Assembly: GCA_958296105.1 (NCBI GenBank)
Contig: OY282441.1
Coordinates: 2,501,800-2,565,799 of the forward strand
Reading direction: 5' to 3'
From: an uncultured Dehalococcoidia bacterium
GTDB taxonomy: Bacteria > Chloroflexota > Dehalococcoidia > Lucifugimonadales > UBA1123
Length of the DNA: 64,000 nt
Both the position numbers and the translations under genes were made by a program. The notes under the pieces were generated by a model. The model was not told the DNA's origin, made no database searches, and worked only from the letters and a program-made list of their open reading frames with translations. Positions 1 through 64,000 of this stretch are shown here, one piece after another. Every line of letters starts with the position of its first letter. Positions within the stretch are counted from its first letter, which is position 1.

Positions 1-197
1 ACGGTATCCACCCCCTGAAAGGCGGGCAAGACGGCATCGAAGTCGGTCAGGTCGGCAGTGAGTGAGCGGAAACCGTCCACGTCAACGTCCACGCGGTCCG
101 TGCCGGAGAGATCGTACTTCTCCCCCAGTACATTGCGCAGGAAGGCTGCGATCCGTCCGGCCGCGCCCGTCAGCAGAACTTTCTGTCTCGTTGGCAT
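1..197 (-). CDS. NAD(P)-dependent epimerase/dehydratase, N-terminal part (cut by window edge)
   Basis: The first 65 codons read MPTRQKVLLTGAAGRIAAFL and onward. This is a short beta-strand followed by the Gly-rich TGAAGRIA dinucleotide loop typical of the extended SDR (NAD-dependent epimerase) family. The expected acidic end of beta-2 (SGTDR) and a conserved D in 'ADLTDFDAV' follow. The start is well supported by AAGGAG about seven bases upstream. The catalytic YxxxK lies beyond the window, so the substrate cannot be inferred. It is transcribed in the same direction as the phosphonoacetate hydrolase-like gene upstream of it. Confidence 0.8.
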   Translation of the reverse strand, partial: MPTRQKVLLTGAAGRIAAFLRNVLGEKYDLSGTDRVDVDVDGFRSLTADLTDFDAVLPAFQGVDT

Positions 198-384
198 GAT
201 GTCTCCTTGTGACATGACAGATGACATGACAGGCCCAGCCCCTTGCTCTCGCTTCGAGGAATGCCGATCCGAAACTGAACATGAACCCCCGCCCTCGGCC
301 GTCGTTCGCGCCCATGGCGGTCGCGGCTGCGATGGTTTGGCGCGCCGCCCTGCGTCGATCCCCGCAGGTCGAGATGAAACGGCG

Positions 385-1512
385 TCAGCTCAGCGTCCGC
401 TCGAACACGTAGCGGCCCACGTCCCTGTTCTCTTGGAAATCGAACTCGGACAGGTCGCCATTGAAGCCGATGATCGGGATATCCCGCTCGTGGGCGGAGG
501 CGTGCGAGCGCAGGCTGTGGCCCGCGCCTGTGTCGTTCCAGGACCCCTCCAGCTCCTTGGGACCAAAGACGGTTTCGGCGTCTCCCGTCACCACGAGGTC
601 CCCGATTCTGTCGTAGTTTAGGCGCAGATCGGACGCCGCCTCCTCTCTGGCGTAGACACGCTCGACGCCCGGCGTCTCTTCCAGTATCCGAGCCGCCCTG
701 TCCATACTGCCGTACTGCCCCGCGCGCATGTAGATGAACATGCAGCCGCCCAGGTTGTTGTGGTGGACAACGTACCGGTCCTTGATGATCGGCACCGCCT
801 CGGCTCCGATGCCGCGCCGCGCCAGCACGTCGGACAGGTCGATCATCGCAGTCTTGGAGCTCATGCCGTGGTCGGCGGTGAGGAACAGCGTGACGTCTGG
901 GTTGGCGTCCACCAGCTCCCCTATCGCGTCGTCCAAGATGGTGATGTGCCGCTGAGACTCCGGCTCCTCTGGCGCGTAGGTGTGCATGGCGAAGTCCGTA
1001 GTCGAGATGTAGACCAGATCCGCCGGCTCTCGCTTCATCGCGTGCGCCGCCGCGCGAATAGTCCAGCCGTTGACGTCCATCGAGTAGATGGGCGGCGGCT
1101 CGCCCACGCCGTCCACGACCCAGTCGAGCGGCTGCTCCGACGAAATGGCAGTGGACGCGCCATCGGACAGCAGCGTCCGCAGCTTGTCTTTGGAGGTGGA
1201 GAGAATAGACCTCGCCCCCAGTCGCTCCGCCCTCTGGAACATCGTCTCCGACAGGATGTACTTCCCAGATTCCATGTAGATGTCCTCGCCGGTCTCGCGC
1301 TCCATTCGGTAGTTGGAGCTGATCCCATGCTCGGACGGGTAGCGCCCCGTGACGATGGACACGTTGTTGACGTTGGTCACAGACGGCATCATGGATTTGC
1401 CCACAGTGTAGAATCCGTGCCGCGCCAGCGCCATCAGGTTCGGCGCTTCGCACGCTTGCAGATACTCGGGATCGAGTCCGTCCACAGTGATGATTACTGT
1501 CGTTCGCGGCAT
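385..1512 (-). CDS. phnA: Phosphonoacetate hydrolase-like enzyme (alkaline phosphatase superfamily)
   Basis: A 375-residue protein of the nucleotide pyrophosphatase/phosphodiesterase branch of the alkaline phosphatase superfamily. Metal and catalytic residues are visible: D11 in TVDGLD, the Thr nucleophile T46 with N47 in PSVTNVNNVSIVTG, D173 and H177 in STTDFAMH, D214-H215 in LTADHGM, and a late His in GAGHS. The TNxNNxSIVTGR block, 'STTD', and the YVVHH segment resemble phosphonoacetate hydrolase, which cleaves the C-P bond of phosphonoacetate to acetate and phosphate using two zinc ions. No signal peptide is visible, so it is probably cytosolic. No other phosphonate gene (C-P lyase, PhnW/PhnX) is nearby, so a related phosphodiester substrate remains possible. 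Confidence 0.72.
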   Translation of the reverse strand: MPRTTVIITVDGLDPEYLQACEAPNLMALARHGFYTVGKSMMPSVTNVNNVSIVTGRYPSEHGISSNYRMERETGEDIYMESGKYILSETMFQRAERLGARSILSTSKDKLRTLLSDGASTAISSEQPLDWVVDGVGEPPPIYSMDVNGWTIRAAAHAMKREPADLVYISTTDFAMHTYAPEEPESQRHITILDDAIGELVDANPDVTLFLTADHGMSSKTAMIDLSDVLARRGIGAEAVPIIKDRYVVHHNNLGGCMFIYMRAGQYGSMDRAARILEETPGVERVYAREEAASDLRLNYDRIGDLVVTGDAETVFGPKELEGSWNDTGAGHSLRSHASAHERDIPIIGFNGDLSEFDFQENRDVGRYVFERTLS

Positions 1513-1545
1513 GATTGGACACCACCGAGTGAGCTTTCGACTGAC

Positions 1546-2058
1546 CTAGAGAAGATGCGCGCCGCCCTGCTGTTTGCGCGCTTCGATGCGCTTCATCTCG
1601 CCTTCGATGAGGCGAAAATCCTTCTGCGGCAGCAGGTGAAGGCGGTCGAAGAATGCCAGCGGCCAGTCCTCCGGCGCCCAGCGCCTCACGTAGTCCAGCC
1701 TCGGAGCGAGCAGGAGCGCGTCTATGTAATCAGGCTCTTCCAAGACTATGTCCGGTCTGAGCTTGACCCGAAACGGAAAGCGTTCGCCGCAGACCGGCGA
1801 CCTGAACACCGGCGAGTCGTCTTCGAAGGAGTACGTGGTTATCGTCGCGGTGGCAGGCCATTTGCGGATGCCAGTAACGTAGAAGACGACCCTGTCGTTG
1901 GGAGACATGCGCTCTGCGCGCCGCTTGAATCTGCGCCCCATCCCGAACAGCGAAACTCCGATCTCACTGATGATCTCGTAGTTCTCGGGAGTCTCGACGA
2001 ACATCCAGTAGTTGCGCCCTACGCTCCTTCGGCTCTGGCTGTCTCTGCGCTGTGCCAT
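1546..2058 (-). CDS. EVE-domain protein (PUA-like fold)
   Basis: 170 residues. After a basic N-terminus the sequence NYWMFVETPENYEII opens a typical EVE domain. It continues with 'DRVVFYVTG...KWPATATITT', the strand and aromatic-cage region, and ends with 'PLAFFDRLHLLPQKDFRLIE'. EVE domains are related to YTH/PUA domains and are thought to bind modified bases in RNA or DNA. There is no fused nuclease or helicase, so this is a stand-alone reader of unknown partner. The ATG lies six bases from a TAGAAT box with an upstream TG, suggesting a leaderless mRNA. It is followed by the phosphonoacetate hydrolase-like gene 33 bases downstream. Confidence 0.8.
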   Translation of the reverse strand: MAQRRDSQSRRSVGRNYWMFVETPENYEIISEIGVSLFGMGRRFKRRAERMSPNDRVVFYVTGIRKWPATATITTYSFEDDSPVFRSPVCGERFPFRVKLRPDIVLEEPDYIDALLLAPRLDYVRRWAPEDWPLAFFDRLHLLPQKDFRLIEGEMKRIEARKQQGGAHLL

Positions 2059-2064
2059 ACAGCC

Positions 2065-2073
2065 ATTCTAGCA
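2065..2073 (-). promoter_or_regulatory. Extended -10 promoter of the EVE gene
   Basis: On the minus strand TGC-TAGAAT (-10 at 2065-2070) stands six bases before the ATG at 2058. Transcription would begin at or next to the start codon, and no Shine-Dalgarno sequence fits in between. Confidence 0.45.
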
Positions 2074-2092
2074 CAGCGCCCGCGCCTCAGCC

Positions 2093-2590
2093 TCACTCCT
2101 CGATCACGATGATCTCCGCGTACATGCGCCCCCGGTCTACGGTCAGCGCGGCTATCGTCGCCGAAACCATGAACGACTTGTAAGCCTGCCCCGGATTCAG
2201 AAATAGCACCCCGTCGCGCACCTCGTTGATCGTCTCGTGGAAGTGGCCGAACAGTATCGCGTCCACGCCGTCGGGGAAGTCCGGCAGCAGCTCTTCGAGC
2301 GGAAACTCGGGGCCGCCCCAGGCGGGATGTGTGACGCCCAGCCTGACCCCGTCCACCTCTATGATCTCCGTGTACGGGAGCGACTCGCGCAGGTCTGGGG
2401 GGTCGGAATTGCCGTGAACTATCACGGCGCGCTTGGCATCCCTGCGCATACCGTCCACCACGTCTTGGCGAACGATGTCGCCGCAGTGGATGGCGATGTC
2501 CGCGCCGCGCACGGCTTCCCGTATATCGGGGTGAACCTCGTCCCAGCGGTGGAGGTGGGTGTCTGAGATTACTGCAATTCGGGTTGGCAT
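2093..2590 (-). CDS. YfcE/MJ0936-type metallophosphoesterase
   Basis: A calcineurin-like phosphoesterase of about 165 residues with all the metal-binding blocks in order: ISDTHLH (DxH), HCGDI (GD), HGNSD (GNxD), THPAWGG and GHFHE (GHxH). Small stand-alone enzymes of this type hydrolyse phosphodiesters with two metal ions in the cytosol; the natural substrate is usually unknown. The start at MPTRIAVISDTH is chosen because the family begins just before the first beta-strand; an upstream in-frame ATG would add 19 unrelated residues. The gene is divergent from the CoA-transferase at 2765. A second enzyme of the same family lies at 49150. Confidence 0.85.
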   Translation of the reverse strand: MPTRIAVISDTHLHRWDEVHPDIREAVRGADIAIHCGDIVRQDVVDGMRRDAKRAVIVHGNSDPPDLRESLPYTEIIEVDGVRLGVTHPAWGGPEFPLEELLPDFPDGVDAILFGHFHETINEVRDGVLFLNPGQAYKSFMVSATIAALTVDRGRMYAEIIVIEE

Positions 2591-2620
2591 CTGCGGCGCG
2601 GGTCCTGTGCTGCGGTGGCG

Positions 2621-2740
2621 CGGCGTCCCTGACGGACACGAGCGCAATTGTACCAGATGCCGCGCAGCCGTCGCCGCGCAGCCAAAGAGAGCGTGTCTGC
2701 GATGCCCCCGCGCTTCGAGCGTGTGCTACAATCGCGCCAA
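2621..2740. promoter_or_regulatory. Divergent extended -10 promoters
   Basis: The gap between the phosphoesterase and the first CoA-transferase holds two similar boxes. A minus-strand TGG-TACAAT (around 2648-2656) points to the phosphoesterase, and a plus-strand TGC-TACAAT (TACAAT at 2727-2732) points to the CoA-transferase. Neither has a convincing -35 hexamer, which is usual for extended -10 promoters. Confidence 0.45.
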
Positions 2741-2764
2741 TCTTCTAGCGGAGGATGGGCGGTT

Positions 2765-4015
2765 ATGATGTTCGAGAACGGCGCAAACGGAGTTACCGGG
2801 CCCCTGAAGGGCATCAGGGTTCTTGACTGGACGATGTGGCAGTTCGGCCCAATGGCGGGCGCGATGATGGGCGACATGGGCGCGGACGTCATCAAGATCG
2901 AGGCGCTGGACGGAGACGCCGGACGCGCACTCTCACGCGCTTCCACGCTCGCCCCGACCCTGCCCGGAGGACGCAACGCCTACTTCGAGACGAACAACCG
3001 CAACAAGCGCGGAATCGCGCTCAACCTGAAGACCAGCGAGGGACGCGAGATCGTGTACAAGCTGGTCGGCACGGCGGACGTGTTCATCGAGAACTTCCGG
3101 CAGGGCGTCGCAGAGCGGCTGAGAGTGGGCTACGAAGACCTGCGCGAGATCAACCCCATGCTGGTGTACGGCTCTGCCACAGGCTACGGCCCGAACGGTC
3201 CGGACTCGGCGCTTCCCTCCTTCGACGGCTGCGGACAGGCGCGCGGCGGCCTCATGCTCTCGGCTACGCCCTCGTGGTCGGATGAGCCTGTCCGTGTCTC
3301 TCAGGGCGTGTCCGACCAGATGGGCGCGATAATGCTCTGCTCGGGCGTTCTCGCCGCCCTCGTCGCCAGACACGTGCAGGGCGTGGGCCAGAAGGTGGAC
3401 GCCTCGCACCTGAGCGCCAACATGTGGCTTCAGGGCATGGGGCTGAGCATGAGCCTGATTCTGGGCGGCAGCCGCTTCGGATCCTACGACCGCAAATCGG
3501 CTTGGAACGTCCTTGCCAACCTGTACAAGTGCAAGGACGACAGATGGATTCAGCTGATGCACCTTCAGCCAGATCGCTACTGGGAGTCTTTTATGACCGC
3601 GCTCGGTCTGCCGCAGCTCGTGGACGATCCGCGATTCGCCGCCGGCCCCGCTCGAATGGAGAACCGAGACGAGCTGGTCGCGCTGATGGACGAACAGTTT
3701 ATGACCAAGACATCGGACGAGTGGGATAAGCACTTCCGCGCCACCGGAGACTTCATCTACGCAAGGGTGCAGTCCACCGACGAGCTGGAGTACGACCCGC
3801 AAGTCATAGCCAACGACTACATAACCACGTTCGACCATCCCGCCATAGGGCCGATAAAGATGTGCAATCACCCCAACATATACAGCGAGACGCCATCGGG
3901 CATCTTCAAGGAAGCCCCCGAGCTCGGCCAGCACACCGAGCAGATACTCGTGGACGAGCTTGGCTACACTTGGGACGATATAACTGCGCTCCAAGACAAA
4001 GGTGTTATACTGTAG
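2765..4015 (+). CDS. CaiB/BaiF family (class III) CoA-transferase
   Basis: 416 residues. The family opening GPLKGIRVLDWTMWQFGP is followed by the loop DMGADVIKIE and the VENFRQGVAERL and GYGPNGPDS motifs. The catalytic Asp (D184) is present in 'VSDQMGAIM', aligned with Asp169 of formyl-CoA:oxalate CoA-transferase. The enzyme moves CoA between carboxylic acids through an aspartyl-CoA anhydride and normally works as an interlocked dimer. The start follows GGAGG by nine bases. It is a close paralogue of the gene at 6172: both share WTMWQFGP and the C-terminal pattern TWDDI.ALQD.GVIL. They flank a ThDP enzyme, which argues for a shared pathway. Confidence 0.9.
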   Translation: MMFENGANGVTGPLKGIRVLDWTMWQFGPMAGAMMGDMGADVIKIEALDGDAGRALSRASTLAPTLPGGRNAYFETNNRNKRGIALNLKTSEGREIVYKLVGTADVFIENFRQGVAERLRVGYEDLREINPMLVYGSATGYGPNGPDSALPSFDGCGQARGGLMLSATPSWSDEPVRVSQGVSDQMGAIMLCSGVLAALVARHVQGVGQKVDASHLSANMWLQGMGLSMSLILGGSRFGSYDRKSAWNVLANLYKCKDDRWIQLMHLQPDRYWESFMTALGLPQLVDDPRFAAGPARMENRDELVALMDEQFMTKTSDEWDKHFRATGDFIYARVQSTDELEYDPQVIANDYITTFDHPAIGPIKMCNHPNIYSETPSGIFKEAPELGQHTEQILVDELGYTWDDITALQDKGVIL

Positions 4016-4306
4016 GGCGAACGACCGGCTCGGACTGCTGGACGCGCTCGGCCCCAGAGACGTCCGCCTGCCGAGGATGATATCCGCCGACGGATCGGAC
4101 GCCGCCATCGGGTTAGTCGAGCCTGCGCGCCGCGGGTGGGACTGCGCATCTAGCCGCCGCGACCGAAGTCTAGACCATCATTGACGAATGGGCAGATACC
4201 GCTCTGGATCTCCGCAGTGAGATTCCAGAGCCGAAGGGACGGACGATGTTCGCCTAGCGCGCCGCGCGGCGGCATCGGACGAAGAACATATCGACTAGGA
4301 GAAACA
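4016..4306. other. Intergenic region with a small inverted repeat
   Basis: No convincing gene. An imperfect hairpin (GCTCTGGA at 4201-4208 against TCCAGAGC at 4224-4231) lies about 75 bases before the ThDP gene and could be a leader structure. A TTGACG at 4181 lacks a good -10 partner. Confidence 0.3.
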
Positions 4307-5971
4307 ATGGCAGAGATAGACGGCGGGCGGCTGTTCGCCAAAGCGCTCAAGCGCGAGGGCGTGGATTACGTCTTTACGCTCAACGGCGGCCACATATACA
4401 ACCTCTACGAAGGCTGCGTGGCAGAGGGCATCGAGATAATAGACTTCAGGCACGAACAGGTAGCCGCCCACGCCGCCGAAGGCTGGGCGAAGGTCACAGG
4501 CAAGCCGGGAGTGGCGATAGTCACCGCAGGCCCCGGCGTCACTGACGCCGTGACTGGCATCGCCAACGCCTTCCAAGCCCCAAGCCCGATGATACTCATA
4601 GGCGGAAACGCCGGAATCGCAGACCACCTGCGCGGCGGACTTCAGGACTTCGACTCGGCAACGTTCCTAAAGCCCGTCACCAAGTTCTCCGAACAGGTCA
4701 AGCGCGTGGATCGCATCCCGGAGTACATGGCGATCGCCTTCCGCCACGCCACGACCGGAGTTCCCGGCCCCGTGTACCTCGAGATCCCCGTAGACGTGGT
4801 GAACGGGCGAACGGACGAGGACGAGGTCAGGTATCCGCAGTCCTACCGCACCGAGGCGCAGGCATACGGAGACCCCGAGTACATCAGCCAAGTGGCAGAC
4901 ATTCTCATGGAGACCGAGAAGCCGATGATACTGGCAGGATCGGACATCTGGTGGAACGACGCCTCCGAGGAGCTGCGCGAGTTCGTGGAGATGATAGAAT
5001 CGCCCGTGTTCCTCAACGCCATGGGGCGCGGCTCGATTCCGTCCGACCACCCCAACCTCGGCAGCCTCGGACGACGCTACGGCCTCGTACACTCCGACAC
5101 CGTAATCCTTCTCGGCACCCCCATAGACTTCAGGCTGGGCTACGGCTCCGACTACATGTTCCCGCAGAACCCGAAGCTCATCGAGATCATGATGGACGGC
5201 GCTAAGATCGGACAGAACCGAGACATAGACGTGGGCGTGGTCGGCAGCTCGAAGGCTATTCTCCGACAGGTCATGGACGAGATGAAGTCCAGAGGATACA
5301 GGTCGCCGGGCAAGGCGTGGGTCGAGGAGGTGATGACCGAGGACCGCGCGCTTCAGGCAGCCGACGAGGAGATGCTCGACAGCTCGCAGACCCCGATCCA
5401 CCCCATGCGCTTGGTGCGCGAGGTGCGCGACTTCCTGGACTACGACGCCACCGTCATAGGCGACGGCGGCGACATCGTGACCTTCGCGGCGCGCGTGCTG
5501 GACATCAACGGCCCCGGACACTGGCTCGACCCGGGACAGTTCGGATGCCTCGGCGCGGGATCCGGCTTCGCGGCGGCGGCGCAGATCGCTCGGCCCGGCA
5601 AGCAGGTCTGCATCATCTACGGAGACGGCGGATTCGGACTCACAGGCTTCGACGTGGAGAGCTACGTCCGCCACGACCTGCCCATAGTCTCCATACTGGG
5701 CAACAACGGCGCATGGAATCAGACCACGCAGGGGGTGGTTCGCAGGGGAGCAAGCGGCGTAGGCACGTACCTCTCGCAGGAGACCGACTACGCTCAGATC
5801 ATGCGCGGCATGGGCGGCTACGGAGAGCGCGTCACCGATCCGGAGCAGATCAGGCCCGCGCTGGAGCGCGCGTTCGGCTCGGGCAAGGCCGCGCTTCTCG
5901 ACGTGGTGATAGATCCAGAGGTGGCATACGCCGCGATGGGCGGACGATCCCGCCAGTCCCGCCAGTATTAG
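4307..5971 (+). CDS. ThDP-dependent enzyme (acetolactate synthase / 2-hydroxyacyl-CoA lyase-like)
   Basis: 554 residues with the three domains of the acetolactate synthase superfamily. The catalytic Glu E50 lies in FRHEQ, the central domain follows, and the ThDP motif GDGG begins near residue 440 and ends in 'LGNNGAWN'. AGGAG precedes the ATG by five bases. Family members include acetolactate synthase, oxalyl-CoA decarboxylase and 2-hydroxyacyl-CoA lyase. No regulatory ilvN-type gene is adjacent, and the ilvC/leu genes are 57 kb away. The two flanking class III CoA-transferases favour an enzyme acting on an acyl-CoA, as in the oxc/frc pair, over branched-chain amino acid synthesis. The exact substrate cannot be read from sequence. 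Confidence 0.75.
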   Translation: MAEIDGGRLFAKALKREGVDYVFTLNGGHIYNLYEGCVAEGIEIIDFRHEQVAAHAAEGWAKVTGKPGVAIVTAGPGVTDAVTGIANAFQAPSPMILIGGNAGIADHLRGGLQDFDSATFLKPVTKFSEQVKRVDRIPEYMAIAFRHATTGVPGPVYLEIPVDVVNGRTDEDEVRYPQSYRTEAQAYGDPEYISQVADILMETEKPMILAGSDIWWNDASEELREFVEMIESPVFLNAMGRGSIPSDHPNLGSLGRRYGLVHSDTVILLGTPIDFRLGYGSDYMFPQNPKLIEIMMDGAKIGQNRDIDVGVVGSSKAILRQVMDEMKSRGYRSPGKAWVEEVMTEDRALQAADEEMLDSSQTPIHPMRLVREVRDFLDYDATVIGDGGDIVTFAARVLDINGPGHWLDPGQFGCLGAGSGFAAAAQIARPGKQVCIIYGDGGFGLTGFDVESYVRHDLPIVSILGNNGAWNQTTQGVVRRGASGVGTYLSQETDYAQIMRGMGGYGERVTDPEQIRPALERAFGSGKAALLDVVIDPEVAYAAMGGRSRQSRQY

Positions 5972-6171
5972 CGAGTGGGGGCTGGGGGCTTGCTCCACGT
6001 GGGCGGACATCAGTCCCCTCAGCCCCCTCCTCCATCTGGGGATTGCAGAGGTGGGCGTTCGGCGCGCTCAGAAGCCACCCGGGGACATTCGAGCGTCACC
6101 CTGCATCTTGCCCGCCAAACCCTGCAAATCCTGATTCTGACAGCTCGAATACGGCAGCAAGGGGTATCAGT

Positions 6172-7413
6172 ATGACCATGAACGGAGCAGACACCCATCA
6201 TCCACCCGGCCCGCTCACTGGCATCCGAGTCATAGACTGGACTATGTGGCAGTTCGGCCCCGTGTCGACCATGATGCTCGCCGACTTGGGAGCGGAGGTC
6301 ATCAAGGTCGAGTCGCTGGATGGCGACCATGGCCGCCAGTTCGGTCGCGTTGGCGGCGTGCCGTCCGACATGCCCGAGGGCGTCAACGCATACTTCGAGG
6401 GCATGAACCGCAACAAGTACGGCATCGCGCTCGACCTGAAGAACCCGGCGGGCTTGGAGATCATGCGCAAGCTGGCGGCGAAGTCTGACGTGTTCGTGGA
6501 AAACTTCCGCAAGGGCGTCGCCGAGAGGCTGGGGCTGGGCTACCAAGACCTCAGAGCCGTCAACCCGCGAATAGTCTACGGCTCGGCGTCGGGATACGGA
6601 CCCGAAGGGCCGGACTCCGCCAAGCCCGCGTTCGCCCTCACAGGCGAGGCGCGCTCTGGCGCGCTCTGGTGGTCGGGACCCGGGGACGGCTCGCCCTACC
6701 AGATAGGCATTGCAGATCAGGCAGCCGGCATCATGCTCAGCTACGGCATTCTGGGCGCAATCGTGGCGAGAGAGCGCTTCGGACACGGCCAGAGGGTGGA
6801 CGTCTCCCATCTTGGCAGCATGATCTGGACGCGCGGAATGCAGAACGGCATCAGCCTGCTCCAGGATCAGGAGTTCCAGCGGCAGGAGTGGCGGCAAGCG
6901 GGCAACCCGCTCTGGAACTTCTACGAGTGCGCGGATGGCGAGTGGATAGCCTTCTCCATGGGACAGGGCGACAGATACTGGCCCGCCATGTGCCGCGCCA
7001 TGGACAGGAGCGAGTGGCTGACCGACGAGCGCTTCCGCTCGATGGCAGCGAGGTACGAGAACCGCGAATACGTGATCGACAGTATGGGCGAGGTTTTCAG
7101 GACACGCCCGCGCGCCGAGTGGGAGCGGCGTCTGGACGAGGCGGGCGATCTGATCTACGAGAAGGTGCAGCGCACCCTCGACCTTCGCAAAGACCCACAG
7201 GTTGCGTCCAACGGCTACATCGTCGAGCGCGACCACCCCGCGCTGGGGCGCACCGAGTGGCTCCAGACGCCAGTAGGGTACTCGAAGAACCCCGTATCCA
7301 CCCGCAAGATGGCCCCCGCGCACGGCGAGGACACCGAAACCGTCCTGATCGACATTCTAGGCTGCACGTGGGACGACATCGCCGCCCTGCAAGATGAAGG
7401 AGTGATACTCTAG
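6172..7413 (+). CDS. CaiB/BaiF family (class III) CoA-transferase
   Basis: 413 residues, paralogue of the gene at 2765 (WTMWQFGP, GYGPEGPDS, TWDDIAALQDEGVIL). The catalytic Asp (D182) is present in 'IADQAAGIM'. The start is placed at ATG 6172 just before the family's conserved N-terminus; AAGGGG precedes it, and a second ATG two codons later is equally usable. It lies 200 bases downstream of the ThDP gene and upstream of a double-hotdog protein. Two active CoA-transferases around one lyase could serve activation of a substrate acid and recycling of CoA from the released short acyl-CoA. Confidence 0.9.
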   Translation: MTMNGADTHHPPGPLTGIRVIDWTMWQFGPVSTMMLADLGAEVIKVESLDGDHGRQFGRVGGVPSDMPEGVNAYFEGMNRNKYGIALDLKNPAGLEIMRKLAAKSDVFVENFRKGVAERLGLGYQDLRAVNPRIVYGSASGYGPEGPDSAKPAFALTGEARSGALWWSGPGDGSPYQIGIADQAAGIMLSYGILGAIVARERFGHGQRVDVSHLGSMIWTRGMQNGISLLQDQEFQRQEWRQAGNPLWNFYECADGEWIAFSMGQGDRYWPAMCRAMDRSEWLTDERFRSMAARYENREYVIDSMGEVFRTRPRAEWERRLDEAGDLIYEKVQRTLDLRKDPQVASNGYIVERDHPALGRTEWLQTPVGYSKNPVSTRKMAPAHGEDTETVLIDILGCTWDDIAALQDEGVIL

Positions 7414-7444
7414 CGGCTAACATCCAAGCAGCAGCGAACCCAAG

Positions 7445-7622
7445 CGCGAACCCTGATCCCCCTTCGGGAGAAGCTCCTGATTCCCCCTTCCCCCTTCGAG
7501 GGAAGTTCCTGATTATCCCTTCCCCCTTCGTGAGAAGGTCATTGACCCTCCTCCCTTCCCCCTTAGTGAGAAGGTCACTGACCCTCCTCCCTTCCCCCTC
7601 TGGGGGAAGGTTAGGATGGGGG
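7445..7622. repeat. Tandem degenerate CT-rich repeats
   Basis: About four to five imperfect copies of a unit built on CCCTTCCCCCTT followed by a short spacer and GAGAAG.TC. The last copy is followed by GGGGGAAGGTTAGGATGGGG, so the end copy can pair with itself. Similar CT-rich fragments occur near 8570, 22020 and 63985. They look like small interspersed elements in intergenic DNA and encode nothing recognisable. Confidence 0.6.
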
Positions 7623-7660
7623 CAAGAGTGAGCGCGAACACGACAATAGGAGAGCGAAAA

Positions 7661-8515
7661 ATGACATACGTATCCAACGATCCGGAAGAGGCGAGCATCG
7701 GCAAGGATCTGGGTTCCCGCGAGTTCGTCGCCGACGAGCGCATCCTGAACGACTACTTCGAGGGACTGGAGATCGAAGCCGGCTGGTACGACGAGAACCC
7801 ATACGGCGCGAGGATCGCGCCCTCGATGACCCTGTCGTCCGTCGATGGCGGCTTCCCCGGCGGCGGCTTCAAGAACGCCTTCGGCAACCTGTGGATGCGT
7901 CAGCAGTGGCGGATGAACGCGCCAATCGTGCCGGGACAGACTTACACCGCCACTTCCAAGGTGATCGACATATACGACCACCGCAGCCGAACGCTGGTCA
8001 ACTCCGAGGTCACGCTGTGGTCGCCGGAGGGCGAGGCTATGGCAGTCGGCAACCACCACCAGAGCTACCTGCTCAGCCAGTCGTCCGGCAAGGTCGCGCT
8101 GCGCGACCCGAAGGCGAAGGGCGGCGCGCGCCGCTTCAGCGTCCCGGAAGGCGACCTCGTAGAGGGAGAGCCACACGAGATCAGCCTAGAAATGTGCGGA
8201 ACCTTCTTCCACGGCAACGCCAACTACCACACCGACAGGCGAGCCGCCGAGGAGCTGGGCTTCGAGGAAGTCGTTGTCGGCGGGCGCATGACAATGTCGT
8301 ACATCGGCGACCTCATGGACCGCCACTTCGGGCGCGGCTGGTTCGAGGGCGGCATCCTCGACATCAAGTTCACCAACATCGTCTGGCCCGAAGACGTGGT
8401 GACCGCGAAAGCCGTCATCACCGACGAGTCTGACGGTCGCGCCAACGCCGCTGTCTGGATGGAGAAGGAAGACGGCACTGTCGCCATAGTCGGAACGGCA
8501 AGCGCGGCGGTGTAA
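7661..8515 (+). CDS. Double-hotdog MaoC-like dehydratase/hydratase
   Basis: 284 residues containing two hotdog folds. The N-terminal half carries 'TYTATSKVIDIYDHRSRTLV' and the C-terminal half 'NANYHTDRRAAEELGFEEVVVGGRM'. The latter matches the hydratase-2 motif with His in 'NYH', while the canonical preceding Asp is replaced, so activity may be altered. Enzymes of this family add or remove water across the double bond of 2-enoyl-CoA or act on mesaconyl-type CoA esters. AGGAG lies nine bases before the ATG. It follows the CoA-transferase and precedes an oxygenase on the same strand. Confidence 0.75.
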   Translation: MTYVSNDPEEASIGKDLGSREFVADERILNDYFEGLEIEAGWYDENPYGARIAPSMTLSSVDGGFPGGGFKNAFGNLWMRQQWRMNAPIVPGQTYTATSKVIDIYDHRSRTLVNSEVTLWSPEGEAMAVGNHHQSYLLSQSSGKVALRDPKAKGGARRFSVPEGDLVEGEPHEISLEMCGTFFHGNANYHTDRRAAEELGFEEVVVGGRMTMSYIGDLMDRHFGRGWFEGGILDIKFTNIVWPEDVVTAKAVITDESDGRANAAVWMEKEDGTVAIVGTASAAV

Positions 8516-8547
8516 CGGCGATTTTAGAGAGAGGAGCGAGCAGCGAG

Positions 8548-8564
8548 AGCGCCCCGCGCTTTTT
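8548..8564 (+). terminator. Possible weak terminator after the MaoC-like gene
   Basis: AGCGC-CCC-GCGCT forms a five-pair GC hairpin followed directly by TTTT, 33 bases after the stop codon. The short stem makes it a weak candidate. Confidence 0.35.
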
Positions 8565-8660
8565 CCCTCCCCTCTCCCTCGATGGGATAGGGCTAGCGCG
8601 CGGGTGACGCCCGCAGCCTTTCGCAAATTTCCAAGTTCGCAAAAATCGGGAGACTGTCAG

Positions 8661-9839
8661 ATGAGCGATATGCGGATGCCCTCCGTATATAAGGACGGAT
8701 TCGAGAAAGCCGCCGCGCTCGACCCGGACGTCGCCGCGCGGTACGTCGAGCATACCCTCATCGGCGACCCGCTCGCAGATGAGGCGGTGGAATCGCTGGC
8801 GTCGGCGGATCAGCGGACGGCGCATCGTCTCGTGCAGGCGGGCATGGACAGGGACGCGGCCGCGCTCGCCGACGCCCCCGAGCCGCTGCGCGAGTTCTTC
8901 GCGCGCATCGAGAACCCGCCCGCGTGGTTCGACACGACAGCCATCTACGCCGGATACCGCGCTTTTCACACCTACTCCGACCTCTTCATCCCCGCCTTCT
9001 TCGTCGTCACGCTCCAGAACGCCGCCACTCTCATCAGCAAGGCGTTCTACACGACGGGACGGGTGACGACTGGGCAGGGTCCGCGCCGAATTCAGCAGAA
9101 CACGCGCCACTTCATCGAAATAATGCTGCCGGGCGCGCTCGACCGAGACGGCGAGGGCTGGAAACTGTCCGTGCGCATCCGTCTCGTCCACGCCCAGGTT
9201 AGGCGGCTGGCGCGGACGTCGGGCAAGTGGGACGAAGACGCTTACGGCGTCCCCATCAGCGCGGCGCACTTGGCGCTGGCATCCGCCAACTTCTCGGCGA
9301 CCATGCTCGCGCAGGCGTCCCGTCTCGGCGCGCGCATGGACGCCGACGCCCGCGCCGGATTCATGCAGATATGGCGCTACGCCTCGCTCATAATCGGCAC
9401 GCCGGAGTCGCTGCTGTTCGAGGGCGACGAGGCGATGACCGCGCATCTGCACAAGATAGCCACAATGTGCGAGCCGCCGGCGGGGCATGAATCGTCCGTC
9501 ATCGCCAACACGCTGGTGAAGGCGGTGCCGCTCATCGCCGGCATAGAGAGCGAGCGCAAGCGGCGGAACATGGAGCTGCACGTCTATCGCGTGTCGCGCG
9601 CGCTGCTCGGAGACGAGCTTTCGGACGAGCTCGGCTTCCCCAAACAGCAAACGCGCGGCTTGCTCAGGTGGATTCGGCTTCGGCGGAGATTCGACGCCTT
9701 CTCCCACCGCGTTCTCCATCGCCGCGCCAAAAAATGGCGCGGAAACAACTTCGTCTTCCTGCTCGACGCCTCCAGCATCGAAGACCTCAGCTACCGCCTG
9801 CCCGACCAGCTGGAAGCGGAGAAGCAAACCCCATGGTGA
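8661..9839 (+). CDS. MpaB/rubber-oxygenase (Lcp)-like heme oxygenase family protein
   Basis: 392 residues, mostly helical. The hallmark is the 'SVRIRLVHAQVRR' segment, matching the conserved R...H of the DUF2236 family (fungal MpaB oxygenase, latex-clearing protein), where the His binds heme b. It is preceded by 'YTTGRVTTGQGPRRIQQNTRHFIEIML' and followed by 'GVPISAAHLALASANFS', both usual for this family. Known relatives cleave isoprenoid double bonds with O2. There is no signal peptide, so it would act in the cytosol. The start is placed at MSDMRMPS; a longer in-frame ATG is possible. It overlaps the next gene by ATGGTGA, suggesting translational coupling. Confidence 0.7.
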   Translation: MSDMRMPSVYKDGFEKAAALDPDVAARYVEHTLIGDPLADEAVESLASADQRTAHRLVQAGMDRDAAALADAPEPLREFFARIENPPAWFDTTAIYAGYRAFHTYSDLFIPAFFVVTLQNAATLISKAFYTTGRVTTGQGPRRIQQNTRHFIEIMLPGALDRDGEGWKLSVRIRLVHAQVRRLARTSGKWDEDAYGVPISAAHLALASANFSATMLAQASRLGARMDADARAGFMQIWRYASLIIGTPESLLFEGDEAMTAHLHKIATMCEPPAGHESSVIANTLVKAVPLIAGIESERKRRNMELHVYRVSRALLGDELSDELGFPKQQTRGLLRWIRLRRRFDAFSHRVLHRRAKKWRGNNFVFLLDASSIEDLSYRLPDQLEAEKQTPW

Positions 9840-10876
9840 ACGACGCCTCCCCCATTCCGCCCGTATTCGTCATCAGCACCGGACGCTGCGGCTCGACGAT
9901 GATTTCGGACATGCTGAACCTGCATCCGCGCGTTTTGAGCCTGTCGGAGTTCTTCAGCTTCGTCGGCATGGGGTCGTTCAGACGCCGCCGCCAGACCGGA
10001 GCGCGCATGTGGGAGCTGTGCAGCCGACAGCAGAACCGAACCCGCCTGATGCTGAAGGGCGACTACTCCGAGCTGATCTATCCGTTCGACGACCCCGACT
10101 CGCGCTACACGCGGGATGACGTGCCGCCGATCATGTGCGCCACCCTGCCCCATCTCGCCGAGCGCTCCGAGACGCTGTTCGACGAGCTGGGCCCCGTCAT
10201 GTCATCTCAGCCGCGCCAGCCGCCCGCCGCCCACTTCCGCCACCTGTTCGAATGGTTAAGCCGGCGGTTGGAACGGGACGTCTGGGTAGAGCGCTCCGGC
10301 GGGTCGCTGCTGTTCGCCGCCCGACTGATGCGCGAGTTCCCCGACGCGCGCGTCATACACGTGTACCGAGACGGGCGCGAGACCGCCATTTCGATGAGCC
10401 GCCACTACCTGTTTCGGATGATTCTCGCCACCATGCGCGCGTTTCGCTCGTATGGGGTGAACGTGATGAAGTCCATGTCGCGCGGCAGAATGTGGGACCG
10501 AACCAGCCTGTGGATGGAGCTGTTCACGAGCAAGTTCATGTCGACGGAGCGTCTTCCCTACCACAAGCTGACGCTGGCGGACTTCGGCGCGTTCTGGAGC
10601 GGCATGATAGAGCGCGGCGACCGTCTCTTCGGACAGCTGCCGCCCGATCGCCTGCTAGACGTCCGCTTCGAGGACGCGCAGACGAACCCGGAAGCCGAAT
10701 CTCGGCGCCTCATCCGATTCATAGACCCGCGATTGGAAGATGAGAGCTGGATACACGCCGCGTCCCAAGTCCCGCGCCCGACACCCTCCAAATTCGCCGC
10801 GCTCGGAGACGACGACCAAGCCGCGCTCGCCGAGACATGCCGGCCGGGGATGGAACGTCTCGGCTATCCGACATGA
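9833..10876 (+). CDS. PAPS-dependent sulfotransferase family protein
   Basis: 347 residues. The 5'-phosphosulfate loop is visible as VISTGRCGSTMIS near residues 13-25, and the 3'-phosphate motif as VIHVYRDGRETAISMS. Enzymes of this family transfer a sulfuryl group from PAPS to hydroxyls or amines of small molecules, lipids or sugars. The ATG overlaps the stop of the oxygenase gene. That coupling suggests the sulfotransferase acts on the product, or a relative of the product, made upstream. The acceptor cannot be inferred, and there is no PAPS-synthesis gene in the window. Confidence 0.8.
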   Translation: MVNDASPIPPVFVISTGRCGSTMISDMLNLHPRVLSLSEFFSFVGMGSFRRRRQTGARMWELCSRQQNRTRLMLKGDYSELIYPFDDPDSRYTRDDVPPIMCATLPHLAERSETLFDELGPVMSSQPRQPPAAHFRHLFEWLSRRLERDVWVERSGGSLLFAARLMREFPDARVIHVYRDGRETAISMSRHYLFRMILATMRAFRSYGVNVMKSMSRGRMWDRTSLWMELFTSKFMSTERLPYHKLTLADFGAFWSGMIERGDRLFGQLPPDRLLDVRFEDAQTNPEAESRRLIRFIDPRLEDESWIHAASQVPRPTPSKFAALGDDDQAALAETCRPGMERLGYPT

Positions 10877-10943
10877 CCCGCGCGCGCCCGCGCCGCGAGA
10901 CCCAGCCCGCAGCCGACCAGCCGACCGAAAGGGCGTAACAGCC

Positions 10944-11135
10944 ATGTGCGAACCCAACGCCAACCCCGACGGCGAGCGCCGAAACGAGCGCCCGAACCTG
11001 TCCGACATCTTCTCCAACATGCGAAACAGCGACCTGCCATGGCATCGAACGCTGGCGATGGTCGCGTCGAACAACTGGCGCAAACTAAAGACGCGCCGCA
11101 GCTGCTGCGGCAGCCTCGGCGCCCCCGGCTGCTGA
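10944..11135 (+). CDS. 63-residue protein with conserved-looking Cys-rich tail
   Basis: A small protein that is Asn/Arg-rich at the start (MCEPNANPDGERRNERPN) and ends KTRRSCCGSLGAPGC. The tail, a CC-G-x-x-G-x-P-G-C pattern after a basic stretch, resembles the terminus of other short bacterial proteins and could hold a metal or a disulfide. It lies 67 bases after the sulfotransferase on the same strand. I know of no assigned function. The GC-rich, Arg-rich composition means a chance ORF cannot be excluded, but the tail argues for a real gene. Confidence 0.55.
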   Translation: MCEPNANPDGERRNERPNLSDIFSNMRNSDLPWHRTLAMVASNNWRKLKTRRSCCGSLGAPGC

Positions 11136-11202
11136 CGCCGCTGACCCTCGCCGGCGTGTCCGGCTCCCGCTGGCGCGAGCGGCTGCGATGAAATGCCGCC
11201 GC

Positions 11203-11931
11203 CTAATCATCATCCCCCGAGAAGATGCCGAGCAGGCTGAGGATGACGATGAAGATGTTGAGCGCGTTCAGGTACAGGCCTATGCTGCCCATGACCGCCA
11301 CCTGCGCCGCCGCGCCCTCGTCTCCCGCCATAGCCGCCTGCTGAGCCAGCTCCTTCATCTGCTTGGTCTCCCACACCGTGAGCGCGAGGAACAGCGGCAG
11401 CAGAACGATGTTGATTAGCAGGAACAGCGCGCTCGACTGGATTAGGAACATGTTGATCAGGCTGACTGCCACGATGCCGATGAGACCTATCAGCAGTATC
11501 GGGCCGAGCTTCGATATGTCCCTCTTCGTGGTCATGCCGATGACGCTCATCGCCGCGAACAGCCCGGCGGTCAGTATGAACGCCATGCCGATCTGCTCGC
11601 CCGTGAATCTCGACAGGATTGGAGACAGGAACAGCCCTTCCAGTCCGGTGAAGGCGAGATAGAGCGCCGTCCCCAGCCCGATGCTGCCCCTCCGAACTGC
11701 GGCGTTCGCCGCGATCAGCGTTCCGAAGATCGCCCCGATCATCAGGAGCGTGCCGATCAGCCCGTAGCCGAATATTATGCCGCCCACGCCCAAGACGTCG
11801 CCGACCCAGATAGCTGCGGCGGTGACGACGATTCCGAGCGCGACGAGACCGTACATCCGCGCCATAGCGTCCGTGTATATGGCGTTGGCGCGATCCCTGC
11901 CGAACGGAACGCTGTACTGTTCGGTTGCCAT
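11203..11931 (-). CDS. Bax inhibitor-1/YccA family membrane protein
   Basis: 242 residues with seven hydrophobic segments after a short N-terminus containing 'NAIYTDAMARMYGLVALGIVVTAAA'. It has the family-typical penultimate helices 'IGLYLNALNIFIVILSLLGIF' and an acidic tail SGDDD. Members are pH-sensitive ion (calcium) leak channels or partners of the FtsH protease at the inner membrane. AAGGATG precedes the ATG, and a TAGAAT box at 11974-11979 (minus) may be its -10. It appears to be a single-gene unit between convergent and divergent neighbours. Confidence 0.88.
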   Translation of the reverse strand: MATEQYSVPFGRDRANAIYTDAMARMYGLVALGIVVTAAAIWVGDVLGVGGIIFGYGLIGTLLMIGAIFGTLIAANAAVRRGSIGLGTALYLAFTGLEGLFLSPILSRFTGEQIGMAFILTAGLFAAMSVIGMTTKRDISKLGPILLIGLIGIVAVSLINMFLIQSSALFLLINIVLLPLFLALTVWETKQMKELAQQAAMAGDEGAAAQVAVMGSIGLYLNALNIFIVILSLLGIFSGDDD

Positions 11932-11994
11932 TCTTTACATCCTTCCGGCTTGGCGAAACGTGTAACCCGTTCCATTCTACCCAAGCGCGGCGCG

Positions 11995-14412
11995 TTAGAA
12001 AATGGCTTGCGACTCCTTCAGCCGCTCGACCTCTCTCGGCTCGCGCCCCAGAAGTCCGCTGAACACGGCGTCGTTATGCTCGCCCAGACGGGGGGCGGTG
12101 TAGTACGCCGGATTCGGAATGTCGCTGAATCTGATCGGAAGCCCCGCCACCTCGCGCCGCCCCACTTCGGAGTGATCCATCTCGACTATGATGCCGCGCT
12201 CGCGGAAATGCTCGTCGCCCATCAGCGACACGACATCCATCACCGGCCCCGCGCCGATGCCGTTCGCCTGAAGCAGGCGCGCCACGTCCACGGGCGAGCG
12301 CGACGCCGTCCACTCCGACACCGCCTCGTCCAGCGCGTCTTCGTTGAGCTTGCGAGCCTCTAGGCTGGAAAATCTGTCGTCGCTCGCCAGATCGCGCCGC
12401 CCCATGACCTCGCACAGCACTCGCCACTCCTCATCCGAGCCGACCGCTATCGCAGCCCACTGATCTTCACCCTCGCAGCGATAGACGTTGTGCGGCGACA
12501 TGTGAGGGTCTCGGTTGCCGATGCGCTCGGCAACCCGCCCGTTCATCGCGTAGTCCAAGAACGCCTCCGGCATCATGGCGGAGACGACCTCCGCCATGGC
12601 CAGCTCGATCTTCTGTCCCTCGCCCGTCTTGCGCCGATGCCAAAGCGCGCTCAGCGTCGAGTGAACCATCATGGTGCCGACCAGATAGTCGGGCCAGTTG
12701 CCGCCCAGGTTCTGCGGCTGTCCGCCCACGTAGCCCGTGACGGACGGCTGCCCCGCGTATGAGCAGACGTTGGGACCGAAGCCGCTTGACTTGCGCTCCG
12801 GTCCGTACGTCCCCATCGTGGAGCCGCTGATCATCACGAGGTCCGGCCTGACGCGGCGCAGATCATCGTAGCCGAGTCCGTTCCGATCCAGAACGCCGGT
12901 CGAGAAGTTCTCCATCACCACGTCGCTCACCGCCGCAAGCTCCTTGACCAGAGACTGCGCCTCCGGATCGCGGATGTTCAGCGTCACGCCCAGCTTGCTG
13001 TGGTTCAGACAGTTCCAGATGGCGGAGCGGTTGACCCCTTGCACGCCGTCCGCCGCGCCGGACAGCCCTGAGCGCCCCGGCTCCAGCCGAGTGTTCGACT
13101 CGATTCTGATGACCTCCGCGCCCAGCGCGCCCAGCCATCCCCCCGCGTATGGAACGGAGAGTATCCAGCCGAAATCCAAGATTCGGACGCCCGCGAGCGG
13201 CCTGTTGCGCGGACGGTCGTCACGTACAGGTTCGCGCGGCTCGCGTATCGCAGGGCGCTCGATGCGGACGTCCGCGTTGTGCTGTCCTAGCGCAGGGGCA
13301 GGGCTTCTGAGCGTCCAGGGTGTGGCGGAGAGGCGAATCGGCGCGCCGGGCTGAGTCAGCCTGCCCACGACGGGATGATCTTGTTCTGCGAAGAAGCCGC
13401 GCTCGCGGTAGTGAGCGGAAGCCATCACCTCGTCCACCGTCTGCACCGGGAAGCAGGGTATCCCCGCGCCCTGAAGCGTGCGGTACAGCTCCGCCCTGCT
13501 CAGGCCTTTCGCCCACTCCGCCACGCCCGCCTCGATCTCCGCTAGGCCCGCCCGCCTGCCGGAGAGAGTGTCGTATTCCTCACTCCGCGCCCATTCGGGA
13601 TCGCCCATGATCTGCCTGAGCGTTGTCCACCAGTGATCGAGAAGGAAGGTCATGGATGCGTAGCCGTCCGCGCACTTCCATATCCACGGAAAGAACATCT
13701 TCTCCCTGCTCTGCGGCAGCTGCGAGATGTCGTATGAGTACATGGCGAAGTTGCCGCGAATGTGAGACGACACAGCATCCATCGCAGAGACGTCGATCTC
13801 CTGACCGACTCCGTAGGATTCTCTGTGGTGGAGGGCGCACATGGCGGCGGCGGCGGCGACCCAGCCCGCGAGGTACGTCCCCTGACTGCCGCGCCCGCGC
13901 AGCGGCGCATGGGCTTCGGGGTCGGTGACGAACATGGCGGGCGTCTCCCAGCCCATGCCGCCCATGTGCCACGCGATCAGCTCGCCGCCCTTCCAGTCGC
14001 GGTATGGGCCCACGATGCCGAACGGAGTCACGTACACGCGGATCAGCCGCGAGCCAAGCCGCGCAATGGCGGCGGAGTCTATACCGAGCCGAGCCGCCTG
14101 TTCGGGCTGCACGTCGGTTATGAAGACGTCCGCGTTCGCCACGAGACCGCGCATCCGCCGCCTGTCGGATTCGTCTAGCAGGTCGAGCGTCGCTCCGCGC
14201 TTGTTGGCGTTCAGATACAGGAATACGCCGCTCGATTCGGCGTCCGCGCGGTCGTTCGGAAAAGGCCCGAGCCGTCTGGCGGGTTCGCCCTCTGGCGGCT
14301 CTATCTTCAGCACGTCCGCGCCCATATCGGCGAATGCCTTGCCGCACGTCGCCCCCGCGCCGCCGATGCTGTACTCGACTATTTTGAGATCTGACAGCGC
14401 GCCTGCGGACAC
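11995..14412 (-). CDS. Fused tandem CaiB/BaiF CoA-transferase (inactive-like + active-like domains)
   Basis: 805 residues made of two complete class III CoA-transferase domains (about 1-385 and 410-800) joined by a short Arg/Pro-rich linker. The N-domain has GADVLKIEPPEG, NANKRGATLDL and VTPFGIVGPYRDW. At the position of the catalytic Asp it has Thr (T179 in QGTYLAG). The C-domain has GAEVIRIES and keeps the Asp (D575 in NWPDYLVG). Family enzymes are dimers with composite active sites, so this chain could mimic a heterodimer. The domain order and residues match the two separate genes at 33805 and 35015 and the fused gene at 49785. The acid substrate is unknown. The downstream gene on this strand is the Bax inhibitor-1 homologue. 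Confidence 0.85.
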   Translation of the reverse strand: MSAGALSDLKIVEYSIGGAGATCGKAFADMGADVLKIEPPEGEPARRLGPFPNDRADAESSGVFLYLNANKRGATLDLLDESDRRRMRGLVANADVFITDVQPEQAARLGIDSAAIARLGSRLIRVYVTPFGIVGPYRDWKGGELIAWHMGGMGWETPAMFVTDPEAHAPLRGRGSQGTYLAGWVAAAAAMCALHHRESYGVGQEIDVSAMDAVSSHIRGNFAMYSYDISQLPQSREKMFFPWIWKCADGYASMTFLLDHWWTTLRQIMGDPEWARSEEYDTLSGRRAGLAEIEAGVAEWAKGLSRAELYRTLQGAGIPCFPVQTVDEVMASAHYRERGFFAEQDHPVVGRLTQPGAPIRLSATPWTLRSPAPALGQHNADVRIERPAIREPREPVRDDRPRNRPLAGVRILDFGWILSVPYAGGWLGALGAEVIRIESNTRLEPGRSGLSGAADGVQGVNRSAIWNCLNHSKLGVTLNIRDPEAQSLVKELAAVSDVVMENFSTGVLDRNGLGYDDLRRVRPDLVMISGSTMGTYGPERKSSGFGPNVCSYAGQPSVTGYVGGQPQNLGGNWPDYLVGTMMVHSTLSALWHRRKTGEGQKIELAMAEVVSAMMPEAFLDYAMNGRVAERIGNRDPHMSPHNVYRCEGEDQWAAIAVGSDEEWRVLCEVMGRRDLASDDRFSSLEARKLNEDALDEAVSEWTASRSPVDVARLLQANGIGAGPVMDVVSLMGDEHFRERGIIVEMDHSEVGRREVAGLPIRFSDIPNPAYYTAPRLGEHNDAVFSGLLGREPREVERLKESQAIF

Positions 14413-14447
14413 TCTCGGTTCACCCTTCGCCCCAGCGCTAGGCTGGG

Positions 14448-14978
14448 CTATCGGCCTGATTCCCAGAATCGGGAGAACGCCAGCGCTCTCGGACAGTGGC
14501 CGTAGGACTCCGCAACTCTGACGATGATGCCTTGCAAGATGGTCGCGTTCTCGTCCGGATCGAACACCTGAAGCTCGATCTGAAGATCGTCGAGCGCGGC
14601 GCGGTCCACTATCTCGACAGAGCCGTTCACGCGCACCGTCTCGCGCACTCCGGGAATGAAGAAGATCAGCGCGACCTGCGGGTTCTGCTCCATGTTCAGG
14701 TAGGACTGGAACAGCCTGTTGCCCGCCACGTCTGGAATGAGAAGCCTGCGCTCGTCGAGAACCTTCACCCAGCCGGGCTTGCCGCCTTTGGGGGAGGCGT
14801 CACACGCGCCATCCGAGCCGCTGGTTGCCATGACCAAGAGCGGCGACTGAGCGATGAAGTCCCGAACCTTGTCCTGCATGAGGCCCTGAATCTTTGTCGC
14901 CGGGCGCTCCTTTGGAAACCCGAACTGTCGTGTGAACCGATTGTCGAACCGCGTTTCGATGTCGACGACTTGCACCAT
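14448..14978 (-). CDS. Pyridoxamine 5'-phosphate oxidase-fold (FMN/F420-binding) protein
   Basis: 176 residues with the split-barrel opening 'VRDFIAQSPLLVMATSGSDGACDASPKGG', the core LLIPDVAGNRLFQSYLNMEQNPQVALIFFIPG, and a closing strand 'RVNGSVEIVD'. This MSMEG_1061-like branch of the PNPOx superfamily binds FMN or F420 and is generally assigned to redox chemistry rather than vitamin B6 synthesis. It sits 35 bases upstream of the fused CoA-transferase on the same strand, so the two may be co-transcribed. Confidence 0.8.
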   Translation of the reverse strand: MVQVVDIETRFDNRFTRQFGFPKERPATKIQGLMQDKVRDFIAQSPLLVMATSGSDGACDASPKGGKPGWVKVLDERRLLIPDVAGNRLFQSYLNMEQNPQVALIFFIPGVRETVRVNGSVEIVDRAALDDLQIELQVFDPDENATILQGIIVRVAESYGHCPRALAFSRFWESGR

Positions 14979-15122
14979 GATACACTCTCCCGAGAGTCGC
15001 GTGGGGCGAATTGTACGTCAACTGTCCAACGGTGGCTAGTGCCTCCGCGATTTTGTCTCGGACGTGTATTCCGTGTCGAGTATGCGACCGTCACGGCTCT
15101 CGATGGGCGCGCCCTCCCTCCT

Positions 15123-15219
15123 GAGAACGGCTGTATCGGATTGCAGCCAACAGGTACGCGCCCCCTGCGGCGCGGCAGATGCGCGCATCCCTACCGAGAA
15201 CGGCTGTATCGGATTGCAG
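15123..15219. repeat. 24-bp direct repeat duplicating the end of the MFS gene
   Basis: GAGAACGGCTGTATCGGATT followed by GCAG occurs at 15123-15146 and again at 15196-15219. The second copy is inside the last codons (AIRYSRS) of the MFS gene that stops at 15191. The first copy is non-coding. Confidence 0.8.
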
Positions 15220-16627
15220 CGATAGAAAGCGCGAGCGCTCCCACCCCTACGGCGGCGGCTATGCGGTAGGTGTCCTGAAAGGCTAGGATGAACGCGTCGT
15301 CCTCGCTGGCGGTGAGCGCCCGCGCGCTCTCACGCGCCGACATCGCCGCGCCCATGATCGCCACGCTGAACACCGTCCCCAGCCCGCGCGCCAGCCCCAT
15401 GACTCCGCCCCCCATGCCCAGCCTGTCGCTCGGCGCGGACCCCATCACCAAGTTGGCGTTCGATGACTGGAACAGCCCCGCGCCCGCCCCCACCGCCAGC
15501 AGGCAGAGCGCGACCGTCCCCACCGATGCCCCGCCGTCCAGCCGAGACATGAAAGCCAGCGCGAGGATGGACACCGCCAGCGCCGCCGTCATGGTATAGG
15601 CGGGACGCGCGAGGTCGGACAGCCAGCCGCCGAGCGGCGACGCCAGCGCGGTGGCGAGCGTCATCGTCAGCAGCAGCGCCCCCCACACGCTCGCGCTCGC
15701 GCCCAGCGCGTCCACCACGAAGAACGGCAGCACGAACCAGTTGACGAACGTGGCGATGAACGCCAGCATGGACGCCGCGAGCGCGAGCGTGAGCGTCCTG
15801 TTCCGCAGCATCGACACGTCCAGCAGCGGACGCTTGGCGCGACGCTCGAAGAGCGCGAACGACCAGAATCCGCAGATGGATACGACGCCCAGAGCCGGCA
15901 CGTATGGCTCCGTCCACCCGTTCCTGCCGCCCAGAGACAGGAGCAGGATCAGCGCGCCGATGGCCACGAGTTGCGCCAGCGCGCCGCGAAGGTCGAAGCC
16001 TCCGCCCCGACCCGAATCGCCCGGCACGCGCAGGAACGCCATCGAGAAGACGATGGCAGCAATGCACAGCGGCGCGCGAGCGAGGAAGATCGCGCGCCAT
16101 CCGAAGGCATCCACCAGAACCCCGCCGCCGAGCGAGCCTGTGATCATGCCGAGCGTGCCGAGCGCCGCCATGATGCCCAGCGCGCGCCCGCGAAAGTCGG
16201 GCGGGAACAGGCGCGTCGCCAGCGCCGGGGCGAGCGCGATCAGCAAGCCGTTGCCCACCGCCTGGAACACGCGAAGCCCGAATACGAGCGCCAAGCTGTC
16301 CGCGAAGCCGATGGCTGTGACTGCGACCGTGTACGCCGCCAGGCCTGCGATGAACATTCGCTTCAGCCCGAGCGCGTCCGCAGCTCCGCCCAGACCGAGC
16401 TGCATCGCCGTGCTGCCGCCCACGTAGAAGATGATTATCCACTGGATCGTAACGGCGTCCGTGCCGAAGCTCTCCGTGATATCCGGCAGAGCCACGTTGA
16501 CCGTGATGTCGAGCGAGGTCAGGAACATGCCCGACGCCGCGGCTGTCAGCCCAAGCCAGCGCGCTCTGCCCGATATCGAATGTCGCTCCAAGCCCATCGT
16601 GGCGAGATTATCGCTGATGTCCGCCAT
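15191..16627 (-). CDS. MFS transporter, DHA2 (EmrB/QacA-like) 14-TM family
   Basis: 478 residues with about fourteen hydrophobic segments. The family-typical first helix region is 'LTAAASGMFLTSLDITVNVALPDI', with D in helix 1, followed by 'IQWIIIFYVGGSTAMQLGLGG'. The motif C-like stretch 'GLGMITGSLGGG' region in helix 5 marks drug/H+ antiporters. It probably exports hydrophobic or toxic compounds by proton antiport in the cytoplasmic membrane. No regulator gene is adjacent. The gene end is partly duplicated downstream. Confidence 0.85.
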   Translation of the reverse strand: MADISDNLATMGLERHSISGRARWLGLTAAASGMFLTSLDITVNVALPDITESFGTDAVTIQWIIIFYVGGSTAMQLGLGGAADALGLKRMFIAGLAAYTVAVTAIGFADSLALVFGLRVFQAVGNGLLIALAPALATRLFPPDFRGRALGIMAALGTLGMITGSLGGGVLVDAFGWRAIFLARAPLCIAAIVFSMAFLRVPGDSGRGGGFDLRGALAQLVAIGALILLLSLGGRNGWTEPYVPALGVVSICGFWSFALFERRAKRPLLDVSMLRNRTLTLALAASMLAFIATFVNWFVLPFFVVDALGASASVWGALLLTMTLATALASPLGGWLSDLARPAYTMTAALAVSILALAFMSRLDGGASVGTVALCLLAVGAGAGLFQSSNANLVMGSAPSDRLGMGGGVMGLARGLGTVFSVAIMGAAMSARESARALTASEDDAFILAFQDTYRIAAAVGVGALALSIAAIRYSRSR

Positions 16628-16782
16628 TCACACAAAGGGCTGTCGAGAGACTGCGAAGGCGCGGCTTTCGACAATCGGCGGGTGAGACCCGCCCTCGAAC
16701 CGCCCATTTGACGCCGCGCAAGCGGGTATGTGAACCTTTACTAATCGAACGTCTAATTTGGCAAGTAGTCTGTCGCTTCATG

Positions 16783-16791
16783 TGATATAGT
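16783..16791 (+). promoter_or_regulatory. Extended -10 promoter upstream of the six-TM gene
   Basis: TGA-TATAGT at 16783-16791 lies about 130 bases before the ATG at 16920. No clear -35 hexamer at 17 bases. Confidence 0.4.
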
Positions 16792-16919
16792 GGGATATGA
16801 TGCGCGGCTGGGAATGCCGATCGGCTTCCCGCTTCGCTGGTGTGAGCGGGCGGCGATTCTAGGCAGCGCGTCCACACCGATCTTTAGCGGAAACTTACAG
16901 ACACCAAGAGGAGTTTTGC

Positions 16920-17477
16920 ATGGAAGGCATAGCGCTCATTCTCATTGGCACGGCAATTTTCTCCCATTCCTGGCATCTGCTGGGATTGTACGCGGACGCC
17001 AGAACCGTCGGCGTCATAATGGCGTCTTTGGCGCTGGCGCTGCTGGTGTCTATGTTTACGTTCCAGCCGCAGTTCTTGGGAAGCGTGAGCAGCGGCGCGA
17101 TAGTTCGGGCAGGCGAAACCACCGTTCTGAGCGCACTCATCATCACCTGGGCGGTGTACGCCGCCGCAGTCGCCGCCAACTGCCTGTGGGACATGGAAGA
17201 CCGCGCGATCGGCTTCTACAGCGTCTTGCTGGCAGTCGCCAGCCTCGTGATGTTGTTCTTCTTCCTGCAAATATGGGCGCTCGACAACGACGCGGTCGCC
17301 GTGCTGCTGCTGGCGATAGCTTCCGCCCTACTGGCAATCGTCAGCGGGCTGCTGTTCTTCACGCTGGCGTTCCAGTTCCCGGTGATGCGCTTGGTGTCCG
17401 GGTGGGCATTGCTCATTCAGTCCATAGTCGTGGTCGGGTTCGGCATGACGATGATCACCACCACGATCACCGCCTAG
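16920..17477 (+). CDS. Six-helix membrane protein, possibly AmiS/UreI-like
   Basis: 185 residues that are almost entirely hydrophobic, with six predicted transmembrane helices and very short loops. Its length and helix count, and the spacing of 'ADARTVGVIM', 'WDMEDRAIGFYSVLLAVAS' and the C-terminal 'GWALLIQSIVVV', loosely resemble AmiS/UreI acid-activated urea or amide channels. The match is weak and based on eye alignment only. AGGAG precedes the ATG. It lies upstream of PrkA on the same strand. No urease or amidase gene is in the window. Confidence 0.6.
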   Translation: MEGIALILIGTAIFSHSWHLLGLYADARTVGVIMASLALALLVSMFTFQPQFLGSVSSGAIVRAGETTVLSALIITWAVYAAAVAANCLWDMEDRAIGFYSVLLAVASLVMLFFFLQIWALDNDAVAVLLLAIASALLAIVSGLLFFTLAFQFPVMRLVSGWALLIQSIVVVGFGMTMITTTITA

Positions 17478-17569
17478 CCAGCTCGCCGATTCACCGTCTC
17501 ACTAGCAGGCTGCCGGCCGGCCTTGCTCTGCCGGCAGCCAACCGCGCCAACACTCAGAGGTCCGAACTG

Positions 17570-19534
17570 ATGACAATGAAATTACAGCCGCAGGAGTTCT
17601 TGGAAGAGGCCGAGCGCGAGGTCGGCAGATTCGACTGGAAGGGGACGTTCGCCGACTATCTCGGCATGGTCAGCGAAGACTCGTCCACCACCCGCCTGTC
17701 CCACAAGCTCGTGTACGACGCCATCCTGTCGCACGGGGTGGACGAGTCCCCCCAAACCGGCGGGCCGAGTTACAGACTCTTCGCCGAGAAGGTCTACGGG
17801 CAGAACGACACGATAGAGAGCATCGTAGAGTACTTCTCATCGTCTGCGCGCAGACTGGAGATACGAAAGCGAATTCTGCTCCTGATCGGCCCCCCCGCCA
17901 GCGGCAAGTCCACCATCGCCGCGCTGATCAAGGAGGCTCTGGAGGACTACACCCGCAACGACGAGGGCGCGGTGTACGCCATAGAGGGCTGCCCCATGCA
18001 GGAAGAGCCGCTGCACCTGATACCTCACAACATGCGCGACAGGCTCCAGCGCGACTACGGAATCTACGTAGAGGGCGATCTATGCCCCAGATGCCGTTAC
18101 ATGGTGCGCGCCGAACACGGGGGGAGGATATCCGAAGTTCCGGTGACGCGGGTGGTGTTCTCGGAGCAGGAGGCGGTGGGCATCGGCTACTACGTCGCCA
18201 CCTCGAACCCTACGGACGCCTCGCTGCTGGTGGGGAGCGTGGACACCTCCCAGCTGGAAGGCGACCGGCTCGAAGTTGCGGGAAAGGCGTTCAGACTGGA
18301 CGGCGAGCTGAACGTCGCCAACCGCGGACTCATGGAGTTCGTGGAGATATTCAAGTCAGACTCCCACCTGCTGACCACGCTGCTGGGCCTAGCGCAGGAG
18401 CAGCTAATCAAGATGGACCGCTTCGGCTCGGTGTACGCGGATGAAGTAGTCATAGGCCACTCCAACGAGGGCGACTTCAGGACGTTCATGGAAGACCCCT
18501 CTTCCGAGGCGCTGAGAGACAGGATCATGCGGATAAACGTCCCGTACAACCTGCGCGTTCGGGACGAGGAGCGCATATACGAGAAGCTGCTGGTGAGCAG
18601 CGGACTGGACAAGGTGCATATCCCGCCGCTGACCCTGCCCGCCATCAGCACGTTCGCCATACTGTCGCGCCTGGATCCTCCCATCCGCCAGTCCATATCC
18701 ATCATAGACAAGCTGCGCGCCTACGATGGCGAGGAAGTGGACAGCTTCTCCCAAAGCGACTTGCTTGCCGAGAAGCGCGCGCACGTCAACGAAGGGATGA
18801 CCGGGATTTCGCCGCGCTCGGTGATGAACCGCCTCAGCGCGAGAGCGACCGCTCCCGGCGCCACCTGCATCAGCCCGCTCAGCGCGCTCGACAGCATCTG
18901 GCAGGGACGCAGCGAGAACGTGAGCCTGAGCGATGAAGAGTCCACACAGTACATCGAGCATGTCCGCGAGGCGGTGAAGGACTACAACGAGCGCGCTATT
19001 CAGCACGTTCAGAAGGCGTTCGGCGAGCGCTTCGAGCAGACCGCCAGCGAGATACTGCAAGACTATCTTACGGAGTTGTCCTCCGCTTTCCACGCGGGAA
19101 CGATGAACCGCGCCTCCAGAGAGAGCGAGCGCAACATGCGCGAGATGGAGCGGCCCATAGACATATCGGAACGTGAGAAGGGCGCGTTCCGCCGCGAGAT
19201 CTACGACTTCTACAGCAGTCTCGAACAGAGGGGCGTCCCGTTCGACTACACCACCGAGCGCCGCATCAGGGCGTCTGTGGAGCGGCGACTGTTCCCGGAC
19301 CGCAGAGAGCTGAGGAACGAGCTGGAAGAGCCGCGCTCATCGGGCAGACAGGCAGAGTGGCGGCGCAGGCGCGGCGCGATACGCAAGAGGCTGCTGGACA
19401 ACTACGGATACTGCCTCGTGTGCGCCGACGATCTGGTCGAATACGTCCTGTTCCTGCTCAAGGGCGGCGACGCTTTCCGAAGCGGAAGAGACGAAATAGA
19501 ATGGCGCTGGACACTGAACCCCGTTCAGGGATGA
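17570..19534 (+). CDS. prkA: PrkA family serine protein kinase / AAA+ ATPase
   Basis: 654 residues, full length for the family. The AAA+ domain carries Walker A GPPASGKST near residues 107-115 and the diagnostic 'YAIEGCPMQEEPLHLIP' and 'LCPRCRYM' stretch. The C-terminal half is the PrkA kinase-like region (RAYDGEEVDSFSQ, ARATAPGATCISPL). PrkA links energy or stress state to metabolism in sporulating and proteobacterial species, recently also described as an AAA+ protease-like machine. It usually precedes yeaH and spoVR/ycgB; neither is here. The start is the ATG following GAGG at about nine bases; a second ATG lies two codons later. Confidence 0.88.
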   Translation: MTMKLQPQEFLEEAEREVGRFDWKGTFADYLGMVSEDSSTTRLSHKLVYDAILSHGVDESPQTGGPSYRLFAEKVYGQNDTIESIVEYFSSSARRLEIRKRILLLIGPPASGKSTIAALIKEALEDYTRNDEGAVYAIEGCPMQEEPLHLIPHNMRDRLQRDYGIYVEGDLCPRCRYMVRAEHGGRISEVPVTRVVFSEQEAVGIGYYVATSNPTDASLLVGSVDTSQLEGDRLEVAGKAFRLDGELNVANRGLMEFVEIFKSDSHLLTTLLGLAQEQLIKMDRFGSVYADEVVIGHSNEGDFRTFMEDPSSEALRDRIMRINVPYNLRVRDEERIYEKLLVSSGLDKVHIPPLTLPAISTFAILSRLDPPIRQSISIIDKLRAYDGEEVDSFSQSDLLAEKRAHVNEGMTGISPRSVMNRLSARATAPGATCISPLSALDSIWQGRSENVSLSDEESTQYIEHVREAVKDYNERAIQHVQKAFGERFEQTASEILQDYLTELSSAFHAGTMNRASRESERNMREMERPIDISEREKGAFRREIYDFYSSLEQRGVPFDYTTERRIRASVERRLFPDRRELRNELEEPRSSGRQAEWRRRRGAIRKRLLDNYGYCLVCADDLVEYVLFLLKGGDAFRSGRDEIEWRWTLNPVQG

Positions 19535-19553
19535 CATCCGAGAGGAGAGACAT

Positions 19554-20909
19554 ATGGCTGATCACACGAGGTTGAGCGGCGAACAGATCGAAGAGCTGCG
19601 GCAGATGGGGGAGGCTCATTTCTGGCCCCACTCTCGACCAATCGGAGACTTCTCGGAAGAGACCGGCATCAAGCTGGTCACCAAGGGGGAGGGCGTCTGG
19701 GTGGAAGACGGGCAGGGAAACCGCTGGGTGGATATGCTGTCGGGCATGTGGCTCAAGAACATAGGCCACGGGCGCAAGGAGATAGCCGAAGCCGTCTATG
19801 AACAGATGCTGGACGTCAGCTACTCGCCGGGCGGAACCGTCAGCCCGGCCACGGTGCGGCTGACGGGCAGAGTCGCCAGCCTCTCCCCGGACACCGAATC
19901 CCGCGTCTACCTCACCAGCGGAGGATCCGAGGCCGTAGAGACCGCGCTGAAGATAGCGAAAGCATACCACAAGAACAACGGCGAGCCTGCGCGCTGGAAG
20001 GTCATAAGCAGGCGCGGATCGTACCACGGAGCCACTCACGCCTGCATGGCGCTCGGCGGCAGCCAGCAGTCCGGCGCCAGCGACTACGGCCCGCTCGTTC
20101 CCGGCAACATCCACATCGGCAACCCAAACAGCTACCGGGGGCCGCACTCGGATATGGAGTGCGCCGAAGAGCTGGAGCGCGCCATCCTGCACGAGGGGCC
20201 GCAGAGCGTGGCAGCCTTCATTGGAGAGCCTGTCTCCGCCGCCAACGGCATCCAGATTCCTGACCCGGCCTACTGGCCCAGGATCCGCGAGATATGCGAC
20301 AAGTACGGAGTCATAATGATCTGCGACGAGGTCATAACCGGCTTCGGGCGAACCGGCAAGATGTTCGCCACCGAGCATTGGAACGTACAGCCGGACATAT
20401 TCACGGTGGCGAAGGCGCTCACCAGCGGCTACCTGCCGATCGGCGCAGCCATCGCCAGCAAGAAGATCGCAGACATCTTCATGGGCGAAGACAACATGCT
20501 CAGCCACCTCATCACGTTCGGCGGCAACCCCGCTTCGTGCGCCGCCGGACTCGCCAACCTCGATATCATGGAGAACGAGGGCGTGGTCGAGAACTCGGCA
20601 GAGATGGGCGACTACTTGTACGAGCAGCTTCAGACGCTCTACGAGCATCCCATCGTAGGCGACGTTCGCGGCGGCATGGGCGTCCTATGCGCCGTGGAGA
20701 TAGTCAAAGACCGCGACACTAAGGAGAAATTCCCCAAGGAGGCGCGGCTGAGCGCCAAGCTGACCAGAATCATGGAGAGCAAGGGGCTTCTGGGACGCGC
20801 CGGAGACATCATCTTCCTTGCGCCGCCGCTCACGATCACCCGCGACGAGGTGGATTTCGTAGTCAGCGCGCTTGACAAGACTCTGGAGGAGGTACGAGGG
20901 GAGCTGTAA
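19554..20909 (+). CDS. Class III PLP-dependent aminotransferase
   Basis: 451 residues of fold-type I. Visible features are LTSGGSEAVETALKIAK (phosphate-binding region), SRRGSYHGAT, the Asp that pairs with the pyridine nitrogen in MICDEVITGFGRTG, and the Schiff-base Lys in VAKALTSGYLPIGA. Relatives are omega-amino acid:pyruvate, taurine:pyruvate and 4-aminobutyrate transaminases, so an omega-amine donor with pyruvate as acceptor is likely. GAGAGGAG precedes the ATG. Only 19 bases separate it from prkA, so they are probably co-transcribed. A strong hairpin follows its stop. Confidence 0.85.
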   Translation: MADHTRLSGEQIEELRQMGEAHFWPHSRPIGDFSEETGIKLVTKGEGVWVEDGQGNRWVDMLSGMWLKNIGHGRKEIAEAVYEQMLDVSYSPGGTVSPATVRLTGRVASLSPDTESRVYLTSGGSEAVETALKIAKAYHKNNGEPARWKVISRRGSYHGATHACMALGGSQQSGASDYGPLVPGNIHIGNPNSYRGPHSDMECAEELERAILHEGPQSVAAFIGEPVSAANGIQIPDPAYWPRIREICDKYGVIMICDEVITGFGRTGKMFATEHWNVQPDIFTVAKALTSGYLPIGAAIASKKIADIFMGEDNMLSHLITFGGNPASCAAGLANLDIMENEGVVENSAEMGDYLYEQLQTLYEHPIVGDVRGGMGVLCAVEIVKDRDTKEKFPKEARLSAKLTRIMESKGLLGRAGDIIFLAPPLTITRDEVDFVVSALDKTLEEVRGEL

Positions 20910-20943
20910 CAGCCTCGCGCGCGCGATTCTTCCAGTCTAGTCG

Positions 20944-20970
20944 AAGGCGGCCGCCAAGAACGGCCGCCTT
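20944..20970. terminator. Strong GC hairpin between convergent genes
   Basis: A perfect ten-pair stem (AAGGCGGCCG at 20944-20953 with CGGCCGCCTT at 20961-20970) and seven-base loop, followed by CCTTCTTGTT. It lies between the aminotransferase and the convergent SDR gene, so it may stop transcription from both sides. Confidence 0.75.
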
Positions 20971-21019
20971 CCTTCTTGTTCGGACACATGGGAGATCCGG
21001 AGCCCGTTCTCCCATGAGC

Positions 21020-21060
21020 CTGCTGGGTGAACCCTGCTGGGTGAACCCTACTGGTGAACC
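21020..21060. repeat. 14-bp tandem repeat at the end of the SDR gene
   Basis: CTGCTGGGTGAACC occurs at 21020-21033 and 21034-21047, then a 13-base variant CTACTGGTGAACC at 21048-21060, which contains the SDR stop codon. Confidence 0.8.
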
Positions 21061-21839
21061 GCGCCCTTCGCGCCGCCGCCGGCTGCGATGACTTCGCCCG
21101 TTATGCACTCCGCCTTCGGGGAAGCGAGATAGGCGGTGAGCCACGCCAGCTCCTGCGGGTCTATGGGACGCCCGATAGCCACGTTCTGAGATACCGAGCT
21201 GTCGATCTCTTCCCGAGATACGCCCTGCTGCTCAGCCTGCGAGTCTAGCCTGTCCTCGATGACTTCCGAGAGCGTAAGGCCGGGATGCACCACGTTGAGC
21301 GTGATGCCGTCGCTCCCGAGCTGGTCGGAGAGGGTCTTGGTCATATGCACCACCGCGGCGTTGCGAAGGCCGTATATCGTGGCTTGGCGCGCCGATACGC
21401 CGCCGATGCTGATGATCCGCCCCCACTTCTGCGCCTGCATGTGCGCCGCCACCGCCTTGATCGCCCTGAAGTAGCCGACCACCTTGGTATCCAGATCCTC
21501 GATCAGATCCTTCTCCTCCGCCTCTTGCAGGCTGCCCCTGACCTGTCCGCCCACCATCGCCGCGCTGTTGACCAGAATATCCACGCCGCCCAGCTCCGCT
21601 ATGGTCGTATCGACCATGCGCTGAACGTCTTCGGAGCTCGTCGTATCGGTCGGAATGCCTATGACCTTCCTTCCCGTCTCTGCGGCTATCTCGCCGGCTG
21701 TGGCGTCCAGATCCGCCTTCGTGCGCGCGGCTATGGCAACGTCAACGCCCTCGCGCGCCAGCTCCAGCGCTATCGCCTTGCCTATTCCCTTGCTTCCTCC
21801 GGTGACTATCGCAACCTTGCCTTGCAGCTCCAGATCCAT
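21048..21839 (-). CDS. SDR family oxidoreductase lacking the catalytic Lys
   Basis: 263 residues. The cofactor loop TGGSKGIGKA, the 'LVNSAA' strand, and 'GITLNVVHPG' are standard for classical SDRs. In the active-site helix the usual YxxxK reads YGLRN, so the Tyr is kept but the Lys is replaced by Asn; 'SIGGVSA' supplies the Ser region. The same segment type (GLRNAAVV) is found in an SDR branch related to mycobacterial enzymes. The protein may be a slow or specialised reductase or a structural homologue. AGGAG lies ahead of the ATG. It is divergent from an MFS gene. Confidence 0.8.
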   Translation of the reverse strand: MDLELQGKVAIVTGGSKGIGKAIALELAREGVDVAIAARTKADLDATAGEIAAETGRKVIGIPTDTTSSEDVQRMVDTTIAELGGVDILVNSAAMVGGQVRGSLQEAEEKDLIEDLDTKVVGYFRAIKAVAAHMQAQKWGRIISIGGVSARQATIYGLRNAAVVHMTKTLSDQLGSDGITLNVVHPGLTLSEVIEDRLDSQAEQQGVSREEIDSSVSQNVAIGRPIDPQELAWLTAYLASPKAECITGEVIAAGGGAKGAVHQ

Positions 21840-22101
21840 TTGCGCTTCTCCTGTGAGTTTGGATATCGTCAGCATAAGAGGATAGCACAAATCGCCCCCT
21901 TCCATTGCGCGGCGGTTCGGAGTATAAGTAACGCGCTGGGACACTCGCCCAGAGCCAGAATCTTCCCAGCTCTCGGAGAGCCTTACAGCAAGACCAAGCG
22001 CGAATATCAGCGAGATTCCCACTCCCCACTCTCCACGAGTTGGGAAAGACTGGGGTGAGTGTGAAGAACATCCATCCGCCCGATTCGGACACGGCGCCCA
22101 A
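21840..22101. other. Divergent intergenic region, SDR / MFS
   Basis: 262 bases between divergent genes. It contains a CT-rich fragment (about 22018-22056) resembling the interspersed repeats at 7445-7622. No clear promoter hexamers were found. Confidence 0.35.
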
Positions 22102-23322
22102 TTGATAGGCCTGCTCACACACCGCTGGGCTATTATGGGCGTGTGGCTCGCTGCCAGCGTGTCCGCGTTTATGACCGCGATCACCGTCGGCATCCTTCTG
22201 CCGTCCATCAGCGCGGAGCTTGGGCTGTCCCCCTCCCGTCAGGGCTTTCTCGGATCGTCCGCGTTCGTTGGAAACTTGGTTCTGGCGATTCCGCTCAGCT
22301 GGTGGACTTCGCAGTTCCGCCCGAAGATGCTCACCACCGCCACATTGATCCTGAGCGCGCTCCTGCTGGCCATGCAGGGCTGGGCGCCCAGCTTCGCCGT
22401 CCTGCTGCTTGGCAGGCTGGGGTTCGGCGTCTCCACACTCGCGCGCGAACCCGCTCGCGCGCTCCTGATGCACCAGTGGTTCGCTCCGCGCGAATTCATC
22501 ATCGTCAACGGCATGTACAACGCCATGTTCGGAGTGGTGGTAGGCGGCGGTCTGGCGACCACTCCGTTCTTACTCGGCGCGATGGGCAGCGACTGGCGAA
22601 CAGTGCTGTTCGCGTTCGTCGGAATGATGGCAGTCCTGACCCTCGTTTGGACGATCATCGGAAGGGAGCGGCCAGACCGAAGGGACATATCCACACAGTC
22701 CGGCGCACAGGTCGAGCTTCTCAGACGCGCCCTCACTCACAGAGACCTGTGGATGGCGGGAGTAGGCTTCACCGGCGCAACGCTGGGGTGGTCCTCGTTC
22801 CTCAACTTCTACCCTACGCTGATGCTGAACGTCAACGGCGTCTCCCTGAACTGGAGCGGAGCGATTCTTGGGCTAGGGGTGCTGGTGGGCGGCATATCCG
22901 GCATCGTCCTGAGCTACTTGGTGATGAGCATGTCGCCCGCGCGCAGGAAGAACCTAGTCCAAGCGCTGGGCGTTCTGATGACGGCGACCTACCTGATAAT
23001 GATACAGTTGAACTCGATACCACTGCTGATACTCGTCTCCGCCGTGAACGGGATCGCATGGGGTTTCTGGCCGATCCTCAGCTCGGTGCCGTTCTACCTG
23101 CCCGGCATCAGGCCGAGGGAGATCGCCGTGGCCCTATCGCTCATAATGACCGCCGCCACGTTCGGAACCTTCCTGGGCCCGTCCGTCACGGGCATACTTC
23201 AGGAGCGCGTTGGAGACATCAGATTGGCGCTGATCATCGTCTGCTTCGCTCCACTCTCGCTGACGGTGGCGGGAACGCTGCTGCGCATCCGCATGGATTC
23301 CGAGCCGCAGACTGACAACTGA
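22102..23322 (+). CDS. MFS transporter (12 TM)
   Basis: 406 residues with about twelve transmembrane segments and the loop 2-3 region 'SWWTSQFRPKMLTTATL' in place of the canonical motif A. The gene is likely a secondary carrier for a small organic solute; substrate not recognisable. The start is uncertain: TTG at 22102 gives the usual charged leader LLTHRWAIMGVW, whereas ATG at 22135 would begin inside helix 1, and neither has a clear Shine-Dalgarno site. It is followed 53 bases later by an SDR gene that has its own promoter. Confidence 0.8.
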   Translation: MIGLLTHRWAIMGVWLAASVSAFMTAITVGILLPSISAELGLSPSRQGFLGSSAFVGNLVLAIPLSWWTSQFRPKMLTTATLILSALLLAMQGWAPSFAVLLLGRLGFGVSTLAREPARALLMHQWFAPREFIIVNGMYNAMFGVVVGGGLATTPFLLGAMGSDWRTVLFAFVGMMAVLTLVWTIIGRERPDRRDISTQSGAQVELLRRALTHRDLWMAGVGFTGATLGWSSFLNFYPTLMLNVNGVSLNWSGAILGLGVLVGGISGIVLSYLVMSMSPARRKNLVQALGVLMTATYLIMIQLNSIPLLILVSAVNGIAWGFWPILSSVPFYLPGIRPREIAVALSLIMTAATFGTFLGPSVTGILQERVGDIRLALIIVCFAPLSLTVAGTLLRIRMDSEPQTDN

Positions 23323-23340
23323 AGCCCGTTGGCGTAGAAT
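23312..23340 (+). promoter_or_regulatory. Sigma-70-type promoter for the SDR gene
   Basis: CTGACA (23312-23317), 17-base spacer, TAGAAT (23335-23340). It overlaps the end of the MFS gene and would start transcription about 30 bases before the SDR start codon. Confidence 0.55.
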
Positions 23341-23375
23341 TAAGCCGATCATTCGACACTTAGGAGATTGCACGC

Positions 23376-24134
23376 ATGAGTTCTAACGGAAGAGTAGCTG
23401 TGGTTACGGGAGCGGGAACGGGCATAGGCAAGGCGTCGGCGCTGGCGCTGCTGAGAGACGGGTATTCGGTCGCTTTGGCCGGACGCAGGATAGCTCCGCT
23501 CGAGGAGACCGTCGCCGAGGCGGGCGAGGACGGCGCGCGCGCGATAGTGGCGTCCACCGACGTGGGCGATCCGGATTCGGTGGAGGCGCTGTTCGCTCAG
23601 ACCGAGAAGGCGTTCGGTCGTCTGGACGTGCTGTTCAACAACGCCGGCACCGGAGCGCCGCCCGTCCTGCTCGAAGACCTGACATACGATCAGTGGATGA
23701 CAGTCGTGAACGCCAACTTCACGGGTACGTTCCTCTGCACTCAGCAGGCGTTTCGCATTATGAAGAGCCAAGACCCGATGGGCGGACGCATCATCAACAA
23801 CGGCTCTCTGTCCGCGTATGTGCCGCGCCCGAACTCCATACCCTACACGTCCACCAAGCACGCGGTGACCGGCATGACGCGCGCGACCTCGCTGGACGGG
23901 CGCAAGTACAACATCGCGTGCAGCCAGATAGACATAGGCAACGCCGCAACGCCTATGACTGAGCGGATGCAGGCAGGCGTTCCCCAAGCGAGCGGCGAGG
24001 TGATGGCAGAGCCTACGATGAACGTTCAGCACGTGGCGGACGCCATAGTCTACATCGCCAACCTGCCGCTGGATGCCAACGTGCAGTTTATGACCGTCAT
24101 GGCTACCAAGATGCCCTTCATAGGTCGTGGCTAG
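23376..24134 (+). CDS. SDR family oxidoreductase
   Basis: 252 residues with a complete classical SDR active site: [16 protein letters not shown], the Ser in [13 protein letters not shown] with Tyr and Lys, and a family-typical C-terminal extension. It is an NAD(P)H-dependent alcohol/ketone oxidoreductase with unknown substrate. TAGGAG lies upstream of the ATG. The stop codon overlaps the GTG start of the following MFS gene by eight bases, so carrier and reductase are probably made together and may act on the same compound. Confidence 0.87.
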
Positions 24135-25449
24135 CTCGGGGCGGGCATCCGGGACGGATGCCGAATCTCCCCGCCTCTTCTACGGCTGGATCATCGTCGG
24201 CGTCATGGCAGCGTCAGGCGCGGTCAGCATGGCTATGGGGTCGCTCAACTTCGGCTTGTTCATCAAGCCGATGGGCGACGAGCTGGGGATAGGGCGCGCG
24301 GCGTTCGGCTGGGCGCAGACAGCTAGGCAGGGCGCAGGATCCCTCACCAGCCCGCTCATAGGCTGGCTGCTCGACCGCTTCGGCTCCAGGGTCATGCTTC
24401 CCCTCGCCGCGCTTGCCACTGGCGGCGCGATGGTGGGCTTGGCGAACATGGAGCGCGCCTGGCATCTGGTGGCGCTGTTCGCAGTCATGGGCTTGGTGGG
24501 GATGAACGGCCCCGGCGCGCTGGTGACGTCCGTCCCCGTTCTCAAGTGGTTCGTCAGAGATCGGGGCAGGGCAATATCGTTCGTTGGGCTGGGCATTCCC
24601 GTTGGCGCGCTGCTGTTCGTGCCGCTCACGCAGATACTCATAGACGCGGTGGGCTGGCGCATGGCGTGGGTCGCGCTCGCGTTCATCGGCGTCGGCGTGA
24701 TCGTTCCGCTGGCGGCGGTATTCGTCCGCAGGCAGCCCGAAGACATGGGTATGCTGCCCGATGGCGCAGACGTTCCCAAGCCGGGCGCGGAGCGAGCGAG
24801 CGCGGCGGACGAGGTTTCGTGGACTTCGAGCGAGGCGGTCAAGACGTCCACCCTGTGGCGACTGGTGATCATGTTCTGCTTGGTGCAGCTTGGGATCGGC
24901 ACTGTGGCGCTCCACCGCATCGCCGCCTTCATGGACAGGGGGCTGGACCCGACGCTGATCTCGTTCGCCACCGCCTTCGATGCCGTGTGCGCCGGGGCGT
25001 CCACGTTCCTGTTCGGCATGTTGGTCGGTCGCATCCCCGCGCGCTTCTTGGGCGCTGTCGGGTTCGCCATGCTCGCCGCCGCCAGCGTAATGACCATCTA
25101 CGCCAGCGATCTGCCGATAATGTTCATCTCCATGGCGATCTTCGGGCTTGGAATCGGCGGGATGATGTTCCTCAACAACTTCATCTGGGCAGACTACTTT
25201 GGACGTGAGAGCGTGGGAAGCATCCGAGGGCTGGTGAATCCGATAAACCTCGTCGTGGGCGGACTCGGCGCGCCGGCCGCTGGCTATGTCCGAGACATCA
25301 CAGGCTCGTATGATCCCGCGTGGTGGGCAGGAGTGGCGCTGATGACGTTCGGCGCCGCCCTAGCCGTGTTGACGCCAGCGCCGCAGAAGCGGGATCCCGC
25401 CTCTGCGACGGCTAACCCGCCAGCTGCCAACTCCAAGAGGCTGCCATAG
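24127..25449 (+). CDS. MFS transporter, monocarboxylate/oxalate-formate-like
   Basis: 440 residues and about twelve transmembrane segments. The N-terminus '[23 protein letters not shown]' followed by '[24 protein letters not shown]' is typical of the OFA/monocarboxylate-type MFS branch, which moves small organic acids. Translation begins at GTG overlapping the SDR stop codon. The C-terminal tail is hydrophilic. Substrate is inferred only from family resemblance. Confidence 0.82.
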
Positions 25450-25599
25450 CGCCGAAAGTCAGCAGCTATGACTTGGCGGCTGATTTCGAGTCGCTCGCCC
25501 GAATCCGCCATCGTAGATCTGTTCGCGGCTGAAGGTCATGCCGGGACGGATCATCTCGGTTCGGTGTACAGGCTGCCGACCCAGCGCCTCCCGATCGAG

Positions 25600-25917
25600 T
25601 CACTTCTTGGGCAGTGTCACCCAGCGCCTGAACGTTACGGACTCTGCCGCGATATCCACGTCTTCAGTCTTCCAGCCCGCGCCGATCCATGCGCGCGCAT
25701 GAGTGTGTCTGCCATTCTTTTCGTTGGCCCACCACGCCGGGTGGCGGCGCGCCGATTTCGGGAGAGGGAATCCGAGAACCCGCTCGATCTCTGTAAAGGA
25801 AGCACGCCAGACGCCCGTCCCCTCTCTCATGTCATCCTTGAGGCACTCGAACAGGCGGCGATACTTGCCGCGCGCCGCAGCCTCCTCGAACGCCTGCTGC
25901 TGCTGAACCAGTCCCAC
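25600..25917 (-). CDS. DUF7662-like domain protein
   Basis: 105 residues. The core 'SFTEIERVLGFPLPKSARRHPAWWANEKNGRHTHARAWIGAGWKTEDVDIAAESVTFRR' matches the small domain found in many bacterial proteins that pairs an 'IE..LG..LP.SA' helix with an ARAW...GW strand. It is often seen next to or within regulatory and restriction-like genes; function is unassigned. Translation probably starts at GTG, six bases after the dienelactone hydrolase gene upstream, implying an operon. Confidence 0.72.
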   Translation of the reverse strand: MGLVQQQQAFEEAAARGKYRRLFECLKDDMREGTGVWRASFTEIERVLGFPLPKSARRHPAWWANEKNGRHTHARAWIGAGWKTEDVDIAAESVTFRRWVTLPKK

Positions 25918-25923
25918 GCCCGC

Positions 25924-26688
25924 CTACCCCAGCTTTGCCCCGAAGAAGTCGAACACCTTCTGCCAAGAGTCCATAGCCTGCTCCGGTCGGTATATGGCGC
26001 GGTCGTGATACCAGAAGCCGTGTCCGGCGCCGTCGTAGCGGTGGAACTCGTAATCTTTGCCGTGAGCCTTCAGCGCTTCCTCGTGCTGATCCACCTCATC
26101 CGGAGACGGCGCGGCGTCGTCGTTGCCGAAGATGCCCAGCAGCGGGCAGGATAGATTCTCGGTCATGTCGATGGGCGCGACGGGCTGCTGAGGGGTGAGC
26201 GCGTCGTCCGCCATCACCACGCGGCCCCCCCACAGATCGACTGCGGCGTCGAACGCCTGCGAGCGGCACGCGACCATCGTCGTATGCCTGCCCCCGGAGC
26301 AGCTGCCGATGATGCCCACCTTGCCGTTGGTGTACGGCAGCGAGTTGAGATACGCAGCCGCGCCCTCGGCGTCTGCCAGTACGCTGTCGTCGGACACGCC
26401 GCCCTGCGCGCGCGCCGCGGATGCGATGTCGTCCGGCGTACCCTGCCCGAACCGAGCGAACAGGTCAGGCGAGCATACCGCGTAGCCGTGATGCGCGAAC
26501 CGCCGCGCGAACTCCCTGTAGAGCTCGTCCCAGCCCGGCAGGTGGTGGATGAGGACTATGGACGGAAACGGACCTGCGCCCAGCGGTCTTGCGCTGTAAG
26601 CGTTGACTCGGTCTCCGTTGTAGCCCGATATGGTTATCGTCTCCGCGATCATTCCCTCGTAGTCGGCGGTGTCGAACTGATTCCACAT
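25924..26688 (-). CDS. Dienelactone hydrolase family protein
   Basis: 254 residues, alpha/beta hydrolase fold. The nucleophile Cys is in GSCSGGR, the acid in 'FGNDDAAPSPDE', and the His in GAGHGFWYHD, the Cys-Asp-His triad of dienelactone hydrolases. These open the lactone ring of dienelactone in chlorocatechol degradation or act on other esters; a general cytosolic esterase role is equally possible. GGGAGG precedes the ATG by seven to eight bases. It has a good promoter at 26742-26770. Confidence 0.85.
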   Translation of the reverse strand: MWNQFDTADYEGMIAETITISGYNGDRVNAYSARPLGAGPFPSIVLIHHLPGWDELYREFARRFAHHGYAVCSPDLFARFGQGTPDDIASAARAQGGVSDDSVLADAEGAAAYLNSLPYTNGKVGIIGSCSGGRHTTMVACRSQAFDAAVDLWGGRVVMADDALTPQQPVAPIDMTENLSCPLLGIFGNDDAAPSPDEVDQHEEALKAHGKDYEFHRYDGAGHGFWYHDRAIYRPEQAMDSWQKVFDFFGAKLG

Positions 26689-26741
26689 AAGCGATTCCTC
26701 CCGTGTGGCGCTGACGCCAGTCTGCATCTCATTCTGATGCG

Positions 26742-26770
26742 AGAGTATCAGCGCGTGGGGTGCGAGTCAA
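26742..26770 (-). promoter_or_regulatory. Sigma-70-type promoter of the dienelactone hydrolase operon
   Basis: Minus strand TTGACT (26770-26765), 17-base spacer, TACTCT (26747-26742). Predicted start near 26735, about 47 bases before the ATG. Confidence 0.65.
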
Positions 26771-26954
26771 CTTCGGTGAGATTAGACAGCCCAACGTGCC
26801 GGACTGTCTCGCGGGTGGCGCGCTTTCCATCGGGAGGAATCTTCCTCCACGAATCTTCTCGAACGGTCGAAAGGTTCTTCATCAGCGAGTGTCCGCTCGT
26901 CTCGAAAGCGCGCTCCATGAACTTCAGCAGCTCGCTGACTCTCGGCTTGTGCAT
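26748..26954 (-). pseudogene. Truncated DinB-like fragment
   Basis: 68 codons reading MHKPRVSELLKFMERAFETS and on through SVREDSWRKIPPDGKRATRETVRHVG-type sequence. It resembles the first helix and the 'D..W.PP.G.R...E...HVG' block of DinB-superfamily four-helix proteins, which are normally about 150 residues with three metal-binding His. Only the first block is present before the stop. The following DNA is taken up by the promoter of the dienelactone hydrolase. The Shine-Dalgarno sequence abuts the ATG with no spacing. Probably a remnant. Confidence 0.5.
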
Positions 26955-26961
26955 CTCCTCA

Positions 26962-26998
26962 CAAAAAAACGTAGGGAGCGCGCTAGACGCTCCCTACG
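26962..26998 (-). terminator. Rho-independent terminator (minus strand)
   Basis: A perfect eleven-pair stem (CGTAGGGAGCG at 26970-26980 with CGCTCCCTACG at 26988-26998), seven-base loop. On the minus strand it is followed by a T7 run (26968-26962). It ends the DUF5679 gene transcript, about 115 bases after that gene's stop. Confidence 0.8.
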
Positions 26999-27111
26999 CA
27001 CTTCTGTATATTCACTGGGGTCTGCTGGCAGGACAGTTCGACCGTCCAAGCCTCGCGCCCGCACTCCTCATATGAGCGAGAGCGGGCGACGCTCGACGAA
27101 TCCTGAATTCG

Positions 27112-27270
27112 TCACCCAGCGTGGCCGATTCGGAATACGCGGGATGTACATACCGAGCATGTTCCTCTGGTGGCGGGGCGACCGTTCTTGAGTGTGACAT
27201 GTTCGGCGTTGACGATGTCTCGGTGAGCGTGGCATCTTAGGCAGTAGGCTTGTACTTGCGTGGCGGGCAT
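27112..27270 (-). CDS. DUF5679 zinc-ribbon mini-protein
   Basis: 52 residues, MPATQVQAYCLRCHAHRDIV continuing into VTLKNGRPATRGTCSVCTSRVFRIG. Two CxxC pairs 26 residues apart form a zinc ribbon, and the 'LKNGRPAT.G.C..C....FRIG' core is the DUF5679 signature, common in Chloroflexota and Actinobacteria. Function is unknown; a nucleic-acid or ribosome-associated role is plausible. AGGAGGGAG lies ahead of the ATG. The gene has its own promoter and a strong terminator. Confidence 0.85.
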   Translation of the reverse strand: MPATQVQAYCLRCHAHRDIVNAEHVTLKNGRPATRGTCSVCTSRVFRIGHAG

Positions 27271-27581
27271 AGCGGGTACTCCCTCCTGAAATGGGCGAAC
27301 GCGATCTAAGTGGGGAGCCTGGCTTCCTGCGAATGGAGCCACCTTGTCCATATCGTGGCTGCGAATGGGGCGTGCGACGGCAGCGTTGCTATTGGGAACG
27401 GTGCCTTGCAACTCCCCCGAATGCAAGGTGGGCGGGAACCAGTGCTAACGATATTCTAAGGAAAATGCTGGACGGGATTCAACCAATTCTTGGCGTCTTT
27501 TTTAAGACTTTGTCCAATAATGGAGTGGAGGCTCACCATGCCCGCAAGTGTGCCGCGCGCGGAGGATGCCCGATTAGGACG
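27271..27581. other. Intergenic region upstream of DUF5679
   Basis: 311 bases between ribF and the DUF5679 gene, both on the minus strand. Apart from the promoter at 27453-27482 and a small AAGTCTT/AAGAC inverted repeat near 27500-27515, I see no gene. It is more AT-rich than its surroundings. Confidence 0.45.
27453..27482 (-). promoter_or_regulatory. Promoter of the DUF5679 gene
   Basis: Minus strand TTGAAT (27482-27477), 18-base spacer, TAGAAT (27458-27453). It would leave a long 5' leader of about 175 bases. Confidence 0.5.
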
Positions 27582-28517
27582 TCAAAGAGGCGTCGCTTGC
27601 GACAGAACGTTTGCTGTCTGCCACACGTCCCTGTCCATCTGTTCGACCAGAGCCTCCACCGTATCGAACTTCTCCTCGCCGCGCAGTCGCTGGACGAATT
27701 CGAGTCTGAGCGCCTGATCGTAGATGTCGGCCGAGAAGTCGAGCAGATACGCCTCGACCGTTCGGTTGCTGCCATCGTCGAACGTCGGTCGAATCCCTAT
27801 GCTGGTCGCCGCCATATAGGCGCGCGATCCTAGGTGCGCCCAGGTAGCGTATATCCCGTCGCCGGGGATTACGAAGTCGGCTGGCGCTTCCAGATTGGCG
27901 GTCGGGAAGCCAAGCTCTCGGCCCCGCTCCTGCCCGCGCCCAACGATGCCGCGCACCGAGAAGTTGCGCCCAAGCAGCTTCGCCGCGCCCGACACGTCGC
28001 CTTCCGCTATCTGGCGGCGTATCGTGGTACTCTTGACCACCCCCGCCGGGTCCGTCAGCAGGTCGACTGCCATGAACTCGAAGCCCATGCTCTCCGCCAG
28101 CGCGGGCAGGGTCTTCACATTTCCGCCCCTGTTGCGCCCCATTGCGAAGTCAGGCCCAACAACCAGCTTCCGCATCCTGAGCTTGTCGTAGAGTACCTTC
28201 AGAAAGTCGTGAGCCGAAAGCCGAGCTAGGCTGCGGTCGAACGACACCGGAGCCACGAAATCGACTCCAAGCCCCTTCAGCAGGCGAGTCCTCTCCTCGA
28301 GGTCGGTCAGGAACTCGACTCGAACGTCCGGCCTCAGCACCGTAACCGGATGGTTCTTGAAAGTGACCACCCCCGCCCGCCAGTCGGAGGCGCGGGCTTG
28401 GCGCGCGAGCAGGTCGATCAGGTGGCGATGCCCCCTGTGAACGCCGTCGAACACGCCTACGGTAATAGCCGAATAGCGGTCTGGTGACAGATGGGAGAGT
28501 TCTTCGTCTAAACTCAT
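27582..28517 (-). CDS. ribF: Bifunctional riboflavin kinase / FAD synthetase
   Basis: 311 residues. The N-terminal FMN adenylyltransferase domain shows 'VGVFDGVHRGHRHLI', 'GPDFAMGRNRGG' and 'STTIRRQIAEGD'. The C-terminal riboflavin kinase domain shows RGIVGRGQERGRELGFPTANL and 'GIYATW'. It converts riboflavin to FMN and then FAD. This is consistent with the many flavoenzymes here. The start at MSLDEELSHL is favoured by GGAG six bases upstream. There is no rpsO or truB neighbour, the usual context. Confidence 0.93.
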   Translation of the reverse strand: MSLDEELSHLSPDRYSAITVGVFDGVHRGHRHLIDLLARQARASDWRAGVVTFKNHPVTVLRPDVRVEFLTDLEERTRLLKGLGVDFVAPVSFDRSLARLSAHDFLKVLYDKLRMRKLVVGPDFAMGRNRGGNVKTLPALAESMGFEFMAVDLLTDPAGVVKSTTIRRQIAEGDVSGAAKLLGRNFSVRGIVGRGQERGRELGFPTANLEAPADFVIPGDGIYATWAHLGSRAYMAATSIGIRPTFDDGSNRTVEAYLLDFSADIYDQALRLEFVQRLRGEEKFDTVEALVEQMDRDVWQTANVLSQATPL

Positions 28518-28605
28518 GGTCGCTCCGCCATCCTGCGAACAGGTTCGGATATTAGCATGAGACATTTGGGGGGCAATGGCAAGGTATCCGCCCTGTTCAT
28601 GCTCG

Positions 28606-29832
28606 TCAAAATCTCGCCTGCGCGAGGTGTTTGCGCAGCGTCAGGCTCGCGGGAAGAATCGAAGCCGTCGCCAGCCCCATCACCACGACCGTAGCTCTCA
28701 GGCTGAACACGTCCGCCACGAGACCGTACACGAGCGGGGCTACGACCGTGCCGACCTCGTTGGTGGTGTAGAACGAGCCGTAGAAGCGCGCGCGCCTGTT
28801 CGGAGGAACGAAGCTCGCCACCGCAGCGTACAGCACGGAGGACGTCCCGTTCAGCCCGATTCCAATGAGCGCCGCTAGAGGGGCCATCAGCAGAACGGGC
28901 GTGAACAGGGATGCCACCAGAAGCGCGGCGGTCAGCCCCTTGGTTGCCCAGATCAGGCTCACCGCGCCCATGCGCTCGCCCAGCCAGCCGCAAACGTACT
29001 TGCCTATCGCGCCGCCGCCAAACAGCAGAAACAGCATCAGGCTGATCTGCCCCGCGCCCATGCCCTTGGACTCCATGACGAACGGCAGGAACACCAGCGC
29101 AGACGTGCGCGCCGCCCCGTCCAGCGCGCCCACGCCGCTCAGCGCGATGAATCCGCCCATCCGCGCTCGCCCTCCCTCGGATGCGGGGACGTCTGCCGCG
29201 CGCTCTCGCCGCTCGGCGGGCTTTCCGATGTCCACCAGCCGCCGCGTCAGCATGGACGCGAGCATGAAGACGATACCCGCCGCTCCGACCATCAGGAACG
29301 TGCGCCGCCAGCCCAGCGACACGGCGGACAGCCCCGCTACCAGTGGGGCGATCATCTTCCCAAGATCGCCCGCGAAGTTGACCGTGCCGACTGCGGTGGC
29401 GCGCCCGCGCTCGTCGTACGCGCGGGACACCATGCTGGAGGCGAGCGGATGCTGAGTTCCCCCTCCCAGACCGCCGACTCCCGAGGTCAGCACCAGCAGC
29501 GCGAAGACCGATGAAAGCGCCATGGCGATGAGGCCCGCCGCCACCCACACGTTGCCCAGTATGAGCAGCCAGAACTCGCCCACGGACTCCGCCAAGAAGC
29601 CCGCCGGAATCTGAAGCACAGCGGACGCTCCGCTGAACACGGAGCGCAGCAGCCCGACCTGCGTGAACGACAGCCCCATGTCCTCCTTGATGAAGGGCAG
29701 CAGAGGCACCAGCAGCGCGAAGAACAGGTCGCTCCACACGTGCATCGTGGAGCCAAAGAGCAAGGTGCGCCGCGAGCGAGGCGATCTGGTTATGAAAGCC
29801 ACGAGTCCTTTCTCCGTATGGCGGATGGGCAT
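28606..29832 (-). CDS. MFS transporter, fosmidomycin-resistance-like
   Basis: About 408 residues with twelve transmembrane segments. 'HVWSDLFFALLVPLLPFIKEDMGLSFTQVGLLRSVFSGASAVLQIPAGFLAE' and 'GGGTQHPLASSMVSRAYDERGRA' resemble the Fsr/YfcJ-type MFS branch (exporters of fosmidomycin, arabinose-like solutes or organic acids). The start at MPIRHTEKG is preferred over a GTG six codons upstream; neither has a strong ribosome site. It probably forms one unit with ribF downstream (88-base gap). Confidence 0.8.
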   Translation of the reverse strand: MPIRHTEKGLVAFITRSPRSRRTLLFGSTMHVWSDLFFALLVPLLPFIKEDMGLSFTQVGLLRSVFSGASAVLQIPAGFLAESVGEFWLLILGNVWVAAGLIAMALSSVFALLVLTSGVGGLGGGTQHPLASSMVSRAYDERGRATAVGTVNFAGDLGKMIAPLVAGLSAVSLGWRRTFLMVGAAGIVFMLASMLTRRLVDIGKPAERRERAADVPASEGGRARMGGFIALSGVGALDGAARTSALVFLPFVMESKGMGAGQISLMLFLLFGGGAIGKYVCGWLGERMGAVSLIWATKGLTAALLVASLFTPVLLMAPLAALIGIGLNGTSSVLYAAVASFVPPNRRARFYGSFYTTNEVGTVVAPLVYGLVADVFSLRATVVVMGLATASILPASLTLRKHLAQARF

Positions 29833-29901
29833 GAGACCGCATCTTACCACTCCGAACGACCGTTAGACAGGGCTGAGATTCGCCAGCCGATGCGCATTGC
29901 A

Positions 29902-29910
29902 TGATACAAT
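29902..29910 (+). promoter_or_regulatory. Extended -10 promoter of the ketopantoate reductase gene
   Basis: TGA-TACAAT at 29902-29910, with no clear -35. The transcript would begin near 29917 and include the three 15-base repeats. Confidence 0.5.
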
Positions 29911-29922
29911 CCACCCAGTCAA

Positions 29923-29967
29923 ATGCCACTCGGCTACATGCCACGCAGCTACATGCCACTCGGCTAT
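29923..29967. repeat. Three 15-bp tandem repeats in a 5' leader
   Basis: ATGCCACTCGGCTAC, ATGCCACGCAGCTAC and ATGCCACTCGGCTAT are head to tail. They lie between the -10 box and the ketopantoate reductase start. Confidence 0.8.
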
Positions 29968-29983
29968 GAGAGAGGACGAAACG

Positions 29984-31018
29984 ATGTTCGACAGAATCGC
30001 GGTGCTTGGCGTTGGGGCAATCGGCGGCGTCATCGGCGGCTATCTGGCGAGGGCGGGCCGCGATGTGACGCTCATAGACCAGTGGGGCGCGAACGTCGAG
30101 GCGATCCGTGAGCGCGGCTTGACCGTCTCCACGCAGGAGGGCGATTTCACGGCAGCCGCCAACGCCGTTCATCTCGGCGAGGTGTGCAGCATCTCCCAGC
30201 CGTTCGACTTGGTGTTCCTTGCCATGAAGTCTTACGATACCGAATGGGCGACCCACTTCATCCTGCCCCATCTGGCTGGGAACGGCGTTATCGTGTCGGC
30301 GCAGAACGGGATCAACGACGAGCGCATAGCCCCCATCGCCGGCTGGAGCAGAACGCTCGGATGCGTCATTACGCTGGGAGCGAGCATGTACGAGCCTGCC
30401 AACCCGATTCGCACGAGCCTCGCAGACCGCCTCGCGTTCACCATCGGCGAGCCGAGCGGCGTGCAGTCGAATCGCGCAAGAGAGATTGCGGACATGCTCA
30501 GCGCAGTCGGCCCCACGAAGGTGACCTCCAACCTGTGGGGCCAGCGCTGGGCGAAGCTGGCGGTCAACTCCATGGCCAACCCGATCTGCGCGCTCACCGG
30601 GCTGAGCTCGGCCGCCTCGCGCGAAACGCCCGGCGTCGTGGACGTCACCATCGCCATAGGCGCGGAGGTGGTGCGTGTGGGGACAGCGCTCGGAGTCAGC
30701 ATAGAGCCGATCAACAGCGTGCCGGCGCGCCAGTACGTGGAAGCGGCAGAGGACGCGACCGCGCTGGAAGATCTGAAGTCGCAGCTTGCCGAGACGGCCC
30801 GCGAGCTGGGCGCCGGCCGCCCGTCCATGCTTCAGGACGTGATGAAGGGACGCAGGACGGAGATCGAATACCTCGATGGCTACGTCTCGGATCGAGGTAG
30901 GCAGGTGGGCATACCCACCCCAGCCTGCGACCGGATAACCGAGCTGATCGAGCGCGTGGAGAGGGGCGGGCTGACGTCCGAAGCCGACAACATCCAGCTG
31001 ATGAGCGACTTCATGTAG
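29984..31018 (+). CDS. Ketopantoate reductase (ApbA/PanE) family
   Basis: 344 residues. The N-terminal NADPH fold reads VLGVGAIGGVIGGYLA, with 'AMKSYDT' and 'SAQNGINDE' following. The C-terminal helical domain holds the catalytic Lys and Asn in 'WAKLAVNSMANPICALTG'. It reduces 2-dehydropantoate, or a related 2-keto acid, with NADPH. No panB or panC is near, so a catabolic or unspecific role is possible. The start is ATG 29984 after AGAGAGGA. Confidence 0.85.
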   Translation: MFDRIAVLGVGAIGGVIGGYLARAGRDVTLIDQWGANVEAIRERGLTVSTQEGDFTAAANAVHLGEVCSISQPFDLVFLAMKSYDTEWATHFILPHLAGNGVIVSAQNGINDERIAPIAGWSRTLGCVITLGASMYEPANPIRTSLADRLAFTIGEPSGVQSNRAREIADMLSAVGPTKVTSNLWGQRWAKLAVNSMANPICALTGLSSAASRETPGVVDVTIAIGAEVVRVGTALGVSIEPINSVPARQYVEAAEDATALEDLKSQLAETARELGAGRPSMLQDVMKGRRTEIEYLDGYVSDRGRQVGIPTPACDRITELIERVERGGLTSEADNIQLMSDFM

Positions 31019-31064
31019 AGCCGCGCGCCCCGTCCCGTTCCGGATCGCCATTTTTCACGCTGCC

Positions 31065-33227
31065 ATGAAAATGTCGCGCCATCTTCGCCTCTCCGCCGCT
31101 TCTCTCGCCCGTTTCAGGCTGGATGGCTTTACTTTGCTGCTGACCGCCATCGCCGCGCTGGGCGCGGCTCAGGTCATACTGAGGCAAGCCGGCTATGGGG
31201 TCGGTCTGGGCTGGGACGCCGTCAACTACATCTTCGTGGCTCGCAGTCTGCTGACTGGAGACGGATTCTTCCATATTGACGGATCTCCCTATACCCTGTG
31301 GGCCCCCCTGTACCCGGCGCTGATCGCTGCGGGCGGCCTCTCGATATTCGACCCCCACCACGTGGCGGGACCTCTCAACGTCGCGGTGTTTGCGCTGACC
31401 GTCTTCGTCGTCGGAAGATACCTGCGGCGGCGCTTGAAGTCACGCTTCGTGATCGTATGGGCTTGCTTGGCAGTCGCGCTTTCGCCCCATCTGGCTGAGA
31501 ATGCGTCTTGGGCCATGACCGAAACGCTTTTTAGCCTCTTGGCTGTACTGGCGCTGATCCATACCGAAAAGTTCTTGGACGAAGGCAAACGCTCGACCCT
31601 GATCTGGGCGGCGGCGTTCAGCGCTCTCGCTTGGCTGACCCGCTACACGGGCGCTGACATTCTGCTCAGCGCGGGTCTGCTGCTGATATTCCAGCGCGGC
31701 GCGGCGCTGACCGAGAAAGCGAAGCGCATCGCCTGCTATTCGCTGATCGCGGCGGTGCCTATGGCGCTGTGGCTGCTGAGAAACTTCCTGCTCATTGGCG
31801 AGATTACCGGGAATCGCAGACCTGTGGACTACTCGATTCCTGTGATCGCCCGCGACATCCTGTCGGTATTCGTCAGGTGGGCGGATCCTCAATGGAACAT
31901 TCTCTCGCAGTATGTCATACAGTGGACAGCCCCATGGCTGCTGGACGTTCTGAAGTGGACAGCCCCATGGCTGCCGGACCCTCTAGAGTCGATGATCTTG
32001 GCGCGCGCAGAATACCTTTGGCTTGGCGTCGCGATCTTGGCAGGCGTAGCCTCGATCGCGCTGGCGGCGGCGGTTGGCTGCGTCTTCCTGCGCTGGCTCA
32101 GTGAACAGCGGACGCCGACCAACTGGAGGCCGCTCCAAGTATTCGGCGTGTTTGCGCTGGTGTCGTTCTCTCTGTACGCTGTCGCGCTTCTGGCTGGGAG
32201 TACTTGGCACGGTGTCCAGGGAAGGCATCTGATCCACCTGTACATTCCGCTCTTGTTTATCGGAGCGTTCACGCTGGACAGGCTCTTGAGCTATGAGCGA
32301 GAGAGAAGAATACTGGGCAGCGTGAACATTCGCATGACCATCTTTAGCGGCGGGGAGAGGGCAGCAAGTACGCTGGCAGTCGTCCTGATAACAGCGCTCT
32401 CTCTCTGGACCGTCTTCAGCGCCGCCGCTGCCGCACATTCGACAGTTAGAGCAAATCGTATCGGAGCAGGCTATTACAACAGAGCGGCATATGTCGAATC
32501 GGAAACTTTGCGGCGCGTCCGGGAGAATCCAATAGAAACCGTTGTGTTCAGCAACAACATACTCCCCTTGCAATTTTACGTCGGCGCAGCCGAGGCGTAC
32601 TACGATATGCCCAGGATCCGTCCTATTGGAAATATCGTCGACGAGGAGGGCGGTGAGTCCATAACTGCGGAGGAGCGGCTGAGGCGGTGGTTGGAAGGCG
32701 CTCCGGATGGCGCCTACGTAGTTTGGTTCCACTATTATTACGCCACTACCCTTTTCGACTACGACTCTTCCCACCTTCGCGCATTCCCAGGTCTGGAGCC
32801 GGTGGCGGACATGGCGGACGGCATCATATTGAAAGTCAACAAAGCTCACGCGGGCGGCGCAGGCGCGTACCGGTCCGCCTACGAGTCCATAGCCTCCGGC
32901 GAGCCTGTGGCGCGCTCCGACTTCGACGTCTATTTGAGTGGAAGCGAGCTGACCTACCTCGATCAGCCGTGCGGCTGGGACGATCCCATGGATAAGTTCT
33001 TCTTGCACGTCGTCCCAGTGAATGCGGATGACGTGCCAAAGGACAATCCCGCAAGACCTTACGGCTTCCACAATATGGACTTCTGGTTCCGCTCGAGCGG
33101 CGCGCGGTTCGATGGCAAGTGCATGATCACCGCTGCGCTCCCCGACTACGAAATCGCCAGTATCAGGACAGGCCAGTTCAGCGGCGACCGTCAGATATGG
33201 AAGGTCGAGTTCGCGCTGGACAGATGA
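31065..33227 (+). CDS. GT39/ArnT-like membrane glycosyltransferase (GT-C fold)
   Basis: 720 residues: a multi-pass N-terminal half (about ten to eleven helices) and a soluble C-terminal half. The first external loop has 'GWDAVNYIFVARSLLTGDGFF' with the GT-C Asp in GWDA, followed by 'LWAPLYPALIA', as in PMT/ArnT enzymes that move sugars from polyprenyl phosphate carriers outside the membrane. Acceptor unknown. Residues near 290 contain a duplicated WTAPWL block encoded by a 33-base tandem repeat. Its base use is slightly lower in GC than its neighbours. Confidence 0.75.
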   Translation: MKMSRHLRLSAASLARFRLDGFTLLLTAIAALGAAQVILRQAGYGVGLGWDAVNYIFVARSLLTGDGFFHIDGSPYTLWAPLYPALIAAGGLSIFDPHHVAGPLNVAVFALTVFVVGRYLRRRLKSRFVIVWACLAVALSPHLAENASWAMTETLFSLLAVLALIHTEKFLDEGKRSTLIWAAAFSALAWLTRYTGADILLSAGLLLIFQRGAALTEKAKRIACYSLIAAVPMALWLLRNFLLIGEITGNRRPVDYSIPVIARDILSVFVRWADPQWNILSQYVIQWTAPWLLDVLKWTAPWLPDPLESMILARAEYLWLGVAILAGVASIALAAAVGCVFLRWLSEQRTPTNWRPLQVFGVFALVSFSLYAVALLAGSTWHGVQGRHLIHLYIPLLFIGAFTLDRLLSYERERRILGSVNIRMTIFSGGERAASTLAVVLITALSLWTVFSAAAAAHSTVRANRIGAGYYNRAAYVESETLRRVRENPIETVVFSNNILPLQFYVGAAEAYYDMPRIRPIGNIVDEEGGESITAEERLRRWLEGAPDGAYVVWFHYYYATTLFDYDSSHLRAFPGLEPVADMADGIILKVNKAHAGGAGAYRSAYESIASGEPVARSDFDVYLSGSELTYLDQPCGWDDPMDKFFLHVVPVNADDVPKDNPARPYGFHNMDFWFRSSGARFDGKCMITAALPDYEIASIRTGQFSGDRQIWKVEFALDR
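31919..31984. repeat. 33-bp in-frame tandem duplication in the glycosyltransferase gene
   Basis: Two copies of a unit containing GTGGACAGCCCCATGGCTG encode QWTAPWLLDVL and KWTAPWLPDPL. The copy keeps the reading frame. Confidence 0.8.
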
Positions 33228-33259
33228 GCCTGCCCAGCGCGTCCCCTCACCCTCCCGTG

Positions 33260-33268
33260 TGGTACACT
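33260..33268 (+). promoter_or_regulatory. Extended -10 promoter for the small membrane protein
   Basis: TGG-TACACT at 33260-33268, about 20 bases before the TTG start at 33290, just after the glycosyltransferase stop. Confidence 0.4.
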
Positions 33269-33289
33269 GGCGCTGTCAGGGGGCGGATA

Positions 33290-33667
33290 TTGCGGCAAAG
33301 CCAACGATCACACGCTCACAGGAGAGCGACAAGGCGCAGACTGGCGCGGTGGCTGCTGTTCGGCTCCGCGCTTGGCCTGACCATCGCATTCGGCATGACG
33401 ACGCCGGAACCCGCCCAGTTGCTGCTAACCCGGTTCCAGGTGGTCGGCTTTTCGCTGACCTTTATCGTAACTCTGGCTGCTGTGGTGGCGGTGATCCCAT
33501 CGCCCGCCGACCCGCGCGAGCGAGCGCGAGACCTCTTCTTCATACGCGGCTGGAACAGCCAGAAGCCGAAAGACGCAGGCGAAGACCCGCTCGAATCCGA
33601 GTATCCCGATGGCGTCCCCTCTGACGTGGAATACGAATCGGCGCGTCGTGGTCGGGACGAGACCTAG
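33290..33667 (+). CDS. Small two-helix membrane protein, unknown
   Basis: 125 residues if started at TTG 33290, which has AGGGGG seven bases upstream and lies after a promoter-like box. The same frame stays open to an ATG at 33224 overlapping the glycosyltransferase stop. A basic N-terminus (RRATRRRLARW) precedes two hydrophobic helices, 'LLFGSALGLTIAFGM' and 'VVGFSLTFIVTLAAVVAVI', and an acidic Pro/Glu/Asp-rich tail. No family recognised; topology by the positive-inside rule places the N-terminus in the cytosol. Confidence 0.6.
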   Translation: MRQSQRSHAHRRATRRRLARWLLFGSALGLTIAFGMTTPEPAQLLLTRFQVVGFSLTFIVTLAAVVAVIPSPADPRERARDLFFIRGWNSQKPKDAGEDPLESEYPDGVPSDVEYESARRGRDET

Positions 33668-33804
33668 CCGCTCCCTGCGATGGGCGGTCGAAGCCGAATG
33701 GATCGTCTCCCTGCGCATCTTCCCACGCATCTCACTACGATTGACACACTGGCGCATCGGTTGGAAAATATCCTTGTCGCATCTTTCGGAAATGGAGTTT
33801 CGAT

Positions 33805-35022
33805 TTGCCACAGCTGGCCCTCGATAACGTTCGCGCGCTGGATCTGACCAATGGAATAGCTGGCGGGTACTGCGCCAAGATGCTCGCCGACTACGGCGCG
33901 GAGGTCATAAGGGTGGAGCCGCCCGCTCCCGCCGCCGAGAAGTACCCGGATATCGACCGCGCCGCCAGAGCCGCGCTGAATCTTCACCTGAATACCAACC
34001 GAAAGAGCGTGACCCTCGACTTGGAGATGGAGCGCGGGCGGGAGCTGCTGTTCGATCTGGCGACTCGCTGCGACGTGATAGTGGAGAGCATGAGGCCCGG
34101 CACGGTAGAGGGTCTGGGAATCGGATACGAGACTCTCGCGGAGCGCAGACCGCAAATCGTGATGACTTCCGTCACCCCGTTCGGTCAGACAGGCCCCTAT
34201 AGGCACTGGAGCTACACGGAGCTGACGCTGTTCGCCATGACGGGCGCGATGCACAGGGAGGGGCTGCCCAACAGGAATCCGCTGAAGTACGGGGGCGAGA
34301 TCGCCCAGTACTTCGGTGGAACGGCGGCAGCGGCTGCCACGATGAGCGCGCTCGTCGGCGCTGCCATGACGGGGCTTGGGGACTGGATAGACATATCCAT
34401 CTTGGAGTGCATGGCGGGGCATCCGCACCAGATCGGGCGGCGCGCGCCTTTCGCCTACTCGGGCGAGCCGGATCTGCGCATCGAGCCGCGAACGTCCTCC
34501 GCCGGCGGACGCGAGCCTTACGCGGTGGGAACCTTCAGATGCAAGGATGGCTACGTCAGCTTCCTGCCCCTCGGCCCTCGCATGTGGCCCAACATCGCCC
34601 ACATGATAGACCGACCGGATCTGATGTCCGACCAGCGCTTCCTCTCTCCGCAGGACAGGACGGACAGCCGCGCCGAGCTCGAGAGCGTCTTCCAAGCGTG
34701 GCTCGACCAGCGAACGCGCATGGAGGTGTTCGACGCCGCCCAGCGCGCCGGCCTGCCGGGCGGCCCCGTCCTCGAAGCGCTCGAAGTCGTGGACAACGAG
34801 CATTTCAGGGAGCGCGGCTACTTCCAGAAGATGGATCACCCAGACTACGGCGCGCTGCACTACACCGGCCTGCCGTTCACCCTCTCGGACGCGCCGCGCT
34901 CTCAGCCGTCTCCCGCGCCGAGAGCGGGCGCGCACAGCAGACGGATTCTGACCGGAATGCTCGGCGTGTCCGAGAACGAGATGACCGCCCTCATAGATCA
35001 GGGGATTACTTCAGATGGCTAA
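33805..35022 (+). CDS. CaiB/BaiF CoA-transferase subunit lacking the catalytic Asp
   Basis: 405 residues with the class III CoA-transferase fold: MLADYGAEVIRVEPP, NTNRKSVTLDL, VTPFGQTGPYRHW, and the C-terminal 'RERGYFQKMDHPDYG'. In the block that normally contains the nucleophilic Asp, the sequence reads EIAQYFGGT, with Gln (Q168) aligned to Asp169 of formyl-CoA transferase. It starts at TTG with GGAG eight bases upstream. Its last codons overlap the start of the next CoA-transferase gene by eight bases, so the two are translationally coupled and probably form a heterodimer. It matches the N-terminal halves of the fused proteins at 11995 and 49785. Confidence 0.87.
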   Translation: MPQLALDNVRALDLTNGIAGGYCAKMLADYGAEVIRVEPPAPAAEKYPDIDRAARAALNLHLNTNRKSVTLDLEMERGRELLFDLATRCDVIVESMRPGTVEGLGIGYETLAERRPQIVMTSVTPFGQTGPYRHWSYTELTLFAMTGAMHREGLPNRNPLKYGGEIAQYFGGTAAAAATMSALVGAAMTGLGDWIDISILECMAGHPHQIGRRAPFAYSGEPDLRIEPRTSSAGGREPYAVGTFRCKDGYVSFLPLGPRMWPNIAHMIDRPDLMSDQRFLSPQDRTDSRAELESVFQAWLDQRTRMEVFDAAQRAGLPGGPVLEALEVVDNEHFRERGYFQKMDHPDYGALHYTGLPFTLSDAPRSQPSPAPRAGAHSRRILTGMLGVSENEMTALIDQGITSDG

Positions 35023-36358
35023 CGATAACGTCTGCGCGGCTGGGCAAGGGCCTCTGAGCGGCATTCGCGCGCTGGAGCTTGCCGAGATCTGGGCGGGGCC
35101 GTTCTGCGGCTGCGTGCTTGGCGATCTGGGCGCGGAAGTGATCAAGGTCGAGGCGATACAGCGCATCGCCCGAGGTTCGATCAAGCCTCCTCCGCACGCC
35201 TCCGGCTACCCGGACAGCGACCCCGGCGAGCGTCCGTGGAATCGCAGCGGCGCATTCAACGCGCTCAGCCGAAACAAGCTGGGAATCACGCTCGACCTTA
35301 CCACTCCGCGCGGCGCCGACGTGTTCAGAGAGCTAGTAAGCGTCAGCGACGTGGTGTTCACCAACTACGCCTTCGGCGTGATGGACAAGTTCGGGCTGGG
35401 CTGGGAGGAGCTGCGCCGCGTCAAGCCGGACCTCATCGCGCTGTTCACGCCCGGCTACGGCAACACGGGCCCCTACAGGACGTTCCGCAGCATGGGCATG
35501 GTCATAGACGCCATAACCGGCCACACCGCGCTTCGCGGCTACCCGGACATGGATCTGTCGCGCAACTCGCTCGTCCACCACCCTGACGCCGTGGCGGGAG
35601 CCACGGCGGTATTCGCCATATGCCTTGCGATCCACAACCGAATCCGCACCGGAAGGGGGCAGTTCATAGACCTGTCGCAGGCTGAGAGCTTCATGCCGCA
35701 TCTCGGAGAAGTGTACCTCGAACACGGCCTGATGGGACGCCCGCGCAGTCGGCGCGGCAACAGACACCCGGCGATGGCCCCTCACGGAGCGTACAGGTGC
35801 GCCGGGGATGACCAGTGGGTGACGATCTCGGTCAGCAGCGATGAGGAGTGGCGGCGGATGTGCGCGACGATGCAGATGCCGCAGCTGGCGCACAACCCGA
35901 AATTCGAGACGCTGCCCGCGCGCCTTCGCAGCCAGGACGAGCTGGACGAGGTGATCAGCCGCTGGACGAGGCAGATGTCCCGCTACCACGTGGCGAACAC
36001 GCTACAGGAACACGGCATAGCCGCCGGCCCCGTGCTGGACTGTGGCGGAGACGCCTACGACGACCCTCATCTTCAGGACAGGGGCTACTTTCAAGTGGTC
36101 GATCACCCGGACGCTGGCATACATCTGATGAGCGGACCGATCTGGAAGATGGCGAACCGATGCGAGGTCAGGCACGAGCCTGCGCCTGGGCTTGGTGAGC
36201 ATAACGAGCTGGCGCTTGGCGACCTTCTTGGACTGAGCCACAGCGCGCTCGTGGAGCTGGAAGCCACGCAGGTAATCGGCTCCGTGCCGCTGGAGGGCGC
36301 GGACATGGGCGGCGTGCGCCGAGCCGCCCAGCGCGGTCTGAGATCAGCCGGAGACTAG
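35015..36358 (+). CDS. CaiB/BaiF CoA-transferase, catalytic-type subunit
   Basis: 447 residues. It has LGDLGAEVIKVEA, 'NALSRNKLGITLDL', GYGNTGPY and the catalytic Asp (D191) in HHPDAVAGAT. The 'APHGAYRCAGDDQWVTISVSSDEEW' block is nearly the same as 'SPHNVYRCEGEDQWAAIAVGSDEEW' in the C-terminal half of the fused protein at 11995. It starts within the preceding Asp-less gene. Family members that work as two different subunits include benzylsuccinate CoA-transferase BbsEF and Chloroflexus succinyl-CoA:malate CoA-transferase SmtAB; the substrate here is unknown. Confidence 0.9.
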   Translation: MANDNVCAAGQGPLSGIRALELAEIWAGPFCGCVLGDLGAEVIKVEAIQRIARGSIKPPPHASGYPDSDPGERPWNRSGAFNALSRNKLGITLDLTTPRGADVFRELVSVSDVVFTNYAFGVMDKFGLGWEELRRVKPDLIALFTPGYGNTGPYRTFRSMGMVIDAITGHTALRGYPDMDLSRNSLVHHPDAVAGATAVFAICLAIHNRIRTGRGQFIDLSQAESFMPHLGEVYLEHGLMGRPRSRRGNRHPAMAPHGAYRCAGDDQWVTISVSSDEEWRRMCATMQMPQLAHNPKFETLPARLRSQDELDEVISRWTRQMSRYHVANTLQEHGIAAGPVLDCGGDAYDDPHLQDRGYFQVVDHPDAGIHLMSGPIWKMANRCEVRHEPAPGLGEHNELALGDLLGLSHSALVELEATQVIGSVPLEGADMGGVRRAAQRGLRSAGD

Positions 36359-36367
36359 CGCCCGGCG

Positions 36368-37159
36368 TCACGACACGGGCGGCGGCGCGGCGTCATCCTC
36401 GTCGGTGTAGACGTGCGGCTGATCGGGCGTGGTCACCGCCAGCCTGAACGATATGCCGTCCCCCACGCTGCTGATGTGGTGGCGCATCCCCTCGGGAACG
36501 AACACGATATCGCCCTCGCTCGCCTCTATGAGCGGTCTGCCCTCCCCCACATTCCAAGTCAGCTTGCCGCCCAGAATCGTCCACCATTCGTTGAAGTCGG
36601 GGTGCCAGTGGGCGTTGTTGGTCATGCCCGGTCCGTGACATATTAGGTTGGCGCTGTTGCGCTCGTCCAGCAGTATAGACGTCGTCCACGGAGGATCGCC
36701 GAACCTGTCCAGCATGTAGCTCAGCGTGGTGCGCAGGAGATTCGGCGGGCCGTCCTGATCTGGAAGGGGCTTGAGTATATTGGAGCGAGAGCCTTTGACA
36801 TCGTGGTTGGACGCGGGGCTGGTGACGCCCAGCCTCAGCGAGTTCTCCGTTCCCACGGTCTTTATCGCGTGCCGATGGCGCTTCGGAGCCATGACCACGT
36901 CGCCCTTCGCGGCGCGTATCGGCGGGTAGTCGCCAATCTCCCATATCAGCTCGCCAGCCAGCACGATCCACCACTCCACGAAGTCGGGGTGTACGTGAGC
37001 CTCGTTTCGCTGTCCGGGAGAGTTGCAGATCAGAACCGCGTCGTTGCGCCCGTCGGACAGCAGCTTCTCCGCCCAGGGCGGCTCTCCGCGTCGGGCGACC
37101 ACATCGGCTATTCTGATGTGCATTGGCTCTGCGCTTACGCTGTTTCCCTCGTTCGTCAT
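36368..37159 (-). CDS. Bicupin (two cupin domains)
   Basis: 263 residues with two cupin domains. Each has a metal-binding motif 1 (EAHVHPDFVEWWIVLAGEL and AHWHPDFNEWWTILGGKL) and motif 2 (GDVVMAPKRHRHAI and GDIVFVPEGMRHHI). The His-His-Glu-His ligands are visible in both. Such proteins are dioxygenases, isomerases or ligand sensors; the two domains look equally intact. The start ATG lies at the edge of the tandem repeat array, which supplies its upstream DNA. It is convergent with the CoA-transferase pair (nine-base gap). Confidence 0.8.
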   Translation of the reverse strand: MTNEGNSVSAEPMHIRIADVVARRGEPPWAEKLLSDGRNDAVLICNSPGQRNEAHVHPDFVEWWIVLAGELIWEIGDYPPIRAAKGDVVMAPKRHRHAIKTVGTENSLRLGVTSPASNHDVKGSRSNILKPLPDQDGPPNLLRTTLSYMLDRFGDPPWTTSILLDERNSANLICHGPGMTNNAHWHPDFNEWWTILGGKLTWNVGEGRPLIEASEGDIVFVPEGMRHHISSVGDGISFRLAVTTPDQPHVYTDEDDAAPPPVS

Positions 37160-37554
37160 CGGGCTGCTCCGTGGTCTTGGACGGTTTTGATAGTTTTGAC
37201 GTTCTGTCTGGCATCTGCCACGCGAGCGCGTAGCAGGCTCGGCGCGGGTCGCCCATTGGTCATCGGGCTGCATCGCGGTCTTGGACGGTTTTGATAGTTT
37301 TGACGTTCTCTGTGGTATCTGCCACGCGAGCGCGTAGCAGACTCGGCGCGGGTCGCCCATTGGTCATCGGGCTGCATCGCGGTCTTGGACGGTTTTGACG
37401 TTCTCTGTGGCATCTACCACGCGAGCGCATAGCAGGCTCGGCGCGGGTCGCCCCTTGGTCATCGGGCTGCTCCGTGTTCTTGGACGGTTTTGACGTTCTC
37501 TGTGGCATCTACCACGCGAGCGCGTAGCAGGCTCGGCGCGGGTCGCCCGATGAG
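37157..37554. repeat. Tandem array of ~104/95-bp units
   Basis: Units at 37157-37260 (104 bp), 37261-37364 (104), 37365-37459 (95) and 37460 to about 37554. The 95-bp forms lack nine bases (GATAGTTTT). Each unit carries the final codons of gamma-glutamyltransferase (GDPRRACYALAW) and a sequence ahead of the ATG of the bicupin gene. No spacers separate the units, so it is not a CRISPR array. It fills the whole 349-base gap between the two genes. Confidence 0.9.
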
Positions 37555-39311
37555 GCGAGCGTCCCCGTATGCGGGTCGCGCGTGGACACCGTCGCGCCCA
37601 TGCCCGCGCTGGCGACAGTCACTATGTCATGCCCCATAGCGCGCAGCTCGTCTAGCGCGCTGCGCGATATGCCCGGCTCGACTCCCAGCTGCCCCGGATA
37701 GTACGTGTGCGGGTAGAAGCTGTTGGTAACCCCTTGACTGGCGAACCTCGGCGCCTCCACCGCCTCCTGCGGGTTCATGCCCCACAGCAGCGAGTTCAGG
37801 ACGAGCTGCATGTTCGCCTGCGCCTGATGGTCGCCGCCCGGACAGCCCACCGTCATCACCGGAACGCCGTCTCTGGATACGATGTAGTTGACGAGGGTGG
37901 TTCTGGGACGCTTGCCTGGCTCCAAGCGGTTGGGGTGACCGTCTTCGAAGTTGAACATCTCGATTCGGGTGCTGAGCGCGCAGCCAAGCTCCGGGAAGAA
38001 GACCGACTTCCCGAACGCGCCGCCGGATGGAGTGGCGCAGACCATGTTGCCGTTGCGGTCTATCGACGAGATATGAGTCGTGCCGCTGTCGGAGCCGCCG
38101 CCGTCGCCCGCCGATGCGACTAGCTCCCTTGCCTGAGCGCGGACGCCCGACATGGCAGAGTATCTCCACGGGTCGCCGGGAGGCGGAAGCTCGCGCATCG
38201 CGCGGCGCGCGTCCACCAGCGCCGCTCGCTCGCTCGCGTAGCTCTTGGACAGCAAGCCGTCCATCGGTACTACGGCGAATTCAGGGTCGCCGTAGTACGC
38301 CTCGCGGTCGGCGAACGCCAGATTCACCGCTTGGCTGACCGTGTGAATGTACGCGGCGGAGTTATGCCCCATCGCGCGCAGATCGAAGTTCTCCAGTATG
38401 TCGAGCGCCTGCATCAAGACCGCGCCCTGCGTCCATGCGCTTTGGCCATGCACCTCGTGGCCCAGATAGCTGGTCTTGATCGGCGTCTCGTATCTGGCTT
38501 CGTAAGCCGCCAGCGATTCCATGTCCAAGACCCCGCCCACGCGCTCGCTGCAATCTGCGATGATGCGCGCGATCTCGCCAGTGTAGAAGCAGTCCCGCGC
38601 GGCGCGGACGCCGTTGGCGCGGTGTCCGCCCGCCGCGCTCTCCGCCTCCGCCAGCTTCCGCAAGATCAGCCCCAGCGACTTCTGCACCAGCGGCGAGCCG
38701 GGCGCAGGAACGCGCCCGTCGTCGTAGAACACGTCCAAGCCGCCGGGCGGGTACTGCTCGAACTGGCTTCTCGTTCCCGGGCTGTCTATGCGCTCCAGCA
38801 TGTACTCGTAGTTGGGAATGCCGCGCTCGGCGTAGTGGATGGCGGGTTCGAGTATCTCCCCCACCGTCTTGCTGCCGTACCTCTCCAGAAGGGATACGTA
38901 GGCGGCGACCACGCCCGGCACGGTGAAGCTGAGATGAGCCAGCGGACCGGGACCTGTGGGTATCTCACTCAGCCCCTGCGAGCGATACCAGTCCACTGTG
39001 GCGCGATTCGGGGCGCTTCCCTGCCCGCTCAGAGACAGCAGATCGCCACTCTCGGCGTGGTACAGCATGAACACGCCCTCGGCCGCAAGCGAGTATGACG
39101 CGATAGGCTCGGTGACGGCGGCGGCGAACCCGGCGGCAGCCACCGCGTCGAACGCATTGCCCCCGGACAGCAGCATCCTCATGCCCGCCATGGACGTCAG
39201 ATAGTGGCCGCTGGAGATCACCCCCTGCGTCCCGTATACGACCGGTCGCCCCGTCGTCTGCCGTGCGCTGTTGCCCTGCTCCATCGCGGATACTGTGTTC
39301 GAGGTTGTCAT
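37509..39311 (-). CDS. Gamma-glutamyltransferase family protein (Ntn hydrolase)
   Basis: 600 residues, full length for the family. The new N-terminal nucleophile Thr is T411 in SGTTHISSID, so autocleavage would give subunits of about 410 and 190 residues. 'GGNAFDAVAAAGFAAAVTEPIASYSLAAEGVFMLYHAESG' and 'RPRTTLVNYIVSRDG' are typical. It hydrolyses or transfers gamma-glutamyl groups, for example from glutathione. No signal peptide is visible; a cytosolic or unusual export form is possible. Its last codons are copied in the adjacent array. It starts inside the stop of the epimerase gene (ATGA overlap). Confidence 0.9.
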   Translation of the reverse strand: MTTSNTVSAMEQGNSARQTTGRPVVYGTQGVISSGHYLTSMAGMRMLLSGGNAFDAVAAAGFAAAVTEPIASYSLAAEGVFMLYHAESGDLLSLSGQGSAPNRATVDWYRSQGLSEIPTGPGPLAHLSFTVPGVVAAYVSLLERYGSKTVGEILEPAIHYAERGIPNYEYMLERIDSPGTRSQFEQYPPGGLDVFYDDGRVPAPGSPLVQKSLGLILRKLAEAESAAGGHRANGVRAARDCFYTGEIARIIADCSERVGGVLDMESLAAYEARYETPIKTSYLGHEVHGQSAWTQGAVLMQALDILENFDLRAMGHNSAAYIHTVSQAVNLAFADREAYYGDPEFAVVPMDGLLSKSYASERAALVDARRAMRELPPPGDPWRYSAMSGVRAQARELVASAGDGGGSDSGTTHISSIDRNGNMVCATPSGGAFGKSVFFPELGCALSTRIEMFNFEDGHPNRLEPGKRPRTTLVNYIVSRDGVPVMTVGCPGGDHQAQANMQLVLNSLLWGMNPQEAVEAPRFASQGVTNSFYPHTYYPGQLGVEPGISRSALDELRAMGHDIVTVASAGMGATVSTRDPHTGTLASSGDPRRACYALAW

Positions 39312-40066
39312 CCGTCCCCCCTTGTCCTGCCCTCGCTCGGCCTCTTGTGCCAGAAATCTTCCAGATTGTCGGTTGGTCGCCAGCCAAGAACGCGCTTGGC
39401 TTTCTCGTTCGTGAACTTGCCGTGCGGCAGGTCAGCGAAGACGAAGAACGTCTCGCACTTCGACGGCAGAGAATCGAGCGGCGCGCTCAGCGCAGGCTTG
39501 AACGCCTCGCCCGCGTCCTTCCAAGTCACGTTGTAGGGCGTGAAGTCCTTGCCGAAGCCCTCCCGCTCGTCGCCGTAGTGGAAGTTGTAGAACAGAAGCG
39601 TCAGCACGTGCAGATCGTGGTTCTCGGTAAAGACGCGGCATATCTCCTGGCCCAGCGACTTGGTTATTGCGTACAGGTTGGTGCCGGACTGTGACGGAAC
39701 ATCCGGCCCTATGAGGTGATCCGAGTTCTCGTACGTCGGCCCCGCGATGGTGAAGTGGGGTCCGGTGTTGATCAGGCGCTCGATTCCGTGGTGAACGGCG
39801 GCGGCGCAGGCGTTGTACGTTCCTCGCGCGTTCACGTCGAAGGCGAGCCGGCGGTCGTGCCTCAGCACCGACAGGTCGATGATCGCGTCCATGCCCTCCG
39901 CTGCGGCGATCACGGCGTCGAGATTGGAGACGTCCACGTCGAGATACTCGTGCGGAGTGTCTGGCGGATCGTTGATGTCGGTCAGGCGCAGAGTATGTTC
40001 CTCCTCCAGCGCCGGGATGACGTGCGGCCCCAACATGCCGTTCGCTCCGAGTATGAGTACGTTCAT
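39308..40066 (-). CDS. NAD-dependent epimerase/dehydratase
   Basis: 252 residues of the extended SDR family with LGANGMLGPHVI at the start, 'DVDVSNLDAVIAAAEGMDAIIDLS', and YAITK (Tyr and Lys). It probably acts on a sugar nucleotide or similar ligand. The gene overlaps the gamma-glutamyltransferase start by four bases and follows another epimerase-like gene by 22 bases, forming an operon. Confidence 0.84.
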   Translation of the reverse strand: MNVLILGANGMLGPHVIPALEEEHTLRLTDINDPPDTPHEYLDVDVSNLDAVIAAAEGMDAIIDLSVLRHDRRLAFDVNARGTYNACAAAVHHGIERLINTGPHFTIAGPTYENSDHLIGPDVPSQSGTNLYAITKSLGQEICRVFTENHDLHVLTLLFYNFHYGDEREGFGKDFTPYNVTWKDAGEAFKPALSAPLDSLPSKCETFFVFADLPHGKFTNEKAKRVLGWRPTDNLEDFWHKRPSEGRTRGDG

Positions 40067-40088
40067 TCGCCTCTCCGCCGCTTCGCCC

Positions 40089-40784
40089 TCATCTTGCGCT
40101 GAGTGTGTATCCCAGAGCTGTACGGGCGGCTGTGGTTAGGAATCTCTGGTTGGGAACCGACGATTGGATGTGGAACAGTCCCCAGTAGCTGCGCGAGTCG
40201 GCGTAGCCTTCGGATATGTCGGCGCTCAGCGCGCGCTCGACGGCATGAACCGCATCTTCGACGTAGAGACCGTCCGAAGGCGGCGCTTCGCCCGAGTTCC
40301 ACGTCAGCTCGCCCAGCCGCAGGCAGACGACTTCGATTCGATGCTCACGCGCGAACTCTCGACAGATGAACTCTCCCATATGGAAGCCGAGCGTTTCGGT
40401 ATCGGTCGTGGGCGCTGGTCGCCAGCACTCGGTGACGGCGTGGCGTTCGTCGTGCCTGCCCATCACCGCCAGCGAGCTGAGGAAAATCAGGCGCGGCGTT
40501 CCCTCCTCGCACGCGGCGCGAACGAGGTTGTACAGACAGCGCATAGCGTCATCGAGCCGCTCCGAAACGCTGCCGCCGCGCTCCGACCGCCCCGAGTGGA
40601 TGATGACGTCCATCCCCCGGACCAGATCGCTGGTGGCATCGTCATGGTCGAGGTCGCAGCGAACGAAGTTCTCCACTCCGTCGACAGCCGCGCGATCCGT
40701 AAGCGTGACCGCGTGCCTGTCGCCGAGAGCTGACGCCAGCCGCCGCGCGATAGCCGCGGATGCCCCCGTAATCAGGATGTTCAT
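40089..40784 (-). CDS. NAD(P)-binding epimerase-like protein, Tyr-Lys site missing
   Basis: 231 residues. The Gly-rich loop TGASAAIARRLA, 'LDHDDATSDLVRGMDVIIHSGRS' and a Ser-containing 'IFLSSLAVMG' strand match extended SDRs. The position of YxxxK reads FHMGEF, so the catalytic Tyr and Lys are absent. It may bind NAD(P) in a structural or altered role. It is the first gene of the operon that continues to gamma-glutamyltransferase and possibly the bicupin. Confidence 0.75.
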   Translation of the reverse strand: MNILITGASAAIARRLASALGDRHAVTLTDRAAVDGVENFVRCDLDHDDATSDLVRGMDVIIHSGRSERGGSVSERLDDAMRCLYNLVRAACEEGTPRLIFLSSLAVMGRHDERHAVTECWRPAPTTDTETLGFHMGEFICREFAREHRIEVVCLRLGELTWNSGEAPPSDGLYVEDAVHAVERALSADISEGYADSRSYWGLFHIQSSVPNQRFLTTAARTALGYTLSAR

Positions 40785-41245
40785 GCTGTCTCGGCCCCCG
40801 CCACAGAGTATCCAATCTCCATCTCACATACCTTACCGCATTCTGGGCAAAATATACATCTGGCAAGAAATTCGCAAAAAACCTTGACGGGCGTCAGGGT
40901 CGAACGCTCGTGTATCCTCTGCATATTCATCATATTCATCCTCTACTCCGCGAAAGCTGTACTTGCAAAAACCTCTGATCGGACATTTCTAGTCGGATAA
41001 GGAGAGTCCCCCGCTCGCTAGTGGGCGGTCGGGGAACTCTTTCATGGTCGGGCATAGGCGGGACGTTCGCGCGGCTGCTCCGCCCCGTGAGCTTATCGTT
41101 GGTGCGTCAGCCCAGCCAGCCCTTGCTTTCATGGTCGGGCATAGGCGGGACGTTCGCGCGGCTGCTCCGCCTCGTGAGCTTGGCGGTGCGTCAGCCCAGC
41201 CAGCCCTTGCTTTCATGGTCGGGCATAGGCGGGACGTTCGCGCGG
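40785..41245. other. Intergenic region with AT-rich leader and repeats
   Basis: 461 bases. 40820-40990 is AT-rich and holds a TATATT-like box toward the epimerase gene but no good -35. 41040-41245 is the repeat array. No gene is visible. Confidence 0.45.
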
Positions 41246-41255
41246 CTACTCCGCC
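41040..41255. repeat. Tandem ~85-bp repeats at the end of the VOC gene
   Basis: Units start with TTTCATGGTCGGGCATAGGC at 41040, 41127 and 41211 (87 bp, 84 bp, partial). The last unit runs through the stop codon of the VOC gene (41246-41248); in the other units that codon is CTG-like and no longer a stop. Confidence 0.88.
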
Positions 41256-41626
41256 TGCGGCATCTCGTTGGCGACTAGGCCCACCGGCGCGCCCGTCGGG
41301 TCTGAGAAGAAGGCTATCGTCACCGCCCCGGGGATCACCGTCACGGGCATGAGTACCTGTCCGCCTGCCTCCACCGCCTTGTCGAGCGTCGCCTGAAGGT
41401 CGTCCACCGCGATGTAGAACGCCACGTGGCTCTGGTCATCGAACGAGGGGCCGATTCCCCCGCCGATGCCGGAGTCCGACTGCGTATCGACGATGGCGTA
41501 GTTCATGTCTGGCATACTGGGCATGGGAGCGGAGTTGATCTCCCAGCCGAAGACGTCTTCGAAGAACGCCTGGCTCTTCTCCGCGTCTGTCGACTGGATC
41601 TCGAAGTGGATTACGGGGTTGGGCAT
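41246..41626 (-). CDS. VOC (glyoxalase/bleomycin-resistance) family protein
   Basis: 126 residues with two beta-alpha-beta-beta-beta modules: 'VIHFEIQSTDAEKSQAFFEDVFGWEI' and 'SHVAFYIAVDDLQATLDKAVEAGGQVLM', ending 'IAFFSDPTGAPVGL'. The metal-binding pattern (His, Glu positions) resembles the family members of glyoxalase-like, non-I type. Substrate unknown. It has the best promoter in the window. Confidence 0.85.
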   Translation of the reverse strand: MPNPVIHFEIQSTDAEKSQAFFEDVFGWEINSAPMPSMPDMNYAIVDTQSDSGIGGGIGPSFDDQSHVAFYIAVDDLQATLDKAVEAGGQVLMPVTVIPGAVTIAFFSDPTGAPVGLVANEMPQAE

Positions 41627-41704
41627 CTGTTCCTCCTGAGTATGTTGGATCTCGGCGTCGAGTGGCGCATGACCACTGATCGCCGAATCGGGATATTTGT
41701 TCTA

Positions 41705-41733
41705 AATATACATATGTTCTAATACAAAGTCAA
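41705..41733 (-). promoter_or_regulatory. Canonical sigma-70 promoter of the VOC gene
   Basis: Minus strand TTGACT (41733-41728), exactly 17 bases, TATATT (41710-41705). Start expected near 41698, about 72 bases before the ATG. Direct repeats of TGTTCTAA at 41699-41706 and 41715-41722 and the palindrome ACATATGT (41710-41717) overlap it and could bind a regulator. Confidence 0.75.
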
Positions 41734-41835
41734 TAAATATTTTGCCGAAATCATAGATGTTTTCCGATTGTCGGAAAGTTGGGCGCGTTCATCGGGCAAG
41801 GAGACGCGACGAGACATCCCAAGAGTAGGTCGCAT

Positions 41836-42020
41836 CACACGAAAAACCGCTAAAGTCCTCGCGCTCGTCGCCTGCTTCGAGTGGGCGCATGATCAGGCGA
41901 ACCACAAAACACGAAAAGCCGCGAAAGCCCCTGCGCTCGTTCGCCTGCTTCGAGTGGGCGCATGATCAGGCGACCAGAAAACACGGAAAACCGCGAAAGC
42001 CCTCGCGCTCGTCCGCTGTA
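41836..42020. repeat. 72-bp tandem repeat, 2.5 copies
   Basis: Units begin ACACGAAAA.CCGC at about 41836, 41908 and 41981. Each contains GCCTGCTTCGAGTGGGCGCA except the last, which is cut short. The array ends 12 bases before the acyl-CoA dehydrogenase stop. Confidence 0.82.
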
Positions 42021-42031
42021 AGTCGCGCCCC

Positions 42032-43135
42032 TTACGCCAGCCCCATCTGCGCGGCGAACTTCTCCACGTAGCCGGACGACGCGCCGAACTTCATCTCCGC
42101 CACCTTTGCGCGGCGCGTCCACAGCTGGAGGTCGTACTCCTCCATGAAGCCGATACCGCCGTGAACCTGCTGAGCGGCCAGAGTGGTCCACTTGTAGGCG
42201 TGGTTGGCGAGCGTCTTGGCAAGGGCGATCTCTTTGTCCGCCGGCTGGCCGTCTTCGATGCGCGTTATCGCCTCGTATGTGGCGAGTCGAGCCGAGTCTA
42301 TGGCAATGACCATGTCGGCGCACGTGTGCTGAACCGCCTGAAACGCGGCGATGGCGCACCCGAACTGTACGCGCTGCTTGGTGTACTCCACGGTCATCTC
42401 CAGCACGCGCTGGGCAGCTCCCACGCTCTGGGCGCAGTGGAGTATCGCGGCGCGCTCTAGGGATCGTTTCAGCGCGAGCTCGTCCCCCATCGCGCCGCCG
42501 TCCGCCAAGACGTTATCGAAGCGAACTGCGAACTGGCGGTCGCGCGCGATGCTGTCCAGCTCGGTCAGCGCGATCCCGTCCGCGGACGCAGGGACGAGAA
42601 ACAGCCCTATCCCGCCGTCCGTCCGCGCAGCGGCCAGAAGCAGGTCTGCGGAGTTGGCGTACTCCACGAAGAGCTTGGTCCCGTTCAGGACGAAGCCGCC
42701 CGCGCCCGGCTGCGCTCGCATGGCGACGGACTGCGGGGAGTATCGCGCCGACTCTTCGAGAATGGCAGCAGTCGCTATCAGGGAGCCGTCCGAGATTCTG
42801 GGCAGAAGCGCAGCGCGCTGATCGTCCGATCCCGTGTCCAAGATCGTCATGCCCACCGAGATCACCGAGACGAAGAACGGGCCGGGCGTCAGCGCGCGCC
42901 CGAACTCTTCCAGAAGGACTGCCAGATCGGTCAGAGAGCCGTCCGAGCCGCCATATCGGGCGGGAAAGGGCAGCCCCATCCATCCAAGCCCAGCCATGCG
43001 CTCCCACAGCTCGGCCGGGTAGCCCCTCTCGTCCAGCTCCATAGCGCGGACGAGCGTCGTGGGACATTCGGCCTCGAAGAACTCCCTGGCGGCGCTCCGC
43101 AGCGCTTGCTGATCGTCAGTCAGAGACAGATCCAT
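42032..43135 (-). CDS. Acyl-CoA dehydrogenase, FAD-loop subunit type
   Basis: 367 residues, shorter than the usual 380-410. The C-terminal signature 'QQVHGGIGFMEEYDLQLWTRRAK' contains the QxxGGxG motif that contacts FAD across the dimer. This form matches the smaller partner in heterotetrameric mycobacterial enzymes such as FadE27 and FadE29. The upstream gene (43166) supplies the complementary type. It probably oxidises acyl-CoA thioesters to enoyl-CoA with ETF as electron acceptor. Confidence 0.85.
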   Translation of the reverse strand: MDLSLTDDQQALRSAAREFFEAECPTTLVRAMELDERGYPAELWERMAGLGWMGLPFPARYGGSDGSLTDLAVLLEEFGRALTPGPFFVSVISVGMTILDTGSDDQRAALLPRISDGSLIATAAILEESARYSPQSVAMRAQPGAGGFVLNGTKLFVEYANSADLLLAAARTDGGIGLFLVPASADGIALTELDSIARDRQFAVRFDNVLADGGAMGDELALKRSLERAAILHCAQSVGAAQRVLEMTVEYTKQRVQFGCAIAAFQAVQHTCADMVIAIDSARLATYEAITRIEDGQPADKEIALAKTLANHAYKWTTLAAQQVHGGIGFMEEYDLQLWTRRAKVAEMKFGASSGYVEKFAAQMGLA

Positions 43136-43165
43136 ACTTTGGTCTCCATGCGCGCGCGCCGAACC

Positions 43166-44401
<1,236 letters not shown>

Positions 44402-44415
44402 TGTCCTTCTCTCGC

Positions 44416-44838
44416 CTACGCAGGCTCGAACACGGGCAGCGCTATCTCGCCTTCCCCTTGGTCTATCCACGTCAGCTTCACGCGCATTCCACAGGTGACG
44501 TCTTCGATTGGGTTCTCGACTCCCACTACGTTGGTCATCATACGGAAGCCCTCGTCTAGGTCCACGTATGCCAGCGCGTATGGGCCGAGGTCCTTGAAGG
44601 CGGGGTGGTAGTTCTGCATGATCACGCTGAAGGTGTACACCTCGCCCTCGCCCTTGGAGACGTTCCAAGACAGCGAGCCGGATAGGCAGCCCGTGCAGTG
44701 CGCGCGCGGGTAGAACACCACCTCGCCGCAGTCGTCGCAGGTCTGGTAGGTCAGCTCGCGCCGCTTGGTGGCTTCCCAAAACGGTTCGGTGTCCTGCTCC
44801 GGGAATCTGGGCTGTGGTCTGAGGGCTTGCTGGGTCAT
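44416..44838 (-). CDS. DUF35 (zinc-ribbon + OB-fold) protein, thiolase partner
   Basis: 140 residues. The N-terminal zinc ribbon has CDDCG and 'CTGC' 16 residues later, followed by the OB-fold 'GEVYTFSVIMQNYHPAFKDLGPYALAYVDLDEGFRMMTNVVG'. DUF35 proteins bind acyl-CoA and associate with thiolase-like or hydratase enzymes (for example ChsH2-Ltp2). AGGAG precedes ATG 44838. The thiolase-like gene is at 46486, separated by the inserted PaREP1-like tandem and a GNAT gene. Confidence 0.85.
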   Translation of the reverse strand: MTQQALRPQPRFPEQDTEPFWEATKRRELTYQTCDDCGEVVFYPRAHCTGCLSGSLSWNVSKGEGEVYTFSVIMQNYHPAFKDLGPYALAYVDLDEGFRMMTNVVGVENPIEDVTCGMRVKLTWIDQGEGEIALPVFEPA

Positions 44839-45326
44839 GTGATCTCTCCTGTGCAATAGATATCGTTGCGCCGCGCTAAGCGTCGGAGCGATGCTCCGCT
44901 CGCGTTCTGTGGAAGGCTCTCTGCTTTATATATCCCTTGCGGGGGCGATTCGGGCGGCGTGATGGATTCGAGGATGTCCAAGAAGCGCTGCATGTCGTCT
45001 ATGCCCAGGCGCACCGACTCTTCGCTTCTGTACGCCTCGTAGAAGTTGGCATGTAGGCTCTCCGCCGTGTTGAACAGCCTTGCGATCTCTCGGTTGCTCG
45101 TCTCCTCAGCCAGCTTGTCCGCGACTTGCCCCAGGTGCTGGTGGGATTCGTGTCCCCAGCCGCGCTGCGTAGCCAGAGCCTTCAGAAACTGCGCCGCCGC
45201 GCCCCACGCCTTCTCGGACGCCTGCGCGAGGTCGCCGCGCCCGAACTCCCATTCCGCCTGATCCATGAACCAGCGGCCCGTCTGTCTGTACTCTTCCGCG
45301 TGTTCGTCAACTGGTATGTACGTCAT
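44835..45326 (-). CDS. PaREP1/HEPN-like helical protein, copy 1 (frameshifted tail)
   Basis: 163 residues. 'EFGRGDLAQASEKAWGAAAQFLKALATQRGWGHESHQHLGQVADKLAEE' matches the PaREP1-like HEPN fold, and 'RGWGHESH' gives the R-x6-H pattern typical of HEPN ribonucleases. Compared with copy 2, it has one extra G in a G-tract near 44941 (five instead of four), so the last 35 residues are in another frame. The altered reading frame ends exactly at the ATGA overlap with the DUF35 gene. It is 495 bases from copy 2. The role is unknown; HEPN genes often work with an antitoxin nucleotidyltransferase, which is absent here. Confidence 0.7.
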   Translation of the reverse strand: MTYIPVDEHAEEYRQTGRWFMDQAEWEFGRGDLAQASEKAWGAAAQFLKALATQRGWGHESHQHLGQVADKLAEETSNREIARLFNTAESLHANFYEAYRSEESVRLGIDDMQRFLDILESITPPESPPQGIYKAESLPQNASGASLRRLARRNDIYCTGEIT

Positions 45327-45865
45327 TTCGCCACCCCGCCGGCCAATGAGGATCGCCGACCGCTATGAGTCCCCTCACGCCGAGCTCCGCTCCGCTCGCG
45401 TTCTGTGGAAGGCTCTCTGCTTGACATATCCCTTGCGGGGCGATTCGGGCGGCGTGATGGATTCGAGGATGTCCAAGAAGCGCTGCATGTCGTCTATGCC
45501 CAAGCGCACCGCCGCCTCGCTTCTGTACGCCTCGTAGAAGTTGGCATGTAGACTCTCGGCTATGCTGAACAGCCTTGCGATATCTTCGTTGCTCGTCTCC
45601 TCGGCCAGCTTGTCCGCGACTTGCCCCAGGTGCTGGTGGGATTCGTGTCCCCAGCCGCGCTGCGTCGCCAGAGCCTTCAGAAACTGCGCCGCCGCGCCCC
45701 ACGCCTTCTCGGACGCCTGCGCGAGGTCGCCGCGCCCGAACTCCCATTCCGCCTGATCCATGAACCAGCGGCCCGTCTGTCTGTACTCTTCCGCGTGTTC
45801 GTCAACTGGTATGTACGTCATTTCGCCACCCCGCCGGCCAAGAGGATCGCCGACCGCTATGCGTC
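44885..45865. repeat. Tandem duplication (~495-bp unit) containing the PaREP1-like gene
   Basis: Unit 1 (about 44885-45370) and unit 2 (about 45380-45865) are over 90% identical by eye. The repeated block runs from GCTCCGCTCGCGTTCTGTGG through the gene and its upstream GATCGCCGACCGCTATG, the latter being the end of the GNAT gene in unit 2. Confidence 0.85.
45375..45821 (-). CDS. PaREP1/HEPN-like helical protein, copy 2
   Basis: 148 residues, nearly identical to copy 1 in its first 125 residues (differences cluster in 'SNEDIARLFSIAES' and 'SEAAVRLG'). The intact tail reads PESPRKGYVKQRAFHRTRAERSSA. The start MTYIPVDEH is common to both copies. It lies 35 bases downstream of the GNAT gene. Confidence 0.72.
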   Translation of the reverse strand: MTYIPVDEHAEEYRQTGRWFMDQAEWEFGRGDLAQASEKAWGAAAQFLKALATQRGWGHESHQHLGQVADKLAEETSNEDIARLFSIAESLHANFYEAYRSEAAVRLGIDDMQRFLDILESITPPESPRKGYVKQRAFHRTRAERSSA

Positions 45866-46471
45866 CCGCGCCAGCCGCTTTTCCATGCGGTGGACTTCGA
45901 TGGATCCGGACGCGAGCTTCACGAAGAAGCCGCGCCACGTTCGAGTCTTCTCGTATCCCAGCCGTTCGTACAGCCGGATCGCGCCCTCGTTGTCTCCGAT
46001 CACGCTGAGCGACATCATGCGCTTGCGCATGGACAGCGCCATCTCCTCCGCATTCCGCATCAGCTCCGTTCCCACACCCATACCCCGCGCCGAGCGATCC
46101 ACCGCCAGAGAGTCCACAACGAACTCGTCGTCACCGACTCCATCGTCCAAGCCGAGCAGCAGCAGGTTGAACATCACCCGAACGGCTCTCGGAGGAGAGA
46201 ACCGCGTGAACACCGCCATAGGCTTCAGGTGGTAGAATTCCCTCCCCTTCGTCTGGAAGGTCAGGATGCCCATGAGCCTGCCGCCCGCCGTCGCCGACAG
46301 GCAGATCGTCGTGTCCACCGAATCCACGAAGAGGCGAACGAAGTCGTCAGCGTCTCTGAAGCCGATGCGGAATTTTTTGGAAAAGGCGTCATACGATACG
46401 CGCAGGGCGTCTTCCACGAGCGCATCGTTCAGACCGCGCGCAATCGTCACCTCGCGCTGATCAGTCGTCAT
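45857..46471 (-). CDS. GNAT family N-acetyltransferase
   Basis: 204 residues. The acetyl-CoA binding motif A is present as 'DEFVVDSLAVDRSARGMGVGTELMRNAEEMAL', followed by 'LYERLGYEKTRTW' (motif B). It acetylates an unknown amine, protein or small molecule. GGAG lies before the ATG. It sits 14 bases downstream of the thiolase-like gene and may be co-transcribed. The tandem PaREP1-like genes follow. Confidence 0.85.
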   Translation of the reverse strand: MTTDQREVTIARGLNDALVEDALRVSYDAFSKKFRIGFRDADDFVRLFVDSVDTTICLSATAGGRLMGILTFQTKGREFYHLKPMAVFTRFSPPRAVRVMFNLLLLGLDDGVGDDEFVVDSLAVDRSARGMGVGTELMRNAEEMALSMRKRMMSLSVIGDNEGAIRLYERLGYEKTRTWRGFFVKLASGSIEVHRMEKRLARDA

Positions 46472-46485
46472 GGTCGGAAGCTCCG

Positions 46486-47679
46486 TCAGTCCGCCGCCAG
46501 TATGGTTACCCCTGTGGCGTGCCTCGATCCCAGCTGGCCGCCGTTGCCCACCGCGACCGCTAGCCGAGCGCCGCCCACCTGCGAGCATGACTCGCCGCGC
46601 AGCTGCCGCGCAGCTTCGATGAGCAGATAGATTCCGCGCTCGCCCGGATGGTTGGAGGAAAGCCCGCCCCCGTCCGTGTTCAGCGCAGGCTTGCGCGGGT
46701 CGTTGAACGTCAGGTGTCCCTGCGCCACGTACTCGCCGCCCTCGCCCTTCGCGCAGAAGCCGAGGTCTTCGATCATGCACATCACGGTTATCGAGAACGA
46801 GTCGTAAGCCATCAGCACGTCGATCTCGTCGGGCGAGACGCCCGCGTCCGCGAACGCCCTGGGCCCGGACTGCGCGCCCGCGCTGACGGTGATATCGCCG
46901 CCGTTCTCCCTGTACTTCGTCGCCTCTCCGCCGCCTATGACCCACACCGGCGGCTTGGCGCAGCTGGCAGCCACCTCTTTGGACGCTATGACAACCGCGC
47001 CCCCGCCGTCCGAGATCATGCAGCATTCGAGCAGGCGCAGCGGCCAAGCGATCATCCGAGAGTCCACCACGTCCTCCACCGTAAGCTCGCGGATGCCCAT
47101 GAACTCCAGGTCGGTCATCGCCTTGACCGCCTCCGAGTTTCGCATCGCGTGCTTTCGGGTGGCTACCGAAATGTGCGCGAACTGCTCGTTGGTCGAGCCG
47201 TACTGGTGCATGTGGCGGTTCTTCACCATCGCGTAGTTGGCTATGAGCGTCTGCCCCCAGGACGCCTCCATGTTGGACTGCGGGTTGGGAATGCCCGCGC
47301 CCACCGCGCCGCCGGTGCCTATCCGTCGGCGGTCGGAGTGGGCAGTGGATCCGTATGTGAGCAGCGCGACTTCGCACTTGCCCGCGGCGATCATGGAAGC
47401 GGCGTGGTTGGCGTGGAACTCGTAGGACGTGCCGCCGACGGCGGTGTTGTCGATCAGCTTGGGCTTGATGCCGAAGTACTCCGAGATGCCCAGCCCGCCT
47501 ATACTCTGGTGGCTGCCCGTGTCGTACACGGCGTCAACGTCGCTCCAGCCCAGCCCCGCGTCCGCGAGCGCCTTGGCCGCCGAGGCGGCCTTGATCTGAA
47601 GCGCGCTCACGCCCGGGCCGACCACCCTCAGCGGATACTCATGAATACCGACTATAGCGGCCTCTCTGCTTTGGGGCAT
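46486..47679 (-). CDS. Thiolase-like (SCP-x/Ltp2-type) protein without the catalytic Cys
   Basis: 397 residues with the thiolase fold ('AAIVGIHEYPL', 'AVKAMTDLEFM', 'ISDGGGAVVIASKEVA', 'LNTDGGGLSSNHPGERG'). At the usual position of the nucleophilic Cys the sequence is 'GGTSYEFHANHAAS', so no Cys is present. This fits the lipid-transfer/Ltp2-type branch that works with a DUF35 partner, some of which are retro-aldolases for steroid side-chain degradation. AAGGAG precedes the ATG, and a strong promoter lies 35-63 bases upstream. Confidence 0.83.
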   Translation of the reverse strand: MPQSREAAIVGIHEYPLRVVGPGVSALQIKAASAAKALADAGLGWSDVDAVYDTGSHQSIGGLGISEYFGIKPKLIDNTAVGGTSYEFHANHAASMIAAGKCEVALLTYGSTAHSDRRRIGTGGAVGAGIPNPQSNMEASWGQTLIANYAMVKNRHMHQYGSTNEQFAHISVATRKHAMRNSEAVKAMTDLEFMGIRELTVEDVVDSRMIAWPLRLLECCMISDGGGAVVIASKEVAASCAKPPVWVIGGGEATKYRENGGDITVSAGAQSGPRAFADAGVSPDEIDVLMAYDSFSITVMCMIEDLGFCAKGEGGEYVAQGHLTFNDPRKPALNTDGGGLSSNHPGERGIYLLIEAARQLRGESCSQVGGARLAVAVGNGGQLGSRHATGVTILAAD

Positions 47680-47713
47680 AGCGCAACACTCCTTATCGTG
47701 CGAATGTGGGCAA

Positions 47714-47742
47714 AAGTTAGCACACGGCTTCGAGGCAGTCAA
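47714..47742 (-). promoter_or_regulatory. Sigma-70-type promoter of the thiolase/acyl-CoA dehydrogenase operon
   Basis: Minus strand TTGACT (47742-47737), 17 bases, TAACTT (47719-47714). Start expected near 47707, about 28 bases before the ATG. Confidence 0.7.
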
Positions 47743-47748
47743 CGCGCA

Positions 47749-47777
47749 TTGACGCCCCCCGCGCCAGTTAGTATATT
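47749..47777 (+). promoter_or_regulatory. Sigma-70-type promoter of the PPC-domain gene
   Basis: TTGACG (47749-47754), 17 bases, TATATT (47772-47777). Only six bases separate its -35 box from the -35 box of the minus-strand promoter at 47714-47742. Confidence 0.65.
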
Positions 47778-47818
47778 TCGGCCCACGATCAGCCTCGGCG
47801 GAACAGTAGGAGAAAGCA

Positions 47819-48223
47819 ATGCAGCAGTCCATAGCCAAATCGTCGCGCGTAGTATATCGCCGCTTCGATGCCGGAGTGTCGCTGATCGACGATCTGGAGT
47901 CCTTCGCCCTCTCCGAGGGGATACGCGAAGCGGCGATAAGCTCGTGCATCGGCAGCCTGACGCGGCTGAAGCTGCGCAACCTGTGCGGGTTCGATGAAGA
48001 CCGCTCCCCAGAGTTCGAGAGGACGATCATAGACGAGAACCTAGAGCTGGTGACGGCGGACGGCTACATACAGCCACTGCCGGAAGGCGGCTTGCGCGTC
48101 CACATCCATCTGGCGGCGGCTCGCCCCTCCGGAGAGGTCATCGGCGGACACTGCGAGGACGCCACCACCTTCACGGGCGCGTTCATGTACCTTCACGTTC
48201 TGGAAGAGGAGGGCGCGGCATGA
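47819..48223 (+). CDS. PPC/DUF296-domain protein
   Basis: 134 residues with the plant and prokaryote conserved (PPC) fold: 'REAAISSCIGSLTRLKLRN', 'LELVTADGYIQPLPEGGLRVHIHLAAARPSGEVIGGHC' and 'FTGAFMYLHVLEEE'. In plants the domain is paired with AT-hook DNA binding; bacterial stand-alone forms are trimers that bind metals or small ligands, role unassigned. ATGA overlap with the SDR gene suggests they function together. GTAGGAG precedes the start. Confidence 0.85.
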   Translation: MQQSIAKSSRVVYRRFDAGVSLIDDLESFALSEGIREAAISSCIGSLTRLKLRNLCGFDEDRSPEFERTIIDENLELVTADGYIQPLPEGGLRVHIHLAAARPSGEVIGGHCEDATTFTGAFMYLHVLEEEGAA

Positions 48224-49023
48224 CTGCCCATCCCGACACGGCGCGCAGGCTGAGCGGCAAGGTCGCCATCGTGAGCGGCGCGGGGACGCATGGCGGCAGC
48301 GGCGTGGGCAACGGCGCGGCTGCCGCCATCGTGTTCGCAAGAGAGGGCGCGAAAGTCGTGCTGGTAGACGCCGCGCGCGAGTGGGCAGACGCCACGCGCG
48401 AGATCATCGAGGACGAGGGCGGAGACGCCTTCACCGCGATCGCCGACGTCACCAACCCGGACGAGTGCGCGAACGTGGTGGAGTCTGCCGTCGAACGCTT
48501 CGGCGGACTCCACATCCTCCACAACAACGTTGGCGGCGGCGGAGGCGGAGGCAGCGTGGATGTGGCTGCCGACGAAGACTGGCTGCGCAGCGCGTCCGTC
48601 AACCTGATGAGCGCGATAAACATGAGCCGCCACGCAGTGCCGCGCATGAGGAGCGGCGGAGGCGGATCCATCATCAACGTCTCGTCCGTGACCGCGCTGA
48701 GACCGAAGCCCTTCAGATCGTCCGCGCCGTACACCGTCAGCAAGTCCGCCGTAGTCGGGCTGACGAAGGCGATGGCGCTCGACCACGCCCAAGACAACAT
48801 CCGCGTGAACTGCATCATGCCCGGCCTGATCTGGACGCCCCGAGTCGCCGGCGCCTCCGTCGAACGCGAGATGCGCAAGACCTCCACGCCGCTTCCGGTC
48901 GAGGGGCGGGGCTGGGACATCGGCTGGGCCGCGCTCTACCTCGCCAGCGACGAAGCCAGATTCGTAACCGGAATCGTCCTGCCCGTGGACGGCGGCTTCC
49001 TCCTGACGTCCGCGCCCAACTGA
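48220..49023 (+). CDS. SDR family oxidoreductase with poly-Gly loop
   Basis: 267 residues of classical SDR: 'VSGAGTHGGSGVGNGAAAAIVF', YTVSK with Tyr and Lys, Ser in 'INVSSVTAL', and a C-terminal 'LASDEARFVTGIVLPVDGGF'. After beta-4 there is 'HNNVGGGGGGGSVD', a seven-Gly run replacing the usual NNAG. It probably oxidises an alcohol. The start overlaps the PPC gene's stop. Confidence 0.87.
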   Translation: MTAHPDTARRLSGKVAIVSGAGTHGGSGVGNGAAAAIVFAREGAKVVLVDAAREWADATREIIEDEGGDAFTAIADVTNPDECANVVESAVERFGGLHILHNNVGGGGGGGSVDVAADEDWLRSASVNLMSAINMSRHAVPRMRSGGGGSIINVSSVTALRPKPFRSSAPYTVSKSAVVGLTKAMALDHAQDNIRVNCIMPGLIWTPRVAGASVEREMRKTSTPLPVEGRGWDIGWAALYLASDEARFVTGIVLPVDGGFLLTSAPN

Positions 49024-49113
49024 GCCGACCGAATCCGCGCAGATGCGCAAGCCAGACCGGATACCCGCCCCAAACCCGCATCTTCCAATTTGGACAATGC
49101 CTATTCTGACAAA

Positions 49114-49142
49114 TAGACTGAATCCGAGCCACCAAGTATAAT
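49114..49142 (+). promoter_or_regulatory. Promoter directly at the phosphoesterase start
   Basis: TATAAT at 49137-49142 lies seven bases from ATG 49150; TAGACT (49114-49119) at 17 bases is a weak -35. The transcript would begin at the start codon, giving a leaderless mRNA. Confidence 0.5.
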
Positions 49143-49149
49143 CTCCCCC

Positions 49150-49788
49150 ATGATCATAGGACTTCTCACCGACACCCACCTTCCCAACGTCATTCGCCAC
49201 CTCGAAGAGCTTGGCCCCGAGCCGAAAGAGTTCTTCGAGAGCGTAGACCTCATCCTGCACGGCGGCGACCTGACCGCTCCATACGTCTTGGACTGGCTGG
49301 AGCAGTTCGCGCCCGTGCTGTGTTCCACAGGAAACAACGACCCGATCCCCGATTCGCGCTGCGAGGACGTGCAGACATTGGACCTCGAAGGCTGGCGCGT
49401 GGGCATGACCCACAGCCTCGGCGGACAGTTCAAACCCGTCTCCACGCTTCAGAAGCACTTCCCGCAGCCGGTGGACGTTATGATAGCCGGACACACCCAC
49501 GAGGAGCGGCTGGAACATAGAGACGGCGTCACGCTCGTCAACAGCGGCTCGATCACCTTCCCCCACCACAAGGAGCTTCGACTGGGCACCGTCGGACTGC
49601 TGGAGCTGACCCCGCATACGCTGAGCGCGAAGGTCTTTCCTCTTGGTCACACTCCGGGGAGACCGAACCCCGGCAGAGAGATCAGCTTGGAGATTCAGCG
49701 CAGCGGAGACGGCGAAATCAGGCCGGGCGCGGAGCGCTCGCGCAGCGAAGCAGACACAGCCTATACAGGAGTAAGACCGCTCCCATGA
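49150..49788 (+). CDS. YfcE-type metallophosphoesterase
   Basis: 212 residues. Metal-binding blocks LTDTHL, HGGDL, TGNND, MTHSLGG and GHTHEE are all present, then a C-terminal extension rich in Arg/Glu after 'VFPLGHTPGRPNPG'. It is a binuclear phosphodiesterase of unknown substrate, related to the enzyme at 2093 but longer. ATGA overlap with the fused CoA-transferase suggests coupling. Confidence 0.85.
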   Translation: MIIGLLTDTHLPNVIRHLEELGPEPKEFFESVDLILHGGDLTAPYVLDWLEQFAPVLCSTGNNDPIPDSRCEDVQTLDLEGWRVGMTHSLGGQFKPVSTLQKHFPQPVDVMIAGHTHEERLEHRDGVTLVNSGSITFPHHKELRLGTVGLLELTPHTLSAKVFPLGHTPGRPNPGREISLEIQRSGDGEIRPGAERSRSEADTAYTGVRPLP

Positions 49789-52195
49789 CGCAGCTGCTAG
49801 AGGGCATCCGAATATTGGACTTCAGCCAAGGGATGGCGGGGTCGATCGCCACCATGGTGATGTCCGACTTCGGCGGCGAGGTAATCAAGATCGAGCCGCC
49901 CAAGGGCGATCCGTACCGCGCCGTCCCGTCCTCTCTGCTGTGGAATCGCGGCAAGAAGAGCGTCGTCATCGACCTTTCGACCGATGAAGGGCGCGCGCGA
50001 ATCAGACGGCTTGCGCGTTCTGCGGACATAGTGGTCGAGAGCTTCACGCCCGGCGACGCGGAGGCTCTGGGCGTGGACTACGCTACGCTGAGCGCAGAGA
50101 ATCCGGGCTTGGTATATGCCTCCGTCACGGCGTTCGGGGCGGAAGGCCCCTATGCGCGCTACCGCCCATACGAGGCGGTGGTCAGCGCCAAGTGCGGGCG
50201 CTACATGGCGTTCGCCGGACAGAACGAGCGCGAAGGGCCGAACTACGGAGCCGTTCAGGTCGGCAGCCACTCCGCGGCGATGGCGGCGGTCAGGGGATCG
50301 CTTGCCGCGCTGATGATCCGAGACCGCACAGGACGCGGTCAGCGCGTCGAAACCAGCCTGCTTCAGGCAATGACCTACTACGATCTCGCGCAGTGGGTCG
50401 TCTGGCAGATGATGATAAACTTCCCCGAAGACTACGACGACCCATCCGTCATCGCATCCCGTCCTACGCCGATCCAGTACCTCCCCGTCCGCGCCGGAGA
50501 TGGACGCTGGCTTCAGCTCGCCAACCTGATGGAGAGGCTGTTCATAGCCGAGATACACGCTATCGGGCTCGGTCACATGCTGGATGATCCCAGATTCGCC
50601 AACGCTCCGCATCTGGACGACGAGGCGCGCGAGGAGATGCGCGAGCGCATCTTGGCGCGTATGCAAGAGCGGACTCTGGACGAGTGGATGGATCTGTTCA
50701 TAGACGTGGAGGGCGACGTGGCAGCGGAGCCGTTCATGACGTCCACGCAGGCGCTCGACCATCCGCAGATGGTCTATAACGGCTCGGTGGAGCTGGTGGA
50801 AGACCCCACAGTCGGCCCCATGCGACAGCTTGGCGCGCTGTTCCACATGGACGGCGCGCCGCCAGCCGTGCAGGGTCCGGCTCCGCTGCTCGGACAGCAC
50901 ACCCATCGAACCCTATCCAGCTGCCCCGATTCGCCCTCGACCTCCGCAAGCTGGGGCGACGGAGAGCTTCCCAAGACTCCGCTCGAAGGCGTCGTCGTAC
51001 TAGACCTTTCGACGGTCATAGCCGGGCCGCTGGCAGGCTCGCTGCTGGCAGAGATGGGCGCGAGGGTCATACGCATAGAGACGCTGGCAGGCGACTGGAT
51101 GCGAAACGCCTACAACGGCCTGGCCGCCAACCGCACTATGGCAGGAACCGAAGGGCTGTCCATAGACCTCAAAACCCCAGAGGGACGCGACATCCTCGAC
51201 AGGCTGCTTCCCAAGGTGGACGTGGTGCTTCACAACATGCGCCCGGGCGCTCCCGAGCGCGTGGGCATAGGAATCGAGCAGGTGCGCGCGCTGAGCGAGG
51301 ATGCCGTCTACGTCTATATCGGCGGGTACGGCTCCAGCGGCCCGTACAGCCACCGCCCGGCAATGCACCCCATAGGCGGCGCGGTCGGCGGCGGCGTCAT
51401 GGCGCAGATCGGGCGCGGCGGACTGCCGCCCGAAGACCAGCGGATGACCATGAGCGAGCTTCGCGCCGTCTCGCGCCGTCTCGGACGGGCGAACGAGGTC
51501 AACCCAGACCCGAACACCTCGATGGTCGCGTCCACCGCCGTAGTCATGGCGCTGTACGCCAGACAGCGGCTCGGCAAGCCGCAGTACGTGGAGACTACCA
51601 TGATCTCCGCCAACGCCTACGTCAACGCAGACGACTTCTTCGACTACGAGGGCAAGCCGCCACGCCCCATACAGGACGCCGACGGCTGCGGGCTTCACGC
51701 GCTGCACCGCCTCTACGAGGCGCGCGAAGGCTGGGTGTTCTTGGCGTGTCCGTTCGAAGACGAGTGGGAGCGCATGTGCCGCGCGCTCGAACGCCCCGAC
51801 CTTCTCCAAGACGCCAGATTCACAGACGACGCCAGCAGACGCGCCAACGATGAGGCGCTCGCATCCGAGCTTGCCGCCATGTTCGCCGCCAAACCGGCGT
51901 CCGAGTGGGAAAGGCTGCTGACGGCGGCGGACGTGGGATGTGTGCAGGCTGAGGACAGAGGCATGTATCACTTCTTCTCCGAAGATGCCCACGTAGAGCA
52001 GAACGAGCTGACCACAGACGTTCACCACCCGAGGTTCGGCGCATTCTGGCGATACGCCCCCGCGCTGCGCTTCTCACGAGCGGCGTCCGTAGCCGGGCCC
52101 GGCATCATGCGAGGCCAGCACACGATCCCCATACTGAGCGAGCTGGGTTACTCCGAAAGTCAGATTCACGAGCTGAGGTCCAAGCGCGTCCTCGA

Positions 52196-52211
<16 letters not shown>
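49785..52211 (+). CDS. Fused tandem CaiB/BaiF CoA-transferase (inactive-like + active-like domains)
   Basis: 808 residues: N-domain 1 to about 375, linker with Ser/Pro/Thr, C-domain about 400-808. The N-domain has [14 protein letters not shown] and '[14 protein letters not shown]'. The catalytic Asp position is Ser (S161 in VGSHSAAM). The C-domain has [14 protein letters not shown], '[13 protein letters not shown]' and the Asp (D575 in NPDPNTSM). This is the second fused copy of the pattern also seen in the overlapping genes at 33805 and 35015, and the Asp falls at residue 575 in both fused proteins. Substrate unknown. Confidence 0.85.
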
Positions 52212-54364
<2,153 letters not shown>

Positions 54365-54390
54365 GGTTCGATACGATTGCAGGACGAAAT

Positions 54391-55545
54391 ATGACCACCG
54401 CGCCAACCGACATAGACGAATGCCTAGATACCGCCCGCGAGCTTGCGGCGCTGGTCAGCGGCGTGACCGACCAGATAGACGAGCAGCGCCGAATTCCGGT
54501 CGAGGTGTCCAACGAAATAGCGGACAGAGGATTCTTCCGCCTGCTTCTTCCGAGATCGCTCGGCGGCGCAGAGCTGGATCATCCCGACTTCCTGCGCATC
54601 GTTCGCATATTCGCCGAGGCAGACGCCAGCGTCGGATGGTGCATCAACCAGAACAACGTATTTTCCACCAACGCCGTCCGCGTCCCGCCCGAAACTGCGG
54701 CAGAGATATGGACTGTCCAGCGCAACGTCGTGACCAACGGCCCGCCCGTCCCCGCGTCCAGGGCAGACATCGTAGACGGCGGCTACCGCCTCAGCGGACG
54801 CTGGAACTTCAGCAGCGGCTACCCGCACGCCGCTTGGCTGGCAGCCTTGACGCCCGTGTACCAGCCCGGCCAAGCCGAGCCTTGCGAGATGCGCACGATG
54901 CTTCTGCCCAAAGACCAAGCCAAGATGCTGGACGTCTGGCACGTCGGAGGACTGAGAGGCACAGGCAGCCAGAGCTTCGAGACGAATGACCTGTTCGTCC
55001 CGTTCGCGCGCTCCTACCCTGCCGACGCGGAATCCCGCGAGGCGGGGCCGCTTTACGCTCTCCCGACCGGACTGATGTTTCCCGCCGGCTTCGCCACGGT
55101 TGCTCTCGGCGCGGCGCGCGCCGGACTGGACGCAGCCATAGATCTGGCAATGGGCAAGACGCAGATGGGAAGAAGCTCCGCGCTTCGCCAAGAGTCCACC
55201 ACTCAGCGGATGATAGGCCAGGGCGAGGCGATCTGGAACGCCGCGCGCGCGTATCTGCGCGAGGCGACCCTCGCCATGTGGGAGGGCGCCTGCGCCAATC
55301 ATGCCCTGACTACAGAGGAGCGAATTCACGTCAGGCTAGCCGGAACGCACGCGATCCGACAGGCGGCGCAGGTCGTCGACATCGCCTATACCGTCTGCGG
55401 ATCGAGCGCCATCTTCGACGTGAACCCTGTCCAGCGTCGCTTCCAAGACGTCCACGCCATAACCCAGCAGATACAGGGACGCCTCACACACTACGACACC
55501 GCCGGCCAGTACTTCCTAGACATGGAGCCGGAGGGGTTCTTCTAA
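54391..55545 (+). CDS. Flavin-dependent monooxygenase of acyl-CoA dehydrogenase fold (HsaA-like)
   Basis: 384 residues. 'GFFRLLLPRSLGGAEL', 'ASVGWCINQNN', 'VDGGYRLSGRWNFSSGYPHAAWL', and the C-terminal 'CGSSAIFDVNPVQRRFQDVHAITQQIQ' are typical of group D flavin monooxygenases such as HsaA, HpaB-like and related two-component enzymes that hydroxylate phenols or sterol intermediates with FMNH2. A reductase partner gene is not adjacent. AGGA precedes the ATG. It follows the peptidase by 26 bases. Confidence 0.82.
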   Translation: MTTAPTDIDECLDTARELAALVSGVTDQIDEQRRIPVEVSNEIADRGFFRLLLPRSLGGAELDHPDFLRIVRIFAEADASVGWCINQNNVFSTNAVRVPPETAAEIWTVQRNVVTNGPPVPASRADIVDGGYRLSGRWNFSSGYPHAAWLAALTPVYQPGQAEPCEMRTMLLPKDQAKMLDVWHVGGLRGTGSQSFETNDLFVPFARSYPADAESREAGPLYALPTGLMFPAGFATVALGAARAGLDAAIDLAMGKTQMGRSSALRQESTTQRMIGQGEAIWNAARAYLREATLAMWEGACANHALTTEERIHVRLAGTHAIRQAAQVVDIAYTVCGSSAIFDVNPVQRRFQDVHAITQQIQGRLTHYDTAGQYFLDMEPEGFF

Positions 55546-55566
55546 CACACAGCCGCGCACTGCGCC

Positions 55567-55595
55567 TTGAGCCAGTCCGCATATGCGGATAAGAT
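55567..55595 (+). promoter_or_regulatory. Promoter with a palindrome in its spacer
   Basis: TTGAGC (55567-55572), 17 bases, TAAGAT (55590-55595). The spacer contains the perfect palindrome TCCGCATATGCGGA (55576-55589), which touches the -10 box and would place a bound repressor over the promoter. Start expected near 55602. Confidence 0.6.
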
Positions 55596-55664
55596 GCACG
55601 TGTAAGAACTCCGAAGGACTGCTAATCGAAGACTGGTCAGTTTGACTGCGCGCAAGGAATCGCC

Positions 55665-56444
55665 ATGCCCAAAGCACCCATCAACGGAATAGAGATCGAC
55701 TACCAAGAATACGGAGAGGGCGAAGCTGTCGTCTTCTGCCACGGGGCAGGCGGCAACCTGCTTTCGTGGTGGCAGCAGATACCCTACTTCTCCGCGAGCT
55801 ATCGCTGCATCACGTTCTCCCATCGCGGCTTCGGCCACTCCTACGACGAGCCTGACGGGCCGGGGATGAAATCCTTCGTGGACGATCTCGCCGGTCTGCT
55901 CGACCATCTCGAAGTAGGCTCTGCCCACCTCGTCGCGCAGTCCATGGGCGGCAGAACCGCGCTCGGTTTTGCGGTCGAGAACACCACGCGGACGCGCAGC
56001 CTCGTTCTCGCGGACACCACGGGCGGCATGGGAGAGCCGGACGTAGAGCGCGCGTTGTCGGAGTGGAGGGATCGGCAGGACTCCTCCCGCGAGCTGGCAT
56101 TCCGCGCGCTGGCGGACGACTTCAGAACGTGGAATCCCGACCTCGCCAACCTGTACGTCCAGATCTCGCGCACCAACCCGCCGAGACCGCAGATAGCGGG
56201 AGTCTTGAGCGGAGGACCCAGGGGCGCAGACCTCGCCAACCTGAAGGTTCCCACCCTGTTCATCGTTGGCGAGGAAGACAGCATCACCCCGCCCCACGTC
56301 ATAGAGGCAGCGTCCGCGCACATGCCGGGGTCGGAAGTCATACGAGTGCCGGGCTGCGGCCACTCCGTCTACTTCGAGAACCCCGCCGTGTTCAACTTCG
56401 AGGTCGGCCAGTTCATAGCCGGGGCTGCCGCGCCGGGGGCGTAG
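55665..56444 (+). CDS. Alpha/beta hydrolase
   Basis: 259 residues. Oxyanion loop HGAGGNLLSW, Ser nucleophile in AQSMGGRTA, Asp in 'VGEEDSITPP' and His in GCGHSVYFE form a complete triad. It lies next to the HsaA-like monooxygenase, an arrangement resembling ring-cleavage product hydrolases (HsaD/MhpC-type), but ester or lactone hydrolysis is equally possible. It has its own promoter with a palindromic operator candidate. Confidence 0.85.
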   Translation: MPKAPINGIEIDYQEYGEGEAVVFCHGAGGNLLSWWQQIPYFSASYRCITFSHRGFGHSYDEPDGPGMKSFVDDLAGLLDHLEVGSAHLVAQSMGGRTALGFAVENTTRTRSLVLADTTGGMGEPDVERALSEWRDRQDSSRELAFRALADDFRTWNPDLANLYVQISRTNPPRPQIAGVLSGGPRGADLANLKVPTLFIVGEEDSITPPHVIEAASAHMPGSEVIRVPGCGHSVYFENPAVFNFEVGQFIAGAAAPGA

Positions 56445-56593
56445 GGCGCGCCTAGAACGTCAGCACGCCGCCGCCCGAGCTGCGGCCCGACTCGAACGCG
56501 AGCGAGCGTAGGGCGCGCGAAGATCCCCGCGCCGGCGGGCGCGCCTAGAACGTCAGCACGCCGCCGCCCGAGCTGCGGCCCGACTCGAACGCG
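56444..56593. repeat. Exact 57-bp direct repeat covering the end of leuD
   Basis: 56444-56500 and 56537-56593 are identical over 57 bases, separated by 36. The second copy contains the last codons and stop of leuD; the first lies beyond its end and includes the stop of the hydrolase gene at the boundary. Confidence 0.93.
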
Positions 56594-57159
56594 GAGATTG
56601 CGTCCTCGTGTTCCAGCGTGAGGCCGATGTCGTCGAGTCCGTTGAGCAGACAGTGGCGACGGAAAGGCTCCACGCTGAAGTCCGCGACCACCTCTTCGTT
56701 GTCGTCCCACACCCGCAGCGCCTCCAGATCCACGTGGAGCTTGTAGCCGGGGCTGCTCTCGGCGTTCTCGATTATCCTCTGCACAGTGTCTTCGGGCAGG
56801 ACGATGGGCAGCAGACCGTTCTGGAAGCAGTTGTTATGGAAGATGTCGGCGAAGCTCGGCGCGATGATCACCTTGAATCCGTACTGCCCCAGCGCCCAGG
56901 GCGCGTGTTCGCGTGACGAGCCAGATCCGAAGTTGCGTCCGGCGACGAGGACCTCCGCGCTCTCGTAGCCCGGCTGGTTCAGTACGAAGTCCGGGTTGGG
57001 CGTCCCGTCGTCTTTGAAGCGCCAGTTGTAGAACAAGAAGTCGCCGAACCCCGTGCGCTCCACACGCTTGAGGAACTGCTTGGGAATCACCTGATCGGTG
57101 TCGACGTTGACGCGGTTCATGGGCAGGACAACGCCTTCGAGCTTGCTGAATGGTTCCAT
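56545..57159 (-). CDS. leuD: 3-isopropylmalate dehydratase small subunit
   Basis: 204 residues. '[31 protein letters not shown]', '[17 protein letters not shown]' and '[13 protein letters not shown]' are the diagnostic blocks of LeuD. With LeuC it isomerises 2-isopropylmalate to 3-isopropylmalate in leucine synthesis. AAGGAG lies before the ATG. It is the last gene of the leu operon; leuB is not in the window. Confidence 0.95.
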
Positions 57160-57190
57160 TGTCGTCTCCTTGTGATTAGGGGGTATTCGG

Positions 57191-57637
57191 TCAGTCCCAG
57201 AAAAGCTCGACTTCCATAAGAGAGCGGTCGGACAGTCGGGCGGCGCGCCTGCACACGCCAATCAGGTTGTCGTACTGGCAGTATGTATCCATGCGCTTCA
57301 TATCAGCCAGTGAATCCAGGTCCGCGCTCAGATCGGGGCAGTCTGCGAATGCCCTGCGCAGCCCGATTACGAGACCGTCATCTATGGGCGGATGGATGCA
57401 GTCTGTCAAACCCTCTCTGCCGTATCCGCCCACGTAGCATACCGTCTTCAGGTACTCGTTGACGAACTTCGCCGCCCATCCCGCGCCTAGCTTGGGCTGA
57501 GCGCGGCGCATACGCGCGACTGCGCACCGGTGCCAGCGGTCGAACTCCGCATCTTCTATCGGCCCCAGTCCCATCTGGAACAGAGGGGAGAAGTCCACCG
57601 CGTCGATGGCTGTGTAGACCTCTGCGCCCGATGCCAC
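57191..57637 (-). CDS. Conserved-looking protein of unknown function between leuC and leuD
   Basis: At least 148 residues from GTG 57637. The same frame extends upstream with good coding character (DTIVADFARWIASCSAGPE) to an ATC at 57715 that stands eight bases after AAGGAG; no ATG, GTG or TTG fits there. The C-terminal half has '[39 protein letters not shown]' and several His and Asp. It resembles no family I can name. Its place inside the leu operon suggests a link to the pathway or insertion into it. Confidence 0.6.
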
Positions 57638-57776
57638 AGGAGCTTCGGGCCCAGCTGAGCAGGACGCTATCCACCTTGCGAAGTCGGCTACGATGGTGTC
57701 TCTGTGGGCAGCGATTGGCGCGTCTCCTTCAGTCAGCGGCTCAGGACTCGGGATACGAAGTCGTGTCGCACTTCCC

Positions 57777-59177
57777 CTACCACTCCCTGATGTCTACGAA
57801 GTGGCCGGCTATGGCGGAGGCGGCGGCCATTTCGGGGCTGACTAGGTGGGTACGTCCACCTTTGCCCTGCCGTCCTTCGAAGTTGCGGTTGGACGTGGAG
57901 GCGCAGCGCTCGCCCGGTTCGAGGATGTCCGGGTTCATTCCCAGGCACATCGAGCAGCCGGCGATTCGCCAGTCGAAGCCCGCCTCGGTGAAGATACGGT
58001 CCAAGCCCTCGTCTTCGGCTTGCGCCTTGATCTGCGCGGAGCCGGGAACGACCATCGCGTATACGCTGTCGGCGACCTTCCTGCCGCGCGCCACGTCCGC
58101 CGCAAGCCGCAGGTCTTCGATCCGCGAGTTGGTGCATGAGCCTATGAACACGCGATCTAGCGCGATGTCCTGAATGGGCGTGTCGGGTTCGAGTCCCATG
58201 TAGTCGAGCGCGCGCTCGGCGGACTCCCGCTCGCCCTCGTCATCGAACGAGTCCGGTATGGGGACTCGCCCGGAGATCGGGGCGACCATACCGGGGTTCG
58301 TTCCCCAGGAGACATGAGGCTCGATCTTGGACGAGTCGATCACCACGGTCTTGTCGTACTCGGCGGCGGGGTCGGTGGCGAGCGCGCGCCACTCCTCACA
58401 TGCGCGGTCGAAGTCCGCTCCCTGCGGGACACGCGCGCGTCCGCGCATGTAGTCGAACGTCGTCTGATCCGGGGCGACCATTCCCGCGCGTCCGCCGCCC
58501 TCGATGGACATGTTGCAAACGGTCATGCGCCCTTCCATCGAAAGCTGTCGGATGCCCTCGCCCGTGTACTCGATAGCGTGTCCGGTCGCGCCCGCCACGC
58601 CGATTCTGCCGATGATGCACAGGATAACGTCCTTGGCGGAGACGCCGAAGGGGAGCGCGCCATCCACCCGTATCTCCATTGTCTTGGGCTTGAACTGGCG
58701 CAGCGTCTGCGTGGCGAGAACATGCTCCACCTCCGATGTGCCGATGCCGATGGCGAACGCGCCGAACGCGCCGTGCGTGGAGGTGTGGCTGTCGCCGCAC
58801 ACTATGACCTGACCCGGCTGGGTCAGCCCCTGTTCGGGGCCGATGACGTGGACGATGCCCTGATACGGGCTGAAGCGGTCGTACAGGGTTACGCCGAAGT
58901 CGTTGCAGTTCCGTTCCAGATGGTCGAGCTGCTGAGCGGCTATGGGGTCGGTGATCGGTCGGCTCAGCTCCCAAGTCGGGGTGTTGTGATCCATCGTGGC
59001 GATGGTCAGGTCTGGCCGTCGAACCTTGCGCCCCGCCATTCGCAGGCCCTCGAACGCCTGTGGAGACGTGACCTCGTGGACTAGGTGAAGGTCCACGTAC
59101 AGCAGACTCGGCTGACCCTCCTCCTCGCGCACCACGTGGGCGTCCCATATCTTGTCGAACATCGTTTTGGCTGTCAT
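57777..59177 (-). CDS. leuC: 3-isopropylmalate dehydratase large subunit
   Basis: 466 residues. Fe-S ligands are visible in '[14 protein letters not shown]' and '[11 protein letters not shown]', and '[33 protein letters not shown]' is the family signature. It forms the heterodimer with LeuD. The gene lies downstream of the Uma2 tandem genes on the same strand. Confidence 0.96.
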
Positions 59178-59246
59178 CTCTTCTCCCTAACAGTAACAGT
59201 GGTGAACGTAAAGTTACTCGAAATGCGACGTCTTCAGCGCAGCGGG

Positions 59247-59816
59247 CTAGACGGCGAAGACGTCGCTCACCGCGCAGGTGAAGCCGGGCAGAACGTCGTC
59301 GCCGTCCAGCGAGTCGCCCTCGCTGAGCGTCGCATGCTCCCCGTTTGCGCGGTACACGTCGACAGCGCGAGTGTTGGGATGCGCCGCCCACACGAGCCGC
59401 GCGCCGTGGGACAGCCACATGAGCGCCTTCTCCCTGACCTCTCGCAAGCTGTCGTTTGGGGACGCGACCTCCACCACGAGATCGGGTACTATCTCCGAGT
59501 AGCCGGGTGTCGTGACTGCGCTCAGCGGCATTCTTTCGGCTGAAATGTAGGCTATGTCAGGTGCGCGCACAGTATCAGGGTTTCGCTCCAGCCATACGCC
59601 CATATCCGCAGTCATAAGAGACCCTAACCGACGGGGCATGATGAATATTCCGAGCAGAATGACCAGTTTCGCTGTGATCCAAGCGTGATGCATTCCTGTC
59701 GGCATGGTTTCGTGAAGAACTCCCCTTACCAGCTCGCCGCGAACCCCTTCACTGTCTAGGCGCAGCAGGTCGGCGGCGGTCAGCAGCTTCGTCTTGGCGG
59801 TTGTCATGGCTGCCAC
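59247..59816 (-). CDS. Uma2 family (DUF820) endonuclease-like protein, copy 1
   Basis: 189 residues, PD-(D/E)xK fold. 'PDIAYISAERMP', 'PDLVVEVASPNDS' and 'EVREKALMWLSHGARLVWAAHP' carry the catalytic Asp and Glu. Uma2 proteins are nuclease-fold proteins common in cyanobacteria and Chloroflexota, of unproved function. It starts MAAMTTAKTKL and differs from copies 2 and 3 mainly in residues 40-75. Confidence 0.88.
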   Translation of the reverse strand: MAAMTTAKTKLLTAADLLRLDSEGVRGELVRGVLHETMPTGMHHAWITAKLVILLGIFIMPRRLGSLMTADMGVWLERNPDTVRAPDIAYISAERMPLSAVTTPGYSEIVPDLVVEVASPNDSLREVREKALMWLSHGARLVWAAHPNTRAVDVYRANGEHATLSEGDSLDGDDVLPGFTCAVSDVFAV

Positions 59817-59870
59817 CTGTGGCTTCGATTCTTACATGCGTCCATAAGCGCAGGTTGACTCTACAGCAGG

Positions 59871-60437
59871 CTACACGGCGAAGACGTCGCTCACCGCGCA
59901 GGTGAAGCCGGGCAGAACGTCGTCGCCGTCCAGCGTGTCGCCCTCGCTGAGCGTCGCTCTCGCTCCGTTTGCGCGGTACACGTCGACAGCGCGAGTGTTG
60001 GGATGCGCCGTCCACACGAGCCGCGCGCCGTGGGACAGCCACATGAGCGCCTTCTCCCTGACCTCTCGCAGGCTGTCGTTCGGGGATGCGACCTCCACTA
60101 CGAGATCGGGTACTATCTCCGAGTAGCCGGGTATGTCGGCGTTCAGGGGCATCCTCTCGGCGGATATGTACGCTATGTCGGCTTCCCTAACAGTGTCCGG
60201 GTCGCGCTCCAGCCAGATACCGGTGTCCGATGCCATCAGAGTTCCCATTCGTCTGGGCATGATGAAAGCCCCGAGCAGAATGACGAGCTTTACTACGATC
60301 TTGCCATGATTCACTCCGGCTGACATGGTTTCGTGAAGAACTCCCCTTACCAGCTCGCCGCGAACCCCTTCGCTGGACAGGCGCAGCAGGTCGGCGGCAG
60401 TCAGCAGCTTCGTCTTGGCGGTTGTCATGGCTGCCAC
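59871..60437 (-). CDS. Uma2 family (DUF820) endonuclease-like protein, copy 2
   Basis: 188 residues, same opening MAAMTTAKTKLLTAADLL and C-terminal VLPGFTCAVSDVFAV as copy 1. The nuclease residues are intact. It is the closest to copy 1, including the spacer DNA before the start codon. Confidence 0.88.
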   Translation of the reverse strand: MAAMTTAKTKLLTAADLLRLSSEGVRGELVRGVLHETMSAGVNHGKIVVKLVILLGAFIMPRRMGTLMASDTGIWLERDPDTVREADIAYISAERMPLNADIPGYSEIVPDLVVEVASPNDSLREVREKALMWLSHGARLVWTAHPNTRAVDVYRANGARATLSEGDTLDGDDVLPGFTCAVSDVFAV

Positions 60438-60491
60438 CTGTGTCTTCGATTCTTACATGCGTCCATAATCGCAGGTTGACTCTACAGAGGG

Positions 60492-61052
60492 CTAGACGGC
60501 GAAGACGTCGCTCACCGCGCAGGTGAAGCCGGGCAGAACGTCAGCGCCGTCCAGCGTATCGCCCTCGCCGAGCGTCGCGCACTCCCCGTTCGAGCGGTAC
60601 ACGTCGACAGTGCGAGTGTTGGGATGCGCCGCCCACACGAGCCGCGCGCCGTAGGACAGCCACATGAGCGCCTTCTCCCTGACCTCTCGCAGGCTGTCGT
60701 TCGGAGACGCCACCTCCACCACGAGATCGGGTACTATTTCCGAGTAGCCCATCACCCTTACACCGAAAGGCGGAGCTTTCTCAGCCGAGAAGTACGCTAT
60801 ATCGGGTTCGCGCACCGTGTCAGGGTCGCGCTCCAGCCAGACGCCCGAGTCGGATCCCATCACCCTTCCGAGTTTCTCAGCCTTGACGAATGTCCACAGC
60901 GGGGACGATATGTTCATCACTATCTCGCCATGCTCTTGTCCGGCAGACATGGTTTCGTGAAGAACTCCCCTTACCAGCTCGCCGCGAACCCCTTCACTGT
61001 CTAGGCGCAGCAGGTCCGCGGCGGTCAGCAGCTTCGTCTTGGCGGTTGTCAT
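60492..61052 (-). CDS. Uma2 family (DUF820) endonuclease-like protein, copy 3
   Basis: 186 residues starting MTTAKTKLLTAADLL. The segment 'GQEHGEIVMNISSPLWTFVKAEKLGRVMGSDSGVWL' differs from the other two copies, whereas the catalytic blocks PDIAYFSAEK and PDLVVEVASPND are kept. Its upstream DNA has lost the spacer similarity and abuts leuA. Confidence 0.87.
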   Translation of the reverse strand: MTTAKTKLLTAADLLRLDSEGVRGELVRGVLHETMSAGQEHGEIVMNISSPLWTFVKAEKLGRVMGSDSGVWLERDPDTVREPDIAYFSAEKAPPFGVRVMGYSEIVPDLVVEVASPNDSLREVREKALMWLSYGARLVWAAHPNTRTVDVYRSNGECATLGEGDTLDGADVLPGFTCAVSDVFAV

Positions 61053-61102
61053 GGTCGTTGCCTGCGAGCTGTGGATTCGGAGTCGAGACACTGCCCATCA
61101 CC

Positions 61103-62656
61103 CTACGGCGAGGGGTCTGTCGTCCCCGTGTGGCCATTGCCGGCTGAGATCAGGCGGTTGAGCGCGTTCATGTACGCTCTGGCGCTGGCGACTATGATGT
61201 CGGTGTCGGAGCCGCGCCCTATGTATGCCACGCCTTCGGACTCTATCCTGATGGTGACGTCGCCTATGGCGTCGATGCCCTGGGTCACGGCGTCTATCCT
61301 GAACTCGGTCAGCGTGTTCGGAACCTGTACGATGCGGTTGATCGCCTTGTACACCGCATCGACGGGGCCGGTTCCGGTTCCGGCGTCCGTCATGCTGTCT
61401 CCGTCCGGACCGATCAGGCGGACGGTCGCGGTGGGTATGTCGTGGTTGCCCGCCGTCACCTGAACGTGATCCAGCGTATAGACGGCGGGAACGTCCACGC
61501 GTCGGCGTCGGCTGGACATGAGCGCTACGAGATCGGCGTCGCTCACCTCGCGCTTCTTGTCGGCCAGGTCCTTGAACGCCTCGAAAGCCTCGGCCAGCTC
61601 GGCTTGGTCGAGCGAGTATCCCAGCTCGTCCAGCCGAGAGCGAAGCCCTGCCCTGCCGCTCAGCTTGCCCAGCACCAGCTCGTTGCTCGGCCAGCCCACG
61701 GAGCGCGGGTCCATGATCTCGAAGGTGCTGCGCTCCTTCAGCACGCCGTCCTGATGGATGCCGGATGCGTGCCTGAAGGCGTTCGCGCCCACGATAGCCT
61801 TGTTGGGCTGCACGGGAAAGCCCGTGATGTCGCTGACCAGCCTGCTGGTGCGGTATATCTGGCGCGTGTCTATATTGGTACTCACCCCGAACAGGTCGGG
61901 CCTCGTCTCGATTGCCATGATGATCTCTTCGAGCGCGGCGTTTCCTGCGCGCTCGCCGAGTCCGTTTATGCAGCCCTCCACCTGCCGAGCGCCGGCAGTG
62001 ATGGCGGCTAGGCTGTTGGCTACGGACATGCCCAGATCGTTGTGGCAGTGGACGCTCGTCACGGCGCGGCCTATGTTCGGCACGTTCTCCCTGATGAGCC
62101 GAATGCGCTCGTAGAACTCCGCCGGAACGGTGTAGCCCACAGTGTCGGCGATGTTCACGGTGTTGGCGCCCGCCTCGATTACGGCTTCGAGCATGGTGTA
62201 GAGGTACTCGATATCGGTGCGCGTGGCATCCATTGGGGAGAACTCCACGTCGTCGCAGTAGCTCTTGGCGCGCTCCACGGATGCAACCGCCATCTCCAGC
62301 ACCTGCTCCGGGTTGCGGCGCAGCTGGTGCATGATCTGGACGTCCGAGCTGGATATGAACACGTGGACTCTAGGCCTCGCCGCGCCCTCGATGGCTCGCC
62401 ACGCCTGTTCGACGTCTGGAATGTAGCAGCGAGCCAGGGACGCGATGATCGGACGCCGAACTTCACTGGCGATCCGCTGTACGGCGTCGAAGTCTCCGGG
62501 CGAGCTGGCAGCGAACCCGGCTTCGATTATGTCGACGCCGAGGCGGTCGAGCTGCTTGGCTATCTCCATCTTCTCGGGCGTCGTCAGACCGATCCCCGCC
62601 GACTGCTCGCCGTCGCGCAGGGTGGTATCGAATATCATTACCTTTTCTTCTGGCAT
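61103..62656 (-). CDS. leuA: 2-isopropylmalate synthase
   Basis: 517 residues. 'FDTTLRDGEQSAGIGLT' with the metal Asp, 'HCHNDLGMS' and 'GINGLGERAGNAALEEI' are diagnostic. The C-terminal regulatory domain is present ('TVRLIGPDGDSMTDAGTGTGPVDAVYKAI'), so leucine feedback control is expected. It condenses 2-ketoisovalerate and acetyl-CoA. GAGGAG precedes the ATG. The 205-base gap after ilvC contains two hairpins and a small ORF. Confidence 0.95.
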   Translation of the reverse strand: MPEEKVMIFDTTLRDGEQSAGIGLTTPEKMEIAKQLDRLGVDIIEAGFAASSPGDFDAVQRIASEVRRPIIASLARCYIPDVEQAWRAIEGAARPRVHVFISSSDVQIMHQLRRNPEQVLEMAVASVERAKSYCDDVEFSPMDATRTDIEYLYTMLEAVIEAGANTVNIADTVGYTVPAEFYERIRLIRENVPNIGRAVTSVHCHNDLGMSVANSLAAITAGARQVEGCINGLGERAGNAALEEIIMAIETRPDLFGVSTNIDTRQIYRTSRLVSDITGFPVQPNKAIVGANAFRHASGIHQDGVLKERSTFEIMDPRSVGWPSNELVLGKLSGRAGLRSRLDELGYSLDQAELAEAFEAFKDLADKKREVSDADLVALMSSRRRRVDVPAVYTLDHVQVTAGNHDIPTATVRLIGPDGDSMTDAGTGTGPVDAVYKAINRIVQVPNTLTEFRIDAVTQGIDAIGDVTIRIESEGVAYIGRGSDTDIIVASARAYMNALNRLISAGNGHTGTTDPSP

Positions 62657-62682
62657 TTTTCTCCTCTAGTCATCGTTTTTCA

Positions 62683-62713
62683 GGGTCGGCGCGTATTGCG
62701 CGTCTGCCGACCC
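62683..62713 (-). promoter_or_regulatory. Hairpin before leuA
   Basis: GGGTCGGC (62683-62690) pairs with GCCGACCC (62706-62713) across a 15-base loop. It lies about 25 bases before leuA on the transcript and could be an attenuator or stability element. Confidence 0.4.
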
Positions 62714-62729
62714 GCCGTTGGGTCTGGGG

Positions 62730-62828
62730 CTAGGGGAGTATGTAAAGGGCGGCGCGGTCCGCCTGACCCGGCATTGCCAGAACCGGGTCTCTGTGGCGGA
62801 CTGCGGGGGATGCCTCCGTGCAGCTCAT
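62730..62828 (-). CDS. Possible 32-codon leader ORF between ilvC and leuA
   Basis: An AGAGGAG box 11 bases upstream of ATG 62828 opens a 32-residue frame (MSCTEASPAVRHRDPVLAMP and on to a stop at 62730). It contains only two Leu, so it does not look like a classic leu attenuator peptide. A GACCCGG/CCGGGTC hairpin (62765-62789) lies inside. Chance ORF is possible. Confidence 0.3.
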   Translation of the reverse strand: MSCTEASPAVRHRDPVLAMPGQADRAALYILP

Positions 62829-62861
62829 TTGGATTGGTTCTCCTCTGCTCGTTCGAGCGCG

Positions 62862-63860
62862 CTAATCCGCGTCCTTCAGGAAGCTCATCATGCCGCGCAG
62901 CTCTTTGCCCACCACTTCGATGGGATGCCCCGCGTTTTCCCGGCGCAGTCGGTTGAAGGTTGGGCGTCCCTCGTCGTTCTCGGCTATCCACTCGCGCGCG
63001 AAGCTGCCGTCTTGGATGTCGCCGAGTATCTTCTGCATGTTGGCTTTGACGCGCTCGTCTATGACCACCGGGCCGCGCGTGTAGTCTCCGTATTCCGCCG
63101 TATCGCTGACGGAGTAGCGCATGTACTCCAGACCGCCTTGGTAGAACAGGTCTACGATGAGCTTCAGCTCGTGCATACACTCGAAGTAGGCGGATTCAGG
63201 CTGGTAGCCTGCCTCGATGAGCGTCTCGAACGCCGTCTTGACCAGCTCCGCCACTCCGCCGCACAGCACCGCCTGCTCTCCGAACAGGTCGGTCTCCGTC
63301 TCCTCCTTGAACGTGGTTTCGAGGACGCCCGCCCGCGTGCAGCCGACCCCTCTGGCGTATGCCAGACCTACGCCCTCGGCGTCTCCGGTGACGTCTTGGT
63401 GGATGGCGAGCAGGCCGGGGACGCCCGAACCTCTGGTGAACACCTCGCGCATCCTGTGTCCCGGCGCCTTGGGCGCGACCATGGACACGTCCACGCTGTC
63501 GGGCGGGATGATCCACTCGTAGTGGATGTTGAAGCCGTGCGCGAACATCAGCGTCTTGCCCGGCAGCAGGTGGGGAAGGATCGACTCTCTGTACACCTCG
63601 GCTTGGACGTGGTCGGGAATCAGCACCATGATGACGTCCGACTCGCGCGCCGCGTCTTCGACTAGGCGCACCTTCAGCCCGTCGTTCTCGGCCGTCTCCC
63701 AGCTTCGGCTGCCCTCGTACAGCCCGACCATGACGTCTAGGCCGGAATCCTTCAGGTTGAGCGCGTGCGCGTGGCCCTGACTGCCGTAGCCTATGACCGC
63801 GATGGTCTTGTCCTCGACCAGCGACATGTCGGCGTCGTTTTCGTAGTAGATCTGTGCCAT
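62862..63860 (-). CDS. ilvC: Ketol-acid reductoisomerase (class I)
   Basis: 332 residues. The NADP loop '[17 protein letters not shown]', '[12 protein letters not shown]' and the metal-binding '[12 protein letters not shown]' and '[28 protein letters not shown]' are all present. It reduces and rearranges acetolactate in valine/isoleucine synthesis. The start [14 protein letters not shown] is the family norm; a longer frame reaching 63932 has no ribosome site. The ThDP gene at 4307 is unlikely to be its partner. Confidence 0.95.
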
Positions 63861-64000
63861 TGAGGTGTTCACCTTCCCGTAGCCCTCCCCCGTCAGCGGG
63901 CCTTGGAGGGTATCTATATCCAGTTCAGTCATTCCGTAGCGGTCGGGGTCGGGCGATACCTGTCCCCAGTTCTCAGATGCACCCCTCCCTTTGGGTGAGG

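Follow-up and report, generated by a model that had tools for sequence, protein, structure and literature searches.

What does a CoA-transferase subunit that lacks its nucleophile contribute when it is encoded beside a partner that carries one? This question is raised by two adjacent genes on the plus strand of the window, by which we mean the whole stretch of 64,000 nucleotides that was analysed, from an uncultured marine bacterium of the SAR202 type. Gene 1 (33805-35022, +; 405 aa, TTG start) encodes a class III CoA-transferase subunit that lacks the catalytic Asp; we call this subunit silent, and it is of the BbsE type. Gene 2 (35015-36358, +; 447 aa, ATG start) encodes a class III subunit of the BbsF type, in which the Asp is present. 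Both products span the PF02515 domain (CoA_transf_3) over its full length and above the cut-off (E 3e-88 for gene 1 and 9e-94 for gene 2), and the two domains are 28% identical to each other. Against the NCBIfam models of named transferases (Frc, SUGCT, mesaconate and carnitine) both genes fall below every curated equivalog cut-off, with best scores of 182 of 442 and 204 of 750 bits.

The two ORFs share eight bases (ATGGCTAA, 35015-35022, +), as the initial annotation had stated. In nearly all orthologous gene pairs the start and stop overlap or nearly abut, frequently with a 4-base overlap. The 4-base overlaps of the orthologues and the 8-base overlap found here suggest coupled translation. 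Upstream of gene 1 lies a promoter-like TTGACA-17-GAAAAT (33741-33769, +), which was assigned solely by its match to the consensus.

The ORFs adjoining the pair belong to other families, and none of the toluene-pathway genes of a bbs operon is seen there. The pair does not qualify as a benzylsuccinate CoA-transferase, which activates benzylsuccinate and is encoded in a bbs operon. Beyond the pair itself no neighbours are conserved in relatives, except for a cupin gene in three of them. Operon context was set aside as a substrate clue because no conserved neighbour names a substrate. Elsewhere in the window, four tandem copies of a repeat of about 95-104 bases (37145-37588) are located between cupin and gamma-glutamyltranspeptidase-like genes and extend into the ends of both flanking annotated ORFs. 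Three direct-repeat copies of 72 bases (41014-41256) and two copies of 50 bases (41868-41990) are intergenic. Two adjacent epimerase/dehydratase-like genes (39308-40066 and 40089-40784, -) are weakly similar to the glucose-6-phosphate dehydrogenase Azf.

The identity of the residue in the catalytic column is central to the question. In a locally gap-free alignment, Gln168 of gene 1 (codon 34306-34308, +) occupies the position of the catalytic Asp of E. coli Frc (D169), SUGCT, 4ed9 and 10uh. Asp191 of gene 2 (codon 35585-35587, +), the predicted nucleophile, aligns with D178 of BbsF, the best solved relative of gene 2. This assignment of the column is consistent across E. coli Frc, YfdE, human SUGCT, 4ed9, 10uh and BbsF, and a misaligned Asp column is ruled out by several independent solved relatives. 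Orthologous pairs were collected from 25 contigs, all labelled SAR202, Dehalococcoidia or Chloroflexi, and from 14 relatives of the window's genome. Among the readable loci the gene 1 column is Gln in 21 of 23 and Gly in the other 2, never Asp or Glu, and the gene 2 column is Asp in 24 of 24. The placement of Gln168 and Asp191 in this column by the initial annotation is upheld by these data, and the comparison with Frc and BbsE/BbsF that it had proposed as a check leaves Gln168 in the Asp169 column.

The predicted model of gene 1 has a complete class III fold (mean pLDDT 81, pTM 0.80). Its closest solved structures are SUGCT, Brucella Frc and a BbsEF chain (Z 36-38); the other class III enzymes score Z 30-34, and over the whole Z range the aligned span is approximately 350-387 residues. 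Q168 is found near the start of helix 166-189, which is comparable to the helix carrying Asp165 in the solved MCT (PMC9196870). Both genes have the full-length domain and the fold of the class III superfamily, the fold being taken from the gene 1 model, but an Asp in the Frc D169 column is present in gene 2 (Asp191) and absent from gene 1 (Gln168). An assignment as alpha-methylacyl-CoA racemases, which have His and Asp at columns 139 and 169, was rejected for gene 1, where both columns are lost (Thr138/Gln168). The racemase pair is also lacking in gene 2, which has Met160/Asp191.

BbsEF is an enzyme of toluene degradation. The title of PDB entry 9fol describes a D178-CoA adduct of BbsEF, and chain counting places the catalytic column at residue 178, an Asp, in BbsF and at Ala170/Tyr171 in BbsE. 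Because the adduct is on the column Asp of BbsF and BbsE has Ala/Tyr, the combination of a silent and an Asp subunit already exists in a solved enzyme. The pair described here very probably belongs to the BbsEF-type heteromers, an already known kind. As in BbsEF, separate genes encode an Asp-less and an Asp-carrying class III subunit, and in both pairs the silent subunit has an acid and the Asp subunit a Gly at Frc column 140. The pair differs from BbsEF in that the gene 1 product is about a quarter identical to the solved BbsEF chains, and in that it is one of 14 pairs in its genome and adjoins no toluene-pathway genes.

Other known systems share part of this design. SmtAB, the succinyl-CoA:malate CoA-transferase of Chloroflexus, is a two-gene class III enzyme from the same phylum. 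The gene 2 product shares its fold and Asp chemistry with Frc/YfdW, YfdE and human SUGCT, but these are homodimers from one gene, in which both subunits carry the Asp and the GY[DE] acid. The two-domain class III protein PtmU4 is reported to have its Asp in the C-terminal domain (PMC6006322). DddD and PtmU4 are likenesses as fused pairs, and the order of PtmU4, with the Asp domain C-terminal, is that of all five fusions of this genome. They differ from the present pair, which consists of two genes of the BbsEF clade, and some of the genome's fusions group in a second clade.

The phylogenetic tree was built with the columns around the catalytic Asp removed. Eleven silent domains of the genome and BbsE form one clade (100/100), and their eleven partners and BbsF form its sister clade (100/100). 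Gene 1 is in the BbsE clade and gene 2 in the BbsF clade, and the two genes are adjacent, one with and one without the Asp. This placement bears out the initial annotation's choice of BbsEF as a precedent, and its core reading, a class III CoA-transferase made from two genes of which one lacks the nucleophile, is well supported. The sub-branching of the silent and Asp clades is largely mirrored; g283446 groups with BbsE, for example, and g284664 with BbsF. Between the paired clades the distance matrices are correlated (r 0.42), a value reached in 57 of 20000 permutations, and the eleven pairs of this genome alone give r 0.37 (295 of 20000). The mirror signal between paralogous pairs is moderate. 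On the simplest reading of the tree, a silent and an Asp subunit would have arisen by one ancestral duplication, and pairs would have been duplicated afterwards. Three further pairs group elsewhere, with plasmid fusions of Sphingomonas, Rhodococcus, Mycobacterium and Sinorhizobium. Together with these fusions they look like a second origin, the Asp side of which has weaker support (83/25).

A domain census of the 3.18 Mb genome, compiled from separate stretches, contains 41 domains of the class III CoA-transferase family in 36 ORFs. Thirteen domains are unpaired, and every one of them has kept the Asp. The remaining 28 make up 14 pairs, five fused in one ORF and nine encoded by two genes, and the silent domain comes first in 5/5 fusions. 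Exactly one Asp is found in 13 of the pairs and none in the remaining one. The E-type and F-type members of the genome match one-to-one (11 and 11), and 10 of these 11 pairs are adjacent or fused. Two of the five fusions are located inside the window. One (11995-14412, -; 805 aa) is of the same E/F type, with a silent N-terminal domain (Thr in the column) and an Asp C-terminal domain; the other (49785-52211, +; 808 aa) is of the second type, with Ser in its silent N-terminal domain and an Asp C-terminal domain. Pair 3 (1529297/1528047), encoded by two genes in this genome, has orthologues that are single fused ORFs in two relatives (L215 and L216, of G007 and G005). Conserved adjacency, natural fusions and mirrored trees strongly suggest the obligate heterodimer that the initial annotation had proposed, and it is from these patterns that we infer it.

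Several loci depart from the common arrangement. A silent gene (genome 1116515-1118521) and its apparent Asp partner (1130453-1131796) are separated by approximately 12 kb, and the two are adjacent in a relative (L097), which suggests a rearrangement. The E/F-type pair without any catalytic Asp (genome 2219957-2221225, -, and 2218687-2219955, -; L229 and L230) has Asn in place of the Asp in its F-type subunit. The same Asn is found in the nearest relative tested (G001), and the orthologues in other relatives keep Asp. In one relative (G011), the catalytic column is Asp in both members of a pair (L072; 329, -, and 1570, -), and the column-140 acid is missing from both. Four relatives of the same family (G004-G007) each yield approximately 87-107 first-look candidates for class III CoA-transferases, about double the count of the window's genome.

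Residue signatures were compared in 98 sequences at 60% non-redundancy, and the counts are of sequences rather than independent events. Relatives were grouped by scores against profiles built from labelled sequences. The groups therefore depend on these profiles, although no single column decides the grouping. Frc column 104 is basic in 17/20 of the unpaired domains and 21/30 of the Asp domains, compared with 5/34 of the silent ones. The lack of a basic residue there in most silent subunits argues against an intact second CoA site. The GY[DE] acid at Frc column 140 has a different distribution: 0/30 Asp domains have it, compared with 31/34 silent and 19/20 unpaired ones. In gene 1 it is retained as Glu139 (codon 34219-34221, +), which is invariant in 14 orthologues. 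In gene 2 it is replaced by Gly161 (codon 35495-35497, +), as in BbsF. Among the 64 non-redundant chains of the E/F clades there is none with both the acid and the Asp, which occur together in 19/20 unpaired enzymes. The only silent-clade member with an Asp, from the L072 pair, has Ser at column 140. The second-origin set has a similar but weaker trend, with the acid in 6/7 silent and 3/7 Asp domains. Within the E/F clades the acid may have been lost in one ancestral event and the change retained. Neither a conserved silent small domain nor the acid/Asp split was found described in the literature on BbsEF consulted, which did not include the papers on its structure and original biochemistry.

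In solved homodimers the small domain lines the active site of the partner. One Asp per heteromer implies one working site, and the small domain of the silent subunit is therefore predicted to stay conserved. The ratio of small-domain to large-domain identity among 14 orthologues is 1.15 for gene 1 (column bootstrap 1.01-1.30) and 0.72 for gene 2 (0.63-0.82), the bootstrap assuming independent columns. Two sets of unpaired enzymes both give 0.80. Such strong conservation of the small domain is unusual and would be expected of a domain that closes the active site of its partner. Sharing of this kind is documented for YfdE, in which a single site combines Asp173 of one subunit with His233 of the other (PMC3720670). 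In the two other pairs tested, the silent subunit has a ratio of 1.05 in pair 3 (0.93-1.18) and 0.71 in pair 2, and reversed domain conservation was rejected as a general rule for silent subunits because it fails in pair 2. With pair 3 leaning in the direction of the present pair and pair 2 departing from it, conservation supports the model for the present pair and provides no rule for the family.

These data can be set against other explanations of the pair. The two products could form separate homodimers, an active one with the Asp and a silent one that does something else, for example binding or sensing an acyl-CoA. Many class III enzymes are homodimeric (PMC3720670), and both sequences cover the whole fold, which is complete in the gene 1 model. 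Separate homodimers are nevertheless improbable given the one-to-one match of E and F types, 10 of 11 of them adjacent or fused, the natural fusions that join exactly these two types, and the presence of both kinds of chain in solved BbsEF. It is less probable still that the gene 1 product remains catalytic through another carboxylate. Glu165, three residues N-terminal of Q168 and invariant in 14 orthologues, could by its position be such a second carboxylate, and BbsE has an Asp at about the same place. However, this column is acidic in only 10/34 silent subunits, and Glu165 was rejected as a replacement nucleophile because an acid is not general in the silent clade. The rarity of a basic residue at column 104 and the lack of an aromatic one at column 139 (0/34 silent subunits) also count against catalysis by the silent chain.

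The initial annotation had suggested that the silent subunit is specialised for binding or regulation. In its allosteric form, in which the subunit regulates its Asp partner through a vacant CoA site, this suggestion gains from the partial retention of the nucleotide-binding motif E-S-x-R-P-G. The large domain of gene 1 is less conserved than the small one, however, column 104 of gene 1 is not basic, and no regulatory domain or neighbour was found. Allosteric regulation is consequently as improbable as catalysis through Glu165. The initial suggestion is unsupported in the form given: no evidence of regulation was found, an intact second CoA site is disfavoured by column 104 (basic in 5/34 silent and 17/20 unpaired domains), and the conservation favours the small domain.

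From the residues, pairing, phylogeny and conservation observed, we infer that the two genes very probably encode a BbsEF-type heteromeric class III CoA-transferase, with a putative complex, division of labour and activity. As part of this whole reading, Asp191 of gene 2 is with the same high probability the sole nucleophile of the pair. It would form the acyl-aspartyl anhydride and aspartyl-CoA intermediates. Each heteromer would have one working site, composed of the large domain of gene 2 and the small domain of gene 1, and the large domain of gene 1 would be the dead site. The gene 1 product would serve its partner structurally and in the substrate pocket, and its substrate-facing half-site would be free to evolve. 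The likely reaction would be the activation of an organic acid from an acyl-CoA donor. More tentatively, the catalytic residues of an ancestral homodimer may have been split, with Asp169 in one chain and the Frc-140 acid only in the other. We consider it possible, though rather doubtful, that the silent acid takes part in the single working site from the other side of the interface, making the pair an obligate complementation enzyme, which would have been multiplied in SAR202-type bacteria into many substrate-specific copies.

SAR202-type bacteria have large CaiB/BaiF expansions, which have been counted as independent enzymes (PMC5395668). With 28 of 41 domains resolved into 14 pairs or fusions, both the enzyme count and the likely mechanism change. 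Of greater interest in the finding are the extent of pairing within a single genome and the acid/Asp split between chains, and the split names a specific residue to test. Many of these enzymes would need two co-expressed genes for assay, and the pairs are natural half-site mutants for testing active-site sharing between class III subunits.
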